DNA from: a virus
Length of the DNA stretch: 46,337 bases
Virus record (IMG/VR): IMGVR_UViG_3300042923_000541
Coordinates: 1 to 46,337 of that record
Strand: one strand, 5' to 3'
Part shown: positions 1 through 46,337 of the stretch, piece by piece
How positions within the stretch are numbered: position 1 is the first letter of the stretch
How the letters are laid out: each line of letters begins with the position of its first letter
Translations under genes and position numbers: made by a program
Notes under the pieces: model-generated
The model's input: the letters and a program-made list of their open reading frames with translations, nothing else
Told to the model about the DNA's origin: nothing
Databases searched by the model: none

Positions 1-127
1 AATCAGGAAAGCAGTTAAAGTACACGGGAAGAAAATGTGAATCGGTTGTCACTCATGTACTTAAAGGACCAATGTACGGGTTGCTTGACGGATGGGTGAT
101 ATTGTCCATTATCGTTTTAGAGAGGGA
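1..127. repeat. Contig-end direct repeat, left copy
   Basis: Bases 1-127 are identical to 46211-46337. The repeat lies inside one reading frame (the DUF3850-type gene) that continues intact when the two ends are merged. An exact 127-base overlap is what a de Bruijn assembler running at k=127 leaves on a circular contig, so it is more likely an assembly overlap than a biological terminal repeat. The unit genome is then 46,210 bp. Confidence 0.95.
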
Positions 128-179
128 TAGCGGCAACATCCACGACAACCCGAATTTGATCGGAGGTATGCGGTTGTGA
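1..179 (+). CDS. DUF3850-type (ASCH/PUA-like) protein, C-terminal part
   Basis: This is the 3' part of the gene that starts at 46045. The frame enters with its first full codon at base 3 and stops with TGA at 177-179. Merged across the circle the protein has 114 residues. The motif order (HELK near the start, F..V..G.KT.EIR.NDR.Y..GD.L.L.E, then a G...G..V..V..VL..P.YGL..G.VI.SI block) matches the DUF3850 family of small phage proteins with a PUA/ASCH-like RNA-binding fold. Its phage role is unknown. The next gene starts at a GTG that overlaps this stop. Confidence 0.85.
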   Translation, partial: SGKQLKYTGRKCESVVTHVLKGPMYGLLDGWVILSIIVLERDSGNIHDNPNLIGGMRL

Positions 180-418
180 GTAAAAAGAGAATTGCCATAT
201 ACAGCCAAGCAGTCGACAGTAAAAAATGGAAGGTTTTAATTTTGATTATCGATCTGATTTTGTCGCCAATATGGATTTGTCCAATCCTGTTTGTTGTGAT
301 TGGTGAGCAATCCGAAAGGCTAATTCGATGGTTGATGAATTGGAGGACGAATTTTTTAGCAAGAGTATTTTGGTTGTTTAATTGGGATGGAGTCAGGAAG
401 GTGGAAGATGATGAGTGA
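176..418 (+). CDS. Small membrane protein, unknown function
   Basis: An 80-residue protein starting at GTG 176, which overlaps the previous TGA, with a GGAGG ribosome site at 162-166. Residues about 19-45 form a strongly hydrophobic stretch with a lysine-rich N-terminus, so one or two membrane passes are likely. The C-terminal half is aromatic and arginine-rich. No family recognised. It is translationally coupled to its neighbours in a run of small early genes. Confidence 0.65.
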   Translation: MSKKRIAIYSQAVDSKKWKVLILIIDLILSPIWICPILFVVIGEQSERLIRWLMNWRTNFLARVFWLFNWDGVRKVEDDE

Positions 419-569
419 AATAGAATTGAACCGCCTATCCCGGATTGAGCAGGCGGCAGTTGAAGTAATAACTCAGGCCAAAGCACCAGTTGTTCGGGAG
501 CACCTGCGAGGCAGTAAACTGCAGGATGTTATCGACGCTCTGGCAGAGGCAAGGGAGGGGCGGGAGTAG
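408..569 (+). CDS. Small hypothetical protein
   Basis: A 53-residue helical protein. Two adjacent ATGs (408 and 411) follow a GGAAGGTGG ribosome site; an upstream in-frame ATG at 387 has no good ribosome site. It overlaps the end of the preceding gene by 11 bases and is followed one base later by the next ATG. The sequence is rich in Glu and Ala with no motif I can name. Confidence 0.6.
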   Translation: MMSEIELNRLSRIEQAAVEVITQAKAPVVREHLRGSKLQDVIDALAEAREGRE

Positions 570-570
570 G

Positions 571-750
571 ATGGAATGTCCGTATTGCGGAACTGAGTTA
601 ACATACGATACTTATTTTGGGCGCATCGCTGCTCATCAGGACGGAAAAGTTATTGGCGATATTTACGAATGCCAAAATGAAGAATGTGAAGCTCGTCATT
701 TCTGGACGTATCGGAATGAAGGTGGGCTACATGAAGGATACCCATGTTGA
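571..750 (+). CDS. Small zinc-ribbon protein
   Basis: A 59-residue protein starting at ATG 571, with GGGAGGGGCGGGAG just upstream. It opens with a C-P-Y-C-G pair and has a second cysteine pair (C-Q-N-E-E-C) near residue 37, a pattern that should bind one zinc ion. Such small zinc ribbons are common among phage early genes and usually uncharacterised; nucleic-acid or protein binding is the general expectation. Confidence 0.7.
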   Translation: MECPYCGTELTYDTYFGRIAAHQDGKVIGDIYECQNEECEARHFWTYRNEGGLHEGYPC

Positions 751-765
751 GAAGGAGGCGCAACC

Positions 766-1116
766 ATGACACTGACAGAGCGAATCGAAAAACAAGGTTC
801 ATGCATTTTGACATGCATTAGGCGGGCTGAAATATCATCCGGCAAGGGCGATACTACGCCGGACGATGCCAAGAAGGAATTTGATGGTCTTGTGGCTGCG
901 GCCAAGATCGGCGAGAAAATGCGGTGGATACCGGTGTCAGAAGGGTTACCAAGGGTTAACGAAACTGTTTTTGCGGTGGTAGATGGTGTTCCTTACACTG
1001 GATATTTGGACGTCAACAATACATGGCATATCCTTTCTACTCTTTCTTGTCGTCCAGAAAAGCGACATATCACCCACTGGATGCCGCTGCCGGAGCCGCC
1101 AAGGGAGGAAGGCTGA
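766..1116 (+). CDS. DUF551 family protein
   Basis: A 116-residue protein from ATG 766 behind an AGAAGGAGG ribosome site. The C-terminal half carries the DUF551 pattern: a W-I-P-V-S..LP opening near residue 46, a central V-x-V stretch, and the closing T-H-W-M-P-L-P-E-P-P. DUF551 occurs in many phages of enteric bacteria and Firmicutes and has no known function. The N-terminal 45 residues are an extension. Its TGA overlaps the next ATG by one base. Confidence 0.8.
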   Translation: MTLTERIEKQGSCILTCIRRAEISSGKGDTTPDDAKKEFDGLVAAAKIGEKMRWIPVSEGLPRVNETVFAVVDGVPYTGYLDVNNTWHILSTLSCRPEKRHITHWMPLPEPPREEG

Positions 1117-1586
1117 TGCCTAAAAAATATCAATGCGTTGTGTGTGGATGGGAAGGTCAACCAAAGCAAGCACGTAAGGTAAAATTCCCCGGCATGACAT
1201 TTTTAGTTTGTAAATGTGGTGGCAGGCTGAAAGAGCGGCAAGAATGGCTTGATTGGAAGCAAAGGAGCGTGAGCAGCGTGATTGACGCGAAACAGGCGAT
1301 AGAATTTCTCGAAGAAGAGTCAAAATTTTGGAACCATATAAAGGCCACAGCTCCAGAGCCAGAAGATGCAGAAGCGTATTGTAACCGTTATACAGCAATT
1401 ATTAGCCTCATCGAATCCCTGTCGGCAAAAGCTGAGTTGGGGGAGGCGGCTGAAAAAGAATTTATTGAAACTGCGAAAGAATGGGCATGCCAAGGTGAAT
1501 ATAAATCAAAACATTGCATAGTCGATGCCGACTCTTTTCACTGCAAATGCTCTGAATTCTGCAGGCTTCGCGCCGGGAGGGAGTAG
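1116..1586 (+). CDS. Zinc-ribbon protein, hypothetical
   Basis: A 156-residue protein from ATG 1116, with AGGGAGGAAGG as ribosome site and one base of overlap with the preceding gene. The first 35 residues hold a rubredoxin-like zinc ribbon (CVVCGWEG ... CKCGG). The middle is helical and the last 35 residues contain six more cysteines. No function can be assigned. A terminator follows at once. Confidence 0.65.
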   Translation: MPKKYQCVVCGWEGQPKQARKVKFPGMTFLVCKCGGRLKERQEWLDWKQRSVSSVIDAKQAIEFLEEESKFWNHIKATAPEPEDAEAYCNRYTAIISLIESLSAKAELGEAAEKEFIETAKEWACQGEYKSKHCIVDADSFHCKCSEFCRLRAGRE

Positions 1587-1595
1587 GGCAAATAA

Positions 1596-1619
1596 AAACC
1601 GCCTTATAAAAGACGGTTT
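1596..1619. terminator. Bidirectional terminator hairpin
   Basis: AAACCG pairs with CGGTTT, a C-A mismatch follows, and the stem continues with CTT/AAG around an ATAA loop. It sits between the plus gene ending at 1586 and the minus gene ending at 1640, and could end both transcripts. Confidence 0.6.
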
Positions 1620-1639
1620 AACAGGTACATAGCGTTTTA

Positions 1640-1786
1640 CTAATTCAACAAAACAGGGTTAGTCGGGATAAAAGTTTTAGGATTTTCGTTTTCGCAGTTG
1701 CATTTTTGGGGTGCGCCTACCGCATACGGATAAAACCATATGCACCCGCATACTGGGCACAGCCAAGACTCGCTTACATCTTGCAT
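1640..1786 (-). CDS. Small zinc-ribbon protein on the minus strand
   Basis: A 48-residue protein read from ATG 1786 down to TAG 1640, with an AAAGGAGCCGGTGA ribosome site. It contains C-P-V-C-G near residue 10 and C-N-C near residue 29, a plausible single zinc site, followed by a polar tail. It is the only minus-strand gene in the 36-46 kb and 0-26 kb plus-strand runs, with its own promoter at 1819-1847 and terminator at 1596. That independence suggests an inserted expression unit. Function unknown. Confidence 0.65.
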   Translation of the reverse strand: MQDVSESWLCPVCGCIWFYPYAVGAPQKCNCENENPKTFIPTNPVLLN

Positions 1787-1818
1787 TTCACCGGCTCCTT
1801 TTATTTACAATTTATTCC

Positions 1819-1847
1819 ATATTAACATGCGGACAGGCAATTTACAA
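1819..1847 (-). promoter_or_regulatory. Promoter of the minus-strand zinc-ribbon gene
   Basis: Read on the minus strand: TTGTAA (1842-1847), a 17-base spacer, then TAATAT (1819-1824), about 30 bases upstream of the start codon at 1786. Both hexamers match the sigma-A consensus at four or five of six positions. Confidence 0.6.
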
Positions 1848-1874
1848 TTACTTTTTTATGGGAGGGGGATATCA

Positions 1875-2069
1875 ATGGGCTATGATTGCTCGATCCACAA
1901 AAGAAAGGGTTGCAACTATTGCCTGAGAGGTAAGCAAGTACCGGAAACTACCGGCGGTAATCGTTGGTACATAAATGAGTGCAAAAAGGAATTATCGGCA
2001 GACAACGACAACATTGCGGTCGAAAGCATTAAGATAAGCTTTTGCCCGATATGCGGTAGGGAACTATAA
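1875..2069 (+). CDS. Small zinc-binding protein
   Basis: A 64-residue protein from ATG 1875 with a GGGAGGGGG ribosome site. Cysteines are arranged as C-x6-C-x2-C near the start, one at residue 36, and a closing C-P-I-C-G-R-E-L, a typical ending of phage zinc-ribbon proteins. It is divergent from the minus-strand gene at 1640-1786 and followed by a terminator. Confidence 0.7.
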   Translation: MGYDCSIHKRKGCNYCLRGKQVPETTGGNRWYINECKKELSADNDNIAVESIKISFCPICGREL

Positions 2070-2074
2070 AACAA

Positions 2075-2106
2075 AGGGCAGCTAGTCTGCCCTATTCGGC
2101 TTTTTA
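2075..2106 (+). terminator. Terminator hairpin
   Basis: AGGGCAG (2075-2081) pairs with CTGCCCT (2087-2093) around a CTAGT loop. A T-run follows about eight bases later, so termination may be weak. Confidence 0.5.
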
Positions 2107-2126
2107 GATTATATGGGGGTGGGGAC

Positions 2127-2564
2127 ATGATGAAAAGAATGTGCGGTAATTGCGTATATTGGAGCCCTAACAAGCCTGAGCAAAAGATATGCAAAGGGTG
2201 CACCAACGGTGAGCGTCAGAACTTCATGCCGCGTGATATGGAATGCGCAATGTGTGGTGCCGGGATGGTCTACAATAAGCGTGATGCGTTCCTCCGCTGC
2301 CCTGATTGCGGCAGTGAGTTCTGGCCGTTTGTCGGCGGCGGGACGACTAAGGACGTGGTGAGGGAAGAGTTCGAAAAGGATCTACCTTGCGCGAGAACTA
2401 AAGACGTTGGGCGCGGGATGCACCATGTAAAATCTAAAAAGAGTAGCAGCAAATCAAGCAGCGGCAGAAAGCCTGAAAGTAAGAAGAAATCGACAACCGC
2501 GATATACAAAGAGCTAGCGTCCCAACCGAATAAAATTAAATTGCGCAAAATAACACTTGCATAA
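2127..2564 (+). CDS. Zinc-ribbon protein with basic C-terminal tail
   Basis: A 145-residue protein from ATG 2127 (or 2130) behind GGGGGTGGGG. Three cysteine clusters are visible: CGNCVYW with C-K-G-C (residues about 6-26), CAMCG (about 41), and CPDCG (about 59). The last 60 residues are Lys/Ser-rich, as in nucleic-acid-binding tails. The first cluster resembles small phage zinc-finger proteins. Function unknown. Confidence 0.65.
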   Translation: MMKRMCGNCVYWSPNKPEQKICKGCTNGERQNFMPRDMECAMCGAGMVYNKRDAFLRCPDCGSEFWPFVGGGTTKDVVREEFEKDLPCARTKDVGRGMHHVKSKKSSSKSSSGRKPESKKKSTTAIYKELASQPNKIKLRKITLA

Positions 2565-2623
2565 AGACTGGACAAATGATACCATATCGGTGAGAGGTCT
2601 GCCTACTCGCAGAAAAAGTTAAT

Positions 2624-2658
2624 AAAAGCCACTAGCCTTGACCGGTTGGTGGCTTTTT
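2624..2658 (+). terminator. Rho-independent terminator
   Basis: AAAAGCCAC (2624-2632) pairs with GTGGCTTTT (2649-2657) and is followed by T-rich sequence and TTATGCC. It is the first of two stacked terminators before the terminase region. Confidence 0.75.
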
Positions 2659-2698
2659 CTTATGCCTGAAACCGACTGGCCGTATGCGCCAGCGGTGC

Positions 2699-2731
2699 GA
2701 GCCGTTCCTGTGCGCGGGGCGGCTCTTTCTT
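2699..2731 (+). terminator. Second stacked terminator
   Basis: GAGCCG (2699-2704) pairs with CGGCTC (2720-2725), followed by TTTCTTATGCC. It stands just upstream of the ribosome site of the gene at 2756. Confidence 0.6.
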
Positions 2732-2755
2732 ATGCCTAATACAGGAGGTGGCACG

Positions 2756-2974
2756 ATGCCTAAAATATTCTGCAACAACGACAAATGCGCCCACTACATA
2801 CACGGCCAAGCTTGTACTGCGCCAGAGGTGTTCTATATTGACCGGCTATGTGTCACGTTCCGCAGACGACCGCACAAGGAGAACTTTGCAAACATGATGC
2901 GCGATACGGCGCCAGGCTATGTAAAGCCTTGGGGCGGTGCTAACGGCAGAAGAGTTACAGGGTTGCAAAAGTAG
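2756..2974 (+). CDS. Small Cys/His protein before the terminase
   Basis: A 72-residue protein from ATG 2756, chosen because ACAGGAGGTGG lies 5-8 bases upstream. Cysteines at residues 6, 11 and 20 with H13 and H16 could form one zinc site in the first 25 residues. The position just before terminase small subunit is typical for small HNH or packaging-associated proteins, but no HNH motif is present. Function unknown. Confidence 0.65.
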   Translation: MPKIFCNNDKCAHYIHGQACTAPEVFYIDRLCVTFRRRPHKENFANMMRDTAPGYVKPWGGANGRRVTGLQK

Positions 2975-3009
2975 AGATACTTTGATTCGGGAGGTGGTGA
3001 GCGGTGTAG

Positions 3010-3879
3010 ATGGCCGAAAATCATGAGTTAGCGTTGCGCGACTATATCTTGGGCATGAAGTACCGGGAGATAGCCGATAAATATAACGTATCAATCGACA
3101 CTGTAAAGTCATGGAAAAAGCGTCATAGATGGGAGCGCGATAAACCCGTTAAAAAGAGTGCACACAATGCACCCAAAAATAAAAGTGTGTGCACCCAAAC
3201 TAAAACGGCGCAACTCCCTGAATCCGACGAGGAGCTAAACGACAAAGAGCAGATGTTCTGCTATCACTACGTCCGGACGTGGAACGCCACACAGGCCGCG
3301 CTCAAATCCGGCTACACTCAGAATAAGGATTCCGCCAAGGTTCGTGGCTGTTTGCTTATGCGGAAACCTAAGGTAAAGCAGGAAATAGAGAGGCTGCGGA
3401 CGCTGTTCCGCCAGGACATTCACCTTGATATTCAGGACTTCTTGGAATTCTGCATGAGGATCATTGGCGCTGACATTGGCGACTATGTGGCATGGGGGAG
3501 GCGCCAGCAGCAAGTTATTGGCATGTATGGGCCAGTGACAACCGAAGATGACGACGGGAATAGTTCGCCTGTCATGGAAACGGTAAACTTCGTTGATTTT
3601 GGCGAAAGTGAGCAACTGGATACCTCCGTTATATCCGAGGTCAAGCAAGGAAAAGATGGCATATCGATCAAGCTCGCCGATAAGAAATGGGCATGGGAGC
3701 AACTGAACAAGTACTTCGACTGGTTGCCGGATAAGTGGCAGCGGAATCTTGAAGCGGATAAGTTGGGTCTTGAGCGGCGCAAGGTTGAGGCGTTGGAGAA
3801 GAAGGTCGACAATGAGGGTGACGTGACTGATCCCCCGCAATTCATTGACGACATTGAAGGTGATGAAGATGAAAGTTAA
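3010..3879 (+). CDS. terS: Terminase small subunit
   Basis: A 289-residue protein that should recognise the packaging start and recruit the large subunit. Residues 8-40 form a helix-turn-helix (YREIADKYNVS followed by TVKSWKKRH), as in the PBSX/SPP1-type small subunits. Residues 75-140 match the terminase small subunit core (D-K-E-Q-M-F-C-Y-H-Y, N-A-T-Q-A-A-L-K-S-G-Y, K-P-K-V-K-Q-E-I). The C-terminus is acidic and probably contacts TerL. GGGAGGTGG lies upstream. Its end overlaps the start of terL. Confidence 0.85.
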   Translation: MAENHELALRDYILGMKYREIADKYNVSIDTVKSWKKRHRWERDKPVKKSAHNAPKNKSVCTQTKTAQLPESDEELNDKEQMFCYHYVRTWNATQAALKSGYTQNKDSAKVRGCLLMRKPKVKQEIERLRTLFRQDIHLDIQDFLEFCMRIIGADIGDYVAWGRRQQQVIGMYGPVTTEDDDGNSSPVMETVNFVDFGESEQLDTSVISEVKQGKDGISIKLADKKWAWEQLNKYFDWLPDKWQRNLEADKLGLERRKVEALEKKVDNEGDVTDPPQFIDDIEGDEDES

Positions 3880-5134
3880 AATGTCTGAGAAGGTCCTGCC
3901 GGCTTTTAATACTTTTTGGCGACAGTGCAATCGAAAACAGCGGCGAAAGCTTTATAAGGTCCTAAAAGGTGGCCGCAACTCTTCGAAGTCAACTCATATC
4001 GCCATTAGAATCGTTTGGGACGTAATGCGAAACCCCGTTAACGCGCTGGCCGTTCGTAAGGTCGCCGCTACACTTGAAACGTCAGTCTTCGAACAACTGC
4101 AGTGGGCAATTGAATACCTGGGGGTATCTAGATATTGGAAAATCAACAAGAGCCCACTTAAACTGACATATCTGCCGCGAGGCAATAGCATTCTTTTCCG
4201 CGGCGCTGACAAGCCGGAAAAGATTAAATCCATAAAAACAAGCAAGTTCCCCATCGCTATCCTGTGGATGGAGGAACTTGCTGAATTTAAGACTGAGGAC
4301 GAAGTTAGCACTATTGTCAATTCAATCGTTCGTGCTGACTTGCCGGAAGGGCTATATTACGACATTTATTATTCGTACAATCCACCAAAAAGGAAACAAA
4401 GCTGGGTAAACAAGAAGTTTGATACTCAGTTCCTGCCGGCCAATGTATGGGTTCACAAAAGCACATACTTTGACAATCCATATGTGTCCAAGGAATTCAA
4501 GGAAGAGGCCGAAGAGGTAAAACGAAAGAACGAATTCAAATATCGTTGGGAGTACCTTGGCGAGTCAATCGGTAGTGGCGTTGTTCCGTTTACAAACCTG
4601 ACATTTCGGCGAATCACTGATGATGAGATTAAAAGATTTGATAATATCAAGCAAGGGATTGACTGGGGGTATGCAGCCGATCCTTTTTCTTTTGGTCGGA
4701 TGCATCTAGATAAAACGCGTCGCAAGCTTTATCTGTTTGGTGAGATATATGGCGTAAAACTTAGCAATCGGCACGTGGCAGAGCAGATCAAGAAAAACGG
4801 CTGGCACACAACGATGACTATTGCGGATAGCGCCGAGCCTAAGTCTGTAGATGAGATGAAAGGCTATGGTGTACGCATTAAAGGCGCCGAAAAGGGTCCG
4901 GGAAGCGTCGAATATGGCGAGAAATGGCTTGATGATCTGGATGAAATTATTATCGATCCTTATCGCTGCCCGAATACGGCTAGGGAGTTTGAAAACATCG
5001 ACTACCAGACGGACAAGGACGGCAATATCAAGAGTAAGCTTGAAGACAAGGACAACCACAGTATTGATATGACCAGGTGTGCCTGTGAGGATGACATGAG
5101 AACTGAGCGCAGTTGGAAAGGCGTGTCCTCCTAA
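3869..5134 (+). CDS. terL: Terminase large subunit
   Basis: The 421-residue ATP-driven packaging motor and headful/cos nuclease. The Walker A-like motif KGGRNSSKS is at residues 33-41, the Walker B segment ILWMEELAEF near residue 130, and the nuclease domain starts at GIDWGYAADP near residue 264 with the first metal-binding aspartate. This matches the PBSX/Terminase_3 family in length and motif order. Starts at ATG 3863, 3869 and TTG 3845 are all possible; ATG 3869 is best spaced from GAAGG. It overlaps terS. Confidence 0.92.
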   Translation: MKVKMSEKVLPAFNTFWRQCNRKQRRKLYKVLKGGRNSSKSTHIAIRIVWDVMRNPVNALAVRKVAATLETSVFEQLQWAIEYLGVSRYWKINKSPLKLTYLPRGNSILFRGADKPEKIKSIKTSKFPIAILWMEELAEFKTEDEVSTIVNSIVRADLPEGLYYDIYYSYNPPKRKQSWVNKKFDTQFLPANVWVHKSTYFDNPYVSKEFKEEAEEVKRKNEFKYRWEYLGESIGSGVVPFTNLTFRRITDDEIKRFDNIKQGIDWGYAADPFSFGRMHLDKTRRKLYLFGEIYGVKLSNRHVAEQIKKNGWHTTMTIADSAEPKSVDEMKGYGVRIKGAEKGPGSVEYGEKWLDDLDEIIIDPYRCPNTAREFENIDYQTDKDGNIKSKLEDKDNHSIDMTRCACEDDMRTERSWKGVSS

Positions 5135-5152
5135 TCGAAAGAAGGTGAGAAA

Positions 5153-6499
5153 TTGGCGAAAAGGCAAGACGGATTTACAAATGTGTTTCTGGGTAATGGA
5201 GTTAAAGGGCGCGACCCACTGGCAAGCACCCGTTACCAGCCAGGGCATTGGATGACTGATCAGAAGCTAGCCTCCATGTACTATGGCGACGGGCTAGTAC
5301 GCCGGATTGTGGATCTGCCGGCGGAAGAAGCAGTAAAGAATTGGATTAAGGTCTGCGGCGATGAAGAAGAGGAATTGGCAATACAAATGCTCGATGATCT
5401 GAGCGCAGAAGAGCACTTTGCCAACGCGGTTCGATGGAGCAGGCTGTTTGGAGGTAGTGCGATTCTTCTCTCAGTTGACGATGGCGGCACGCTGGAGGAT
5501 GAACTGCGAGAGGACAGTATAAGAAATGTCGAGGCGTTGAAGGTCTACGACAAACGAGAGGTCATTATCAATAACGCTATTTTTAACGATGACCCCAGGA
5601 GTCAGTTCTTCGGCCTGCCGGAGTGGTTCGAATTCAATCCTGCTAACGGAACGTTGTTCTATGCTCACCGGAGTAGGGTGTTGCTGTTCGATGGAGAGCC
5701 GATTCCAAACACCGAACGGTTACAACGCCAAGGATGGGGAATGTCGTGTATTCAGGGATTGTTTGACTCACTGGCACGCAATGACGATTCGTACAGGTTA
5801 GCGCGAATGATTATGGAGCGGATGAGCCAATCAGTGACGAAGTTCAAGGATCTGTTAAACGAGCTAGCTACAGACGAAGGCGAAGAGCGCGTCAAAACCC
5901 GCTTACAGCTAATCGACATGGCACGGTCCATTCTGAACACAATTGCGATTGACTCAGAGGATGACTTCCAGTTGCACAACATGAACCTGTCCAATCTACC
6001 GGAAATGATTGACCGCTTCGGACTCTATATCAGCGCCTTATCTGGTCTACCATTCACATGGCTATTTGGCCGATCGCCAGCAGGTCTCAACGCTACTGGT
6101 CAGAGCGACAATGAAATTGGCTATAGCTTCGTGCGAAGGCTGCAGAAACGACGGCTAAAGGCCAATCTTGATAGGCTTGTAAAGTTGTTAATGCTATCGC
6201 AAAGGGGCCTGTTCCGCGGGGTTCAGCCGGATAAATGGGCAGTAGAATTTAATTCTGTTTGGCTGCCAAGCGAGAAAGAGCAGGCCGAAACCCGCAAGCT
6301 AAATGCTGACGCTGATAAGGCAGAGGCGGACACCGCAACCGCTTATGCCAATATTAATGCGCTTGATGGTTCGGAAGTTCGCCAAATGTTGGCGGCTGAC
6401 AGCAAATACAGCGAACACATGGACATGACGCTTGATGTGACGCCAGAGCCAGAACCCGATCCTGAGGAAGTGGTTGACGATGGCGAAACCGAAAAGTAG
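5153..6499 (+). CDS. Portal protein (DUF1073/HI1409 type)
   Basis: The 448-residue portal forms the dodecameric channel for DNA entry and tail attachment. The N-terminal DPLASTRYQPG, the YYGDGLVRRIVDLPAEEAVKNW block and the central GLPFTWLFGRSPAGLNATG block are characteristic of the DUF1073 portal family of small contractile phages. It starts at TTG 5153 behind GAAGGTGAGA. The C-terminal 70 residues are acidic and Ala-rich. Related proteins are sometimes labelled Acb1-like; position and length favour a plain portal. Confidence 0.88.
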   Translation: MAKRQDGFTNVFLGNGVKGRDPLASTRYQPGHWMTDQKLASMYYGDGLVRRIVDLPAEEAVKNWIKVCGDEEEELAIQMLDDLSAEEHFANAVRWSRLFGGSAILLSVDDGGTLEDELREDSIRNVEALKVYDKREVIINNAIFNDDPRSQFFGLPEWFEFNPANGTLFYAHRSRVLLFDGEPIPNTERLQRQGWGMSCIQGLFDSLARNDDSYRLARMIMERMSQSVTKFKDLLNELATDEGEERVKTRLQLIDMARSILNTIAIDSEDDFQLHNMNLSNLPEMIDRFGLYISALSGLPFTWLFGRSPAGLNATGQSDNEIGYSFVRRLQKRRLKANLDRLVKLLMLSQRGLFRGVQPDKWAVEFNSVWLPSEKEQAETRKLNADADKAEADTATAYANINALDGSEVRQMLAADSKYSEHMDMTLDVTPEPEPDPEEVVDDGETEK

Positions 6500-7391
6500 A
6501 TACATCGTCCCGCGCCGCAAGTGGCGACATCCTACAGCCATTGAACGCGATTATGCTCGCACGCTCCGCGCTGTCGCTAGAGCCTTACGCGAGGCCACGA
6601 TGAGCAAAATGGAGTTTATTCTTAGTTATATACCTGAGGTCCGATACGGAAAGAAAATTGATGAGCGATGGTGGATAGGGTCTGCAAAAGAATTTACCAC
6701 CCGTTTAGACGAAACCGATTCAGAATACATCACCCGCCTAATCAAAGAGGCGTATGCGGCGATTGGAGCCACTGACAAGGCTATTCAGAGAGCGTCGAGG
6801 ATAGCCGAACAGGTTAGAGGGTTTAACAGGGGCGAATTTTACGATGTTCTGCGGTCTGCCCTGCGGGTTGATATCTTTTTGCCAGACCCGGACTTGCGAA
6901 GGATCATGGAAGAATGGACGGCTGAGAATGTTAGGCTGATTAAGACAATCCCGGATGAATACTTCGGAAAGTTGCAAGGGGTTGTGAGCCGGGGGTTGTC
7001 GGAAGGCACGCTCGCCAGAGACATGGGGAAAGAGATTGAAAATCTGTATGGCGTAACCAGTCGGCGGGCGCAACTGATTGCGCGTGATCAGACCGCCTCG
7101 CTAAATGGACTGATAACCGAAAAAAGGCAAATGGGCGCCGGGATTGGCGTTTATGAGTGGAGTTCAAGCAGGGATTCTCGCGTTCGTGATAGCCACGCAG
7201 ACCGCGAAGGCAAATATTATGCTTGGCCGGGTAGCGGCATGGCTGAAAAGGTAGTTAACGGTCGAGACGGAAAGTCAATCAAGGTACTTGAATTAGTCAA
7301 CGGCAAGCCGCCTGGATTGGAGATAGCCTGCCGCTGTGTGGCTTTGCCGGTGATTAACGTTGAATCGCTTCAAGGAGGTGTTGATCTGTGA
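6480..7391 (+). CDS. Minor head / head morphogenesis protein
   Basis: A 303-residue protein of the SPP1 gp7 / Mu gpF family. The C-terminal half holds the family signature: ARDQTASLNGLI, then W..S.DSRVRDSHADREGK, and the closing E-I-A-C-R-C-V-A-L-P motif. Such proteins join the portal and procapsid early in assembly. ATG 6480 has GAGGAAGTGG upstream; the gene overlaps the end of the portal gene. Confidence 0.88.
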   Translation: MAKPKSRYIVPRRKWRHPTAIERDYARTLRAVARALREATMSKMEFILSYIPEVRYGKKIDERWWIGSAKEFTTRLDETDSEYITRLIKEAYAAIGATDKAIQRASRIAEQVRGFNRGEFYDVLRSALRVDIFLPDPDLRRIMEEWTAENVRLIKTIPDEYFGKLQGVVSRGLSEGTLARDMGKEIENLYGVTSRRAQLIARDQTASLNGLITEKRQMGAGIGVYEWSSSRDSRVRDSHADREGKYYAWPGSGMAEKVVNGRDGKSIKVLELVNGKPPGLEIACRCVALPVINVESLQGGVDL

Positions 7392-7570
7392 AACTCCCTG
7401 TAATACGGATATGGTGGCCTAACTGGGTGTGGCTTACGTTTAAGGTTTATCAAATGGCATTATTGGCAGGAATAAAACTGAAACTTGTTTCAGCCGAAAA
7501 CGCACAAAATAGTTTCAAGATAATGAGCCAGTTTGTGCTTAGAAGGATGAAGTACGAGTTTAAGTCTTAG
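7388..7570 (+). CDS. Small basic protein in the head operon
   Basis: A 60-residue protein starting at GTG 7388 inside the preceding stop (GTGA), with CAAGGAGGTG as ribosome site. It is basic and aromatic at the start, with a predicted amphipathic helix over residues 15-45. Nothing recognisable. The good ribosome site and the terminator-like hairpin directly behind support translation. Confidence 0.55.
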   Translation: MKLPVIRIWWPNWVWLTFKVYQMALLAGIKLKLVSAENAQNSFKIMSQFVLRRMKYEFKS

Positions 7571-7590
7571 CGGCGAATAGCCGTTTTTTT
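7571..7590 (+). terminator. Hairpin plus T-run before the protease/scaffold gene
   Basis: CGGC (7571-7574) pairs with GCCG (7580-7583) around GAATA, followed by seven T. Right behind it is ATGCCCGAAAGGAGGTGA, a five-codon reading frame whose TGA overlaps the ribosome site of the next gene. Confidence 0.55.
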
Positions 7591-7608
7591 ATGCCCGAAA
7601 GGAGGTGA
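7591..7608 (+). other. Possible leader mini-frame overlapping the ribosome site
   Basis: ATG CCC GAA AGG AGG TGA reads as a five-residue peptide whose fourth and fifth codons are the Shine-Dalgarno core of the gene at 7613. It may be chance, but a comparable ATGCC follows the hairpin T-runs at 2658, 2731 and 16712. Confidence 0.3.
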
Positions 7609-7612
7609 GAAT

Positions 7613-8722
7613 TTGACAGTAAAACGCTATGACAGTATAACCTTACCGTCCGCTAGAATTGACGCTGACGGCTTTTTGCATGATAGCCCCATTCTGACAA
7701 AGACAGGGGTTTTTGTTTACCGCAATCCTGATGGATCGGCGCGGCGAGAGTACCGACCACCGGAAGAGGTCTTTCGGGCGGATAGCCTGGCGTCATACAA
7801 GGGTAAGCCCATTACTATCCGACACCCTACCGAGGGCGAAGTCACACCAAAGAACGCGCGCCGGGTTACGGTTGGAACAATGGTCAGCGAAGGCAGGCAG
7901 GATGGAGACAAGGTGCTAGGCGACATTGTTATTCACGATCCTGCGGCTATGGGGAGTAATCGCCAGTTGTCTCTTGGCTATCGCCTAGATGTGGAAGCAA
8001 GCCCTGGTGTTACTCCCGAAGGGGAGAAATACGACTACATCCAGCGCAATATTGTGATCAATCATTTATCTGTTGTCCCAGCGGCGAGAGCCGGTGGAGA
8101 AGCCCGTCTGAATCTTGACGGGGACGAAATCTATGAAAATGAAAGCGAGGTTAAAAACATAATGAAACACCGACTAGACGGCATTGAGTATGAAGCCGCA
8201 CCCGAAATTATTAATGCCTTGGATAAGGCAACCAAGAGAGCTGATGAGGCCGAAACTGCAGGAAAAGATACTCAGAAGCGGCTTGACTCCGTGACAGCCG
8301 AACGCGACACCTTGAGAGTAAAGGTCGATGCTCACCCAGTCGAACTGGAAAAAGTACGCAAGGATGCTGCTGACAGCATTAACGCCGCGGTAAAGACTCG
8401 TGTCGATCTGCTGCAGATTGCCGGTACTTTCCGTATCGACAAAGCCGACGAATTAACCGACAAGGATATCAAACTGGCCGTTATCAAGGCTGTTCATGGT
8501 GATGGCTTCGACCCTGCCGGCAAATCTGACGACTATATCAACGCCGCCTTCGACCTGGCTAAAGCCGAGAAGCGGACCGATAGCATGGCCGAGCAGCGCA
8601 AGAAACTATATTCAACCAGTAAGCGAGCCGATGCAGAGGAAGATTCTGCCGAAGGTCGCCGTCAAAAAATGATTGAGCGCGCTAAAAACGCCTACAAAGG
8701 CGACGAAAAAGGGGGCAAATAA
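7613..8722 (+). CDS. DUF2213 head protease with scaffold-like C-terminus
   Basis: A 369-residue protein starting at TTG 7613 behind AAAGGAGGTGAG. The first 165 residues match DUF2213 (prohead protease-like domain): F.YRNPDG..RREYRPPEEVF, GKPITIRHP, V.DG.. D-I-V-I-H-D, and the N-H-L-S-V-V-P-A-A-R-A-G-G segment. The remaining 200 residues are charged and coiled-coil-prone, as in an internal scaffold. A protease fused to scaffold, placed before cement and capsid genes, suggests self-removal during capsid maturation. Catalytic residues were not assigned. Confidence 0.82.
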   Translation: MTVKRYDSITLPSARIDADGFLHDSPILTKTGVFVYRNPDGSARREYRPPEEVFRADSLASYKGKPITIRHPTEGEVTPKNARRVTVGTMVSEGRQDGDKVLGDIVIHDPAAMGSNRQLSLGYRLDVEASPGVTPEGEKYDYIQRNIVINHLSVVPAARAGGEARLNLDGDEIYENESEVKNIMKHRLDGIEYEAAPEIINALDKATKRADEAETAGKDTQKRLDSVTAERDTLRVKVDAHPVELEKVRKDAADSINAAVKTRVDLLQIAGTFRIDKADELTDKDIKLAVIKAVHGDGFDPAGKSDDYINAAFDLAKAEKRTDSMAEQRKKLYSTSKRADAEEDSAEGRRQKMIERAKNAYKGDEKGGK

Positions 8723-8724
8723 TT

Positions 8725-9186
8725 ATGCAGACCAGTTACAGCCGTTATATGGACCCGGCCATTGCCGGAACTCTTTATGACATTTCCTTTCGGAGAGTCG
8801 ATTCCTACGCAGTAGAAACTGATGACGTCTATCCTGGTTTTGGCGTGATCCTGGGAACGGACAAGGAAAAACAGGTTAAACTTGCCGCTGCGACTACCGC
8901 TGTAGTAGCTGGCATTGCTCTTCTGCAAGCGAAAGAGCAGGACGAAAACGGCAACGTAATCTACAAGGACGAGCAGACAGTTCCGGTGCTGAATAAAGGC
9001 CGGGCTTGGGTTCCTGTTATTGAGGCGGTTACTGCCGGAAATGGCGCATTCCTTGTATTCTCTGGTGCCAATAAAGGCAAATGGGCCGCTGCTGCTGGTG
9101 CTGGCCCGATTGCGTCTGCAATTACCGGCGCTAAATTCATTACTTCGACCACCGGCGCAGGCTTGGCCGTCGTGGAACTAAATTAA
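8725..9186 (+). CDS. Head decoration / structural cement protein
   Basis: A 153-residue protein in the usual place between scaffold and major capsid. It has P-A-I-A-G-T-L-Y-D near the start, a GILLQAKE-like core (A-G-I-A-L-L-Q-A-K-E-Q), and Gly/Ala-rich beta-type repeats toward the end, all typical of small capsid cement proteins of HI1409-like phages (Gp24 type). It begins at ATG 8725 two bases after the preceding stop, with AAAGGGGG upstream. Confidence 0.7.
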   Translation: MQTSYSRYMDPAIAGTLYDISFRRVDSYAVETDDVYPGFGVILGTDKEKQVKLAAATTAVVAGIALLQAKEQDENGNVIYKDEQTVPVLNKGRAWVPVIEAVTAGNGAFLVFSGANKGKWAAAAGAGPIASAITGAKFITSTTGAGLAVVELN

Positions 9187-9202
9187 GGAGGCGATTGCAC
9201 GA

Positions 9203-10168
9203 ATGGAAAAACGATATGACGAAGTTGACTTGGCTATTATTGAAGCGTCTGGCAACTTGAGGGCTGATGCGAATGAAGGAATTTTTTTCGCTCAGGAACT
9301 TGAATCTGTAAAAGCGCGAACTTACGACAAGGTTTATGCTGATTTAACAGCCCAACAGGTTATCCCTGTTGACAGTACAGCCGGCGCGGGTGCGGAAACT
9401 ATTGCCTATTATCAATATGATCGAGTAGGATTTGCTAAAATCATTTCCAACTATTCAACCGACCTTCCCCGCGTTGATCTGAGAGGCAAGAAATTCTTTG
9501 CTGATGTGAAATCTATCGGCGTTAGCTATGGATTTTCCGTTCAAGATATTCGCGCTTCTCGCATGGCCGGGAAACCTCTGGAGCAACGCAAGGCGGACGC
9601 TGCCCGTCGGGCCAACGATGAAACCGTGAATCGAATTGCTTATTTTGGCGACGAAGAGCACGGTATAGTTGGCTTAATTGACCATCCTAACATTTCCACT
9701 TATACCTTGCCCGCTGATGGAACTGGAAGCAGCACGAAGTTTTCTGATAAAACTCCGGACCAGGTAATAAGGGACCTAAATGGCATGGTTGCTAAAATTT
9801 TGGAACTGACTCAGAACAAAGAAATACCGAACACGTTGTTAGTCGGTCACACTACTCATGCCTATCTTTTTAGTACGCCACGTTCGTCCACTTCCGACAC
9901 GACTATTCTTGATTTTTTCATGGCAAAAAATCCTTACGTGAAGAACATACAGATTGTACCGGAATTTGTTGGCGCTGGTACTGGCGGGAAGGATATTTGC
10001 ATGATCTATAATAAGTCGCCGGAGAAACTGACGCTGGAACTGCCGCAACTGTTTGAGCAGTTCCCGGTACAGACAAAGGGTCTGGAATACGAAGTGCCGT
10101 GCCATTCCCGCTGCGCAGGCGTTCTCGTTTATTATCCATTATCAATCATGAAAGCGGAGGGGTGCTAA
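9203..10168 (+). CDS. Major capsid protein (DUF2184 type)
   Basis: The 321-residue shell protein with HK97-like fold. Family marks include FFAQELESVKARTYDKVYADL near residue 28, the T-I-A-Y-Y-Q-Y-D.VG.A.I turn, the S-Y-G-F-S-V-Q-D-I-R-A-S-R segment, and the C-terminal P-V-Q-T-K-G-L-E-Y-E-V-P-C..R..G. The gene has AAGGAGGCG upstream and no protease-cleaved N-terminal extension that I can see. It is likely the most expressed phage gene. Confidence 0.9.
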   Translation: MEKRYDEVDLAIIEASGNLRADANEGIFFAQELESVKARTYDKVYADLTAQQVIPVDSTAGAGAETIAYYQYDRVGFAKIISNYSTDLPRVDLRGKKFFADVKSIGVSYGFSVQDIRASRMAGKPLEQRKADAARRANDETVNRIAYFGDEEHGIVGLIDHPNISTYTLPADGTGSSTKFSDKTPDQVIRDLNGMVAKILELTQNKEIPNTLLVGHTTHAYLFSTPRSSTSDTTILDFFMAKNPYVKNIQIVPEFVGAGTGGKDICMIYNKSPEKLTLELPQLFEQFPVQTKGLEYEVPCHSRCAGVLVYYPLSIMKAEGC

Positions 10169-10170
10169 GT

Positions 10171-10461
10171 ATGGCTAAGTATATCAAAAATACCAGCAAA
10201 GGCGTTATTTGCCTTGGCAAAAATAATTTTATTCCTGGCGCCGAGTCGGTGGAAGTAACTGACGAAGAAACCAATCACCCGATGATTGCCGCCTACATCG
10301 AGGCGGGAAAACTGGCACTGACCGAAACCGCAGAGGGAATCGACGCCATGAGCACTACCCAACTGAAAACCTATGCTGCAGAAAAGGGCATTGACATTGG
10401 CACGGCCAAGTCAAAGGCTGACATTCTGGCGATTATCAAAACTGCAGAAGCCGGGGCCTAG
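10171..10461 (+). CDS. Head-tail region protein with HeH/SAP-like C-terminus
   Basis: A 96-residue protein from ATG 10171 with AGCGGAGGGGTG upstream. The N-terminal half is beta-type. Residues about 62-92 (MSTTQLKTYAAEKGIDI..AKSKADILAII) form a helix-extended-loop-helix (HeH/SAP-like) module, frequently found on small head-tail proteins encoded just behind the capsid gene. It may contact DNA or neighbouring connector proteins. Confidence 0.65.
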   Translation: MAKYIKNTSKGVICLGKNNFIPGAESVEVTDEETNHPMIAAYIEAGKLALTETAEGIDAMSTTQLKTYAAEKGIDIGTAKSKADILAIIKTAEAGA

Positions 10462-10465
10462 TGCC

Positions 10466-10852
10466 ATGACAACGCTGGAAGCGTTCCGGCTTGTAGCTCC
10501 TGAATTCGCCGCCACAACCGACGAAACGGTCAACATGGTTTTTGATCTCGTATCTCCGATGATTAGCGAGGATAAATTTGGCAAGTTGTATAACCAAGCG
10601 CTTGCCTACCTCACCGCTCACTGGCTTTCGTGGCAGGCGACCATTGTCGCATCTGGCAGTAATAGCGGCGCGTCTACTGGCGGCAGGGTGACATCTGAGA
10701 AAGAGGGCGACATGTCCCGCAGCTACTCCGATAACGGCAATAACTCCAATAGCGGCAGTTTTACTGATAACTTGGAACGCACCGCCTACGGACTGGAATA
10801 CAAGCGCATCTGCCGGATGGTTATCACGCCGATTCTAACGAGGATGGGGTGA
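10466..10852 (+). CDS. Head-tail connector (DUF4054 type)
   Basis: A 128-residue protein with L-E-A-F-R-L-V-A-P-E-F near the start, a helical middle (Y-N-Q-A-L-A-Y-L-T-A-H-W-L-S), a Gly/Ser-rich loop, and a closing aromatic helix (T-A-Y-G-L-E-Y-K-R-I-C-R). This is the DUF4054 adaptor pattern. The ribosome site before ATG 10466 is weak, so translation is probably coupled to the gene four bases upstream. Confidence 0.75.
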   Translation: MTTLEAFRLVAPEFAATTDETVNMVFDLVSPMISEDKFGKLYNQALAYLTAHWLSWQATIVASGSNSGASTGGRVTSEKEGDMSRSYSDNGNNSNSGSFTDNLERTAYGLEYKRICRMVITPILTRMG

Positions 10853-10856
10853 TGGC

Positions 10857-11444
10857 GTGGCAAAGGCAATCAGGGACATTGACCGCGGCTTTGGCCGGAT
10901 TCTAAAGGGATTGGCAGAGATGAAGGACAGCGAAGTTACAGTTGGGTTGCAAGCGGGCGACAAAACAAAAGACGGAAAGCATGATGTTGCTTGGGTTGCC
11001 GGAATTCAAGAGTTTGGTTTACCGGAAAGAAATATTCCTGCTCGCCCATTCATGAGGGACACATGTGACGAAAAAGAGCTTAGTTGGCGGAGGACTGCAA
11101 ATACGCAGGTTGGACGCTTTGTCGACGGGAAAATTGAAATCACCGAGGTCCTTAACAAACTCGGTGAAAAAGTTCAAAAAGACGTCCAAAGGAAAATAGT
11201 TGATGGTCCGTTTGTCCCGAATGCTCCATATACCGTGTTTAAGAAATTATCAAAATCTCGTCACGGAATACTTCGTGCTGCCGCTCGTTATATCGGTGAT
11301 GGTCAGAGTAAAAACATGGGTAAAAGAATGAATAAAATAACGGGCCTTGAAGGCGCGACAACCCCCCTTGTCGACACAGGCCGCATGCGTCAATCAATCC
11401 GTTATGTAGTCCGTAAGCGCGGCAGCGGGAAGGTGAACCAATGA
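10857..11444 (+). CDS. Virion morphogenesis / neck protein (gpG/HK97 gp10-like)
   Basis: A 195-residue protein from GTG 10857. It contains V-A-W-V-A-G-I-Q-E-F-G, then I-P-A-R-P-F-M-R, and near the end the P-L-V-D-T-G-R-M-R-Q-S-I-R-Y motif, the standard pattern of the tail-completion and virion morphogenesis families. It should sit at the head-tail joint. The stop overlaps the next start (ATGA). Confidence 0.78.
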   Translation: MAKAIRDIDRGFGRILKGLAEMKDSEVTVGLQAGDKTKDGKHDVAWVAGIQEFGLPERNIPARPFMRDTCDEKELSWRRTANTQVGRFVDGKIEITEVLNKLGEKVQKDVQRKIVDGPFVPNAPYTVFKKLSKSRHGILRAAARYIGDGQSKNMGKRMNKITGLEGATTPLVDTGRMRQSIRYVVRKRGSGKVNQ

Positions 11445-11785
11445 GCAGTTTTCGAAAACCTTTTTCGGTACTGAGAACACCACCAGGGCATTATGACGAC
11501 GCTGGGAATTGGGTGGAAGGATCGGCGGAAACCTTGACAATCTCTATGAGCATCCAACCTCTGCGAATAGAGGAAATGGACGCCTTGCCAGAAGGCCGCA
11601 GAAATAGCCGCGCCGTTAAAATCTATTCCGGCGTCGAACTATTACCTGCGGAACAAACGACTGGGCAGAATGCCGACCTTGTGACATGGCAGGGGAAACC
11701 GTGGGAAGTGATTGGTTGCGATTCCTATCAAATGGGCGTAATCAGTCATTATAAATCCCTGGCGGTGGAGGTGAAAGCCAATTGA
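11441..11785 (+). CDS. Head completion / stopper protein
   Basis: A 114-residue protein from ATG 11441 in a four-base overlap. It has the small beta-barrel composition of head-closure proteins: P-F-S-V-L-R, G-x-Y-D-D-A-G-N-W-V-E-G at the start, then W-Q-G-K-P-W-E-V-I-G and H-Y-K-S-L-A-V. Its location between gpG-like protein and tail terminator supports the role. Confidence 0.65.
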   Translation: MSSFRKPFSVLRTPPGHYDDAGNWVEGSAETLTISMSIQPLRIEEMDALPEGRRNSRAVKIYSGVELLPAEQTTGQNADLVTWQGKPWEVIGCDSYQMGVISHYKSLAVEVKAN

Positions 11786-12333
11786 CCTACGCAGAGGTGA
11801 AAGCCTTCATCTTGCCGCTTGTCAGGGAATTAACCGGCAACACGAAATGCATTTGGGATTACCAAAACGCGCCCAAACCGTCTAACCCATATATCAGCCT
11901 GCGATTGTCGACCGAGCGAACAACAGGGACTGAGGTCCGGCGCAGAAAAGACGGCTCCGGCATTCTCGACGTGGTTAGCCAGAAAGAGGCTACCCTTTCC
12001 GTGAATGCTTTCGGGACCGGCACAATCGACAAATTAAATATGCTCTGGACAGCGTTGCAGCGGCCTACGATTGTAGACCGCTGTTTTGCTGCCGGCATTG
12101 CGTTCCCGCGCGCCGAAGCTCCGCAGGACTTAACCGCATTACTTGACGGCCGCAGTTGGGAAGAACGAGCAAATATTGACCTGTATGTTACGTACGGCAG
12201 GTCGATAGAAGACGAACCCGGCTACATTACTACCGTCATTGTTACTGGCGAACTGGGCGAACGGGACCCAACTATACACGAAACAGACCCGGCAGAGGTC
12301 GAGGTCAACATTACTACGAAAGGGGTGCAATAA
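11782..12333 (+). CDS. Tail terminator-like protein
   Basis: A 183-residue protein from TTG 11782, overlapping the previous stop. It has a helical first third and a beta-rich remainder, with I-W-D-Y-Q-N-A-P-K-P-S-N-P-Y-I-S-L-R-L near residue 27, the arrangement found in tail terminator proteins encoded just before the sheath in contractile phages (LIC_12616-like). The stop TAA shares its last base with the sheath start. Confidence 0.68.
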   Translation: MTYAEVKAFILPLVRELTGNTKCIWDYQNAPKPSNPYISLRLSTERTTGTEVRRRKDGSGILDVVSQKEATLSVNAFGTGTIDKLNMLWTALQRPTIVDRCFAAGIAFPRAEAPQDLTALLDGRSWEERANIDLYVTYGRSIEDEPGYITTVIVTGELGERDPTIHETDPAEVEVNITTKGVQ

Positions 12334-13403
12334 TGGCCGATATAACCAGAATTGCCAACGTGCAAATTAGTTTGCAGACAACTGGCATTAACAAAAAGGA
12401 TTTTAACACGATCCTGATTCTTTGCCCGGAAGTCGTTGAATCAAGCCGTGTGGTAACGTATACGTCTGCCAGTGCGATGCTGGACGACGGATTTACAGAT
12501 ACTGACGCCGCTTATTTGGCCGTGCGCGATGCGCTAAGCCAGACGCCGCGCCCGCGCTATGTAAAGATAGGACAAAAGAAAGAGGCCGACGCTTCTTGGG
12601 CTGCTGCGCTGGCAGCAATCGTTCAAGAAGATAATCAGTGGTATGGTTTGGGGCTTACCAGCCGCACGTCTGCCGATATCCTTGCAGTGGCCGCTTGGGC
12701 CGAAGCCGAGGGAAAACTGTTCGGGACTGCTGTTTCTGAGGCGGGAGCCATTTCCGCAGCATCCACCACGGATACGCCGTATCTGCTAAAAGAAGGCAAT
12801 TACTACCGGACATACAGTTTTTACCATGCAGACGCAGCCACAGACTTCCCCGAATTGGCTTGCATGGCTCGGTGCTTTGCGGTGTTGCCTGGCGGTGAAA
12901 CGTGGGCAAACAAGAAACTGGCCGGAGTCACTACCGACCGCCTGACTGAGACACAATTCCTGGCCGCTAAATCCAAGAACTGCAATACCTTCGAGTCGTT
13001 CCGCGATAGCGTTTCGATTACCCAGACCGGCAAGGTAGCCGCAGGTGAATGGATTGACGTTATCCGTTTTAGGGACTGGTTGCAGGAAGAAATGCAGGTC
13101 AATATCTTTAACTTGCTGATCAACCGCGACAAGGTGCCATATACAGACGACGGCATTGCCACCATTGAAGCAAAAATGGCCGAAGCGTTGGAACTCGGGC
13201 AGCGCCGTGGCGGCATTGCGCCGACCGAATATGACGAAGACGACAACGAAATTCCCGGCTATGTCATTAGCGTGCCATTGGCCGCTAGCATCAGCGCGAA
13301 TACCAAGGCAAGTCGTATCCTGGAGGATATGACGTTTTCTGCGCGTCTGGCCGGAGCAATCCACGTTGCTGAAATTACCGGTAGTCTGACCTATGAATTT
13401 TAG
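12333..13403 (+). CDS. Tail sheath protein (DUF3383 family)
   Basis: The 356-residue contractile sheath subunit. DUF3383 marks are I-T-R-I-A-N-V-Q-I-S-L-Q-T near the start, a D-D-G-F-T-D-T-D-A-A-Y-L-A-V-R-D segment, P-R-P-R-Y-V-K-I-G, and the D-V-I-R-F-R-D-W-L-Q segment with N-I-F-N-L-L-I-N-R-D-K-V-P-Y-T-D-D-G-I. Its presence defines the virion as a myovirus. The gene is followed by the tube gene after 14 bases. Confidence 0.88.
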   Translation: MADITRIANVQISLQTTGINKKDFNTILILCPEVVESSRVVTYTSASAMLDDGFTDTDAAYLAVRDALSQTPRPRYVKIGQKKEADASWAAALAAIVQEDNQWYGLGLTSRTSADILAVAAWAEAEGKLFGTAVSEAGAISAASTTDTPYLLKEGNYYRTYSFYHADAATDFPELACMARCFAVLPGGETWANKKLAGVTTDRLTETQFLAAKSKNCNTFESFRDSVSITQTGKVAAGEWIDVIRFRDWLQEEMQVNIFNLLINRDKVPYTDDGIATIEAKMAEALELGQRRGGIAPTEYDEDDNEIPGYVISVPLAASISANTKASRILEDMTFSARLAGAIHVAEITGSLTYEF

Positions 13404-13417
13404 AGGGGGTGTAAAGG

Positions 13418-13843
13418 ATGCCGACATATGATCCGAAAAAGGTTCTTGTTTCCCTTGGCGGCTTGAATATTCACGGATTCTCCGAAGACAGCATAATCAC
13501 TATATCGCCGATGGGTGACGGGATCACTTCCGTCGTCGGCTGCGACGGGCAGGTCGTCAGAACCTTGTCTCCAGACCGGCGGCACGAGGTCACGATTCCA
13601 CTGCAACAATCAAGTTCCAGCAATGATGAATTGTCAATTATTCACGCCCGCGACAGGAGCAAGGGAGATGGAATTCTCCCCCTCCTGGTAAAAGACCTGT
13701 CAGGCCGAACGACGTTTTTCGCCTCGCAGGCGTGGATCACCAAGCATCCGGAGGTAAACCGGACCAACGACGCCAGCGGAGGAAATACGGAATGGGTTCT
13801 GAATACCGCTGACGGCACTTTGTTTGTAGGAGGGCATGATTAA
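13418..13843 (+). CDS. Tail tube protein (DUF3277 family)
   Basis: A 141-residue protein from ATG 13418 behind AGAGGGGGTG. It has the DUF3277 pattern: Y-D-P-K-K-V near the start, then I-x-G-F-S-E-D-S-I-I-T-I, a D-G-x-V-V-R-T-L-S-P-D-R-R-H-E-V-T-I-P-L-Q-Q-S-S core, and the I-T-K-H-P-E.NR segment. It follows the sheath as tube genes do. The stop overlaps the next ATG by one base. Confidence 0.82.
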   Translation: MPTYDPKKVLVSLGGLNIHGFSEDSIITISPMGDGITSVVGCDGQVVRTLSPDRRHEVTIPLQQSSSSNDELSIIHARDRSKGDGILPLLVKDLSGRTTFFASQAWITKHPEVNRTNDASGGNTEWVLNTADGTLFVGGHD

Positions 13844-14304
13844 TGGATATCACGGAATTTAATCAGGGCGAATATACGTTTTACCTTCGCCCTATGGACC
13901 CTTTCAAATCACTTGATTTGTTGGGCGATCTGCAAAAGACGGTTCTGCCTGCATTAGGGGCTGCGCTTGGGAAAACGAACCTTGGCGCCGCAGATGGCGA
14001 CGAAGAAACAGCGCCGGCACAAAAAGAATCCGTTACTCTGTCTAATCTTTTGAGCAAAGAACTGGACGTAGAAAATGCATTAAAACAACTGTCTGCGGCG
14101 GTTAGCGGGGCGAAACTGAACGACCTGCTTACTCGTATCCTCAATGGCGATTATATTAGCTATGGTCCTTACGGTGACAAGGATAAGGTAAAAAAACTCG
14201 ACAGGGCCGCACTGGCGTCAATCTACAACGGCAAACTGAAAGGCATGTTCGAACTGGCCTGGCAAGTGCTGCGGGTGAACTACAGCGATTTTTTTATAAT
14301 TTAG
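13843..14304 (+). CDS. Tail assembly chaperone, unshifted product
   Basis: The 153-residue zero-frame product. Chaperones in this position coat the tape measure during tail assembly and are made in two forms by ribosomal frameshift. The protein has F-Y-L-R-P-M-D-P-F-K-S-L-D-L-L near the start, an Ala-rich centre and a helical end, F-E-L-A-W-Q-V-L-R-V-N-Y-S-D-F-F, as in the phage TAC families. The last codons before TAG include the slippery run at 14289-14295. Confidence 0.85.
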   Translation: MDITEFNQGEYTFYLRPMDPFKSLDLLGDLQKTVLPALGAALGKTNLGAADGDEETAPAQKESVTLSNLLSKELDVENALKQLSAAVSGAKLNDLLTRILNGDYISYGPYGDKDKVKKLDRAALASIYNGKLKGMFELAWQVLRVNYSDFFII

Positions 14305-14324
14305 CTAATCCAATTTGGGTTAGC
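14289..14324 (+). promoter_or_regulatory. -1 ribosomal frameshift signal
   Basis: Seven T in zero-frame phase T-TTT-TTT (14289-14295), an eight-base spacer, then GCTAATCC (14304-14311) pairing with GGGTTAGC (14317-14324) around a five-base AATTT loop. This is the classical layout of a slippery heptamer followed by a stimulatory stem, and the zero-frame stop lies in the spacer. Confidence 0.85.
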
Positions 14325-14567
14325 AAGCGGAAGGATAAGCCGGTGAATATCCCCGGCACTCTCCGGCAAGACGTGGCCGAACAGCTTATCATCTGGAAGC
14401 CAATAACGGCTAAGCTGTGCCGCTTGGAGGCGGTTAAATCAGGCGAGATAACCCTCGTTGATCTGCAGAAAATGAACGCAATCCTGGGTATGCAGACAGA
14501 TATTCAAAATCAGGCGATGGATGACGCGAGAGTTAAGGACAAGAACGGCACGGGAAAAAGAAAATAA
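14295..14567 (+). CDS. Tail assembly chaperone, -1 frameshift extension
   Basis: After a -1 slip at T-TTT-TTT (14289-14295) the ribosome reads from TAT 14295 to the stop at 14565-14567, adding 90 residues to the first 151 for a fusion of 241. The extension opens Y-N-L-A-N-P-I-W-V and continues as an Asp/Lys-rich helical domain, like the T part of lambda G/GT. A GTG at 14343 with AAGGATAA upstream could also start the extension alone, but frame, slippery site and hairpin favour the fusion. Confidence 0.82.
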   Translation, partial: YNLANPIWVSKRKDKPVNIPGTLRQDVAEQLIIWKPITAKLCRLEAVKSGEITLVDLQKMNAILGMQTDIQNQAMDDARVKDKNGTGKRK

Positions 14568-14568
14568 C

Positions 14569-14586
14569 GCTTCCTTTTATTTTGGG
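14569..14586. repeat. 18-bp inverted repeat, left arm
   Basis: GCTTCCTTTTATTTTGGG, the exact reverse complement of 14772-14789. The two arms enclose the promoter and gene of the Arc-like repressor. Confidence 0.85.
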
Positions 14587-14594
14587 AATCCCTC

Positions 14595-14627
14595 TTGACA
14601 ATATATAATGTAATGTTGTAATATTGT
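14595..14627 (+). promoter_or_regulatory. Promoter and operator of the Arc-like gene
   Basis: A perfect TTGACA (14595-14600), 18-base spacer and TAATAT (14619-14624). Overlapping it are ACAATAT (14598-14604) and its inverse ATATTGT (14621-14627), a likely operator for the repressor encoded at 14644. Confidence 0.75.
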
Positions 14628-14643
14628 ATCAAGGAGGGATGTA

Positions 14644-14781
14644 ATGGAAAAAACCATCAATTTCAAGGTTGATGAAGATTTTTATAAGCAGATAAAAGTA
14701 AAAATAGCCTTGGAGGGAATTACCCTCAAAGACTATGTTATCTCACTTATAAAATCTGACCTGGAAAAATCCCCAAAATAA
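14644..14781 (+). CDS. Arc-like ribbon-helix-helix repressor
   Basis: A 45-residue protein from ATG 14644 behind AAGGAGGGATG. It has one beta-strand (T-I-N-F-K-V-D), a first helix (D-F-Y-K-Q-I-K-V-K-I-A-L-E) and a second helix beginning T-L-K-D-Y-V-I-S-L, the ribbon-helix-helix fold of Arc/CopG repressors. It has its own strong promoter with an inverted repeat, so autorepression is likely. It stands at the head of the antirepressor cassette within the tail operon, as arc does in P22. Confidence 0.78.
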   Translation: MEKTINFKVDEDFYKQIKVKIALEGITLKDYVISLIKSDLEKSPK

Positions 14782-14789
14782 AAGGAAGC
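14772..14789. repeat. 18-bp inverted repeat, right arm
   Basis: CCCAAAATAAAAGGAAGC. It contains the stop codon of the Arc-like gene and, on the minus strand, the T-rich tail of the predicted antisense RNA terminator. Confidence 0.85.
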
Positions 14790-14851
14790 CCGTTTCAAGT
14801 TTGCCCACCTGACGGACTTCCAATCCCGCAAACCTCAGAAGAGGCTTACTT
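14777..14851 (-). ncRNA. Predicted antisense RNA (sar-like)
   Basis: Minus-strand promoter TTGCAG (14882-14887), 18-base spacer, TATACT (14858-14863), giving a start near 14851. About 40 bases on, GGAAGTCCGT (14821-14812) pairs with ACGGGCTTCC (14793-14784), one mismatch, followed by TTTTATTTT. The RNA would be about 75 nt, carry no reading frame, and be antisense to the gap between the Arc-like gene and the mini-protein genes. In P22, sar (about 68 nt) lies in the matching arc-ant gap and blocks ant. Prediction only. Confidence 0.55.
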
Positions 14852-14887
14852 GCTATAAGTATAGCATGTTTTACCCTCTATCTGCAA
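14851..14887 (-). promoter_or_regulatory. Promoter of the antisense RNA with palindromic operator
   Basis: TTGCAG-18-TATACT on the minus strand. The -10 is embedded in the perfect 16-bp palindrome TGCTATAAGTATAGCA (14851-14866), suitable for a dimeric repressor. Confidence 0.6.
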
Positions 14888-14912
14888 GGTTTAGCATGAT
14901 GGAGGTATTTTT

Positions 14913-15029
14913 ATGACCAAAACAGCTATTCCCGAATACAAATCGCTGGTTGAAATCATGGCGCGCCTCTGGTTGTTGGATGTAATGTCTGAAATGAAGC
15001 GCGAAAAAGAGGCAGGTGCTACATTATGA
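14913..15029 (+). CDS. Mini-protein A of the antirepressor cassette
   Basis: A 38-residue helical protein from ATG 14913 with a strong GGAGGT ribosome site. Its tail E-M-K-R-E-K-E-A-G-A-T-L resembles the tail of the next gene (E-I-V-E-E-K-K-A-G-A-V-I), so the two look like tandem relatives. Stop and next start overlap by four bases (ATGA). Function unknown. Confidence 0.55.
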   Translation: MTKTAIPEYKSLVEIMARLWLLDVMSEMKREKEAGATL

Positions 15030-15118
15030 CCAGAAACGATGACCTGCTGTTAGATTTAGTCGTCTTAATGATTCTTCAAGAGATTGTCGAAGAAAAGAAA
15101 GCAGGCGCAGTCATATGA
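15026..15118 (+). CDS. Mini-protein A' of the antirepressor cassette
   Basis: A 30-residue protein from ATG 15026, overlapping the preceding stop, with the AGGCAGG-type ribosome site inside the upstream gene. Shares the charged KKAGA-type tail with mini-protein A. A hydrophobic centre (L-L-L-D-L-V-V-L-M-I-L) could be a buried helix. Overlaps the next start by four bases. Confidence 0.5.
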   Translation: MTRNDDLLLDLVVLMILQEIVEEKKAGAVI

Positions 15119-15231
15119 GCAATGTAACATTCGATAATTTGCAAGGTTTTTTCAAATGGGTGAAGTTCACCGATGGTACATACATTGTTGACCCGGCATA
15201 TGTGGACGAATGGAGGCAGGAGCATGAATGA
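15115..15231 (+). CDS. Mini-protein B of the antirepressor cassette
   Basis: A 38-residue protein from ATG 15115. The segment F-K-W-V-K-F-T-D-G-T-Y-I-V-D-P-A-Y-V-D-E-W is clearly repeated in the next gene (A-K-W-I-E-I-E-D-G-R-Y-I-I-D-P-K-Y-L-N-E-W), so B and B' are duplicates. The D-G-x-Y-I-[IV]-D-P core is unfamiliar. Function unknown. Confidence 0.55.
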   Translation: MSNVTFDNLQGFFKWVKFTDGTYIVDPAYVDEWRQEHE

Positions 15232-15364
15232 CATGCTAATCATCGAAAGCCTTAACGGACTAGCGAAGTGGATAGAAATTGAGGATGGCAGGTATATTAT
15301 TGACCCTAAATATTTAAATGAATGGAGGTTTAAAAATGAGCAATCAACTACAAAAGGTATTTGA
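15224..15364 (+). CDS. Mini-protein B' of the antirepressor cassette
   Basis: A 46-residue homologue of mini-protein B from ATG 15224, with GGAGGCAGG upstream. It overlaps the antirepressor start by 29 bases, so translation of the two is probably linked. Confidence 0.55.
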   Translation: MNDMLIIESLNGLAKWIEIEDGRYIIDPKYLNEWRFKNEQSTTKGI

Positions 15365-16130
15365 GTATCAGGGCAATGCAGTTAGAACGGTAACGGTTGA
15401 AGGCGCTCCTTGGTTTGTGGCTAAAGACGTGTGTGATATTTTGGAACATAGCAATAGCCGAATGGCTCTTGATCGCTTAGATGATGACGAAAAGGGTGTA
15501 AGCTCAATTGACACCCTTGGCGGAAACCAGGAAGTTCAAGTCGTTAATGAGCCCGGCCTATACAACCTCGTTCTAGGAAGCCGCAAACCTGAAGCGAAAG
15601 CATTCAAACGTTGGGTAACACACGAGGTATTGCCGGCTATTCGCAGGCACGGAATGTATGCAGTAGAGGAACTGCTTGACAATCCCGACTTGATGATCAA
15701 AACATTTACGGCTCTAAAGGAAGAACGCGAGAAAACAAAACGCCTTGAACTCCAAAGTGCTCAACAATCGCAAATAATTAATGAGTTATCTCCGAAGGCT
15801 ACTTATTACGATCTAGTCCTACAGAACAAGTCTTTGCTGGCAATAACTAAAATAGCGAAGGATTACGGTATGTCAGGGACTGCTCTGAATGCATTGCTCC
15901 ATGAGTTGAGCATCCAGTATAAGCAAGGCGATGTGTGGCTTTTGTATCAGAAATATGCTGACAAAGGATACACTCAGAGCAAAACACACGTGATTGACGA
16001 CGAGCGGAACAAGTTCCATACTTATTGGACGCAGAAAGGAAGGTTATTTATTTACGATCTTCTTAAAGGCAAGAAGGGTATATTGCCTCTTATCGAACGC
16101 GAAGGCTTGCGTCTAGTAGCGAATAAATAG
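15336..16130 (+). CDS. Phage antirepressor (BRO-N plus KilAC)
   Basis: A 264-residue protein from ATG 15336 with TGGAGG upstream. Residues 1-110 form a BRO-N/P22 AntA-type domain (W-F-V-A-K-D-V-C-D-I-L-E-H, D-D-D-E-K-G-V, N-E-P-G-L-Y-N-L-V-L-G-S-R-K-P-E-A-K-A-F-K-R-W-V). Residues about 140-260 are a KilAC/ANT domain (A-K-D-Y-G-M-S-G-T-A-L-N-A-L-L, W-T-Q-K-G-R-L-F-I-Y). Such proteins inactivate a repressor to permit induction. The gene is downstream of the Arc-like repressor and followed by a terminator. Confidence 0.9.
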   Translation: MSNQLQKVFEYQGNAVRTVTVEGAPWFVAKDVCDILEHSNSRMALDRLDDDEKGVSSIDTLGGNQEVQVVNEPGLYNLVLGSRKPEAKAFKRWVTHEVLPAIRRHGMYAVEELLDNPDLMIKTFTALKEEREKTKRLELQSAQQSQIINELSPKATYYDLVLQNKSLLAITKIAKDYGMSGTALNALLHELSIQYKQGDVWLLYQKYADKGYTQSKTHVIDDERNKFHTYWTQKGRLFIYDLLKGKKGILPLIEREGLRLVANK

Positions 16131-16143
16131 AAGGGGAGCAATT

Positions 16144-16165
16144 GGAGCCGAAAGGCTCCTTTTTG
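16144..16165 (+). terminator. Terminator of the antirepressor cassette
   Basis: GGAGCC-GAAA-GGCTCC followed by six T, a compact strong terminator with a GNRA loop. Confidence 0.85.
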
Positions 16166-16195
16166 TTGGAGATTATAGTCGGAGGTGGTTGAATA

Positions 16196-16204
16196 TGGTA
16201 TAAT
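16196..16204 (+). promoter_or_regulatory. Extended -10 promoter of the secreted protein gene
   Basis: TGGTATAAT with a perfect -10 hexamer (16199-16204) and TGn extension but no clear -35. It lies about 25 bases upstream of the start codon at 16230. Confidence 0.6.
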
Positions 16205-16229
16205 GATGGCAAAAAAGGAGTGACATGCT

Positions 16230-16682
16230 TTGGGGAAATATATTAAATCGACAATTGGGAAACTGCTCATTGTTGTTACTATTTTGTTTTTCCCGGGAAT
16301 TTCATCTGCTGAGTGGGTCGAGGTTAAAACCGCGAATCCAGAATTCAAGTTTTTATTTGAATCGGATACCATCCAGCAATTTACACTCCAGCCAACAAAC
16401 TACAAGGTTAAAATTAAGCATACCTTTTCTCCGGAATTTGCGAAGAAACAGCAAGACGTGTGGTCAAAGGTTGCCACTATGGAAAGTACGAATGAATTTA
16501 GCATTAACGAAAGCATTGCCAGATTGTTGTCGTTTGCCGCTTTCGACGAGAACGGCGAATGGGTGACAGGAGATACGCGAGGCGATAAATGGAAAAAATA
16601 TAATAATCAATCTCCCTATGGGGTTATAGAAAAATACATCCGAGAAAACAAAGAAACGATTGACGCAAGGCCGAAATATTAA
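16230..16682 (+). CDS. Secreted protein with signal peptide, unknown function
   Basis: A 150-residue protein from TTG 16230, with AAAGGAGTG upstream. Residues 1-27 are a signal peptide: basic start, hydrophobic core, cleavage likely after S-S-A-27. The mature part is a small globular domain with no cysteines or known motif. It has its own extended -10 promoter and a terminator behind it, the hallmark of an independently expressed lysogeny gene inserted in the tail operon. Surface exclusion or envelope modification would fit but is inference. Confidence 0.7.
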   Translation: MGKYIKSTIGKLLIVVTILFFPGISSAEWVEVKTANPEFKFLFESDTIQQFTLQPTNYKVKIKHTFSPEFAKKQQDVWSKVATMESTNEFSINESIARLLSFAAFDENGEWVTGDTRGDKWKKYNNQSPYGVIEKYIRENKETIDARPKY

Positions 16683-16686
16683 GTAC

Positions 16687-16712
16687 AAACCCGCCTAATG
16701 GCGGGTTTCTTT
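16687..16712 (+). terminator. Terminator before the tape measure gene
   Basis: AAACCCGCC (16687-16695) pairs with GGCGGGTTT (16700-16708) around TAAT, followed by CTTTATGCCC and the ribosome site of the tape measure gene. Confidence 0.75.
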
Positions 16713-16739
16713 ATGCCCTTTAGAAAGGAGATGTGATAC

Positions 16740-18584
16740 ATGGTCGTTAGAGAATTACTTATTGGCCTTGGGTTCAGCCTGGACGAAAGCAAACTGAGAA
16801 GGGCTGACCAGGGGATTGCTAATATTAAAGACCGTGCGACTGCCGCTATCGGTGTTCTTGGCAGGATGGCTGCGGTTGTTGGCCTGGCGCTTGGTGCAGG
16901 CGAAGTCGTAAAGATTGGCGACGAATGGACTAATGTCAATGCGCGAATTGGGCTTGTGACCAAATCAGCAGAAGAACAAGCGGCTATGCAGCAAAAGGTC
17001 TTTGGTATTGCACAGAAGACCCGGCAGGAGTATGCAGCTACGGGTGACTTATATTTTAAGATGGCTAGGAATGCTACGCAGCTTGGCGCGTCACAACAGG
17101 ACGTTTTGGACGTAACAGAGACTGTCAACAAGGCACTTGTTGTCGGCGGGGCTAGTACGCAAGAGGCAAAGGCTACTATATTACAGCTTAGTCAGGCGCT
17201 GTCCTCTGGACGACTGCAAGGTGACGAGCTCAGATCTTTAGGCGAAAACGCGTCAGTACTGATGGATGAGGTGGCGAAATATTACGGCGTGACGGTCGGC
17301 AAACTGAAACAGATGGGCGCCGATGGCGAACTGACTGCCGAAGGCGTATTTAAAGCTATTCTCAAGGCTAAAGCCAAGATGGATAAAGAATTCGAGAGAA
17401 TGCCTGTAACAATAGAGCAATCTGTGACCTACTCGCTGAACCGTATCGGAAGCCTGATCTTTGGATTGAACAAGGAAACAAACGTATTTCAACATATCGC
17501 TAAAGGGATTATTAAGGCAGTTGACGGAATTGCTGGGGCAGTTGAACGGACGACTAAACTTGTCGGCGGTTTTGGCAATGCAATAAAATTATTAATTTTG
17601 TCGTTGGCAAGCTTGAAGTTGGCAATGTTTATTTTTGCTCACCCCGTGACGTATCTGCCACGACTAATTATTATGCTCAAGGGTGTTGCGCTGGCTATTG
17701 CAGGCGTTGGGAAAGCCGCCTTGATGCTAATGCTTAATCCCTTGTTTTGGAAAGCGGCACTGATTGCTGCTGCTATTGCGCTAATCGTGTTGGCGTTCGA
17801 GGACTTGTACTATTGGATAACCGGCGGCGAATCCGTTCTAGGTGATTGGCTCGGTAGTTGGGAAGATGTCAAAACAAAGGCAATTACTTACCTGCAGCCG
17901 TTTATTGACGGCTTTAATCGCCTGTCTGAAGCGGTCAAGGCTAATTTTATACCGTCGCTTGATAAACTGGGACCAGCGTTCCAAAAAATCGGCGAAACGG
18001 CACAAAAGATATTCTACGGCATGATCGACTTGATCGGCGCGTTTGTGACGTTTTTTATCGATCAGTGGGGCGAAATCAGTAACGAAGGACAATTATTTTT
18101 TGATTTGCTTCTGGCAGCGTGGAACTTCCTAATCGACCAGTTTATATTGTCGCTTCGCTTTTGGACACAGGTTTTCACCGGTGATTTTTCAGGAGCAATC
18201 GAAACTGTGAAAAAAGTTTTTGGGAATCTGCTTGATTTTGCAATCTACGTCCTCTCAGAGATTGGCGGCGCTATAGGGAGATATGTCCTCTCAAAGCTAG
18301 GATGGGCTGGGCAGAAGTTGGCTGAGATTGCCGGCATAAACTTCAATGGAGGCGTTGGGGGCATGGGTTCATATGGCGTAAGCCCTGCCGGTCTAGCCAG
18401 TTCAGGCGGCGCAAGAACCGTAATTATAAATAGCAATGGCGATACGCATATTGAACAGAACATTGCTGGGGCAGGACCGCAGCTCGCCAACCAAGTTGGG
18501 AATGCGACGGCGGAAGCCACGGGATCAAACAGCGATAAGCTAGCTCGAAATTTACAATATTCTATTCCATCATGGAGTGATTGA
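16740..18584 (+). CDS. Tape measure protein
   Basis: A 614-residue protein setting tail length. The N-terminal 220 residues match the tape measure domain (R-E-L-L-I-G-L-G-F, then I-A-Q-K-T-R-Q-E-Y-A-A-T-G-D-L-Y, L-S-Q-A-L-S-S-G-R-L-Q-G-D-E-L-R-S-L-G-E-N-A). Hydrophobic segments cluster at about 280-365, followed by helical repeats. At roughly 1.5 angstrom per residue this predicts a tail near 90 nm. ATG 16740 has AGAAAGGAGATG upstream. Confidence 0.9.
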   Translation: MVVRELLIGLGFSLDESKLRRADQGIANIKDRATAAIGVLGRMAAVVGLALGAGEVVKIGDEWTNVNARIGLVTKSAEEQAAMQQKVFGIAQKTRQEYAATGDLYFKMARNATQLGASQQDVLDVTETVNKALVVGGASTQEAKATILQLSQALSSGRLQGDELRSLGENASVLMDEVAKYYGVTVGKLKQMGADGELTAEGVFKAILKAKAKMDKEFERMPVTIEQSVTYSLNRIGSLIFGLNKETNVFQHIAKGIIKAVDGIAGAVERTTKLVGGFGNAIKLLILSLASLKLAMFIFAHPVTYLPRLIIMLKGVALAIAGVGKAALMLMLNPLFWKAALIAAAIALIVLAFEDLYYWITGGESVLGDWLGSWEDVKTKAITYLQPFIDGFNRLSEAVKANFIPSLDKLGPAFQKIGETAQKIFYGMIDLIGAFVTFFIDQWGEISNEGQLFFDLLLAAWNFLIDQFILSLRFWTQVFTGDFSGAIETVKKVFGNLLDFAIYVLSEIGGAIGRYVLSKLGWAGQKLAEIAGINFNGGVGGMGSYGVSPAGLASSGGARTVIINSNGDTHIEQNIAGAGPQLANQVGNATAEATGSNSDKLARNLQYSIPSWSD

Positions 18585-18586
18585 TA

Positions 18587-19195
18587 ATGGCGACATCGAG
18601 CATATTTTTTTCTGATCTTACAAACCCCACTAAAATCGGCAGTATCGAAGTTGATATCTTGGTAGAGCAGGAATACAGCCTTGAAAGCGATGTGACTGAG
18701 CATCCTGTAGAGGACGGCTTTCCGGTGGCTGACCACGTAATCAGAAAGCCCGTAAAGGTTTCTATGGTCGTTGGAATCACGCAAAGCCCGGTCACGTGGC
18801 TTGACAGGCTGGGGCAATCTACTGACAAGGTAAGTAATGCCCTAACCGCCTTTGAGCAGATTTATAAAAACGCTCAGCCTATTACGATTATTACACCATC
18901 CAACGCATGGGAAAACATGGTCATGACTTCGGCGAGGTTCCCTCGGACTGCAGAAAATAAGAACCTGATCCGCATTCCCTGCGAGTTTACTCAAATCCGG
19001 CGGGTAAAGGTCAAAACAACCGATATTCCGCAAAACATTGTTGACCTGTCCATGATCAACCGGGCAGGAGAGACGGAAGCGAACGGCGGAACGGCTACGC
19101 AGGAGGAAATAAATAACGCGCCGGATGATTCTGGCCGAAGGGCCTCTATGTCCAAAAGAGCATTAGAAGGAATATCCAAGGCGTTTGGAGGTTAA
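18587..19195 (+). CDS. Dit-like baseplate protein (DUF6046 type)
   Basis: A 202-residue protein from ATG 18587 with GGAGTG upstream. It contains S-L-E-S-D-V-T-E-H-P-V-E-D-G-F-P-V-A-D-H-V near residue 28 and the beta-sandwich continuation of the Dit-like tail protein N-terminal domain in simple myophage baseplates. It should link the tube to the baseplate. The C-terminal 40 residues are polar. Confidence 0.78.
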   Translation: MATSSIFFSDLTNPTKIGSIEVDILVEQEYSLESDVTEHPVEDGFPVADHVIRKPVKVSMVVGITQSPVTWLDRLGQSTDKVSNALTAFEQIYKNAQPITIITPSNAWENMVMTSARFPRTAENKNLIRIPCEFTQIRRVKVKTTDIPQNIVDLSMINRAGETEANGGTATQEEINNAPDDSGRRASMSKRALEGISKAFGG

Positions 19196-19199
19196 TGCA

Positions 19200-19529
19200 A
19201 TGCAGACAATAGCCTTTTTAGATGCGAATGATATTGTGTTTACTGCTACTCTGGATAGCACGCAATATAAAATCCGCATGCTCTATAACGACGCAGGCGG
19301 TTACTGGACGTTAAGCATTCGCAGCGACAGCGGTGTTTCGCTGCTTGAAGGCGTCAAGTCTGTGCCAGACTATCCTTTGCTTAAGCTTTATCACCGCCCC
19401 GGCTTGCCTCCCGGCGAGCTCATGATAATTACTATGGACACCACAATTCAAACCGTAAGCCGCAAGGACTTTGCCAACAGCAAAGCTATTCTGGTTTACG
19501 TCACGGAGGCTGAAATCAATGCAATTTAA
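19200..19529 (+). CDS. Baseplate plug protein
   Basis: A 109-residue protein from ATG 19200 with GGAGGT eight bases upstream. The Y-N-D-A-G-G-Y-W-T-L-S-I-R motif, a D-Y-P-L-L-K-L-Y segment, P-G-E-L-M-I-I and the V-S-R-K-D-F core are those of the plug family known from cyanophage Pam3 gp18. It sits between Dit-like and hub genes, as there. Overlaps the hub gene by 11 bases. Confidence 0.75.
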   Translation: MQTIAFLDANDIVFTATLDSTQYKIRMLYNDAGGYWTLSIRSDSGVSLLEGVKSVPDYPLLKLYHRPGLPPGELMIITMDTTIQTVSRKDFANSKAILVYVTEAEINAI

Positions 19530-20421
19530 CCGTATATTTCGCCTCATGGCTGGGGTTCAAGGCGAAGAGGGTATTGTCATTGAGTCCGACGGTAAAAACG
19601 ATAGCCTACGGATTGAGTTCGATATCGATAAGGACCTGACCCAGCAGACAAATAAGTCGTCAATCAAAATCTATAACCTTTCGGAAGCGACCAGGGGGAA
19701 GTTAGAGGTTGACGACTTAATCTGCGAATTACAGGTAGGATACGCCGAGGACATAGGCCTGCGGCGTATTTTTCTTGGCGCAGTTACCTACGCGACAACG
19801 CGCAGGGAAGGGCCGGAAAGAGTAACTGAGTTGGAACTATCAGACGGGCAAATCGCTATCCGGGATACGGTTGTATCGCTTGGCTATTCCGCGGGGGTTG
19901 CCGGCAGTAAGATCGTATCCGATGTAACCGCGCAGATGGGTCTGGTTGCGCAGATTGCCCCTGACGTGGAACTCGCATCATACCCGGCAGGATTTTCTTT
20001 TGTCGGACAGGGACGAGAATGCCTCAACAAAGTCCTGGACGCATCAGGCGCAACGTGGAGCATTCAAAATAACGTTCTACAGGCCATTATGGACGGCAGC
20101 AGTACAAATATTAGGGCTCTGGTCTTTTCTCCGTCCAGCGGTCTTATTGACAGCCCTGAGAGGATTATAAAAGCTGTCAAACGTCCTGACCAAACTGCCA
20201 AAAAGAAGCGCAAGGTCAAGAAGAAGAAAGCGGAGAAAAAAGCCGGGTGGAAGATCGTTACGCTACTGGCGCCGACTATTAACCCCGGCGATTTGGTCAG
20301 GGTTGAATCCGATACGGTGACAGGATGGTTTAGAGTGGAAACATTGAAACACTCAGGTGATACCCACGGCAATGAATGGTACACCGAACAGGAGTTGATT
20401 GTGGTGGATGAAGATGAGTAA
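19519..20421 (+). CDS. Baseplate hub protein
   Basis: A 300-residue hub protein from ATG 19519. Features are L-R-I-E-F-D-I-D-K-D near the start, S-S-I-K-I-Y-N-L-S, and G-A-V-T-Y-A-T-T-R-R-E-G-P, which fit the hub family of simple baseplates (gp27/gpD-like). Odd feature: a cluster of about 15 lysines and arginines at roughly residues 228-244 (nt 20200-20250), forming a basic loop between barrel halves. Confidence 0.75.
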   Translation: MQFNRIFRLMAGVQGEEGIVIESDGKNDSLRIEFDIDKDLTQQTNKSSIKIYNLSEATRGKLEVDDLICELQVGYAEDIGLRRIFLGAVTYATTRREGPERVTELELSDGQIAIRDTVVSLGYSAGVAGSKIVSDVTAQMGLVAQIAPDVELASYPAGFSFVGQGRECLNKVLDASGATWSIQNNVLQAIMDGSSTNIRALVFSPSSGLIDSPERIIKAVKRPDQTAKKKRKVKKKKAEKKAGWKIVTLLAPTINPGDLVRVESDTVTGWFRVETLKHSGDTHGNEWYTEQELIVVDEDE

Positions 20422-20950
20422 CAACCAGACAATGCAGGCCGTTGTTGATTTGGCGAAAGGCATAGTATCAGGAATTCACACCTCTGCCCCCGGCAAGATC
20501 ATCAGTTATGACCCTGGCACAGGCAGAGCCAGCGTACAACCGGCAATAAAATGCAAGGTATCCGATGGCCGGACGCTGGACGCTCCGGTCATTGTTAATG
20601 TCCCGGTTTATTTTCCAAGCGGGGGCAATGCGTCGATTACATACCCCATTAAAGCCGGTGACGACTGCTGGCTGGTTTTTGCTGAGCGCTGCATAGACGA
20701 CTGGCTGCTAGGCGGAGAAAGCGAAGATCCGCGCAAGTACGACCTGACAGACTGCGCCGCCTTTGTCGGCATGAAGCCAACCAGGGCGACGAATAACAGC
20801 GCAATCGAGATAAAACATGGCAGTTGCGTCCTTTCCATCCCTGAGAACGGACCGGCCAGCATTAACACGGATCTGATTATCGGGGGGATATCGTTCCTTG
20901 GTCATATCCATCCGGAAAGTATCGGCAGCGTTACCGGGCCACCCGAGTAA
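20414..20950 (+). CDS. Baseplate spike protein (Gp138 N-terminal domain)
   Basis: A 178-residue membrane-piercing spike. Residues 20-115 match the Gp138 OB-fold domain (P-G-K-I-I-S-Y-D-P-G-T-G-R-A-S-V-Q-P, V-P-V-Y-F-P-S-G-G, D-C-W-L-V-F-A-E-R-C-I-D-D-W). The end has G-H-I-H-P and a Gly-rich tail, recalling the HxH metal-binding apex of other phage spikes. Starts at ATG 20414 (ATG 20408 possible) and overlaps the hub gene. Confidence 0.85.
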   Translation: MSNNQTMQAVVDLAKGIVSGIHTSAPGKIISYDPGTGRASVQPAIKCKVSDGRTLDAPVIVNVPVYFPSGGNASITYPIKAGDDCWLVFAERCIDDWLLGGESEDPRKYDLTDCAAFVGMKPTRATNNSAIEIKHGSCVLSIPENGPASINTDLIIGGISFLGHIHPESIGSVTGPPE

Positions 20951-20962
20951 AGGAGGTTTAGC

Positions 20963-21331
20963 ATGTATGATTTTGCCTTGTCTGCCGCAGACCATGACCT
21001 TATTTTTGTTGACGGCGATCTAATGCTGATTGACAACGCCGAGAGAATTGCCCAACAGGTAAAAATAAAGCTTAAATCATTTCTCGGCGAGTGGTTTCTG
21101 GATACGATATACGGCGTCCCATATTGGGAAGATATCTTGGTTAAAAACCCGAGCCTAGGTCATATCCGCAATATCTTGCGCCAGCAAATCCTTGACGTTG
21201 ACGATGTGGCTGCTGTAACTTCCTTATCTTTGACCTTGAACAGCCAAAGCAGAACGTTAACCGTCGATTTTGTGGCCGAAACGACTTATGGACTTGTTAC
21301 CGATAGAGAGGTGTTAGGATATGGCGACTGA
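20963..21331 (+). CDS. Baseplate wedge protein (gp25-like)
   Basis: A 122-residue protein from ATG 20963 with AAAGGAGG upstream. It shows the gp25/lysozyme-like baseplate pattern: A-E-R-I-A-Q-Q-V-K-I-K-L-K-S-F-L-G-E-W-F-L-D-T, then G-V-P-Y-W-E-D-I-L. Encoded right before the gpJ-like gene, as usual. Overlaps the next start by 11 bases. Confidence 0.85.
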   Translation: MYDFALSAADHDLIFVDGDLMLIDNAERIAQQVKIKLKSFLGEWFLDTIYGVPYWEDILVKNPSLGHIRNILRQQILDVDDVAAVTSLSLTLNSQSRTLTVDFVAETTYGLVTDREVLGYGD

Positions 21332-22742
21332 GTACGGCGTTACCGTTAATGGCTTTGTCAGAAAGCGCTTAGATCAAATCAAATCGGATATTGAAAGCAA
21401 TTTATCGGCTGCAGTCGGCGTTGCAATTAGCACAAAGCCGAACAGCGTTATCGGGCAGGCTATTGGCGTTTTCGTGGCGGCGATCGATGACCTTTGGCAG
21501 GTGGCCGAAGATCAATACAACGCCATGTATCCAAATACTGCCAACGGAGTGAGCATGTCAAATTCGGTGGGATTCGCGGGTATTACCAGAATTAATGCCC
21601 AGAAAACCAAGCTTTACGAGGTTTGCTACGGGATCCCGGGGACAGTAATTACCGTCGGCGCGCAAATCCAGGGGACGGATAGCGGCTATTATGAGACTAC
21701 CGAATCAAACACAATAAGCCTTTCAAACGCCGTGACGCTTGCGGTGACGTTGGCTAGTGTCACGTCAGGGTATACCTATAGTGTGACTATCGACGGCACT
21801 ACGCTGACCAAAACAGCCGGCGGCGGTGATACCGTGAACAGCGTGCTGGTGGCGCTAACATCAGGCGTTCCGTCTGGATGGTCCGCCAGCATAACAAACA
21901 ACGTACTTATCTATACTCAGGCGGATCGGATCAACGGCAAGATAGTAAGTTGCTCCACCACCATGGCTATCGTTAATGTTGGTAGCCCTGTGGAGTTTTA
22001 CGCAGCGGATACAGGCTCGCTTGACCCTGCTATTGGCACGGTGACAAACATTGTCTCTCAGATTGCTGGGTGGACTGCGGCCAGCAACGAAAGCGCCGCC
22101 TATCCGGGTCGTGATTTGGAAACAGACACCGAACTGCGGCAACGCTATTCCGGCACAGTTTCGGCACAGGGAATGGCTATGATCGAAAGTATCCAGGCAA
22201 ATTTGATTGAAAATGTTACCGGCGTCACAGCGGCAATAGTCTTTGAAAACACCTCCGATACAGCCGACGGTGACGGTCGCCCCCCGCACAGCATAGAGGC
22301 GGTTGTCCAAGGCGGGGACGAAGAAGACATTGCCAAGATGATTTGGCAAACAAAGGCCGGCGGCATTGATACGTTCGGCAGTATTGGCGTTGAAGTCACC
22401 GACAGCCAGGGCATAGAACATACCATGCACTTCAACCGCCCAACAGACGTTGAAGTTTACCTGCGATGCACTGTCCACGCCGACGCAGAAAGCGAACTCG
22501 CAGGGGATGCGCCGCAAACTATCGCTGATTACCTGTTAGCGCAAGGCAATAACCAGACAGTCGGTCAAGACGTGATTCTGCAAAAACTGTCCGCCTATAT
22601 CATCCAGAACGTAACAGGGATTAGCTATATTGAACTGGAAGGATCGACAAACGGAACGACCTACAGCGCGACAAACATTCCCATTACCGTTCGATCTCTT
22701 GCCGTGTTCGATCCTTCGCGAATCGAGGTGACGGTTGCATAA
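21321..22742 (+). CDS. Baseplate protein J-like
   Basis: A 473-residue protein of the Mu gp47/PBSX XkdT/P2 gpJ family, building the wedges that tie hub to fibres. Visible marks are P-N-S-V-I-G-Q-A-I-G-V near residue 37, a D-L-E-T-D-T-E-L-R-Q-R-Y region, N-V-T-G-V-T-A-A-I-V-F-E-N-T-S-D near residue 295, and the I-E-A-V-V-Q-G-G segment. An insertion of about 110 residues (about 110-220) with beta repeats is longer than in XkdT. Confidence 0.87.
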   Translation: MATEYGVTVNGFVRKRLDQIKSDIESNLSAAVGVAISTKPNSVIGQAIGVFVAAIDDLWQVAEDQYNAMYPNTANGVSMSNSVGFAGITRINAQKTKLYEVCYGIPGTVITVGAQIQGTDSGYYETTESNTISLSNAVTLAVTLASVTSGYTYSVTIDGTTLTKTAGGGDTVNSVLVALTSGVPSGWSASITNNVLIYTQADRINGKIVSCSTTMAIVNVGSPVEFYAADTGSLDPAIGTVTNIVSQIAGWTAASNESAAYPGRDLETDTELRQRYSGTVSAQGMAMIESIQANLIENVTGVTAAIVFENTSDTADGDGRPPHSIEAVVQGGDEEDIAKMIWQTKAGGIDTFGSIGVEVTDSQGIEHTMHFNRPTDVEVYLRCTVHADAESELAGDAPQTIADYLLAQGNNQTVGQDVILQKLSAYIIQNVTGISYIELEGSTNGTTYSATNIPITVRSLAVFDPSRIEVTVA

Positions 22743-23404
22743 TGGCTACTAGTGCCTATGGGCAGAAGATGATTGCCCGCCTCTTGATGCAGTTTTCCCA
22801 CTCGCCGAACCTTCACGGTCTATTAGACGCATTAGGGGTTGAGCTCGACCTATTGTCGCAAGTGTTTTCTGATCTGCAAAATAAACGCTGGATTGATACT
22901 GCAGAAGGCGTACAGCTCGACGGGTGCGGAATCATAGTAGATCAGAGCCGACGAATCAGCAAAGCGATTACGATTCCGTTTTTCGGGTTTGCGGGACAGA
23001 TTGTTGCAACCGGATTTAATCAGGGGCGAATCAGGAAAGACCGTGAAAGCTACTTATCTAGCGCGGTACTAGCGGATGAGGAGTACCGAAAGGTGCTTTG
23101 GCAAAAGATTGCTAAAAACACTACTGACGGCACAGTAGAAAATACTATACAAAACCTATATAAACTGTATGGCGCAAAGATAGTTGTGACCGAGATAGGC
23201 AATGCCAAAATAATGATAGCAATCGGGAAAACGCTAACGGATGCGGAGATTATACTGACCAATGCCTTGAACCTTTTAATTCGCGCCGGCGGGGTTGATG
23301 TGGCGTTTAAATCACATTTCCCGGAAGGTGGTACGTTCGGATTTTCGGAACAAAACCAGGGTTATCTAGGATTTGGGAAAGGTGCTTTGGCAAAAGATTT
23401 TTAA
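22742..23404 (+). CDS. Tail protein I-like (DUF2612)
   Basis: A 220-residue protein from ATG 22742, overlapping the J-like stop. It has W-I-D-T-A-E-G-V-Q-L-D-G-C-G-I-I-V near residue 56, then D-E-E-Y-R-K-V-L-W-Q-K-I-A-K-N and the G-A-K-I-V-V-T-E-I-G core, typical of DUF2612 baseplate periphery proteins. The C-terminus (E-Q-N-Q-G-Y-L-G-F-G-K-G) adapts to the fibre. A 23-base stretch from mid-gene recurs at its 3' end (see repeat). Confidence 0.82.
   Translation: MATSAYGQKMIARLLMQFSHSPNLHGLLDALGVELDLLSQVFSDLQNKRWIDTAEGVQLDGCGIIVDQSRRISKAITIPFFGFAGQIVATGFNQGRIRKDRESYLSSAVLADEEYRKVLWQKIAKNTTDGTVENTIQNLYKLYGAKIVVTEIGNAKIMIAIGKTLTDAEIILTNALNLLIRAGGVDVAFKSHFPEGGTFGFSEQNQGYLGFGKGALAKDF
23088..23110 (+). 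repeat. 23-bp direct repeat, copy 1
   Basis: GAAAGGTGCTTTGGCAAAAG plus ATT, inside the DUF2612 gene, read as R-K-V-L-W-Q-K-I. An exact second copy is at 23377-23399. Confidence 0.85.
23377..23399 (+). repeat. 23-bp direct repeat, copy 2
   Basis: Exact copy of 23088-23110 at the 3' end of the same gene, but read in another frame (K-G-A-L-A-K-D-F). In the fibre gene's frame it again reads K-V-L-W-Q-K-I, just upstream of its start. Confidence 0.85.
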
Positions 23405-23423
23405 AGGGGGGTACATTACGGCT

Positions 23424-24812
23424 ATGGACTTTAGCAAAATTTGGTCGACAGGAGGAACCCTGACGCAGCCAACAGACGGACAATTTGAACAGGGTTTTGG
23501 ATTCCTCGGACAGGCTCCTCCGTCAGAAGGGCTTTTTAATTGGATGTTTAACGACATGCATCTAAAACTGCAGGTTCTTAACAATTTAAGTCGTCAATGG
23601 AGAGCATTAACTGCTTATTCCGTTGGCGATATTATTTATAGCGAAACCGCAGCCAGTTACAAGTATATGGAATGCACCACTGCAGGCATTACAGCGGCCA
23701 TAGAGCCGGTATGGCCTGAGGTAGGCGCAACGGTTACCGATGGTACTGCAACCTGGGTTGTCCGGGATATACGCGCAGGTGAGCAAGTCGGCAGCATAAA
23801 AGCGTGGCTTGCAAATGCAGCTCCACCTGGGTGGTTGGCACTGGACACCGGCGCTCTCGTTAGCCGCGCAACATACCCGCAGCTTTGGGTCTGGGTGCAG
23901 GCATATGCGCCGCTAATAACGGAAGCAGCATGGCAGGCACAGGCAGCGGTGCAGTCGTCGGTGGGTGCATACAGCAGCGGTGACGGTAGTACAACGTTTC
24001 GGCTGCCGCGATTGGTGGATTATTTTCGTGGTGGGTCAGCGGCTGAAGTTGGGTCTTGGCAGTCTGATCAACCGATTGAACATAAACATATTAGTCCCGT
24101 TAATGATAATGCAAGCACTTTGGTACTACAGAATGCTCGTGGTTCAACATGGCCCCATGGAAGTGGTGAAACAGGACAGCCTGGGTGTTTAAATTCTCCT
24201 GCTGGCACGTATATTGCGTCTGGTGAAGACTTGTGGTTATACACAGGCGGAGTGGTTCCCATAAATGGAGAGACACGTCCTAAAACAATCAAGGTTCTTT
24301 ACTGCGTCAAAGCTTTCGACGCGCCGACGAATCAGGGCTTGGTCGATATCACCGAGTTGGCGAATGAGGTAGCAGGGAAAGGGCCAGCTTTTCAAGGTGT
24401 ATCTGTTTACCGTGGCAGCGGAGGCAATCAAAGTATAGCCGCAGGAACGACTGCGAAAATAGCGCTTAATACAGTTAATTTGGATACTAACAGTTTCTGG
24501 GATACTGGCAACGCTCGTTTAAAAATCCCCGCAGGGGTTAACAGGGTTAGCATCATCGGCAGCGTAGAATGGCCTGACAACTTTACCACGGCTAACACCG
24601 GCAGAGCAGTATTTATCTATAAAAACGGCTCTAGTATTGCAGCGTCATCACACGGCCCGTTAAATGGATCGCTAGTGCAGCAGGTCGTTGCTCCTTTTAT
24701 CCCGGTCGCCGAAAACGATTACTTTGAGTTGTACGTCAAAAATTCAGACACTGCTGCCAAGATAATCACAGCAAATGCAAATACATATTTGGCGCTGGAG
24801 GTGCTTGCGTAA
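23424..24812 (+). CDS. Tail fibre with tail-collar domain
   Basis: A 462-residue receptor-binding protein. Residues 1-55 attach to the baseplate (W-S-T-G-G-T-L-T-Q-P..., G-L-F-N-W-M-F-N-D). A carbohydrate-module-like segment follows (A-L-T-A-Y-S-V-G-D-I-I-Y). Residues about 125-210 form a phage tail collar domain (G-S-I-K-A-W-L, P-P-G-W-L-A-L-D-T-G, G-D-G-S-T-T-F-R-L-P-R). The C-terminal 140 residues are a jelly-roll-like head. ATG 23424 has AAAGGGGGG rather far upstream; a start at ATT 23415 is possible. Confidence 0.82.
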   Translation: MDFSKIWSTGGTLTQPTDGQFEQGFGFLGQAPPSEGLFNWMFNDMHLKLQVLNNLSRQWRALTAYSVGDIIYSETAASYKYMECTTAGITAAIEPVWPEVGATVTDGTATWVVRDIRAGEQVGSIKAWLANAAPPGWLALDTGALVSRATYPQLWVWVQAYAPLITEAAWQAQAAVQSSVGAYSSGDGSTTFRLPRLVDYFRGGSAAEVGSWQSDQPIEHKHISPVNDNASTLVLQNARGSTWPHGSGETGQPGCLNSPAGTYIASGEDLWLYTGGVVPINGETRPKTIKVLYCVKAFDAPTNQGLVDITELANEVAGKGPAFQGVSVYRGSGGNQSIAAGTTAKIALNTVNLDTNSFWDTGNARLKIPAGVNRVSIIGSVEWPDNFTTANTGRAVFIYKNGSSIAASSHGPLNGSLVQQVVAPFIPVAENDYFELYVKNSDTAAKIITANANTYLALEVLA

Positions 24813-25087
24813 TGGTGACTGTTACATTGACAGGCGCAAAATATGCTGATTTACATGATTCTTTGATAACTGCTGGTCATGCTCCCGAATCGGTATTTAT
24901 CGACGGTGACATCTATACGGTAAATTTCATCGATCAGGAAACGGCTGACGCGGCACAACCTGTAATTGACGGAATCGATAGTATAACCAGCGAGCCGGTA
25001 ACACCGCCTGTAGACCAGGACACCGCCGACATGTGGGAAGCAATACTAGCATTGTCTGCTAAATTAGATGCATTGGAGGGAAAATAA
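24812..25087 (+). CDS. Small protein behind the fibre gene
   Basis: A 91-residue protein from ATG 24812, overlapping the fibre stop. Residues 1-60 form a small alpha-beta domain (V-T-L-T-G-A-K-Y-A-D-L, F-I-D-G-D-I-Y-T-V) and the end is a short coiled coil (I-L-A-L-S-A-K-L-D-A-L-E). Probably a fibre-associated or assembly protein, by position only. Confidence 0.6.
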   Translation: MVTVTLTGAKYADLHDSLITAGHAPESVFIDGDIYTVNFIDQETADAAQPVIDGIDSITSEPVTPPVDQDTADMWEAILALSAKLDALEGK

Positions 25088-25209
25088 TGCTAATTAGCTG
25101 GAAAATCACGGCCTATGCCTACTTGGTCAAGGCTGGCCGCATGACGCTTGAAACTGACGTGCCAGAAGAATATCGAGCAGCAGTAGCCGAAAAATTGATT
25201 ACAGAGTAA
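25087..25209 (+). CDS. CD1375-like/XkdX-type small tail protein
   Basis: A 40-residue protein from ATG 25087 in a stop-start overlap with the previous gene. The pattern A-Y-A-Y-L-V-K-A-G-R-M-T-L-E, then V-P-E-E-Y-R-A-A-V matches the small CD1375-like proteins that Firmicute phages encode between fibre and holin. Function unknown. Confidence 0.7.
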   Translation: MLISWKITAYAYLVKAGRMTLETDVPEEYRAAVAEKLITE

Positions 25210-25245
25210 GCGCCCAGGGCGCTATTTTTATTGGGGGTGGGAGTA

Positions 25246-25782
25246 TTGAATCTGGATGATTTATTACAGGCAATATTGAAAGCCGGCCAGGGGCTGGCTG
25301 ACGCTTGGCTGTTCAAAACGGCGCTGGCCTTTATTATTACTGCTGCCAGCGGTATGCACGGCAGCGCACTGTTTTGGTTTGTCGTGCTGGTATTTGTTGA
25401 TCTGGTGACCCGATGGATTGCAATTAGCCATACATACCTTTTAGAGTGCGGCCAGCAAAGCGGGCTGTTGGCGTGCATACTTAACATCCCCGCGGCGGTC
25501 AAGGCCGGTAAGATTAATTCAGACGCGATGAAGCACAGGTTTGCCGGCAAGATCATCCTCTATATCGCTTTGACCATCATGTCGATCAGCGTGGACAACA
25601 TGCTACAGATTGCCGGAGAAACACCATTACTGCTCCGGGTGGTATGGATTTATCTGGCGGCCACCGAAGCGCTGAGTATCCTGGAAAATTTCAGAGACGC
25701 GGGAATAGAGCAGGCTGGTGGCCTGCTTGATTTTTTGCGCAGCCGGTTAAGCGTATTGCTTGACAGGTTTAAATCAAGGTGA
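25246..25782 (+). CDS. Holin, phage holin family 4-like
   Basis: A 178-residue membrane protein from TTG 25246, chosen because GGGGGTGGGAG ends a few bases upstream. Two to three hydrophobic segments lie at about 23-60 and 100-145. The F-V-D-L-V-T-R-W-I-A turn and the I-L-E-N-F-R-D-A-G motif near the end are typical of Firmicute toxin-secretion/holin proteins (PF05105). It permeabilises the inner membrane to release the amidase encoded next. Confidence 0.85.
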   Translation: MNLDDLLQAILKAGQGLADAWLFKTALAFIITAASGMHGSALFWFVVLVFVDLVTRWIAISHTYLLECGQQSGLLACILNIPAAVKAGKINSDAMKHRFAGKIILYIALTIMSISVDNMLQIAGETPLLLRVVWIYLAATEALSILENFRDAGIEQAGGLLDFLRSRLSVLLDRFKSR

Positions 25783-25786
25783 GGTG

Positions 25787-26281
25787 ATGGACATGATCAA
25801 TATTAAAGAAACAAACCTACAATTCACATCTCTGACCGACCGCCAGTCTACCAGATTCCTGGTCATTCACCACACTGGCGGCAACGCTGGCGACGATTAC
25901 AGCGCCGAAGAGCTTCATGCCATGCATCTGGGACAGGGCTGGTCGGGTATCGGCTATCATCTGGTTATCCGCAGGGATGGCAGCATTGAACGTGGCCGGC
26001 CGCTTTGGTCCCGCGGCGCGCATTCGATACCCGGCAATCATAACAGCATCGGTATTCACGTCTGCGGTAATTTTGAATTGGAGCAGCCGACTGCGGCGCA
26101 GATTGAATCGCTGTCTATGCTGTGCGCGGATCTCTGTACATCGTATGGGCTGGAGCCGCATGCGGCGATAGTCGGTCACCGGGACCAGGATTCGACTGCT
26201 TGCCCCGGTCAAGCGCTGTATGAGCTGCTTCCGGTGATCCGCGGCAAAGCAATCTGGTATCAACAACAGGGAGGAATTTAA
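25787..26281 (+). CDS. Endolysin: N-acetylmuramoyl-L-alanine amidase
   Basis: A 164-residue amidase_2 (T7 lysozyme/PGRP fold) without a binding domain. Zinc ligands visible are H28/H29 (V-I-H-H-T), a later H in S-R-G-A-H-S, and the C-terminal G-H-R-D..S-T-A-C-P-G with the final His/Cys pair. It cleaves the link between muramic acid and the stem peptide. ATG 25787 or 25793 can start behind AAGGTGAGGTG. No signal peptide, so it needs the holin. Confidence 0.92.
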   Translation: MDMINIKETNLQFTSLTDRQSTRFLVIHHTGGNAGDDYSAEELHAMHLGQGWSGIGYHLVIRRDGSIERGRPLWSRGAHSIPGNHNSIGIHVCGNFELEQPTAAQIESLSMLCADLCTSYGLEPHAAIVGHRDQDSTACPGQALYELLPVIRGKAIWYQQQGGI

Positions 26282-26282
26282 C

Positions 26283-26414
26283 ATGTTGAAAAAACTGATT
26301 ACAGGCCTGCAGTCGCTTGACTCCGCTATCAGCGCGCCTGGCTTCCGGGCCGGGGCGATTACTGGCGCGGCCGTCACAGCTATTGTTGGCATTTTGCTGT
26401 GGGCGGTGCTGTAA
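26283..26414 (+). CDS. Small single-pass membrane protein in the lysis cassette
   Basis: A 43-residue protein from ATG 26283 one base after the amidase stop, with GGGAGG upstream. Residues about 22-43 are a Gly/Ala/Val-rich transmembrane helix. It could be a second holin, antiholin or membrane anchor. The stop shares bases with the next ATG. Confidence 0.6.
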   Translation: MLKKLITGLQSLDSAISAPGFRAGAITGAAVTAIVGILLWAVL

Positions 26415-26809
26415 TGTGGAGAAGAAAACTATTATTATCATTATTCTTGTCCTGCTTATTGCTTGTGTCGCTGTCGGGTATTGGTATGGCGGCAGAGCCG
26501 ATGTACCTGATCTCGGAAAGCGAGCTAACCAGGTCAGAACAGAACTTGGAAAAACTGAACAGCAACGTAAGTCTGTTGGAGATGAAATTGACAGCGGCCG
26601 ATCAAGCCTTAGAGAAGGCCGACGGCAGCTTAGCGAAGGCCAATCTATTAATCAATCAAATGCAGATCTCATTAGAGAAAATCAACAAATCCTTCGAGCA
26701 GTACGAGAAAGAGGCACGGTCAGCTATTAAAAAAGAGCAGCGCGCCCGGAAGCGGGAACGGCTGCTTTGGGTTATTGGGGCTGGGGCTATATTGTTCTCG
26801 AAACGTTGA
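26414..26809 (+). CDS. Spanin-like exported coiled-coil protein
   Basis: A 131-residue protein from ATG 26414 overlapping the preceding TAA. It has an N-terminal signal or anchor (W-R-R-K, hydrophobic to about residue 24, then G-M-A-A-E-P), a long coiled coil (about 35-110) and a C-terminal hydrophobic segment L-L-W-V-I-G-A-G-A-I-L-F. Two hydrophobic ends joined by a coiled coil in a lysis cassette suggest a spanin, needed only in hosts with an outer membrane. The cysteine at residue 13 is a poor lipobox. Alternative: a mere holin accessory. Confidence 0.65.
   Translation: MWRRKLLLSLFLSCLLLVSLSGIGMAAEPMYLISESELTRSEQNLEKLNSNVSLLEMKLTAADQALEKADGSLAKANLLINQMQISLEKINKSFEQYEKEARSAIKKEQRARKRERLLWVIGAGAILFSKR
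26416..26730 (+). CDS. Nested candidate lipoprotein (Rz1/Rz-like) in another frame
   Basis: A 104-residue frame starting at GTG 26416, almost wholly inside the gene at 26414-26809. It begins E-K-K, a poly-Ile/Leu core and L-L-I-A-C, a good lipobox at residues 13-17, then a charged coiled coil. Nested spanin genes are well known (Rz/Rz1 of lambda). Caution: the Ile-rich stretch follows automatically from Leu-rich TTA codons in the other frame. Confidence 0.35.
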   Translation: MEKKTIIIIILVLLIACVAVGYWYGGRADVPDLGKRANQVRTELGKTEQQRKSVGDEIDSGRSSLREGRRQLSEGQSINQSNADLIRENQQILRAVRERGTVSY

Positions 26810-26820
26810 TTGCTTATTTT

Positions 26821-26847
26821 GCCCTGCCGAAAGGCGGGGCTTTTTTT
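26821..26847 (+). terminator. Terminator of the late operon
   Basis: GCCCTGCC-GAAA-GGCGGGGC (one G-T pair) followed by seven T, just behind the lysis genes. Confidence 0.88.
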
Positions 26848-26881
26848 GTTTTGGGCAGAAAATGCCGCCTGAGTAGGCGGC

Positions 26882-27166
26882 TTAATGTCCATAATTGAAT
26901 CCAAACTTTACAACGATCCCACTTTTAAGAGTTACCTTGTCATCCCAAAATCCACAACAGCCATTTTCACGGATAGCATTGTATTTTCCATCGTTTTTTC
27001 CGTTTACGGAAATTCTGAAATTATCACAACAGTCCCTATCCACGACGCGCTGCCTGATGGCATTGGAAATTTTATTGACCACATAGCTCGCTTCATTTTC
27101 AGACAAACCCTGCTTGATTAGGTATTCATAGACGACTTTTTGCTGATATTGATACCCTTCGTTCAT
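26882..27166 (-). CDS. Hypothetical minus-strand protein
   Basis: A 94-residue protein from ATG 27166 (an ATG at 27181 is in frame but lacks a ribosome site). The first half is helical with L-I-K-Q-G-L-S-E-N-E-A-S-Y-V-V; the second half has two paired cysteines (D-C-C-D, G-C-C-G-F-W). No family recognised. Last gene of a three-gene minus-strand unit, separated from the previous one by a GC-rich structured gap. Confidence 0.6.
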   Translation of the reverse strand: MNEGYQYQQKVVYEYLIKQGLSENEASYVVNKISNAIRQRVVDRDCCDNFRISVNGKNDGKYNAIRENGCCGFWDDKVTLKSGIVVKFGFNYGH

Positions 27167-27181
27167 TGTATCACCATCCAT

Positions 27182-27313
27182 GGTAGTATTGTATCAAATT
27201 TCCAAAGATCAATCTATATAAAGGGGACGCATGCACGCATCCCTCGGTGCGGGTTCCCGCGACTCCCCGGAGGGAGTTTCGGCCTGGTCCCGGCAGGCCA
27301 TCGTCAGGCGGGG
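27182..27313 (-). other. Structured GC-rich gap in the minus-strand unit
   Basis: In the 132-base gap three perfect hairpins follow each other: GCGG/CCGC (27249-27260), ACTCCC/GGGAGT with a four-base loop (27262-27277), and GGCCTG/CAGGCC (27281-27299). No T-run follows, so it is not a plain terminator. It may be an RNA leader, processing element or an unrecognised small RNA. Confidence 0.5.
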
Positions 27314-27520
27314 TTATTGATTAGCAATCCATTTGTCACGTTCGGAGCGGCAAGCTTCCAGGGTAGGTTTAACACAGCTAAACAATCTGCCGTTTGTGTG
27401 CCTATAGTCGTAGGATACATAGGTTTTTCTTTGGCGACCACCGTAACTGCGTTTAATGGTTTCCCATTGTTCTTGTCCTAATTCAGTAGTGGTGGAGATT
27501 CCATTGACTGTCATTGCCAT
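27314..27520 (-). CDS. Hypothetical basic protein
   Basis: A 68-residue protein; ATG 27520 is best placed behind GAAAGG (ATG 27529 sits too close). It has G-Q-E-Q-W-E-T-I and basic-aromatic Y-V-S-Y-D-Y-R-H segments. Composition suggests a small nucleic-acid-binding protein, but nothing specific is recognised. Middle gene of the minus-strand trio. Confidence 0.6.
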   Translation of the reverse strand: MAMTVNGISTTTELGQEQWETIKRSYGGRQRKTYVSYDYRHTNGRLFSCVKPTLEACRSERDKWIANQ

Positions 27521-27576
27521 TTTGCTCATCCTTTCGCCGAGATAGGCCCCCGGCTGGCCTTATAGCTCACTCTGCG

Positions 27577-27828
27577 TTATGCCCTAATAACCTTGTTCAG
27601 TATTCTGTCTCTGCCGTATCCGGTGCCATAATTTACATATTCGTGACCATCTTTATCGGCTAGAATCTTTCTGTCCAGGTATTTAGAGCTTTTGGAGTTA
27701 TAAAGGGAAACCAGATTTACTTCTACTTCTTTACCTTCTTCCAAGAAACGCCTGGTTTGCAGTACTCGCACTTCGTAAGTTGTGCCATTGAAGCCGATTA
27801 TTGTCTGACCTAAGGTGAATTTTTTCAT
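27577..27828 (-). CDS. Hypothetical protein, first gene of the minus-strand trio
   Basis: An 83-residue protein from ATG 27828 with a GGGAGG ribosome site. Beta-rich, basic in the middle (Y-N-S-K-S-S-K-Y-L-D-R-K) and ending in G-R-D-R-I-L-N-K-V-I. It is driven by the strong promoter at 27863-27891, whose spacer carries the TACGTA operators. Confidence 0.6.
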   Translation of the reverse strand: MKKFTLGQTIIGFNGTTYEVRVLQTRRFLEEGKEVEVNLVSLYNSKSSKYLDRKILADKDGHEYVNYGTGYGRDRILNKVIRA

Positions 27829-27862
27829 CCCTGATTACCTCCCTGATTGATTATCTACCTTT

Positions 27863-27891
27863 ATTTTAATACGTATATACGTATATGTCAA
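27863..27891 (-). promoter_or_regulatory. Minus-strand promoter with TACGTA operators
   Basis: TTGACA (27886-27891), 17-base spacer, TAAAAT (27863-27868). The spacer holds TACGTA at 27870-27875 and 27878-27883, centred eight bases apart. Confidence 0.82.
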
Positions 27892-27899
27892 TAGGGGTA

Positions 27900-27928
27900 T
27901 TGCAGTATTTACGTATTTATTTTATAAT
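27900..27928 (+). promoter_or_regulatory. Plus-strand promoter of the ribbon-helix-helix gene
   Basis: TTGCAG (27900-27905), 17-base spacer, TATAAT (27923-27928). A third TACGTA (27910-27915) is in the spacer. Confidence 0.82.
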
Positions 27929-27947
27929 GTTTTCAGGAGGTGGTATC

Positions 27948-28094
27948 GTGCGGGTGAAGTTTACGACGACGCTTGACGAGGATGTAATTCAAGCCTTGAA
28001 AATACGGGCGATCAAAGAGAAGACCGATGCCAGCAAGATTATCGAGAAACTGCTATGTGAGTATTTGGATCAAAAGAAAGAGCCCCAGCAGTAG
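27948..28094 (+). CDS. Ribbon-helix-helix repressor (CopG/Arc-like)
   Basis: A 48-residue protein from GTG 27948 with TCAGGAGGTGG upstream. A beta-strand (V-K-F-T-T-T-L-D), helix A (E-D-V-I-Q-A-L-K-I-R-A-I-K-E-K) and helix B (D-A-S-K-I-I-E-K-L-L) give a clear ribbon-helix-helix fold. The TACGTA sites in its own and the divergent promoter make it the likely regulator of both. Confidence 0.8.
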   Translation: MRVKFTTTLDEDVIQALKIRAIKEKTDASKIIEKLLCEYLDQKKEPQQ

Positions 28095-28116
28095 CCGGGG
28101 AGAAGAGGTACATAAC

Positions 28117-28401
28117 ATGAATTGGGAAACTATGTCACCAACCGAGCGCAACGCCCTGATCGCCGGAAAAATCATGTCCGGCAAACCCGCTACCTACACA
28201 ACAGATTTAACGGCCGCTTTTTCAGTTGTCGACGCAATGGCGGAACGTGGCTGCAACGTATCTGTATTTCGCGGCCCGGTCGGTCGCTCCTGTAGCATGT
28301 GGACTGCGGACAGGCCGGTGCAGACTGTAAAGGAATCTGCCGATACTGTGCCGGAGGCGATTTGTTGGGCGGCGGTTTCGTACATCGATAAGTATCAATA
28401 A
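28117..28401 (+). CDS. Phage ABA sandwich domain protein
   Basis: A 94-residue protein from ATG 28117. The pattern L-I-A-G-K-I-M near residue 14, Y-T-T-D-L-T-A-A-F-S-V-V-D-A-M and the closing V-P-E-A-I-C-W-A-A-V-S-Y matches the phage ABA sandwich family, common beside regulatory genes in Firmicute and enteric phages. No function known. Follows the ribbon-helix-helix gene and is ended by a terminator. Confidence 0.78.
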   Translation: MNWETMSPTERNALIAGKIMSGKPATYTTDLTAAFSVVDAMAERGCNVSVFRGPVGRSCSMWTADRPVQTVKESADTVPEAICWAAVSYIDKYQ

Positions 28402-28417
28402 AAATAGTTCTGCTGTG

Positions 28418-28440
28418 GCCGCTCTAGGGGCGGCTTTTTC
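28418..28440 (+). terminator. Terminator
   Basis: GCCGC (28418-28422) pairs with GCGGC (28430-28434), followed by TTTTT. Confidence 0.75.
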
Positions 28441-28453
28441 CATGTATTACCGC

Positions 28454-28482
28454 TTTACTTCTACGAACGTTTGTTCTATGCT
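28454..28482 (+). promoter_or_regulatory. SOS-type promoter with LexA box
   Basis: TTTACT (28454-28459), 17-base spacer, TATGCT (28477-28482). CGAACGTTTGTTCT (28464-28477) lies in the spacer and fits the Firmicute LexA/DinR box CGAAC-N4-GTTC with both half sites intact. Confidence 0.8.
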
Positions 28483-28500
28483 TATCGTGAGGTGAGCAGC

Positions 28501-28749
28501 GTGAATCCCATTAATCCAAAGAAAATTTACATTAAGGTCATCGCCGAGCATGATCCGAATACCGGCACAAAGCCTCTGTATGTCATCTGGGAAGACGGCC
28601 GTAAATTCGAAATAGATCGCGTCTTAGGCATAAATAAAGCCGCATCCTTAAAAGCTGGCGGTTGGGGTATTCGTTATACCTGCCGGATACTGGGGCAGGA
28701 GCGGTATCTGTGGGAGGAAGAGGGCAAGTGGTTTGTTGAGGGGAAATAG
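28501..28749 (+). CDS. Small SOS-linked protein of a Clostridia repair-associated family
   Basis: An 82-residue protein from GTG 28501 with GTGAGGTGAG upstream. The block I-W-E-D-G-R-K-F-E-I-D-R-V, then A-A-S-L-K-A-G-G-W-G-I-R-Y-T-C-R-I, Y-L-W and W-F-V is a conserved small family I recall from Clostridia and Negativicutes, often near Y-family polymerase genes. Its function is unknown. The LexA box upstream and Ku downstream support a repair role. Confidence 0.72.
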   Translation: MNPINPKKIYIKVIAEHDPNTGTKPLYVIWEDGRKFEIDRVLGINKAASLKAGGWGIRYTCRILGQERYLWEEEGKWFVEGK

Positions 28750-28781
28750 CCATTATATACCGCCTGACCTCGATTATTCGA

Positions 28782-28790
28782 TGTGATATA
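28782..28790 (+). promoter_or_regulatory. Extended -10 promoter of the Ku gene
   Basis: TGATATAAT in front of the Ku gene, with a perfect TATAAT and a TGn extension but no convincing -35. It allows Ku expression apart from the LexA-boxed promoter. Position read by eye. Confidence 0.5.
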
Positions 28791-28813
28791 ATCGTGGGAC
28801 AGGGGGTGATCCC

Positions 28814-29626
28814 ATGAAACCGATCTGGAAAGGCATGTTATCATTCGGCCTCATTAATGTTCCGGTCTCCTTGTGCAGCGCGACTAAAAAGAAAACGGTC
28901 AGCTTTAACCAACTCCGTAAATCTGATTACAGCCGAATTCGATACAAAAAGGTCGGCAACGATGATCAGGAAGTACAGCAAAGCGAGATCGTAAAAGGCT
29001 ATGAAATATCCCTGGATAGATACGTCGTTATTACTGACGCTGAACTGGCGACGATAACGCCGGCTGCCAGTCGTGTAATTGAAATATCGGACTTTGTGAA
29101 GCTTGAACAGATAGATCCACGGCACTATGATGCGTCGTACTATCTCGTGCCCGAAAAAGGCATGGCTAAAGCGTACACGTTGCTGCTCGAAGCCATGCGA
29201 GAATCAAATGTAGTTGGGATAGCTAAGTTCGTAATTCGCAGCAAAGAATACCTCGCGGCGATTAGGCCGGCGGAGGGAGCGCTAACACTATCCACGATGC
29301 TGTTCGCAGATGAAATAATTAACTCCAGCGAATTGGACGCCTATCTGCCTAAAGATGTAAAACCATCCGATAAGGAAATGAATATGGCCCGGCAGTTAAT
29401 CCAGGCTCTGGTGACAGATTTCGATCCCGGCAAATACGTAAACGAGTATCACGAGCAAGTCATGAAGCTCATTGACGCCAAAGCCGAGACTGCAATCCAG
29501 GCCGTAGAAATACCTCATGGCAGCGGATCCGTACTTGACCTTATGTCCGCGTTGGAGGCCAGCATGAAGGCACTGGCGCCGAAGCCTAAAGAGAAGAAGC
29601 CAAGAAAGAAAGCATCTGGCGCATGA
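28814..29626 (+). CDS. ku: Non-homologous end-joining protein Ku
   Basis: A 270-residue Ku homologue from ATG 28814 with AGGGGGTGAT upstream. It has the bacterial Ku start W-K-G-M-L-S-F-G-L-I-N-V-P-V-S-L, I-R-Y-K-K near residue 43, V-K-G-Y-E-I-S-L-D-R-Y-V-V-I near residue 59, the Y-Y-L-V-P-E-K core and I-R-S-K-E-Y-L-A-A-I-R. The tail is Lys-rich, as in host Ku. It rings onto DNA ends and recruits LigD; no ligase gene is in this genome, so host LigD would be required. Mycobacteriophages Omega and Corndog also encode Ku. Confidence 0.93.
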   Translation: MKPIWKGMLSFGLINVPVSLCSATKKKTVSFNQLRKSDYSRIRYKKVGNDDQEVQQSEIVKGYEISLDRYVVITDAELATITPAASRVIEISDFVKLEQIDPRHYDASYYLVPEKGMAKAYTLLLEAMRESNVVGIAKFVIRSKEYLAAIRPAEGALTLSTMLFADEIINSSELDAYLPKDVKPSDKEMNMARQLIQALVTDFDPGKYVNEYHEQVMKLIDAKAETAIQAVEIPHGSGSVLDLMSALEASMKALAPKPKEKKPRKKASGA

Positions 29627-29703
29627 TTTTGCCGCCCATTTGGGAGGCGTCGAAAGCACCAAAAAGTCGTTGGTTCAGAACCGGTTCAGAAAAACAGCGC
29701 AAG

Positions 29704-29732
29704 AACCCGCTAAATATAAGGGTTTTGTTTTG
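29704..29732 (+). terminator. Possible terminator behind Ku
   Basis: AACCC (29704-29708) pairs with GGGTT (29720-29724), followed by TTGTTTTG. Short stem, so weak. Confidence 0.45.
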
Positions 29733-29783
29733 ATTGTATTTCTAAAGCAATTTAAAAATGATACTTTTTGGATGCTGATTAAG

Positions 29784-29822
29784 AATCCCCAGAAATCGCT
29801 AGATTGCTGGGGATTTTGCTTT
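29784..29822 (+). terminator. Terminator between Ku and integrase
   Basis: AATCCCCAG (29784-29792) pairs perfectly with CTGGGGATT (29807-29815), followed by TTGCTTTTG. It can work on both strands because the minus side also ends in T-rich sequence. Confidence 0.75.
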
Positions 29823-29915
29823 TGATAAAGTAATTTTTAGAAGCCAATAAAAGCGTAGAGATGGGTGTGGTTCAGAATTAATTCAGAATCGGTTCGGATG
29901 GTGGTTAGGATATGC

Positions 29916-31100
29916 TTACAAGGTATTAATGACTTTCCGGAGGCTTTCCAGATCAGCATCTTGATACTCTCTTAACATTCCATCGCTGGCGTGCCCGATG
30001 AGAGAAAGTTTATCCTTGTCAGCACCCAGTGCATTTTTCAACAGATTAGCAAATGTGTGACGGCAGCAGTGTGGCGTTAGCAGTCGCGCTTCCCGCTCTG
30101 TCTCGTTGATTCCGATAGCGTCCAGGGCAGGGGCGAAGTAATCCTCGCGAAATTTACGAAGGTTAAACCGTTCTCCGGTGCTTTGGTCACAGAATACATA
30201 CAAACTGGTTTTGCTTTCTATCAGCGTGTCTACATACTGCTGGATTTTATCTGAAACTGGAACAATTCGATCTTTCCCCGCCTCAGTCTTAGCACCGCCA
30301 ATAAAATATTTCTCGGCTTTATTATAATTTTCTATGCGGAGGTCGACAAATTCACTAGGGCGAAAACCGAGATAGCACATACAATAGATGTAGTCTGCAT
30401 ATGGAACCTTGCCAATAGCCTGACGGATTTTTTCTAACTCATCGGTCATGAATCCAGTCCTACGGCTTTCTGTGGCCTTGATATTGATGACAATAAATTG
30501 AGATAAAATAAGATCACGTGATACATACTGCCGCGGTACGGCGTATTTATAGATCAATCCACACAGACTTTTCATTGTTTCCCTTGTTCGCTTTCCGCGC
30601 GGGCACTCATCTATGCACTCTTGCAGATCATCTATGTAGATGTCATCCATTTTTTGCTTATGCACAGGAGAGAAATGTTTATATACTGATTTATAACCGG
30701 CCATCGTTCCTTTTCCGGCAGTATGAGTCGGCAGCCATGCTTCATATACCTCTTCAAAGGTCTCCGGTCTTTTTGCCGGCTTCCCTTTCCTTGAACCAGG
30801 CGGCGCTTTACCCCACTTCTTGTATCCATCCTCGCGCAGAGCAGGAACATACGCCGAAGCATCAGCCTTCTTTTTAAACCCGGACTTTGAGATAGTTTTT
30901 GGCTTCATGCGATTTTTTTCAGGATCCCAGTAGTACCACAATACGACTTCCGCGAGCCACGACCCATCCTGTAGCTTCCTGACACTGCCTTCGCCGTTTG
31001 CGCGTTTGGTTGTTTTTGCTTTTTTAACTTGCTTTTTCCCGCAAAATGCGCAAAACGCCGCGCCAGGCGGCAGCTCGCGGGAGCAGTGTATGCAGGACAT
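29916..31100 (-). CDS. int: Tyrosine integrase with N-terminal zinc ribbon
   Basis: A 394-residue site-specific recombinase from ATG 31100 behind AGAGGTGAT. Residues 1-22 form a zinc ribbon (C-I-H-C ... C-A-F-C-G). An AP2-like arm-binding segment follows (N-G-E-G-S-V-R-K-L-Q-D-G-S-W), then the core-binding domain and the catalytic domain with G-F-R-P-S-E-F (Arg I), the K of G-G-A-K-T-E-A-G-K-D-R, H-C-C-R-H-T-F (His-x-x-Arg), G-H-A-S-D, and Tyr in L-R-E-Y-Q. It inserts the phage at attB. Confidence 0.93.
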   Translation of the reverse strand: MSCIHCSRELPPGAAFCAFCGKKQVKKAKTTKRANGEGSVRKLQDGSWLAEVVLWYYWDPEKNRMKPKTISKSGFKKKADASAYVPALREDGYKKWGKAPPGSRKGKPAKRPETFEEVYEAWLPTHTAGKGTMAGYKSVYKHFSPVHKQKMDDIYIDDLQECIDECPRGKRTRETMKSLCGLIYKYAVPRQYVSRDLILSQFIVINIKATESRRTGFMTDELEKIRQAIGKVPYADYIYCMCYLGFRPSEFVDLRIENYNKAEKYFIGGAKTEAGKDRIVPVSDKIQQYVDTLIESKTSLYVFCDQSTGERFNLRKFREDYFAPALDAIGINETEREARLLTPHCCRHTFANLLKNALGADKDKLSLIGHASDGMLREYQDADLESLRKVINTL

Positions 31101-31149
31101 ATGATCACCTCTGAATGGTAAAAAGATTGCCCCGTGATTTGGGGGATTA

Positions 31150-31178
31150 TTGCCAATGCTGCTTATAAGCATTATACT
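31150..31178 (+). promoter_or_regulatory. Promoter of the low-GC membrane protein gene
   Basis: TTGCCA (31150-31155), 17-base spacer, TATACT (31173-31178), divergent from the integrase gene. The spacer holds an inverted repeat, GCTTATAAGC. Confidence 0.7.
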
Positions 31179-31201
31179 TATAACTAAAAGGTGGTGAGGC
31201 T

Positions 31202-31921
31202 GTGAGTAAGTTTCATATTGCAACAATAATTGCCTTGGTTATTATTGCCGGGATTATGGGGGCACTTGTAGTAACATATCCTGAAACCACTTTTGCGTTA
31301 ATAGGCGCATGGTCTGGTTGGGCCTTGCTTGTCACTAGAATTTTATATGAAAAATGGGATAAATTTTATATGATTCTCCAAAAAATTAAATATAAATTTT
31401 GTGGTTTAGATACTTTGTGGAGTTTAAAAGTTAACTATGAAATAGAAAATAATCAAGACATAATTCAAACGATACGGAAAACATTGTTAAATTGTGGCCT
31501 TAATGATTTAAAGATTAATCAGCCATTTGAAAAAGTACTTGAGATGAAATCAAATGGTATAACGTGGGAATTTATTGATAATGACGGAATACTAGAGATT
31601 CATATATTTGATATAAACGTTACTTATAATAAGGCAGATAGAATGATCAGCAAAATAATATCTCCATGTTTCCAAAACATTGAAAGGGTATTAAATATTC
31701 GTAAAAAACATTATTTTTTATCAGTTTCTTTTGAGGATAACCCCTTTATAGGATTATATATGAATAAGATTTCAGGAAAAGATTTAATTAATTTTGATAT
31801 CACTTTTAAACTAGAAGATCAACGAGTAGAAGTTCACAAAGATAAAATTATAATTCATACAGATAGTATCACCGATTTGGTGGAAATATCCCGGAATATA
31901 CTTGTAATATCCCCTCAATAA
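31202..31921 (+). CDS. Low-GC membrane protein, unknown function
   Basis: A 239-residue protein from GTG 31202 with AAAGGTGGTGAGG upstream. Two transmembrane segments (about 5-27 and 31-48) are followed by a cytosolic domain of about 180 residues. The gene is visibly AT-richer (Ile, Asn, Lys) than its neighbours and has its own promoter and terminator, marks of recent acquisition. It sits in the lysogenic conversion position between int and the repressor. Defence or exclusion is a guess. Confidence 0.72.
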   Translation: MSKFHIATIIALVIIAGIMGALVVTYPETTFALIGAWSGWALLVTRILYEKWDKFYMILQKIKYKFCGLDTLWSLKVNYEIENNQDIIQTIRKTLLNCGLNDLKINQPFEKVLEMKSNGITWEFIDNDGILEIHIFDINVTYNKADRMISKIISPCFQNIERVLNIRKKHYFLSVSFEDNPFIGLYMNKISGKDLINFDITFKLEDQRVEVHKDKIIIHTDSITDLVEISRNILVISPQ

Positions 31922-31935
31922 GGGGATATTTTTCA
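31906..31935. terminator. Bidirectional terminator between convergent genes
   Basis: AATATCCCC (31906-31914) pairs with GGGGATATT (31922-31930), followed by TTTT on the plus strand. It covers the stop codon of the upstream gene. Confidence 0.82.
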
Positions 31936-32649
31936 TTTTATATATTGATGATAGACATTAATAACTAATTCCAATTCGGAAGGAATATCAGGCGCTTTTG
32001 TTATTTGATTTGTAAATCGATTGTAAAGAACAATGGTGCCATTTTTCGTTATGCTTATTTTTATGTCCCGTCCTTTAAAATTATAAGGTAATGACAAAGC
32101 GCTTATGACCCCTGCCTCTGAAGCCGATTTGAATTCTTCACTTTTATCAACGTGATTACCGAAATATCCTGCGGCAGCTATATATGGTCGTGCCCTTTGC
32201 AACTCATCAAACCAAGCGCCGCTTATAATAGGTATCAAGGATTGAATTTTTTTAAAATCAATTTCTATTCGTTTACACAACAAGCCTGAATTTTTGTCAG
32301 ATTCCATTTGACCTATAAACGATTCAACAGTCTTTTTGCCGGCGGCTATAATCAATAGATTATGGGTAGCGATATGATAAATATTAAACTGGTGCGGTTC
32401 AAGATACCATGTAAAAGTACGATCAGCAATTCGTCCATGCTTATTTTGTTTTACATCTTGAAATGCTTCATAATTTGCTATTGAGCAAGCGGTGTTATTA
32501 ATGGTAAATGTACAGTAAGACGGATCTTTAATCATATAATAACTTTCTGGAGGTATCTCAACACCGCAAAGAATCCCTTGGCTGGGAACGCGATAATTAT
32601 CTCGGTTTTCAAACCTCTGCACATTGCATATTGCATAACTTACAGCCAT
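31933..32649 (-). CDS. Hypothetical cytosolic protein
   Basis: A 238-residue protein from ATG 32649 with GGGAGGAG upstream. No membrane segment. It mixes beta strands and helices, with M-A-V-S-Y-A-I-C-N-V-Q-R-F at the start and I-S-A-L-S-L-P-Y-N-F-K-G-R-D-I near the end. I do not recognise the family. It is convergent with the low-GC membrane protein and has an upstream TTGTAA-17-TAATGG as possible promoter. Confidence 0.68.
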   Translation of the reverse strand: MAVSYAICNVQRFENRDNYRVPSQGILCGVEIPPESYYMIKDPSYCTFTINNTACSIANYEAFQDVKQNKHGRIADRTFTWYLEPHQFNIYHIATHNLLIIAAGKKTVESFIGQMESDKNSGLLCKRIEIDFKKIQSLIPIISGAWFDELQRARPYIAAAGYFGNHVDKSEEFKSASEAGVISALSLPYNFKGRDIKISITKNGTIVLYNRFTNQITKAPDIPSELELVINVYHQYIK

Positions 32650-32733
32650 ATAGCGTCTCCTCCCATACGAACCATTACCGTCATAAAATACACCTTACAA
32701 AGATAATCATCACTTTATATCATGCTTCGCAAT

Positions 32734-32770
32734 AAAGACACAGTTCCTTCCTAGTTAATGCTGTGTCTTT
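32734..32770 (-). terminator. Terminator behind the ImmA-like gene
   Basis: AAAGACACAG (32734-32743) pairs perfectly with CTGTGTCTTT (32761-32770). On the minus strand it follows the ImmA stop and is followed by TTTATT. Confidence 0.8.
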
Positions 32771-32776
32771 GTGCTG

Positions 32777-33706
32777 CTATCTATTCTTGCCGCGAATGAC
32801 TTTTTGTTCCTTTGCAGCCGCCACTTCCGAAGACGAAGAATGAATACGTTGCACAAGTTGACCAAGTACTGTTATGGACCCGCAATACTCACAAAACAGT
32901 GCATCAGGCGCATTCGCCTCACCACAGATGCTGCGTTCGCGGGCATTAGAACAGTAATTATATAAAGGCTCTCCACAGAGTTTACAATGAAGGGCCGGGG
33001 GAGAAAAGTCGTTATTGCCACAAGATGGGCAATATAGGTAACGCCGTTTTTCGTCGATATCAGGAAAGATAAGCGAGTCGACCATAGGGACTCCCCTCCA
33101 AAAGTCACGCCGTGATGTGCAATAATTGACGGGTATTTTGGCAGATTTTTTGACTTCATGTTGTTCGAACATGGTTTCCGTATAGGCTTTGGAGGCTATA
33201 CCTAACTCGTCTAGCCGGTTAATCATCGCTTCCCATGAAACGCCGAATACATTCTTCAATCGTCCGATTTCCCCTACTTGAAAGGGAAGTCGGACTTCTT
33301 TTATCAGTAGCTTTTCCGGCATCAAGAGGCAGGCTGCGAAGATATCGGCTTCACGGTCAAGCGTCCAATATTCTCGATCTGTAAGGTTGTCCACATCGTA
33401 CTCATGGTGATGTTGTAGCATGATGTGACCCAGTTCGTGGGCGAGTGTGAAGGCGTCTAGACCGCTAGGCAAGTCGGCGTTGATATAAACGCGATATGTA
33501 TCTCTGAAGGGATAGGAGAAGCCTTTTTCTTGCGCAAAGTCCGGAAATTGGTTGTTGCTGAAGAAGTGAAGCTCGCTATGCATCTTTATCAATTGTTTAA
33601 CCGGAATAGGTGGAGCGTGGATAGCGTGATGAATCAATGTTAATTGAGCGTGAAGTTCTGCCACAGTGTTGCGAATTTTGCGTGGTCGCTTTTCGGACGT
33701 TGTCAT
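32777..33706 (-). CDS. ImmA/IrrE-type metallopeptidase with C-terminal zinc ribbons
   Basis: A 309-residue protein from ATG 33706 (GTG 33709 also possible), next to CGGAGGTG. The zinc protease motif A-H-E-L-G-H is at residues 89-94, with D-R-E-A-D-I-F-A-A-C-L-L-M-P downstream, as in ImmA of ICEBs1, which cleaves the ImmR repressor. The C-terminal 100 residues add cysteine pairs (C-P-S-C-G, C-K-L-C-G, C-E-Y-C-G), a double zinc ribbon unusual for ImmA. It is encoded directly after the CI-like repressor. Confidence 0.85.
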   Translation of the reverse strand: MTTSEKRPRKIRNTVAELHAQLTLIHHAIHAPPIPVKQLIKMHSELHFFSNNQFPDFAQEKGFSYPFRDTYRVYINADLPSGLDAFTLAHELGHIMLQHHHEYDVDNLTDREYWTLDREADIFAACLLMPEKLLIKEVRLPFQVGEIGRLKNVFGVSWEAMINRLDELGIASKAYTETMFEQHEVKKSAKIPVNYCTSRRDFWRGVPMVDSLIFPDIDEKRRYLYCPSCGNNDFSPPALHCKLCGEPLYNYCSNARERSICGEANAPDALFCEYCGSITVLGQLVQRIHSSSSEVAAAKEQKVIRGKNR

Positions 33707-33742
33707 CACCTCCGGTTCGTGTGATGAAATTCACGATAATGT

Positions 33743-34096
33743 TTACTCTTCTCCATTATCTGGAATAGATAACTCGATAATTTTAGCAATGCGGCGGCGT
33801 TCGGCTTCGGTTGGACGCCGCCCGGCGCGACGAAGAACACGGGTTACTTCGGGCCATATTTGCTCAATGGATTCTTCTTGCTGGTTATTTACATTTTTAA
33901 CGTCCCCTAGAAGATAATCAGTAGTTACGCCATAAATTTTAGCAAGATCATTTAATATCGTGGTATCCGGGTCCCGTTCGTTCCGTTCATAGTTAGAGAG
34001 GGATTGGCTGGTAACTCCTAACAACTTAGCCACATATACTTGGGACATCCCCTTATTCTCTCTAGCCCGTTTTAATCTTTCGCCAAGAGTTTTCAT
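33743..34096 (-). CDS. CI-like repressor, HTH_3 (Xre) family
   Basis: A 117-residue protein from ATG 34096 behind AGGAGGTG. Residues 5-60 form an Xre-type helix-turn-helix (L-K-R-A-R-E-N-K-G-M-S-Q-V-Y-V-A-K-L-L-G-V-T-S-Q-S-L-S-N-Y-E) with the typical Y-G-V-T-T-D-Y-L-L-G end. No peptidase domain, so inactivation probably depends on ImmA rather than RecA. It should bind the operators at 34193-34246 and 34446-34462. Confidence 0.9.
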   Translation of the reverse strand: MKTLGERLKRARENKGMSQVYVAKLLGVTSQSLSNYERNERDPDTTILNDLAKIYGVTTDYLLGDVKNVNNQQEESIEQIWPEVTRVLRRAGRRPTEAERRRIAKIIELSIPDNGEE

Positions 34097-34120
34097 TATC
34101 AACTTCACCTCCTAAATCAC

Positions 34121-34129
34121 ATTATAGCA
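34121..34129 (-). promoter_or_regulatory. Repressor promoter (extended -10)
   Basis: On the minus strand TGCTATAAT, a perfect TATAAT with TGn extension, 25 bases upstream of the repressor start; -35 is weak. A half operator TAAACGAA lies just upstream. Confidence 0.65.
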
Positions 34130-34187
34130 ATAGTAAACGAAAAGAATAAAAAATTAAACAAAAAGTATAAAATGTGATTGACTTAAA

Positions 34188-34217
34188 CGAAATGTTTATA
34201 TTATAATCAAACCATGG
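34188..34217 (+). promoter_or_regulatory. Early rightward promoter
   Basis: TTGACT (34188-34193), 18-base spacer, TATAAT (34212-34217). Operator 1 fills the spacer and operator 2 follows the start site, so bound repressor would block it. Confidence 0.85.
34193..34209. promoter_or_regulatory. Operator 1 of the lysogeny switch
   Basis: TTAAACGAAATGTTTAT, a near-palindrome of 17 bp sharing its half site with operators 2 and 3. Confidence 0.78.
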
Positions 34218-34229
34218 AATTAAACGAAT

Positions 34230-34246
34230 CGTTTAACTGGAGGTGA
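34230..34246. promoter_or_regulatory. Operator 2 of the lysogeny switch
   Basis: TTAAACGAATCGTTTAA, a perfect 17-bp palindrome (one central base) between the early promoter and the Cro-like start. Confidence 0.85.
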
Positions 34247-34250
34247 AAAA

Positions 34251-34490
34251 ATGCACATTGGAGAACAAATAGCGGCAATCCGAAAAAGAAAGGGGCTAAA
34301 AGGCACTTTTGTCGCACGGCAGTTAAACAGAACGCCCGGGTGGCTTTGCAACATTGAAAAGGGCAGGAGAAGCGTGAGCGCTAAAGAGCTTGGTATATTG
34401 GCTGATGTTTTAGGTGTAGATGCAAATATTTTTTTTGCCGACAAATTAAACGAAATGTTTAATTGCAAAAAACCGAAAGACGTAGCATAA
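34251..34490 (+). CDS. Cro-like HTH protein
   Basis: A 79-residue Xre-type DNA-binding protein from ATG 34251 with TGGAGGTG upstream. The helix-turn-helix is G-T-F-V-A-R-Q-L-N-R-T-P-G-W-L-C-N-I-E-K-G, followed by L-A-D-V-L-G-V-D-A-N-I-F-F. It is the first gene rightward from the switch, opposite the repressor, so the Cro role is likely. Its 3' end contains operator 3. Confidence 0.87.
   Translation: MHIGEQIAAIRKRKGLKGTFVARQLNRTPGWLCNIEKGRRSVSAKELGILADVLGVDANIFFADKLNEMFNCKKPKDVA
34446..34462. promoter_or_regulatory. Operator 3, inside the Cro-like gene
   Basis: TTAAACGAAATGTTTAA, nearly identical to operator 1, lying within the coding end of the Cro-like gene where it encodes K-L-N-E-M-F-N. 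Confidence 0.78.
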
Positions 34491-34504
34491 AAGGAGGTAT
34501 AATC

Positions 34505-34750
34505 GTGATCGATCAAACTAAGCCGGAAGACGAACCGATTGCCAACATGACCCCTCGCCGTTTCCATCACCTGGTGAAACTCACCGAAGAATGTGTGAAG
34601 CACGTCGTTGAAGACCAGCAGTTTCAATTAGGCATGGAAGATGTCCGCTTCATAGCAACATTGTTCTTGGCAGCCGCTGAGATGGCAACGTCTAAAGAAT
34701 CTATCGCTGCAGCGGTGCCCGAGGCGGCAGATTCAATAACTAACGAGTAA
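34505..34750 (+). CDS. Small hypothetical early protein
   Basis: An 81-residue helical protein from GTG 34505 behind AAAGGAGG. Central helices (F-H-H-L-V-K-L-T-E-E-C-V-K-H-V-V) and an acidic Ala-rich tail are visible. No family recognised. Second gene of the rightward early operon. Confidence 0.6.
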   Translation: MIDQTKPEDEPIANMTPRRFHHLVKLTEECVKHVVEDQQFQLGMEDVRFIATLFLAAAEMATSKESIAAAVPEAADSITNE

Positions 34751-34803
34751 ATCAACGAAACTAACGCCCAATCCCCGCTTGGATGAAAGGAGCGTGTAAA
34801 CAT

Positions 34804-35046
34804 TTGACCTGTGAAGAAAAGATTGTGGAACTGGAAAGACGAGTAGCGGCATTAGAGGATAGGTACCCACAACTCACGCAGGAAGAACAGTTGGCGAAAA
34901 TGCTTGAGGGATGGGATGAAAGAAGAGATGAGCGAATAGACAAAGCTATTCGCGGTGTAAATGATCATTTGAATAAGCTTTTTCAAGTTCAAGCTTCGCC
35001 ATCAGAAAATGGTGATAATGAGTCAAAAGTTCGAGAGAGAAATTAA
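34804..35046 (+). CDS. Small coiled-coil protein
   Basis: An 80-residue protein. AAAGGAGCG is best spaced for TTG 34804 (ATG 34783 is in frame). Residues about 5-25 form a leucine-heptad coiled coil (K-I-V-E-L-E-R-R-V-A-A-L-E-D), the rest is charged. Its last 101 bases overlap the minus-strand gene ending at 34946, so both mRNAs are antisense there. Confidence 0.55.
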   Translation: MTCEEKIVELERRVAALEDRYPQLTQEEQLAKMLEGWDERRDERIDKAIRGVNDHLNKLFQVQASPSENGDNESKVRERN

Positions 35047-35263
35047 ACGCTGTTACAAGACTTGTTGCTTGCGTCATCTGGATAATCTCGCCTAAATATT
35101 GGTTTTCATCCATTTCAGCGCGCCGCTCGGAATAGGTCAGATCAATTAAGGCCTGCTTAAGCTTCTCGCTCGACTCGAAAATAGCATCTTTAACCATGTT
35201 TTTTTTCACTGTATCAATAAACTCTTTCAAATCAGTGTCAATAAGCGGCGGATACTCTTTCAC
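34946..35263 (-). CDS. Hypothetical protein cotranscribed with an Arc-like gene
   Basis: A 105-residue helical protein from GTG 35263, overlapping the preceding stop (GTGA), with GCAGGTGAG as ribosome site. Charged helices with M-D-E-N-Q-Y-L-G-E-I-I-Q-M-T-Q and a leucine-rich end. It may be a partner of the ribbon-helix-helix protein upstream. No family recognised; a toxin-antitoxin arrangement is possible but nothing specific supports it. Confidence 0.6.
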   Translation of the reverse strand: MKEYPPLIDTDLKEFIDTVKKNMVKDAIFESSEKLKQALIDLTYSERRAEMDENQYLGEIIQMTQATSLVTAFNFSLELLTHYHHFLMAKLELEKAYSNDHLHRE

Positions 35264-35439
35264 GATTGCTCACCTGCCTTAATCGGCCCATTCTTCGCTT
35301 CAAAGTTAGAGACATACTGCTCCAGTGCAAATTCTATTTCTTTGTTGGCTGAACGTTTGTTTTGGGTGGCAATAAATCGGATTTTATTTAGCAAATCTTC
35401 CGGTATGCGCAGAGAAAACGGCGGAATGATTGACGGCAC
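35260..35439 (-). CDS. Arc-family ribbon-helix-helix protein
   Basis: A 59-residue protein; GTG 35439 is best spaced behind AAGGAG (TTG 35448 is possible). It carries the Arc-like signature: P-P-F-S-L-R-I-P-E-D-L-L-N-K-I-R-F-I-A-T-Q-N-K-R-S-A-N-K-E-I-E-F-A-L-E. It is divergent from another ribbon-helix-helix gene at 35578, with repeats between. Confidence 0.82.
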   Translation of the reverse strand: MPSIIPPFSLRIPEDLLNKIRFIATQNKRSANKEIEFALEQYVSNFEAKNGPIKAGEQS

Positions 35440-35484
35440 AGTTACCAACTCCTTACAGGTCGTGATAGCAATATTCTAGCAACA

Positions 35485-35548
35485 TGAATGCACCTTGTAT
35501 ACATTCAGAGTGAATGCACCTTCTTGTTGACATCAAAGTGAATGCACC
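35485..35548. repeat. Three TGAATGCACC repeats between divergent regulators
   Basis: TGAATGCACC at 35485-35494, 35511-35520 and 35539-35548, spaced 26 and 28 bases; the last lies in the promoter spacer. Probably operators for one or both flanking ribbon-helix-helix proteins. Confidence 0.75.
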
Positions 35549-35555
35549 ATATAAT
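35527..35555 (+). promoter_or_regulatory. Consensus promoter of the plus-strand RHH gene
   Basis: TTGACA (35527-35532), 17-base spacer, TATAAT (35550-35555): both hexamers are perfect. The third TGAATGCACC repeat is in the spacer, as expected for a promoter kept under repression. Confidence 0.9.
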
Positions 35556-35577
35556 AATTGTGGGAGGTGAATTAAAA

Positions 35578-35814
35578 GTGAAATCACCAAACAAAACGCA
35601 AATTTCTCTTCGCCTCAACAAAAGCATGGATGCTGCATTAACAGCGGCAGCTAATAAGGTGGGGGTCTCAAAAAACGCATACATTATTATGTTGCTTGCC
35701 GACAGTCTTGGTAATGAATTTACGCAGAACGATTCCGGTACAACGCTAGACAAAAACCGGATAGAAAGGAGGCCAATACGGTGCCGCAGTACCCGCAACA
35801 AATCCAAGTCCTGA
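35578..35814 (+). CDS. Ribbon-helix-helix regulator
   Basis: A 78-residue protein from GTG 35578 with GGGAGGTG upstream. S-L-R-L-N-K-S-M-D-A-A-L-T-A-A-A-N-K-V-G-V-S-K-N-A-Y-I gives strand and two helices of an Arc-type fold. Basic C-terminal tail. Overlaps the next gene by 34 bases. Confidence 0.75.
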   Translation: MKSPNKTQISLRLNKSMDAALTAAANKVGVSKNAYIIMLLADSLGNEFTQNDSGTTLDKNRIERRPIRCRSTRNKSKS

Positions 35815-36005
35815 TAAACCACCCTAAAGAGTACCTAACCGCTACGCAGATTGCCAAGATTGTCGGCAAAGACGCAAATACCTTGCGCTATATGGCGCGG
35901 TATATGCCTGAGCGGTTGCCGTTTCCCTGCATAGCTAACCCGGCAGAGTCCACAGTTAGGTTTCCGAAGTTGCCATTTCTGGCCGCCTACGGATATCAAT
36001 CCTAA
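35781..36005 (+). CDS. Small winged-helix/excisionase-like protein
   Basis: A 74-residue protein from GTG 35781 behind AAAGGAGG. L-T-A-T-Q-I-A-K-I-V-G-K-D-A-N-T-L-R-Y-M-A-R is a MerR/excisionase-type helix-turn-helix followed by a wing with F-P and V-R-F-P-K. It could be an excisionase or early regulator. Confidence 0.65.
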   Translation: MPQYPQQIQVLINHPKEYLTATQIAKIVGKDANTLRYMARYMPERLPFPCIANPAESTVRFPKLPFLAAYGYQS

Positions 36006-36009
36006 AAAG

Positions 36010-36038
36010 ATAGCCTGCCCCGGTGGTAAGGAGCAGGC
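36010..36038 (+). other. Hairpin in the 36006-36147 gap
   Basis: GCCTGC (36013-36018) pairs with GCAGGC (36033-36038). There is no T-run, so a leader structure is more likely than a terminator. The rest of this 142-base gap shows nothing further. Confidence 0.4.
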
Positions 36039-36147
36039 CGAAACGGGGGTGGTTGGGAGAGGTTAGTTGACTAATGTAACAATAATCCAAAACAGCGCGA
36101 ATTGTAATTAATCAAAAAATCGCAGTTTGAAAGGGTGATTCGAAAAA

Positions 36148-36705
36148 GTGAGTTTCATGACTACCATGTGCGAAGAAATGAAAGTCAAAGGAATGTCGTC
36201 AATCGGCCTAGCCCGCATGATATCTGTAGCACCGAACACAATCAGCACATGGTTTAACCGCAGGTGCATCCCGGAATCCATGAAGGGAGCAATCACCGAA
36301 GCAATACGAAGCCCGAGATTGTCAGAGGTGCGCTGCAGTGGATGCCAGGGGAATGTATTCCCAACCCGCTACCTTGATTGCGTGGATGATCATCCAATGG
36401 TGGCAATTGATAAGTGTATCGAAGAAATGGACGAACTGGCGCCGATGGCAAGACAGGTACGAACAATCCTGATTAATCGGCGCAAAGGATTCAAGTTCAG
36501 CCCCGGAGAGGAAGCAATCATTCGCCAGTTTGAGGACGAAACAGCCGATATCATCACGGCGGCCAAAACAGTGCTGATCCGCTTACAGGAGTGCTATGAC
36601 AGGCCAGTACATATCACGATGGCTCGACACGTTGAAAAGCTCGAACAAAGCGGTTACTGCTCAACAGAAAAAGAAAAAACGGCTGCAAGGTCTGCAAGCC
36701 GCTAA
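36148..36705 (+). CDS. HTH-containing early protein
   Basis: A 185-residue protein from GTG 36148 with AAAGGGTGAT upstream. Residues 13-50 form a helix-turn-helix (M-S-S-I-G-L-A-R-M-I-S-V-A-P-N-T-I-S-T-W-F-N). A C-S-G-C pair with C at residue 74 follows, then long helices. DNA binding is likely; the target is unknown. Confidence 0.68.
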   Translation: MSFMTTMCEEMKVKGMSSIGLARMISVAPNTISTWFNRRCIPESMKGAITEAIRSPRLSEVRCSGCQGNVFPTRYLDCVDDHPMVAIDKCIEEMDELAPMARQVRTILINRRKGFKFSPGEEAIIRQFEDETADIITAAKTVLIRLQECYDRPVHITMARHVEKLEQSGYCSTEKEKTAARSASR

Positions 36706-36752
36706 AGAAAATCTACTTACACAAAGCTTATCACAAACACGGAGGGATGGCA

Positions 36753-36956
36753 ATGGAAAGATGCCTGTATACCACGTTCGACAGATATTTTGACCGGACT
36801 AGCGGCATGGAGTACGCCCGTAAGTGGTACTGCAAGGCTGACACGCCAATCATAAAGGATCTAAATAAAGCACTGCGAACGATGCATAGTTCATCATCCC
36901 GTGGGATGATACAGGCTTTGGTTGATGAGCTTAGAAGCCGCAAGCAAGCGGCATAG
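36753..36956 (+). CDS. Small hypothetical protein
   Basis: A 67-residue protein; ATG 36753 is well spaced behind GGAGGG, whereas ATG 36747 touches it. Aromatic and basic at the start, a helix at the end. Not recognised. Confidence 0.55.
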   Translation: MERCLYTTFDRYFDRTSGMEYARKWYCKADTPIIKDLNKALRTMHSSSSRGMIQALVDELRSRKQAA

Positions 36957-36969
36957 GGAGGGAAAATTA

Positions 36970-37656
36970 ATGTCAAACATCACGCCGGAAAAACTCCGCG
37001 AACTGATAGAATCTCATGGCCGCTGGCTGCGGGATGAGCCGAACGGCAGCCGCGCAGACCTCAGTGGCGCAGACCTCAGGGGCGCAGTCCTCAGTGGCGC
37101 AGACCTCAGGGGCGCAGTCCTCAGGGGCGCAGACCTCAGGGGCGCAGTCCTCAGTGGCGCAGACCTCAGGGGCGCAGTCCTCAGTGACGCAGTCCTCAGT
37201 GACGCAGTCCTCAGGGGCGCAGACCTCAGGGGCGCAGACCTCAGGGGCGCAGTCCTCAGTGGCGCAGACCTCAGGGGCGCAGTCCTCAGTGGCGCAGTCC
37301 TCAGTGGCGCAGACCTCAGTGACGCAGTCCTCAGTGACGCAGACCTCAGTGACGCAGACCTCAGTGACGCAGTCCTCAGTGACGCAGTCCTCAGGGGCGC
37401 AGTCCTCAGGGGCGCAGACCTCGACAAACGCTACATCCAGATATCTTGCATCGGCAGCCGCAAGGAAATGACTACATACTGCTTCAAGGACGATCATATT
37501 TCATGCGGTTGCTTCCCGGATGGCACGTATAAAGGCGGCACGCTGGACGAGTTTGAAACTGCAGTACGCGAGACACATGCCAACAACCCGCAGTATCTAG
37601 CTGAGTATTTGGGCTTTATTGGGTATATTCGGTCGCTAAAGGAGGCTGCGAAATGA
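36970..37656 (+). CDS. Pentapeptide-repeat protein
   Basis: A 228-residue protein from ATG 36970 with GGAGGG upstream. Residues about 29-153 are 24 uninterrupted A-[DV]-L-[SR]-[GD] repeats that would build a right-handed square helix, the DNA-mimic fold of Qnr and MfpA. A 75-residue C-terminal domain ([27 protein letters not shown]) follows. The DNA repeats are nearly identical 15-mers (37054-37413), indicating recent amplification. Whether it binds gyrase or another protein is unknown. Confidence 0.88.
37054..37413 (+). repeat. 24 tandem 15-bp repeats
   Basis: Units of the form GCAG[AT]CCTCAG[GT]G[GA]C, 24 copies without interruption, coding for the pentapeptide repeats. Only three positions vary, so slippage could change copy number in steps of five residues without breaking the frame. 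Confidence 0.92.
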
Positions 37657-37796
37657 GTTGTTACGAGCGGTTAGTAGCTCGCCGACAAGAACGGGACAAG
37701 GTAATTGAGTTTTGCCTGTTTTGCGCGATTATCTTCGGGGCGGCTGTGTACTTCGGGGCTCATGTTCTGGCGTCCGTGTGGGCGGGGAGATTCTAA
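37653..37796 (+). CDS. Small membrane protein
   Basis: A 47-residue protein from ATG 37653, overlapping the previous stop, with AAAGGAGG upstream. A basic start (R-L-V-A-R-R-Q-E-R) is followed by one membrane helix at about 19-40. Function unknown. Confidence 0.6.
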   Translation: MSCYERLVARRQERDKVIEFCLFCAIIFGAAVYFGAHVLASVWAGRF

Positions 37797-37817
37797 AAAA
37801 TATTTGGAGGTAATGCA

Positions 37818-39827
37818 ATGCAAAAAATAGCACTGGTAAATTTGATCCTGCGTAACTTCAAAGGCATGAAACAGTTTGAACTAAATGCAAACGGCGGTAA
37901 TGCTGCCGTCTATGGCGATAATGCCACTGGTAAAACCAGCATCGCAGATGCGTTCTTATGGATATTCACCGGCAAAGACAGCCAAGGCAAGCAAGCCGAA
38001 AATAGCATCAAAACCCTAACTGCAAGCGGCGAGGAAGTCCATCACCTGGATCATGAGGCCGAAGCCATACTCGCTATGGGCGGGCGTACAGTCTCACTAA
38101 AAAAAGTGTACCACGAGATATGGACCAAGAAACGTGGCGCCGCAACCGATTCGTTCACTGGACACGAAACCGAGCATTTTATCGACGGTGTGCCTAAGTC
38201 CAAAAAGGAATACGACGCTTTTGTCTCAGGTATAGCGGGGGAAGAAACATTTAGGCTCTTAACCAATCCGGCCTATTTCAACACACAGCTCCACTGGCAA
38301 GACCGCCGGCGCATTCTAATGGAAGTTTGCGGCGATGTGTCAGACGAAGAAGTCATTGCCTCCGACAACTCACTGGCAAGGCTGAGGCAGATACTTAATG
38401 GCCGCGCGATCAAAGACCATCAAAAGGTTATTGCCAGTCAAAAAGCTGAGATCAACAAGCAACTCAAGGAGATTCCCGCCCGCATTGATGAGGCGACAAG
38501 GGCGCTGCCGGATGTTTCATCCGTTTCTCCTGCCGAGGTTATTGATGTCGAAATATCCTCGCTGAAAAAGCAACTCGCAGACAAACAGCAAGAACTGGTC
38601 AGAGTGGAAAACGGCGGCGAGGTCGCCGAGAAACAAAAGGCAGCGCGTGAGATTGAAGGCCGGTTGATCGACCTGAGGAATAAGCATCGAGCAGCAAATG
38701 AAGACAAGACTTTTGCTAAGAGAAATGAGCTTCAAAAGCTTCAATTGCAAGCATCTGGAATGGTTAACGACATAAAAACAAAAGAGCTACGATTAGCCAG
38801 CATTCGCAACGATATCGACAGTTCCAATCAAAAACGTACGGCCCTGCTCGACCGCTGGCACTCCGTTAATAACGAGCAATTCACCTACTCGGAAGAAACC
38901 AACTGCCCAACGTGTGGGCAAGACCTGCCGGAAAGCAAGGTTGCAGAGGCAATTCAAAAAGCACAAGAGACGTTTAACGCCGGAAAGTCGATCCGGTTAG
39001 AATCAATCAACACTGAGGGCAAGTATATCAAGGTTCAGCTTTCGTTACTCGAAACGGAGCAATCCGGGATACAGTCCGAATTGGAAATAATCACTGCATC
39101 CCAGAATCAGTTGGGGCAGACTATTGCGGCCATTCAAGCCGAAATATCTGCTGAGCGTCCCGCTGAGACAGTTGAAGCGACAGCCGAGTATCAAAGTTCC
39201 ATCCGCGATCTAGGCGCAATCCAGGAGCAAGTAGCGGCAATAAACAACCAGAAACAGGGCGTGCTGCGGCAGGTGCAAATTGAGATTAATTTAATCGGAC
39301 AGGATATCGCGGCGCGCGAAAAGAGTCTAACTCTTCTCGACCAGTACAAGAAAGGCCGGAAGAGGATTGAGGAATTAGCAGCACAGGAAAAGACTCTTGC
39401 GGCTGAATATGAACGGTTGGATGGCGATCTCTTCCTGACCGAACAGTTTATCCGGGCGAAAGTCAATCTGCTCGAGAGCCGCATCAACAGCAAATTCAAA
39501 ATGGCAAGGTTTAAGATGTTTGAGCAGCAGGTGAACGAAGGAATCAAAGAATGCTGCGAGACAACATGCGGCGGAGTTCCTTATTCCGGTGGCCTAAATA
39601 ATGCGGCTAGAATCAACGTAGGTCTGGATATCATCAACACGCTCAGTCAGCATTACAACTTCTCGGCGCCAATCTTCGTCGATAATGCGGAGTCGGTAAC
39701 GGAGTTGATTCCGGTCAATGCCCAGGTTATTAGTTTAGTGGTTAGTAAGCCGGATAAGGTTCTGCGGGTTGAACCAGGGCAAGGCCAGGCTGCAAAAGAT
39801 TTAGGGTTATTTAAGGAGGCGGTATAA
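37818..39827 (+). CDS. SbcC/Rad50-like ATPase
   Basis: A 669-residue ABC-type SMC-like ATPase from ATG 37818 with TTGGAGGT upstream. Walker A is G-D-N-A-T-G-K-T-S (33-41), a long coiled coil spans about 190-560, with a zinc hook C-P-T-C near residue 365, and the end shows the S-G-G-L-N-N-A-A-R signature and Walker B (I-F-V-D-N-A). Rad50-type proteins work with an Mre11/SbcD nuclease, which is absent here. Context (RecT-like and MBL genes) suggests end resection in phage recombination. Confidence 0.85.
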   Translation: MQKIALVNLILRNFKGMKQFELNANGGNAAVYGDNATGKTSIADAFLWIFTGKDSQGKQAENSIKTLTASGEEVHHLDHEAEAILAMGGRTVSLKKVYHEIWTKKRGAATDSFTGHETEHFIDGVPKSKKEYDAFVSGIAGEETFRLLTNPAYFNTQLHWQDRRRILMEVCGDVSDEEVIASDNSLARLRQILNGRAIKDHQKVIASQKAEINKQLKEIPARIDEATRALPDVSSVSPAEVIDVEISSLKKQLADKQQELVRVENGGEVAEKQKAAREIEGRLIDLRNKHRAANEDKTFAKRNELQKLQLQASGMVNDIKTKELRLASIRNDIDSSNQKRTALLDRWHSVNNEQFTYSEETNCPTCGQDLPESKVAEAIQKAQETFNAGKSIRLESINTEGKYIKVQLSLLETEQSGIQSELEIITASQNQLGQTIAAIQAEISAERPAETVEATAEYQSSIRDLGAIQEQVAAINNQKQGVLRQVQIEINLIGQDIAAREKSLTLLDQYKKGRKRIEELAAQEKTLAAEYERLDGDLFLTEQFIRAKVNLLESRINSKFKMARFKMFEQQVNEGIKECCETTCGGVPYSGGLNNAARINVGLDIINTLSQHYNFSAPIFVDNAESVTELIPVNAQVISLVVSKPDKVLRVEPGQGQAAKDLGLFKEAV

Positions 39828-39828
39828 T

Positions 39829-40560
39829 ATGAGCACCCAGGAAGCAAAAGCAGAATTTTTACCACAAAACATTACTCCCGGCTTTGGTAGCCTTCAGAGT
39901 TTTGAATTATCGCAGAGAGCGGCGACGCTTCTTTCCAAATCGACGTTAGTGCCGAAAGAGTACCAAAACAATCTACCAAACTGCGTAATCGCTCTGAACA
40001 TGGCCGGAAGAATGAACGCTGATCCGCTCATGGTTATGCAAAATCTGTATATCGTTAACGGCAAACCCGGTTGGTCATCACAGTTTTTGATTAGCACTTT
40101 CAATACCAGTGGCCGTTTTTCAGCACTTCGCTATGAATGGGTTGGAAGCCCCGGAACTGACGAAAGAGGCTGCAAAGCATACGCCTATGAAAAAGGAAGC
40201 GGTGAGAAACTGGAAGGTTCCTGCGTAACGATTGTGATGGCAAAAAAAGAAGGCTGGTACGGAAAATCTGGAAGCAAATGGCCTAACATGCCTGATCAAA
40301 TGCTTATGTACCGGGCTGCAGCGTTCTTCATCAGGACATATGCGCCAGAGCTAGCAATGGGGATGCGGACGGAAGAAGAGATCATCGATATGGAACAGAC
40401 TGAAAGCGGTTCATATGAGATAAAAGTAGCATCTGATATTAAAAATAACGCTAACAGTGAACCAATCGACATTGATGCTAAAGTTGTTCAAGACGAACTA
40501 AAGCAAGAACGATCGGTACCGAAGCCAGAGCCTGCGCCTAAATCAGGCCCCGACTTCTAG
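39829..40560 (+). CDS. RecT/Red-beta-like single-strand annealing protein
   Basis: A 243-residue protein from ATG 39829, two bases after the ATPase, with AAGGAGG upstream. The core N-C-V-I-A-L-N-M-A-G-R-M-N-A-D-P-L-M-V-M-Q-N-L-Y-I-V-N-G-K-P-G-W-S-S-Q-F and Y-R-A-A-A-F-F-I-R-T-Y match phage RecT-type annealers. The tail is Lys/Glu/Pro-rich, as in annealers that bind host SSB. It anneals single strands for recombination-dependent replication. Confidence 0.82.
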   Translation: MSTQEAKAEFLPQNITPGFGSLQSFELSQRAATLLSKSTLVPKEYQNNLPNCVIALNMAGRMNADPLMVMQNLYIVNGKPGWSSQFLISTFNTSGRFSALRYEWVGSPGTDERGCKAYAYEKGSGEKLEGSCVTIVMAKKEGWYGKSGSKWPNMPDQMLMYRAAAFFIRTYAPELAMGMRTEEEIIDMEQTESGSYEIKVASDIKNNANSEPIDIDAKVVQDELKQERSVPKPEPAPKSGPDF

Positions 40561-40562
40561 CC

Positions 40563-41264
40563 GTGGATATCCAAACATTCGCATCCAGCAGTTCGGGGAA
40601 TTGCTACGCAGTAAGTGACGGACAAACCCAGTTGATGCTGGAATGCGGCATACCATACAAGCAAATTCAACGGCATCTAGACTTCAAACTGTCCGATATT
40701 TCCGGAGTGGTGATTAGCCATGAGCACAAAGACCATGGTAAGGCTGCTAAAGACATTCTAAGGGCAGGGGTAGAGGTTTATACCTCCGAGGGCACTGCCT
40801 CTGCTCTGGGGCTGTCCGGACACAGATTACACCGCATTAAAGCACGTCACCAGTTCAAAGTCGGCACATGGACTATCTTGCCGTTTGATACCCAGCATGA
40901 CGCCAAAGATCCGCTAGGATTTCTGTTAGCCAGCGGCAGCGAGAAACTACTGTTTGCTACAGACACCTACTACATACGGTACCGATTCAACGGATTAACG
41001 CATTTAATGATCGAGTGCAACCACTCAGCCGATATTCTGCAGGCAAACGTAGCGTCCGGCGCCGTTCCACAGGCTTTGAAAAACAGGTTGATTCAGTCAC
41101 ATTTCAGTTTGGATAACGTCAAGGAATTTTTGAGATCAAATGACTTGAGCCGGGTTCGCGAGATTCATTTGCTACATCTGAGCGATGGAAATAGTGATGC
41201 GGTTAGGTTCAAGCGAGAGATTCAGGCACTTACAGGCAAGATGGTATTTATAGCAGGGGAATGA
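40563..41264 (+). CDS. MBL-fold metallohydrolase
   Basis: A 233-residue protein from GTG 40563. The metallo-beta-lactamase motif H-E-H-K-D-H is at residues 53-58, with L-F-A-T-D-T-Y-Y near 130 and H near 175 and 210 completing a two-metal site. Phages of Firmicutes often keep such a gene beside recT; a nuclease role (YycJ/WalJ type exonuclease) is likely but unproved. Confidence 0.83.
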   Translation: MDIQTFASSSSGNCYAVSDGQTQLMLECGIPYKQIQRHLDFKLSDISGVVISHEHKDHGKAAKDILRAGVEVYTSEGTASALGLSGHRLHRIKARHQFKVGTWTILPFDTQHDAKDPLGFLLASGSEKLLFATDTYYIRYRFNGLTHLMIECNHSADILQANVASGAVPQALKNRLIQSHFSLDNVKEFLRSNDLSRVREIHLLHLSDGNSDAVRFKREIQALTGKMVFIAGE

Positions 41265-41268
41265 TGAA

Positions 41269-41448
41269 ATGGAAAATCAAGACTCGAAAGCGAAAACCTC
41301 ACCTACAAAAATATCAGTTGAAGGCAATGGATATATTTTTGAATCGTATTTGTCTCCGTGGTTGGCAGAAAAAATAATAACTATGGTTTTAGAAGAGCAA
41401 CGGGAATATCGAATGCGTCGGAATGGATTCCAACCCAATAGAGGGTAA
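41269..41448 (+). CDS. Small hypothetical protein
   Basis: A 59-residue protein from ATG 41269 with AGGGGAATG upstream. It shows a short beta start and a basic helical end (E-E-Q-R-E-Y-R-M-R-R). Not recognised. Confidence 0.58.
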   Translation: MENQDSKAKTSPTKISVEGNGYIFESYLSPWLAEKIITMVLEEQREYRMRRNGFQPNRG

Positions 41449-41454
41449 ACCGCT

Positions 41455-41766
41455 ATGTTTTGCAAACGCTGCGGCCGAGCCCTAAAGTCATCTGACAGCA
41501 TCGAACGCGAACTAGGCGCGGTCTGCGAAAAGAAACTCCAGGCCGCCAAAGCCGCCTACAAACCCGTAGAATTGTTTGACCTGACCGAATACCCTGCCCA
41601 AGCCGTAAAAACCCCCTGTGAACCAATACAGGAGGAAAGAAAGGCAGGAAAGGTAGTCTATGCCGTCCAGGTGCCGATGAATTTTAGCCCGGTTATTGCG
41701 TCAAGTATGAGCATGTTGGAGCAGTACCGGGCGGCGATGAAAATATTAAATAAAAGGGACGTGTGA
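41455..41766 (+). CDS. Zinc-ribbon protein (DUF6011-like)
   Basis: A 103-residue protein from ATG 41455. It starts with C-K-R-C-G-R-A-L-K-S-S-D-S-I-E-R-E-L-G-A-V-C, the pattern of DUF6011 zinc ribbons in phage replication regions. The remainder is disordered to helical. Ribosome site GAGGGT. Confidence 0.72.
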   Translation: MFCKRCGRALKSSDSIERELGAVCEKKLQAAKAAYKPVELFDLTEYPAQAVKTPCEPIQEERKAGKVVYAVQVPMNFSPVIASSMSMLEQYRAAMKILNKRDV

Positions 41767-41771
41767 TCTAT

Positions 41772-42533
41772 ATGAGTCATTTTACAGTAGCTGTATTCAC
41801 AGACGGGAAGAAAGATATTGAAGAACTACTTGCGCCATTTCATGAGTTTGAATGCACCGGCGAGGATGATCAGTATGTTCAGGATATTGACATCACACAG
41901 GAAATAATCGAGCACATTCAAGGCGATAACTCTCTATCCGATGCTCTTGAATACTTTGGGCTAGAAAACTGCGTGGTTGATTCGGAAGAAGAAGTCAATA
42001 AATCTGATGCCCATAAATACGGCTATGCCATCATACGGAACGGGCAACTTATTAAGGCTGTTAATCGTACTAACCCTAATAAAAAATGGGACTGGTGGGA
42101 CGTTGGCGGCAGATGGCGCGGAATGGTCCTTACTAAAGGCGGAATCAAATGTGATGTCGCAAAGGTTGTTGAGATTGATTTTGAGGCTATGAATAATATC
42201 GGGCTTGCCGGCAGGAAATCTGCGTGGGATCAATATCACGAGGAAATTAAAGGTAAGGAAGATAACCAATTTTTGCGTAAACATATTTACGGCATTCCGC
42301 AGGAAGTAACGAGTCTGGAACAGTTTTTAGCGTTGCAAATAGAGCCATTGTCTACATACGCAGTAATCACTCCTGATGGTCAATGGCACGCACCGGGCAC
42401 AATGGGCTGGTTCGGTTTTTCCAGCGAGAGCGACGAACAGAGAACGGGTTTTAAGTCTACGTTTTATGATCAATTTATCAAGTCAGCGCTTGAAAATGAC
42501 TGGTCTGTGACTATAGTCGATTGTCATATTTAG
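41772..42533 (+). CDS. Conserved phage protein, unknown function
   Basis: A 253-residue protein from ATG 41772 (GTG 41763 possible). It starts M-S-H-F-T-V-A-V-F, has H-E-F-E-C-T-G-E-D-D-Q-Y-V-Q-D-I, then N-P-N-K-K-W-D-W-W-D-V-G-G-R-W-R-G and the ending V-D-C-H-I. This is a widespread family in Gram-positive and enteric phages with no assigned function; the W-D-W-x-x-x-G-G-R-W motif suggests a binding pocket. Confidence 0.78.
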   Translation: MSHFTVAVFTDGKKDIEELLAPFHEFECTGEDDQYVQDIDITQEIIEHIQGDNSLSDALEYFGLENCVVDSEEEVNKSDAHKYGYAIIRNGQLIKAVNRTNPNKKWDWWDVGGRWRGMVLTKGGIKCDVAKVVEIDFEAMNNIGLAGRKSAWDQYHEEIKGKEDNQFLRKHIYGIPQEVTSLEQFLALQIEPLSTYAVITPDGQWHAPGTMGWFGFSSESDEQRTGFKSTFYDQFIKSALENDWSVTIVDCHI

Positions 42534-42598
42534 CGCAGACTCCCCCTAATGCCTAGATTGTCCGGGAACTATACGAATTATACGGGAGGGGTTAAATC

Positions 42599-42997
42599 GT
42601 GAAAAGTAAAGATCGAGTGCCACGTGGATATAAAGAAGGAACCGACGATTGGAATGCTGAGTACAACATGCTTCTTAATGATGGCGTGACTTGCAAGGAT
42701 TGCGCTCATTGTACCCGTTGTTGCGGTATCTTTGGGCAAAACGAAACGGATACTCGCTGCCAATTCTATCCGAACCGGTTTGCGTGGGGAAAAATCCCTA
42801 ATTCAGTTGTATTAAAAGCTCATCAAATCTTTATTGACTCAGCCGTCAGGCCGATAGAAACCCCAACACTCTGCATTCTCGGCAGCCGGTGCGATTGCCG
42901 GTATAACCACGATGGATGCGCGACTGAACCGGCGCCGGAGCATCTGCCCTGCATGGGGACTGTATGCGGTAGGTATGAGCAGCGGAGGGCAATGTAA
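42599..42997 (+). CDS. Cysteine-rich hypothetical protein
   Basis: A 132-residue protein from GTG 42599 with GGGAGGGG upstream. It has at least 13 cysteines in three clusters (C-K-D-C-A-H-C-T-R-C-C; C-I-L-G-S-R-C-D-C; C-M-G-T-V-C), likely zinc or iron-sulfur binding. Family not recognised. Confidence 0.65.
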   Translation: MKSKDRVPRGYKEGTDDWNAEYNMLLNDGVTCKDCAHCTRCCGIFGQNETDTRCQFYPNRFAWGKIPNSVVLKAHQIFIDSAVRPIETPTLCILGSRCDCRYNHDGCATEPAPEHLPCMGTVCGRYEQRRAM

Positions 42998-42998
42998 G

Positions 42999-43187
42999 AT
43001 GAAGAGGCAAGACCCCCCCCCCCTAAAATGTGAAACATGTTCGCACTTTCGTGAGGGAATTTATTATGAGCCTGTTTGTTATGAGTTATCTTTCATAGAC
43101 AATAAGAAATGGGCAACCAAGGTAACGTACACTCGGAAAGCATGTAGTAAATACCGGGCAAGGATTAATGCGGTGCAACATGGTTAG
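42999..43187 (+). CDS. Small zinc-binding protein with a C11 tract
   Basis: A 62-residue protein from ATG 42999 with GCGGAGGG upstream. After the start come eleven C in a row (43012-43022), coding P-P-P-L, then C-E-T-C-S-H-F and C-Y-E-L and C-S-K-Y, a zinc-binding arrangement. Any one-base change in the C run breaks the gene, so it is a candidate for phase variation or a sequencing error spot. Confidence 0.6.
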   Translation: MKRQDPPPLKCETCSHFREGIYYEPVCYELSFIDNKKWATKVTYTRKACSKYRARINAVQHG

Positions 43188-43247
43188 TTAGACAACGGGA
43201 AACGGGCGGTCAGGCGGCCGCCCCGGGCCGGGAGTGGGTGAATATGA

Positions 43248-44135
43248 TTGGCAAATAAATGGTTTAGAATGTACGCAGAGTTTGCCACTGACCCAAAGGT
43301 TCAGTCAATGTCAGAGATCATGCAAAGAAGGCTGACAATGCTGTTCTGTCTGCAGTGCAACGGCGATTTATCCAAAATAACAAATGATGAACTATGCGCT
43401 GCACTTCGAATAAACAAGAAAGAATTAGACAAAACGAAGGATCTGTTTTTCGCAAAAGGATTTATTTCTGAAACGTTTCAAATTGTAAATTGGGACAAAA
43501 GGCAATTCGTTTCAGATAACTCAACAGATCGGGTTAAAAAGTTTCGGGATCGTTGCAGAAACGCTAACGAAACGTTTCAGAAACAAAGTGATGAAGTTTC
43601 TGAAACGCCCCCAGAAGCAGAAGCAGATACAGATACAGATTTAGAGTTATCCTCTTCTACTTCTACTACGCGTACGCGCGAGGAAGTTTGCAAATTATTC
43701 CAGCAGGAAATAGGGGTAATGAGCCCGTCAATGAGGGATAAAGTTCATTCGGCGATTGACGATTATTCCCCTGATTGGACGTATTACGCTATAGAGCGGG
43801 CAGTTCTGCAGGGGAAACGAAGCATGGCCTATATATTGGCAGTGCTTTCAGGATGGAAAACTGACGGATTTGATACGGGGCAGACGCCTTGGGAAGAAAA
43901 GCGGCGGCATGCTCAGAGTGGAGGGACTACGGTCGCTACTACTAGCAGCGGAACTCCAACGCCTGAACAAGCATGGCGAGAGGTATCGCAGAACTTAGAC
44001 CCGTGCAAGATGCCAAAGTGGAGCCATGACAAGATTGCTAATGCGGTTAAGGCGGTAGGCTATCCGCTATTGTACGGACCGTCTGAATTATCGGTTAAAA
44101 AAGCAGCATTTATTAAAGCTTATGGGGGTGGATGA
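43248..44135 (+). CDS. Replication initiator (DnaD/replisome-organiser-like)
   Basis: A 295-residue protein from TTG 43248 behind GGGAGTGGGTG. Residues 1-85 form a winged-helix N-domain (W-F-R-M-Y-A-E-F-A-T-D-P-K-V-Q, G-D-L-S-K-I-T-N-D-E-L-C-A-A-L-R-I-N) as in phage replisome organisers. A charged linker at about 105-145 carries the repeats of the suspected origin. The C-terminal part (S-A-I-D-D-Y-S-P-D-W-T-Y-Y-A-I-E-R-A) resembles DnaD/DnaB C-terminal helices. Confidence 0.75.
   Translation: MANKWFRMYAEFATDPKVQSMSEIMQRRLTMLFCLQCNGDLSKITNDELCAALRINKKELDKTKDLFFAKGFISETFQIVNWDKRQFVSDNSTDRVKKFRDRCRNANETFQKQSDEVSETPPEAEADTDTDLELSSSTSTTRTREEVCKLFQQEIGVMSPSMRDKVHSAIDDYSPDWTYYAIERAVLQGKRSMAYILAVLSGWKTDGFDTGQTPWEEKRRHAQSGGTTVATTSSGTPTPEQAWREVSQNLDPCKMPKWSHDKIANAVKAVGYPLLYGPSELSVKKAAFIKAYGGG
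43465..43607 (+). other. Candidate replication origin inside the initiator gene
   Basis: Repeated GAAACGTTTC/TTTCTGAAACG sites: TGAAACGTTTCA palindrome at 43469-43480, GTTTCAGA near 43509, GAAACGTTTCAG at 43569-43580, and TTTCTGAAACG at 43597-43607. The cluster is in the linker part of the gene, as in lambda O where ori lies inside the initiator gene. Confidence 0.55.
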
Positions 44136-44137
44136 TC

Positions 44138-44503
44138 ATGACGCCAGCGGAATTCGTGAGGCAATATTACCCGAAAATTAGCGATGAAATGATTGAGAAA
44201 AATGACCTGGAGATTGCCTATGTCATGCTTAGTCAAAAGCGATGTGAATCATGCTTTTGCTTGGATATGTGCGATACGCTAATGAATACTGCCGGTTACA
44301 CTCCCGTGATGGAGTTGGGCGCCAATGGTCAAATTAGTACGCCAATGGCTGCATGCAGGTACAACAAGGACGGCGTCAGGCCGAAGGCTAGGCAGGCGGC
44401 TATTGCTGTCGGCCAGAATAGCGTGCCGGTAGAATCCGCTAAACCAATCGTGCAGAACCTACTCGACTTTCAGGGTAAACGGAGGCGCTATGAACAAGAT
44501 TGA
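44138..44503 (+). CDS. Stand-alone DnaI N-terminal-like zinc domain
   Basis: A 121-residue protein from ATG 44138 (ATG 44132 possible), with GGGGGTGG upstream. The pattern C-E-S-C-F-C-L-D-M-C..., G-Y-T-P-V-M-E-L, and a final C-R-Y resembles the helicase-binding zinc domain of the DnaI loader (PF07319-like). No AAA+ ATPase domain is encoded behind it. It may help load or capture the host helicase. The assignment is a pattern match only. Confidence 0.5.
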   Translation: MTPAEFVRQYYPKISDEMIEKNDLEIAYVMLSQKRCESCFCLDMCDTLMNTAGYTPVMELGANGQISTPMAACRYNKDGVRPKARQAAIAVGQNSVPVESAKPIVQNLLDFQGKRRRYEQD

Positions 44504-44597
44504 CCGGACGCTTAGCCCTTGGGAAGTCTACCTGTACCTAGCGATCATCTTCGTGGCCGGCGGTTTTGTTGGGTTTGTGGCAGGGGTGATCAAATGA
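44490..44597 (+). CDS. Small single-pass membrane peptide
   Basis: A 35-residue peptide from ATG 44490, overlapping the gene before it, with a GGAGG ribosome site. Residues 13-34 are a Val/Gly/Phe-rich membrane helix. Function unknown. Confidence 0.5.
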   Translation: MNKIDRTLSPWEVYLYLAIIFVAGGFVGFVAGVIK

Positions 44598-44920
44598 ACA
44601 AGTATTTACAACGAGAGCGAATTGATAAAGCAAAAATGCGTCCGCCAGAACTCTATATTGCTTGCGAAGATATTGATTTTTCTTGGCTGCCGGAAGAAAT
44701 TGCGGAGTTTATCCGGCTATGGACGTTCGGTTATTCCCTGGAAGCGATTGCAACTAATCTGGACAGACCGCTAGATGACGTGACAATCCTGCTCTATGAC
44801 CAAGCGAGTAAGGGGAAAGTGCAGGCACGAAAGGGTGGGCTTTATGGCAGTCTCATACTTTGTGGTACCGACAAGGCCAGTGCCAGCAGTCAGAATGACT
44901 CAGCGAGGAAAATTTGTTAA
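44594..44920 (+). CDS. HTH-like early protein
   Basis: A 108-residue protein from ATG 44594, overlapping the previous stop. I-A-E-F-I-R-L-W-T-F-G-Y-S-L-E-A-I-A-T-N-L-D-R-P-L-D-D-V looks like a sigma-type helix-turn-helix. Could be a regulator or a replication accessory. It overlaps rusA by 77 bases. Confidence 0.6.
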   Translation: MNKYLQRERIDKAKMRPPELYIACEDIDFSWLPEEIAEFIRLWTFGYSLEAIATNLDRPLDDVTILLYDQASKGKVQARKGGLYGSLILCGTDKASASSQNDSARKIC

Positions 44921-45206
44921 GCCACAAGCACAACGGTATTTAGAATATAAGTCTTTTGCCGGATGGTGCGCCAAATCGCACTTTACGAAGCCGATACAAA
45001 AGGGAAAGAGCGTTCGGGTGAAAATCAACTTCTTCCTCTGTGGCGGTCAAACACCGGATATCGACAATTTGATCAAGTCAATTTTGGATTCGCTGAACAA
45101 TATTGCATGGGAAGATGACAAACAGGTTGTTTCGGTGGAGGCTGAGCGAAGAAAGGCTAATTGCAAAGGTGACGAAAAGTCTGAGGTTTGGGTTGAGTCT
45201 TTGTAA
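44844..45206 (+). CDS. rusA: RusA-family Holliday junction resolvase
   Basis: A 120-residue protein from ATG 44844 with AAAGGGTGG upstream. The RusA signature P-D-I-D-N-L-I-K-S-I-L-D-S-L-N with catalytic aspartates and the W-E-D-D-K-Q-V motif is intact. It cuts four-way junctions formed during recombination. The length matches RusA (about 120). Confidence 0.92.
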   Translation: MAVSYFVVPTRPVPAVRMTQRGKFVKPQAQRYLEYKSFAGWCAKSHFTKPIQKGKSVRVKINFFLCGGQTPDIDNLIKSILDSLNNIAWEDDKQVVSVEAERRKANCKGDEKSEVWVESL

Positions 45207-45270
45207 ATAATTCCCAGGAAATAGTAACTGAGATTAACAATAACCAACTCAATTAACGGGAGGGGTAGAC

Positions 45271-45366
45271 GTGGTGCCCTTATATCTACTGCTAGCGGCT
45301 ATGGTTGTCGGTATTGCGTTTGTGCTAGTAGCTTGTGTGATCGTTGGAGGGAGGAGTCAAAAATGA
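45271..45366 (+). CDS. Small membrane peptide
   Basis: A 31-residue peptide from GTG 45271 (or 45274) behind GGGAGGGG. It is almost entirely one membrane helix and ends G-G-R-S-Q-K. It overlaps the next ATG by four bases. Confidence 0.5.
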   Translation: MVPLYLLLAAMVVGIAFVLVACVIVGGRSQK

Positions 45367-45890
45367 TTGATAAAACCTACATGGAGTTGGAGGCTGACAA
45401 TAAGTTTATTAACGAGCAGGCAAGGCGATTATTTGAGCAGTGCGTTGATCTGCGAGATAAGCTCGCCGCCCGTGAAGCTGAACTGGCAGGCATGACGAAA
45501 GCCAGGGACACATTTTACGCCGACATGCTGCTGTATAAAAAGGCTTGTAATGTTCTGATTAAATTTCGCGAAACGCTGTTCGGGGCGATCAAGAAGCGGG
45601 ATGGTCAAATCAAAAATCTTAAAGATTGCATTGACGATGACCGATTCGACTTTAATGTCGCGCAAGAAGCCAAGGACGCGAGGATAGCTGAGCTGGAAGA
45701 GGCGCTAAGCAAAGCAAAGGAAACAGCGTTGTCTTGCGTGACGAAAATAAGGCATGGCCTTGGCGCAGGCGGCCACTCAACCGGAATGTATGTTGAGGTA
45801 GAACTAGGCGGGGCGATTTGTGATGCGATTACTGATGCACTAACAGAAGAATTTGAAATGCAAGCCCTCAGCGAAAAGGAGAGCAAATAA
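45363..45890 (+). CDS. Coiled-coil early protein
   Basis: A 175-residue protein from ATG 45363 with GGGAGGAG upstream. Residues about 1-120 are a heptad coiled coil (L-R-D-K-L-A-A-R-E-A-E-L; A-R-I-A-E-L-E-E-A-L). Residues about 135-160 form a Gly-rich turn (G-L-G-A-G-G-H). Common type of hypothetical phage protein, no known function. Confidence 0.65.
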   Translation: MIDKTYMELEADNKFINEQARRLFEQCVDLRDKLAAREAELAGMTKARDTFYADMLLYKKACNVLIKFRETLFGAIKKRDGQIKNLKDCIDDDRFDFNVAQEAKDARIAELEEALSKAKETALSCVTKIRHGLGAGGHSTGMYVEVELGGAICDAITDALTEEFEMQALSEKESK

Positions 45891-46045
45891 TGATCTGGTT
45901 TGTATATCGTGGTCCCGATTATGGGACTTACTACATATCAACGGAAAGCGAAAATCCCGAATGCACATGTTGTGGGAGAAGCTTTGATTATCTTACTTGC
46001 ATGGGAATTGTCGGCGGCGTTCCAAGCGGAAAGGAGAGCGGCTGA
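45890..46045 (+). CDS. Small cysteine-containing protein
   Basis: A 51-residue protein from ATG 45890 overlapping the preceding stop. A C-T-C-C pattern near residue 25 and C at 38 are visible. Its TGA shares a base with the DUF3850-type start at 46045. Confidence 0.58.
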   Translation: MIWFVYRGPDYGTYYISTESENPECTCCGRSFDYLTCMGIVGGVPSGKESG

Positions 46046-46337
46046 TGAGTAGAATCACACCAAACGTTCACGAACTAAAAACCGACCCAGAAGTATTCGA
46101 GGCGGTTTATAACGGAGATAAAACCTATGAAATCAGGTTCAACGATAGGGATTATCAGTCTGGCGACATTTTGATTCTTAAAGAGACTGAGTTCTCGGTG
46201 CAAGAAATGAAATCAGGAAAGCAGTTAAAGTACACGGGAAGAAAATGTGAATCGGTTGTCACTCATGTACTTAAAGGACCAATGTACGGGTTGCTTGACG
46301 GATGGGTGATATTGTCCATTATCGTTTTAGAGAGGGA
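46045..46337 (+). CDS. DUF3850-type protein, N-terminal part
   Basis: The gene starts at ATG 46045 with AAAGGAGAG upstream and runs off the contig. Joined to 3-179 through the 127-base repeat it gives 114 residues (M-S-R-I-T-P-N-V-H-E-L-K start; E-I-R-F-N-D-R-D-Y-Q-S-G-D-I-L-I-L-K). DUF3850 has a PUA/ASCH-like fold. Confidence 0.88.
   Translation, partial: MSRITPNVHELKTDPEVFEAVYNGDKTYEIRFNDRDYQSGDILILKETEFSVQEMKSGKQLKYTGRKCESVVTHVLKGPMYGLLDGWVILSIIVLER
46211..46337. repeat. Contig-end direct repeat, right copy
   Basis: Right-hand copy of the 127-base repeat at 1-127, read in the same frame of the DUF3850-type gene. Joining the copies restores a 114-residue gene. Confidence 0.95.

Follow-up and report, generated by a model that had tools for sequence, protein, structure and literature searches.

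A probable secondary immunity cassette with a predicted antisense-RNA leader switch in the tail operon of a relative of Sporomusaceae prophages

The tail operon of the phage analyzed here carries an inserted block in which a ribbon-helix-helix (RHH) gene, a convergent promoter with a predicted antisense RNA, four mini-ORFs and a Bro-N/KilAC antirepressor gene are found together, and we consider it probable that the block is a secondary immunity cassette, inserted in a late operon, in which RHH autorepression is combined with an antisense-RNA leader switch. The source is IMG/VR virus record IMGVR_UViG_3300042923_000541, and the window, i.e., the whole stretch of DNA that was analyzed, is the entire record of 46,337 nt. 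Bases 1-127 and 46211-46337 are identical, so the genome is probably closed or end-redundant. The gene content includes terminase, portal, capsid, contractile-tail, baseplate, integrase, CI-like repressor, IrrE/ImmA-like peptidase and replication genes. Among the prophages found in genomes, the nearest lies in a Sporomusaceae MAG, with 85% identity across most of the sheath protein, and on sequence similarity the window phage is related to Sporomusaceae prophages. A gene for a Ku-like DNA end-binding protein was also observed at 28814-29626 (PHROG 4873, 4.5e-57).

The inserted block and its relatives

The cassette is flanked by a tail chaperone gene (PF21822) and the tape measure gene (PF20155), both identified by profile match. 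The block is absent from L019 and L018, two related prophages whose chaperone ORF nearly abuts the tape measure, and 14568-16739 is therefore an insertion. The promoter, convergent antisense promoter, mini-proteins, Bro-N/KilAC antirepressor, terminator and chaperone/tape measure flanks listed in the initial annotation are all present; its placement of the block is confirmed as well, while the end it gave, 16165, has to be moved to about 16739 in order to include a second cargo gene. The parts of the block, together with two genes elsewhere in the window, are as follows (L010 is the locus of a close relative):

about 14568 to 16739: whole inserted block, tail chaperone ORF 2 to tape measure, missing from L019 and L018
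14569 to 14589, plus strand: left arm (21 nt) of an inverted repeat flanking the RHH gene; its 95% complementary right arm is at 14769-14789
14595 to 14627, plus strand: promoter TTGACA-18-TAATAT and likely RHH operator (putative binding)
14644 to 14781, plus strand: RHH protein, 45 aa, from profile matches and conservation; likely autorepressor
14913 to 15029, plus strand: mini-ORF 1, 38 aa, 79% identical in L010
15026 to 15118, plus strand: mini-ORF 2, 30 aa, 57% identical in L010
15115 to 15231, plus strand: mini-ORF 3, 38 aa, 95% identical in L010
15224 to 15364, plus strand: mini-ORF 4, 46 aa, related to mini-ORF 3
15336 to 16130, plus strand: antirepressor, Bro-N plus KilAC, 264 aa
16144 to 16164, plus strand: intrinsic terminator 3' of the antirepressor
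16230 to 16682, plus strand: second cargo gene; its 150-aa product has a signal-like N-terminus and is 98% identical in L010
32777 to 33709, minus strand: IrrE/ImmA-like M78 peptidase adjoining CI
33743 to 34108, minus strand: CI-like HTH_3 repressor, candidate target of the antirepressor

The first gene had been called Arc-like, and this description is right as to the fold class and wrong as to the family: the ORF is an RHH gene (3e-12 to PHROG 37719, with weak Pfam scores to NikA-like, Omega and ParD), and it gave no match to Pfam Arc (PF03869), which P22 Arc itself matches at 5e-31. The RHH protein is 98% identical to that of the window in L010 and 88% in L016. Its promoter, of which the TTGACA-18-TAATAT core spans 14595-14624, is conserved in both, the core being almost unchanged in L016, an unrelated phage. 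The left arm of the inverted repeat (14569-14589) duplicates the terminator tail of the antisense RNA; late read-through transcripts would contain this arm and RHH-promoter transcripts would lack it. The four mini-ORFs, starting at 14913, 15026, 15115 and 15224, overlap head to tail and match no family, and the antirepressor domains are clear (Bro-N 6e-26, 91 bits; KilAC 5e-33, 114 bits; curated cut-offs near 25).

The second cargo gene has, as read from the sequence, its own -10 element (TATAAT, 16199-16204) and its own terminator (16690-16705), and its product, which had no family match in Pfam and PHROG profile searches, is a candidate for lysogenic conversion. Two intrinsic terminators (16144-16164 and 16690-16705) thus separate the tail chaperone from the tape measure and no obvious promoter was seen in the roughly 35 bases upstream of the tape measure, which means that late transcription has to pass them by read-through or antitermination.

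The same gene order was looked for in related prophages, as the initial annotation had proposed, and the block was found in L010 with the antirepressor swapped, and the module at a different place in L034. In L010 the RNA region and mini-ORFs 1-3 are near-identical to those of the window, and the antirepressor has only a short 36%-identical stretch in common with the window Ant. No homologue of the window CI was found in the phage record of L010 (G765); the HTH regulator of that phage shares only about 24% identity with it. L034 comes from a contractile phage that is only distantly related, its tail proteins being about 24% identical; the module sits there at another site among the tail genes, with a truncated RHH gene that has lost its promoter and N-terminus, and with the predicted antisense RNA kept. 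The RNA region and antisense promoter are thus retained in L010 and L034 despite diverged flanking coding sequence. L015-L017 have the RHH gene with its promoter and hairpin beside an integrase gene, and no antirepressor. No nucleotide relatives of the module were found in named phages and plasmids, and RHH searches of 380 host-class and 398 phylum genomes returned weak matches only, including L023 and L022, the latter an RHH gene without an adjoining antirepressor.

Three side observations were made in these relatives. The phage record of L010 contains two copies of the junction region of the window record. On the minus strand of L016, positions 3369-3606, adjoining the stand-alone RHH gene, match Rfam BsrG (type I toxin-antitoxin) just above the gathering score. 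A Bro-N/KilAC antirepressor in a head operon (L004, 5815-6621) has an L010-like N-terminus and a window-like KilAC end, and from this sequence pattern it is best described as a product of domain shuffling.

Predicted antisense RNA and the leader of mini-ORF 1

The elements on which the leader model is based are:

14858 to 14887, minus strand: antisense promoter TTGCAG-18-TATACT with extended -10 (TG-C-TATACT)
14776 to 14851, minus strand: predicted antisense RNA, about 75-76 nt, two hairpins (from fold, finder and conservation in L010 and L034)
14784 to 14821, minus strand: terminator stem of the RNA, with its U-tract at 14776-14783 and hairpin 1 at 14828-14849
14828 to 14844, plus strand: 5' arm of the leader, the target for hairpin 1 of the antisense RNA
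14875 to 14895, plus strand: leader 3' arm, of which 14875-14882 is the anti-Shine-Dalgarno
14898 to 14905, plus strand: Shine-Dalgarno of mini-ORF 1, GATGGAGG

The antisense promoter is modest when taken alone, as 34 of 500 shuffles reach its score; it is conserved in L010 and improved to the consensus TATAAT in L034. The fold of the predicted RNA is more stable than that of shuffled sequences in the window (z = -4.96), L010 (z = -3.4) and L034 (z = -5.3), and the terminator stem lies directly after the RHH stop, the RHH gene ending at 14781. According to this model, the convergent promoter should make an antisense RNA of about 75 nt ending at the RHH stop. The window region and nine loci gave no Rfam match (C4 included) up to E = 1, and membership in C4 or another Rfam family was rejected on this basis.

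The duplex between the 5' and 3' arms of the leader has a calculated energy of -19.5 kcal/mol, equalled by 9 of 2000 shuffles, and the pairing of anti-Shine-Dalgarno and Shine-Dalgarno is equalled by 6 of 2000. The 3' arm as a whole (14875-14895) can pair with the RNA target at 14828-14844, and its initial part, 14875-14882, with the Shine-Dalgarno at 14898-14905 as well. The distance from the RNA 5' end to the start codon is 61 nt for mini-ORF 1 in the window and 46-98 nt before the cargo start across loci. With such a gap the ribosome-binding site is out of reach of the RNA, unlike in the case of sar, and the effect of the RNA must go through leader structure. The predicted cost of opening the Shine-Dalgarno in the window rises from 4.9 kcal/mol in the free state, which is itself still a cost to be paid, to 11.8 kcal/mol with the RNA bound, the bound state being modelled solely by holding the target unpaired, as in the duplex.

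To see how this compares across loci, the same calculation covered 13 loci picked without regard to the switch property. The results showed a rise of 2.2-9.0 kcal/mol on RNA binding in 12 of the 13, and shuffling the arm-bearing segment abolished it (0-2 of 100 shuffles gave as large a rise in each of the 12), whereas L034 showed no rise and fails in comparison to shuffles (43 of 100). The Fisher p against shuffles for Shine-Dalgarno closing in the 12 of 13 loci is about 2e-12, a value that is optimistic because some of the loci are related (window and L034; a Negativicutes set; a set sharing a GRPKADNPK RHH). L016 was rejected as a switch case and excluded from these statistics; its sense hairpin followed by seven T is terminator-like and is closed in both states. 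Both arms are unchanged in the window, L010 and L034, so covariation within this lineage is uninformative. For three related Negativicutes leaders the alignment misregistered one sequence and pair counts were not taken; a single C-G to U-A double change, seen on visual inspection, is in favour of the stem.

In the mechanism we propose, the RHH protein would bind its own promoter and keep the transcript of RHH gene, mini-ORFs and antirepressor low, and the convergent promoter would give the antisense RNA of about 75 nt reaching the RHH stop codon. Pairing of this RNA with the leader target would release the downstream arm, which would then close the Shine-Dalgarno of mini-ORF 1. Translation of the antirepressor should drop along with that of mini-ORF 1, given the head-to-tail overlap of the small ORFs, control passing from the first start codon to ant by presumed translational coupling. 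In a lysogen, RHH autorepression and the antisense RNA would together silence the antirepressor; upon entry into a cell short of the RHH protein and RNA, or in a disturbed prophage, brief antirepressor synthesis might follow and inactivate a CI-type repressor, either the phage's own or that of a resident prophage, as its likely target.

Recurrence outside the lineage and competing explanations

The same layout was observed in eleven loci outside the window lineage (L051, L059, L023, L070, L071, L081, L110, L137, L144, L146 and L147), and in most loci no more than a few nt separate the terminator edge from the RHH stop. L051 combines an RHH gene with an ORF6N antirepressor in a head operon, and L059 a different RHH gene with an ORF6N antirepressor directly 3' of tail chaperone genes. 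The upstream gene is not recognisably RHH in L071 and is without family match in L081, and L144, L146 and L147 carry, in place of an antirepressor, a small ORF or a DUF6809 protein as cargo. The arrangement is often found in late genes: head operons hold L051, L110, L137 and L147, and tail operons the window, L010, L034 and L059; L081 lies before terminase, and L070 and L071 after tail-fibre/lysis genes. An automatic antisense-RNA finder, whose sole requirements were a terminator hairpin and, 50-120 nt upstream, a promoter, gave 7 minus-strand matches (two of them, L078 and L100, doubtful) in comparison to 1 plus-strand match among 69 Bro-N/ORF6N antirepressor loci from genomes, and these counts are lower bounds because P22 sar was missed by the finder. 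Antirepressor relatives in named phages, e.g., Javan235 and Tripp, gave no finder match, which together with the 7 of 69 indicates that the arrangement is a minority form. Whether the loci represent a widespread, undescribed class of Firmicute-phage late-operon cassettes, in which RHH protein and a ~75-nt RNA would silence any cargo (antirepressors of several families, DUF6809 proteins, small ORFs) by an anti-Shine-Dalgarno hand-over, is in our judgement evenly balanced.

The antisense promoter could instead act by transcription interference, or by simple pairing and leader degradation, the Shine-Dalgarno switch being incidental. The convergent promoters do face each other over the RHH gene, simple pairing is enough for P22 sar, and L034 retains the RNA and not the switch; we nevertheless regard this explanation as rather unlikely, as the 3' arm is complementary to both target and Shine-Dalgarno, beyond shuffles, in 12 of 13 sequence-diverse loci. 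It is very unlikely that the hairpin after the RHH gene is a sense-strand element for stability or attenuation, with no antisense RNA made, given that the U-tract is on the minus strand only, that a strong minus-strand promoter stands at a fixed distance in unrelated loci, and that the minus strand gives the more stable hairpin in 13 of 15 loci, a bias that is partly a selection effect for finder-derived loci; L016, where RHH gene and hairpin lack an antirepressor and are followed by the sense terminator-like hairpin, would suit such an element. The least probable explanation, again very unlikely, is an RHH-type toxin-antitoxin or addiction cassette with one mini-protein as toxin and the antirepressor as passenger: the antirepressor is the sole downstream gene in most loci, where mini-ORFs are missing or different, and those of the window gave no family match, even though the RHH scores are antitoxin-like (ParD), the small ORFs are hydrophobic, and cassettes of RHH and RNA with other cargo exist (L144, L146 and L147). 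The autorepression and leader-switch model thus remains our preferred one, and its leader switch is a concrete, mutable prediction.

Comparison with P22 immI and other antirepressor regions

Antisense RNAs repress antirepressor synthesis in P22 and, as a 77-nt RNA, in P1 and P7 (PMC12197685). In the P22 annotation, sar is at 15021-15090 on the minus strand and arc ends at 15022. Like P22 immI, the window cassette has an RHH repressor gene, a predicted convergent two-hairpin antisense RNA of about 70 nt ending at the RHH stop, an antirepressor and a terminator in this order, and it too sits among late genes. The differences are that the window RHH protein is not of the Arc family, that its Ant is Bro-N/KilAC in comparison to P22_AR_N/C (PF10547/PF10548) in P22, that the gap between RNA and start codon is about 60 nt and not zero, and that four mini-ORFs lie between the RNA region and ant. 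No divergent gene or promoter corresponding to mnt was found; upstream lies the same-strand tail chaperone ORF, and the minus strand is without a candidate. Of the P22 immI plan, to which the initial annotation had likened the block, the order, predicted convergent RNA, late site and exchangeable Ant are borne out, and Mnt, the Arc and P22_AR families and RNA cover of the ribosome-binding site are not, for which reason the cassette is not filed as an immI member. The predicted leader switch would be a step new relative to P22 sar.

The initial annotation had left convergence and exchange side by side; unrelated parts in the same order speak for convergence rather than direct exchange with P22, and such sequence comparisons point to a P22-like order that arose by convergence. 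To our knowledge, P22 immI has so far been a textbook singularity of enteric phages. With an immI-type circuit built from unrelated proteins and RNAs in several structural slots of Firmicute phages, a repressor plus an antisense RNA appears to have been chosen repeatedly for silencing late-operon antirepressors, which suggests that it is a recurrent solution for keeping an antirepressor silent in a late operon. Because Ant is exchanged against a fixed regulatory half, it can be asked which repressor each Ant defeats.

A search of the open-access literature did not turn up any account of cassettes of this kind in phages of Firmicutes, which is weak evidence with subscription papers outside its scope. 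The Firmicute cro-ant operons (Javan235, Tripp, NatCom_2329) have homologous Bro-N/KilAC antirepressors, but in Javan235 and Tripp these are early-region genes close to CI, and the finder saw no antisense RNA there. In the immI region of P1/P7 (c4, icd, ant), a small leader ORF is coupled to ant and the block is structure-mediated. The c4 RNA is cut from the same transcript and does not come from a convergent promoter, whereas the window RNA, which has no Rfam match, is predicted to start from one; both regions have small leader ORFs and, in the window as a prediction, an antisense RNA against the antirepressor.

Follow-up and report, generated by a model that had tools for sequence, protein, structure and literature searches.

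The DNA analysed here, referred to as the window, is the whole of a 46,337-nucleotide stretch of a viral record (IMG/VR, IMGVR_UViG_3300042923_000541), in which a small operon interrupts the tail gene cluster, lying after the tail assembly chaperone gene (13843–14304) and before a tape-measure-like gene. The operon is read on the plus strand and contains a gene for a 45-residue protein of the ribbon-helix-helix (RHH) type, four short overlapping open reading frames (ORFs) and a gene for an antirepressor with Bro-N and KilAC domains. The RHH protein (14644–14781, Arc/CopG-like) matched a NikA-like profile with 20.8 bits, below the cut-off of 27; its AF2 model (pLDDT 84) has an extended N-terminal end and two helices, and a Foldseek search with this model returned weak PDB matches to ParG, Arc and CopG, the best being ParG (E 0.16, TM 0.73). 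The first small ORF (14913–15029, 38 residues) has no family match and is 79% identical in L010, a viral contig described below, and the second (15026–15118, 30 residues), which overlaps the preceding stop codon (ATGA), is present there with 57% identity. The third (15115–15231, 38 residues, 95% in L010) and the fourth (15224–15364, 46 residues) also have overlapping starts, are paralogues of each other (47% identity) with no assigned family, and stand between the antisense RNA discussed below and the antirepressor. The antirepressor gene (15336–16130) has its own Shine–Dalgarno (SD) sequence, GGAGG, near 15322–15327, and was identified by Pfam matches to ANT (4.6e-33) and Bro-N (5.6e-26), both above the cut-off, and by a match to phrog_130, anti-repressor Ant (4e-99).

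Some further features were observed at the left side of this operon. The chaperone ORF ends over GATTTTTTTATAA, and the −1 frame is open from 14283 into a 74-residue DUF6889-like ORF (14283–14567), which suggests that the programmed frameshift usual for tail chaperones may lead from the one (13843–14304) into the other. A 21-nt inverted repeat (95%; 14569–14589 and 14769–14789) flanks the RHH gene together with its promoter; the left arm repeats the sequence that the antisense RNA has at its 3′ end, and the bracket around the RHH gene is also found in L010. The inverted repeat may mark the edge of a cassette or serve as a decoy within read-through transcripts. Three near-octad direct repeats, TGTAATGT, TGTAATAT and TGTATCAA, occur at the RHH gene promoter (~14607–14631) and are possibly the operator of that gene.

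A minus-strand RNA is predicted to start in the interval that separates the RHH gene from the first small ORF, where a preliminary description had proposed a small antisense RNA served by a promoter and a terminator of its own, at the position that sar occupies in phage P22; this reading is now backed by relatives. The promoter elements then named, TTGCAG and TATACT with an 18-nt spacer, were recovered by direct reading of the letters, the weak −35 lying at 14887–14882 and the −10 at 14863–14858, preceded by TG to give an extended −10, TGCTATACT (14858–14866). From a predicted 5′ end at about 14851, the RNA would run to a 3′ end at 14775–14772 (~77–80 nt), where the stop codon of the RHH gene lies 9 nt inside it. 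It consists of two hairpins (14851–14775; fold z −5.75), namely H1 (14828–14849), nearer the 5′ end, with nine pairs and the loop UUCU, and a terminator hairpin (14784–14821) with ten pairs and an inner stem-loop, directly followed by the U tract TTTTATTTT (14783–14775). The folding energy of −35.6 kcal/mol compares with −19.7 ± 2.8 in shuffles, none of 200 being as low, and with only −17.6 kcal/mol for the sense strand of the same region, because three pairs that are G–U on the RNA become A·C mismatches on the sense strand.

The other particulars of the preliminary description fared differently. Its ten-pair hairpin is the terminator and stands, while the one mismatch ascribed to it is a U–G wobble on the RNA, the C·A mismatch being present only on the plus strand, and the second, nine-pair hairpin (14849–14828) had been overlooked. 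The absence of a reading frame holds in that no minus-strand ORF of at least 40 residues covers the RNA. The −10 had been placed in a perfect 16-bp palindrome, which is actually a 7-2-7 inverted repeat (TGCTATA AG TATAGCA). The RNA was correctly assigned to the region between the Arc-like gene and the antirepressor, but this is not a simple gap, as the four short overlapping ORFs (14913–15364) intervene. As a possible operator of the family, the palindrome was rejected, arms of at least 6 occurring in just 5 of 40 members (3% in shuffles). A consensus promoter and terminator scanner listed neither the promoter nor the terminator of the antisense RNA, because TTGCAG matches three of the six letters of the −35 consensus and the scanner admits terminator loops of no more than 8. 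There are no transcript data; to the extent that sequence alone can establish it, the minus-strand RNA exists, and the decisive evidence for it is its conservation in relatives.

Phage records searched directly at the DNA level with this region of the window gave no match, nor did a tblastn search of phages with the 45-residue protein, and strict hairpin patterns gave no matches in one search and a single contig, L010, in another. L010 is a close relative of the window (87% over 932 bases) in which the RNA, promoter and leader are kept and the antirepressor is mostly different (29% over part). A relaxed terminator pattern found 59 stretches in viral sequences, 7 of which were accepted by eye on the −10 and the 5′ hairpin (L014, L019, L034, L037, L043, L048 and L056) and 52 set aside, and thereby added five viral contigs (L019, L037, L043, L048 and L056) to L008 and L010, already found; on genomes it gave 18 matches, with one accepted (L076), from a metagenome-assembled genome (MAG) of Dethiobacter alkaliphilus. 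A covariance model of six sequences, R1, recognised three loci that were not part of it, L019, L048 and L008, with E-values from 2e-11 to 2e-8 in 204 kb, and led to a second RNA copy in the L019 phage and to further loci in genomes of the phylum of L076. Of its 21 genome matches, 15 were inspected and 8 accepted; L106–L109 and L111–L113 were rejected, being without a −10 and without a regulator. One viral contig was seen to carry two whole modules of RNA and BRO-type antirepressor (L122, 908–988; L019, 5641–5719).

A second model of 17 sequences, R2, had matches in 15 of the 82 genomes from the class of G011, in 9 of the 398 making up the phylum sample (6 of the 9 had supplied loci to R2) and in 2 of 147 from the order of G454, and in none of 299 from a control phylum, that of an Oceanospirillaceae MAG. 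Among the R1-matched genomes, only G007, G011, G069, G119, G163 and G202 recurred with R2 in the phylum sample. Several genomes hold multiple copies (three each in G011, G286 and G847, four in G454). These genome counts refer to species-level samples and rest on R2, for which the E-values are approximate. The final set, partly selected by eye and excluding L123, L146 and L152, comprises 40 accepted loci of one covariance-model family, residing in viral contigs and in genomes of the D. alkaliphilus phylum. Rfam 15 gave no match in the window at the gathering score, and 20 member loci searched to E 1 gave tRNAs and sub-threshold matches only, none at the RNA. In the openly licensed PMC literature nothing was found on this RNA family, on DUF6809, or on an anti-anti-Shine–Dalgarno with antisense RNA. 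Judged from these searches, the RNA family is a previously uncatalogued one of phages and prophages of Gram-positive-lineage bacteria. Adjoining one family member, at L105:940–1167, there is a sub-threshold match to a BsrG-type sRNA (45.3 bits, gathering score 55).

In all 40 accepted members the antisense strand folds more stably than the sense strand (mean −11.7 kcal/mol), and the idea that the structured RNA is the sense strand was rejected on these grounds. In an alignment that had been fitted to the model, 16 of 19 pairs are altered on both sides and 93.8% of the cells are paired, as against at most 57% in slid versions; in this alignment (A5), the pairs so altered number 9 of 9 in H1 and 7 of 10 in the terminator. 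A −10 with at least five of six matches was found in 38 of 40 members (control 8.3%), the −35 of the other members being mostly TTGCCN, TTGAAA or TTGTNN, and an ORF of at least 38 residues on the opposite strand ends −1 to +11 nt from the RNA 3′ end in 33 of 40 (a remnant in L037). The tests least affected by selection by eye are the one-per-cluster leader test given below and the 25 matches made by R2 only, which were taken before their surroundings were viewed, none being dropped and L146 and L152 being included: these have the −10 in 23 cases (control 8.3%) and an ORF of at least 38 residues ending at the RNA 3′ end in 17 (control 7.2%). The terminator-like hairpin with its U tract could be a mere relic of a terminator and promoter, whose transcript, if made, would do no more than end or collide with leftward transcription; this is barely credible, however, given that H1 is conserved across 29 sequence clusters jointly with a −10 at a nearly constant position, the arrangement of the genes and the leader switch.

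The genes on the two sides of the RNA vary. Among 32 scanned ORFs that end at the RNA 3′ end, 11 match HTH_17, several match RHH models, and eight are a conserved protein with no assigned role. The first of the genes behind the RNA, here called guarded genes (n = 37), include Bro-N (3), M78 (ImmA-like) peptidase (4), HTH_3 (7) and DUF6809 (4) proteins, and an antirepressor is the second or a later gene in the window, L056, L008 and L128 (in L056 and L008 by visual judgement). Phage tail or integrase genes surround L131 and L128; in L129, two of five neighbours scanned had matches, to a regulator and to an acetyltransferase. ImmA-type peptidases act as antirepressors, as in ICEBs1. Going by these matches, the regulators (RHH, HTH_17) and the guarded genes (BRO/KilAC, ImmA-type peptidases, XRE, DUF6809) are swapped around the RNA, and the guarded genes fit a role in lysogeny exit.

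The main reading of this arrangement, to which a probability of about two in three is given, is that the cis-antisense RNA controls the genes behind the RHH regulator by way of a leader switch, a translational attenuator guarding lysogeny-exit genes. Three stretches would compete in the sense mRNA of the window: an anti-anti-SD, AGAGG (14840–14844), in the 3′ arm of the H1 complement; an anti-SD, ACCCTCT (14873–14879), about 30 nt downstream in the leader, where it falls inside the antisense promoter between −35 and −10; and GGAGGT (14901–14906), the SD that serves the first guarded ORF and is followed by TATTTTT before the ATG. With no antisense RNA bound, the H1 complement would hold the anti-SD and leave the SD open; once the RNA had paired with its 80-nt complement, the anti-SD would be freed and the SD closed. 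The regulator gene, translated upstream, would stay on and the guarded genes would be turned down, which in the window are the four small ORFs that overlap one another, followed by the antirepressor with its BRO/KilAC domains. The probable outcome is that the adjacent lysogeny-breaking genes are silenced, because the antisense RNA allows their mRNA to fold back onto the ribosome-binding site it carries. Production of the RNA and its pairing in vivo are inferred, as is the direction of the effect, and it is a further inference that the antirepressor is the end target, that its synthesis is repressed by the RNA, and that it inactivates the phage repressor.

The evidence for the switch is thermodynamic folding. 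In free mRNA of the window the anti-SD is predicted to pair with AGAGG at 14840–14844 (P 0.84) and hardly with the SD (P 0.01), and blocking the antisense-covered stretch lowers the predicted unpaired probability of the SD from 0.31 to 0.09. In most members the antisense promoter spacer holds GGAGG-like letters (CCTCC in the mRNA), with the SD of the guarded gene about 25 nt after the anti-SD. Over 32 leaders, blocking shifts the SD from 0.40 to 0.245 unpaired; it closes by more than 0.05 in 21, opens in 4 (L137, L138, L142 and L143) and does not change in the near relative L037 (0.25 to 0.28). The main predicted partner of the anti-SD lies 5–12 nt inside the RNA 5′ end in 27 of the 32; in free mRNA the anti-SD favours the antisense-covered stretch over the SD in 18 and already favours the SD, or neither, in 14.

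In a shuffle test of 28 leaders, from which the irregular L138, L139, L142 and L143 were excluded, the SD in the leader alone is unpaired at 0.17, compared with 0.43 in spacer dinucleotide shuffles (lower in 27 of 28), and with the antisense-covered stretch added it is unpaired at 0.39, compared with 0.22 when that stretch is shuffled (more open in 24 of 28). The one-per-cluster test used simple shuffles on 28 of 29 clusters, included the four irregular leaders and omitted L151/L156/L157, in which the start codon is too far away or absent; there the SD is less unpaired bound than free in 25 of 28 (p 3e-4), more unpaired in the free state than when shuffled in 25 of 28 (p 6e-6), and less unpaired in the leader alone than when shuffled in 24 of 28 (p 2e-5). 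The SD and anti-SD also change jointly, as in L129 (AAAGAGGC/GCCTCTTT), L154 (GAAAGGAT/ATCCTTTC), L008 (GGAGATT/AATCTCC) and L128 (AGGAGGA/TCCTCCT). What sequence and computation show is how the RNA is built and conserved, its promoter element and position, a leader hairpin that closes the SD, and a predicted change of fold. Support is good for the antisense RNA and its family; the switch is predicted consistently, and the biology is inferred.

In P22 the arc stop codon is at 15022, sar covers 15021–15090 in antisense, and ant begins at 15091; sar exerts negative control of ant (PMC12197685, PMC13397905). The likeness lies in an antisense RNA of about 70 nt with two hairpins, set between an RHH repressor gene and an antirepressor, to which the window adds four small ORFs, and in a 3′ end on the stop codon of the repressor gene. 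The promoter of sar, however, is within ant, and sar extends to the ant start codon, whereas the window RNA (5′ end 14851) misses the ribosome-binding site (SD 14901–14906, start 14913) and likely acts through the leader switch; no such switch is annotated in the P22 record. Arc and Ant of P22 are unrelated to the window proteins by BLASTP. Homology with sar was rejected, since RF00262, which scores P22 at 97.8 bits, has no match in the window either at gathering or up to E 10, and R2 misses the sar stretch of P22 (5.9 bits, E 0.87). A direct action, in which RNase III cleaves the antisense–mRNA duplex or the duplex obstructs ribosomes, with the leader hairpin merely incidental, would suit both the 80 nt of perfect complementarity, which exist by construction, and the address shared with sar behind arc. 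It is nevertheless rather unlikely, as the RNA 5′ end lies 47–71 nt before the first guarded start in 32 of 40 members, leaving the SD uncovered, and the SD-closing hairpin is stronger than chance in the leaders tested alone.

The leader switch itself has a parallel in the RNAI/repC system of plasmid pT181, where, according to PMC3861533, the antisense RNA refolds the mRNA leader and a hairpin closes just before the start codon. For the family, 25 of 28 cluster representatives are predicted to release, on antisense binding, a segment that then closes a hairpin ahead of the start codon; the pT181 system serves plasmid replication and works by transcription termination, whereas SD closure of phage genes is predicted here. 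No Rfam ctRNA matches the window or, in the 20 member loci searched, the RNA itself. Attenuation as in pT181 proper, in which pairing with the antisense RNA allows a terminator to form directly ahead of the guarded start codon, has the precedent of RNAI (PMC3861533) and the observation that TTTT stands within 10 nt of the start codon, behind the SD hairpin, in 12 of 39 members, the window included, so that termination may matter instead. This account is unlikely, there being no U run in 27 of 39 and the leader hairpin of the window being short.

The c4 RNA of phages P1 and P7 acts from within the same operon transcript. It too is an antisense control of an antirepressor, described in PMC12197685 as pairing around a ribosome-binding site. 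On the main reading the window RNA would work like sar, and in its leader mechanism like pT181 attenuation, and it is a member of neither. Against the translational switch stand the poor −35, the promoter missed by the scanner and the lack of transcript data. Moreover, because the window antirepressor has its own SD, it could escape closure of the SD at 14901 unless coupling or polarity links the two.

That phage antirepressors can be under antisense control was already known from P22 sar and P1 c4; the present RNA family is separate from these, is spread across many phages and prophages, and has a distinct predicted mechanism that can be tested. It would explain how genes for lysogeny exit remain silent although the regulator ahead of them is expressed, and supplies an annotation signature for such genes and a compact natural antisense/SD switch. 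A wider reading is tentative, possible rather than probable: the antisense RNA and its SD-closing leader may be a portable switch of mobile elements of the Bacillota lineage, around which regulators and lysogeny-breaking genes are exchanged, and may also confer RNA-based superinfection immunity. The RNA is diffusible and near-identical in phages with different antirepressors (the window and L010), so that the RNA of a prophage may silence the antirepressor operon of an incoming phage, and the sharing of RNA-based immunity by prophages thus becomes testable.

Follow-up and report, generated by a model that had tools for sequence, protein, structure and literature searches.

Can a Ku protein carried by a phage come under the SOS response of its host, and what would it do there? 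This question is raised by a two-gene segment of the IMG/VR virus record IMGVR_UViG_3300042923_000541, the whole of which (46,337 bases) was analysed and is called the window here. A sequence-only reading had described a Firmicute-type LexA box between the -35 and -10 elements of a promoter, followed by a small conserved repair-type protein and by Ku beside attP.

The locus and its phage setting

The window holds the gene set of a tailed phage, with a Terminase_3 terminase, a portal, a Major_capside coat protein, a KilAC antirepressor, a RecT-like gene and RusA. It also encodes a tyrosine integrase, and its helix-turn-helix repressor adjoins an ImmA/IrrE metalloprotease. The segment is placed with lysis-side genes on one side and the integrase on the other, and runs from a hairpin through the boxed promoter, the small gene, a gap of 64 bp and Ku to a stem-loop and arm-type repeats (Table 1). 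Terminator-like hairpins were seen by eye at the equivalent position upstream of the cassette in the relatives L002, L012 and L014. The relatives give us the impression of a Negativicutes or Clostridia type.

Table 1. Features of the Ku segment and its flanks (positions in the window)
Feature	Position	Strand	Basis
Intrinsic-terminator-like hairpin, separates cassette from upstream gene	28417..28435	+	consensus match
Small-gene promoter: -35 TTTACT (28454-28459), 17-nt spacer, -10 TATGCT (28477-28482)	28454..28482	+	read directly
Predicted LexA box CGAACGTTTGTTCT, between -35 and -10, fills spacer	28464..28477	+	direct reading, conserved in relatives
Small gene, 82 aa, all-beta, GTG start at 28501	28501..28749	+	family alignments, AlphaFold2
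Ku's own promoter: CTGACC, 17 nt, extended -10 TGATATAAT, no LexA box	28764..28792	+	consensus match
ku, 270 aa, bacterial-type Ku	28814..29626	+	PF02735, TIGR02772, PHROG 4873
Candidate integrase arm-type repeat, left arm of candidate attP, TGGTTCAGAACCGGTTCAGAA	29671..29691	+	
Stem-loop, 14-nt arms, then T-rich tract; likely ku transcript end	29784..29815	.	inverted repeat I1
Candidate integrase arm-type repeats, two copies, right arm of candidate attP	29868..29899	+	
Tyrosine integrase	29916..31097	-	PF00589 2.2e-12, phrog_1 4.5e-43

Ku matches PF02735 over the full length of the beta-barrel core (E 2.7e-49, positions 1-190 of 190) and scores 290.7 bits against TIGR02772, the bacterial NHEJ equivalog with a cut-off of 150, which bears out the claim of a phage Ku. 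Its tail is lysine-rich, and strong purifying selection is strongly indicated by the comparison of the window with L002 (dN/dS 0.046). Identity to any mycobacteriophage Ku is at most 35.5%, and a scan of genome contigs gave a single Ku match, of Verrucomicrobial origin, at 38%. The Ku of MT838252 (L003) was considered as a phage relative and dropped, as it reads as an actinobacterial chromosomal fragment. On the far side of Ku, the 21-nt arm repeats flank about 180 bp beside the integrase, and the region between them is a good candidate for attP. The placement of Ku next to attP stands as far as the repeats and the adjacent integrase go, with attP itself kept as a candidate.

Other parts of the window hold further recognizable modules. 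An ImmR/ImmA-like pair of repressor and metalloprotease at 32777-34490, accompanied by another HTH gene that is divergent and by TTAAACGAAATGTTTAA-like operators in repeated copies, predicts protease-driven prophage induction. A SMC/RecF-like ATPase, a RecT-like annealing protein and a metallo-beta-lactamase-fold gene stand in a row at 37818-41264 and probably form a phage recombination operon. A pentapeptide-repeat-like protein with tandem (A/D)LSGA-type repeats is encoded at 36922-37656.

A predicted LexA box and its conservation

Direct reading confirms the motif between -35 and -10, ahead of the small gene and Ku. The promoter that it occupies is weak by consensus, with only 8 of 12 matches, a score under the promoter-scan threshold and a weak -10 (TATGCT); the equivalent position in L002 reads TTTACA-17-TAAAAT. 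The box is the sole perfect GAACN4GTTC in the window, where about 0.7 would be expected by chance in 46 kb by our own arithmetic, and a single box taken alone is weak evidence that could reflect chance. Another site, GAACGTTTGTTT at 35351-35362, is one base off the box core, lies within a small Arc-like coding region and is probably a chance occurrence. The possibility that the box is an operator of the phage's own repressor is disfavoured, by eye only, because the repressor region carries a different, TTAAACGANNNGTTTAA-like motif near 34187-34232 and 34447.

Conservation among relatives was assessed in 29 loci whose transcription unit is led by the small gene or by the Y-family polymerase gene that heads the operon of the small gene. 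These loci came from two alignment-based scans of viral contigs, one Ku scan and plasmid hits, and L013, L019 and L080 were kept among them although no box was found in these three. A box agreeing with GAACN4GTTC at seven or more of its eight bases occurs within 100 bp upstream of 26 of the 29 lead genes against 25 of 825 other ORFs of the same related loci (3.0%). For the perfect box, the counts are 10 of 29 and 4 of 825 (0.5%). An earlier test with random windows as the control gave 2.3% at the lower threshold and 0.3% for perfect boxes. The binomial value of 1e-36 overstates independence, since some of the 29 loci are closely related, and the contrast is still large. The conservation test led us to reject the reading of the box as a chance palindrome, which we regard as extremely improbable, even though near-matches are not enriched in the window (11 found against 16.4 expected). 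The box of the window is also letter-identical in L002 despite near-saturated synonymous sites in Ku (dS 1.5).

The consensus across the related loci, (C/A)(G/A)AACATATGTTCT, is close to the Gram-positive LexA box. A second box lies downstream in L002, L012, L016 and L077, and the box also precedes Y-polymerase-led operons that hold the small gene (L070, L084, L054). LexA binding has been demonstrated in gut Firmicutes, where a site ahead of a phage integrase is among those bound (PMC3998124). No boxes were seen ahead of the Y-polymerase genes in the eight gut-phage relatives checked, so these loci are presumably controlled differently. Given how consistently the box recurs ahead of lead genes, SOS/LexA control of the small gene is very likely, and the proposed Firmicute-type LexA box gains its support from the relatives.

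The small gene, Ku and their partners

The protein encoded by the small gene has no match in Pfam, PHROG or NCBIfam, and no YolD domain was found in it. Its AlphaFold2 model (mean pLDDT 86) is all-beta with six strands, for which neither a PDB match at E <= 0.001 nor a viral fold match below E 0.001 was recovered. W77, R58 and K8 are conserved in the family alignment. The family adjoins Y-family polymerases in about 35 gut-phage loci as well as in L013, L070, L077, L084 and L054; in L013 the small gene sits between the polymerase and a protein with a LexA DNA-binding domain, and in gut-phage relatives (L005-L008, L020-L052) it stands in a repressor/IrrE-protease setting. The small protein described earlier as conserved and repair-type is thus upheld as a member of a conserved, repair-linked family.

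Standalone ImuB-C proteins, described in 2013, have about 80 residues, are beta-rich and carry a conserved C-terminal Trp, and their operon partners include DinB, LexA, Ku plus ATP-ligase and DUF955 proteases (PMC3765255). The small protein shares the length of about 80 aa, the beta-rich composition and the conserved C-terminal Trp, along with conserved basic residues. The neighbourhoods likewise share a Y-family polymerase, a LexA-type protein, Ku and ligase, and an IrrE/DUF955-type metallopeptidase. They differ in that the present ones are found on phages and plasmids, may have Ku without ligase and show explicit conserved LexA boxes. Comparison of the family with ImuB C-termini from Verrucomicrobial genomes by hhalign aligned only the C-terminal W-F/L-x-E segment (14-15 columns, E 0.003-0.01, probability 4-9%). 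The ImuB-C fold has no close PDB relatives (PMC12926913), and the small protein likewise has no significant PDB match, which is weak evidence. We suggest that the small gene represents an unnamed SOS/TLS-linked family and a candidate standalone ImuB-C protein. It probably works in the same setting as standalone ImuB-C proteins, to which we would assign it by inference. The SOS operons YolD/YqjX-UvrX of Bacillus resemble the segment in joining a small SOS-linked accessory gene to a Y-family polymerase. They differ in the YolD domain, and the partner here is Ku.

Related elements show further arrangements of these genes. On an Oscillospiraceae plasmid (L054:4710-10630), a LexA-boxed DNA polymerase IV, the small gene, a SIR2 protein, a DNA ligase and Ku lie in one stretch. 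Two phage-encoded proteins with LexA DNA-binding domains (L013:4084-4608, 174 aa; L061:3596-3883, 95 aa) are too short for the LexA peptidase domain. The L061 gene has a box, CGAACAAACGTTCT, in its promoter and is divergent from Ku-ligase. It is conceivable that such short proteins act as non-cleavable local competitors of LexA.

The sequence-only reading had called for a search for the same gene pair in other prophages. Small gene and Ku are paired in five elements; they share a strand in the window and in L002, L012 and L058, and they converge in L014. The pair is decayed in L017, an isolate-derived prophage record, where a remaining fragment of Ku (5300-5893) lies downstream of the small gene and on the other strand. 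L012 is another tailed phage, judging from the tailed-phage portal and the weak terminase match in its record. The two genes do not share one history: the small gene of L002 is nearest to that of L012 (dN 0.08), and its Ku is nearest to that of the window (dN 0.07), an incongruence that suggests independent recombination. Ku is missing from other relatives that have the small gene, which means that joint action of the two is not obligatory.

No ATP-dependent ligase (PF01068) is encoded in the window record, and none was found in the records with close Ku relatives (G000, G001, G003, G004, G009), some of which are fragments. More distant Firmicute phages (L061-L065) have kept Ku with a ligase. 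In L063 and L065 the two lie beside a LexA-boxed Y-family polymerase and in L061 beside a LexA-type gene, and Ku on Firmicute mobile elements thus recurs beside SOS-boxed genes.

Ku appears to have a promoter of its own. The match in the window (CTGACC-17-TATAAT with a TG extension) agrees with the consensus at 10 of 12 positions and is the top score in the region; an extended -10, TGNTATAAT, lies ahead of Ku in five of five loci. Ten loci were checked for a LexA box at seven or more of eight bases within 100 bp of Ku, and none has one. In L012 (4235-4347) and L058 (3904-4000), a terminator-like hairpin lies between the promoter-like extended -10 and Ku, as if Ku were attenuated; no terminator-like site was found in the 64 bp between the genes of the window. 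The box-less promoter, these hairpins and the convergent Ku of L014 imply that SOS would reach Ku only via read-through. The read-through message itself might be poorly suited to this. In the four same-strand loci, the ribosome site of Ku pairs with sequence upstream of the putative start point with a probability of 0.81-0.97, compared to 0.31-0.39 in shuffled controls, of which 7 to 18 of 300 reach the native value; the upstream pairing is 0.0 in L014/L060. These predicted folds are suggestive only of a longer mRNA that hides the Ku ribosome site. They serve as a lead, since the test was devised only after the folds were seen and for L002 and L012 the short Ku message shows no clear gain in accessibility. 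With a box-less promoter and a possibly hidden ribosome site, Ku may have no link to SOS at all. LexA control of Ku is possible, if somewhat doubtful. The proposal that Ku is switched on by SOS keeps the box ahead of the upstream small gene and is weaker than claimed, as Ku's own promoter lacks one.

Competing explanations and significance

The explanation that we favour, with modest confidence, is an SOS-linked accessory repair cassette, or moron, with a LexA-repressed small gene and with Ku expressed from its own promoter plus read-through, which would aid survival of the lysogen. Such a cassette of a temperate phage would be self-contained, bounded by a terminator on one side and by the integrase with attP on the other. 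The product of its first gene would be a small SOS accessory protein with a beta-barrel, probably of ImuB-C type, and host LexA on the spacer-filling box would block RNA polymerase until RecA triggers LexA cleavage. Ku would be transcribed from its own promoter, with extra message by read-through once the first promoter is derepressed. It would bind broken DNA ends and, as the record lacks an ATP-dependent ligase, would either join them with a host ligase of the LigD type or protect them. The pay-off would be that lysogen and prophage survive DNA breaks. LexA binding, read-through and the benefit to the lysogen are what we infer. Phage morons share with the segment their own promoters and terminator-like hairpins, a place between lysis and lysogeny regions and variability among relatives; the upstream hairpin, the Ku promoter and the downstream stem-loop are present here as consensus matches only. 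What sets the cassette apart from such morons is its SOS operator and its pair of repair genes.

The main alternative is that the box controls the small gene only. Ku would then be an independent constitutive module brought by recombination, unresponsive to SOS, its read-through message poorly translated. The extended -10 in all five loci without a box within 100 bp, the hairpins after the Ku promoter in L012 and L058, the convergent Ku of L014, the incongruent divergence of the two genes and the ribosome-site pairing would all be explained. However, just these two genes are paired repeatedly, they are only 64 bp apart in the window without a recognizable terminator between them, and the folding test is post hoc. 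We hold this alternative to be a substantial but rather doubtful possibility. A broader variant of the favoured cassette would be a LexA-controlled plug-in of Firmicute phages and plasmids, in which an ImuB-C-like adaptor recruits a Y-family polymerase or Ku, with Ku complexed with the adaptor and a host ligase; this seems fairly unlikely.

Two further explanations concern what Ku does. As a Gam-like protector, Ku might shield ends from the host AddAB/RecBCD nuclease rather than ligate them. Mu Gam, which is related to Ku and protects linear phage DNA (PMC1378119), provides a precedent, and the records with close Ku relatives, some of them fragments, fit in lacking an ATP-dependent ligase. The protein nonetheless has the full extent of a bacterial Ku, a lysine-rich tail and a high score to the NHEJ equivalog, and other Firmicute phages keep Ku with ligase, which makes this role unlikely. 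Alternatively, Ku could circularise the incoming phage genome by end joining, a role proposed for the Ku of mycobacteriophage Corndog, with the LexA box adding supply at induction. Corndog is a precedent for phage Ku (PMC4351075), and the adjacency of Ku to the integrase and candidate attP would suit such a role. Corndog and Omega indeed share a bacterial-type, phage-encoded Ku with the window, which differs in its neighbourhood and its SOS-boxed partner gene and gives no evidence for short cohesive ends. The Terminase_3-type family includes headful packagers, and the phage has both such a terminase and a RecT-like gene. An ATP-dependent ligase is absent from the record, the cassette is equipped with promoters of its own, its relatives come with different partners, and LexA control would be useless to an incoming genome in an unstressed cell. 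The circularisation role put forward earlier found no positive support; it is possible but not indicated, and we consider it quite improbable.

SOS-Ku-ImuB-C neighbourhoods, predicted in 2013, and phage Ku are already known. Their combination on phages, together with conserved LexA boxes and without a ligase, did not turn up in the searchable open literature, the coverage of which is incomplete, and neither did any report of SOS-regulated phage Ku. Bacterial Ku-based end joining is usually treated apart from the SOS response. By placing an SOS operator next to Ku, a mobile phage cassette would connect them and open a route for end joining to spread. The analysis also defines an unnamed, widespread family of LexA-boxed genes.
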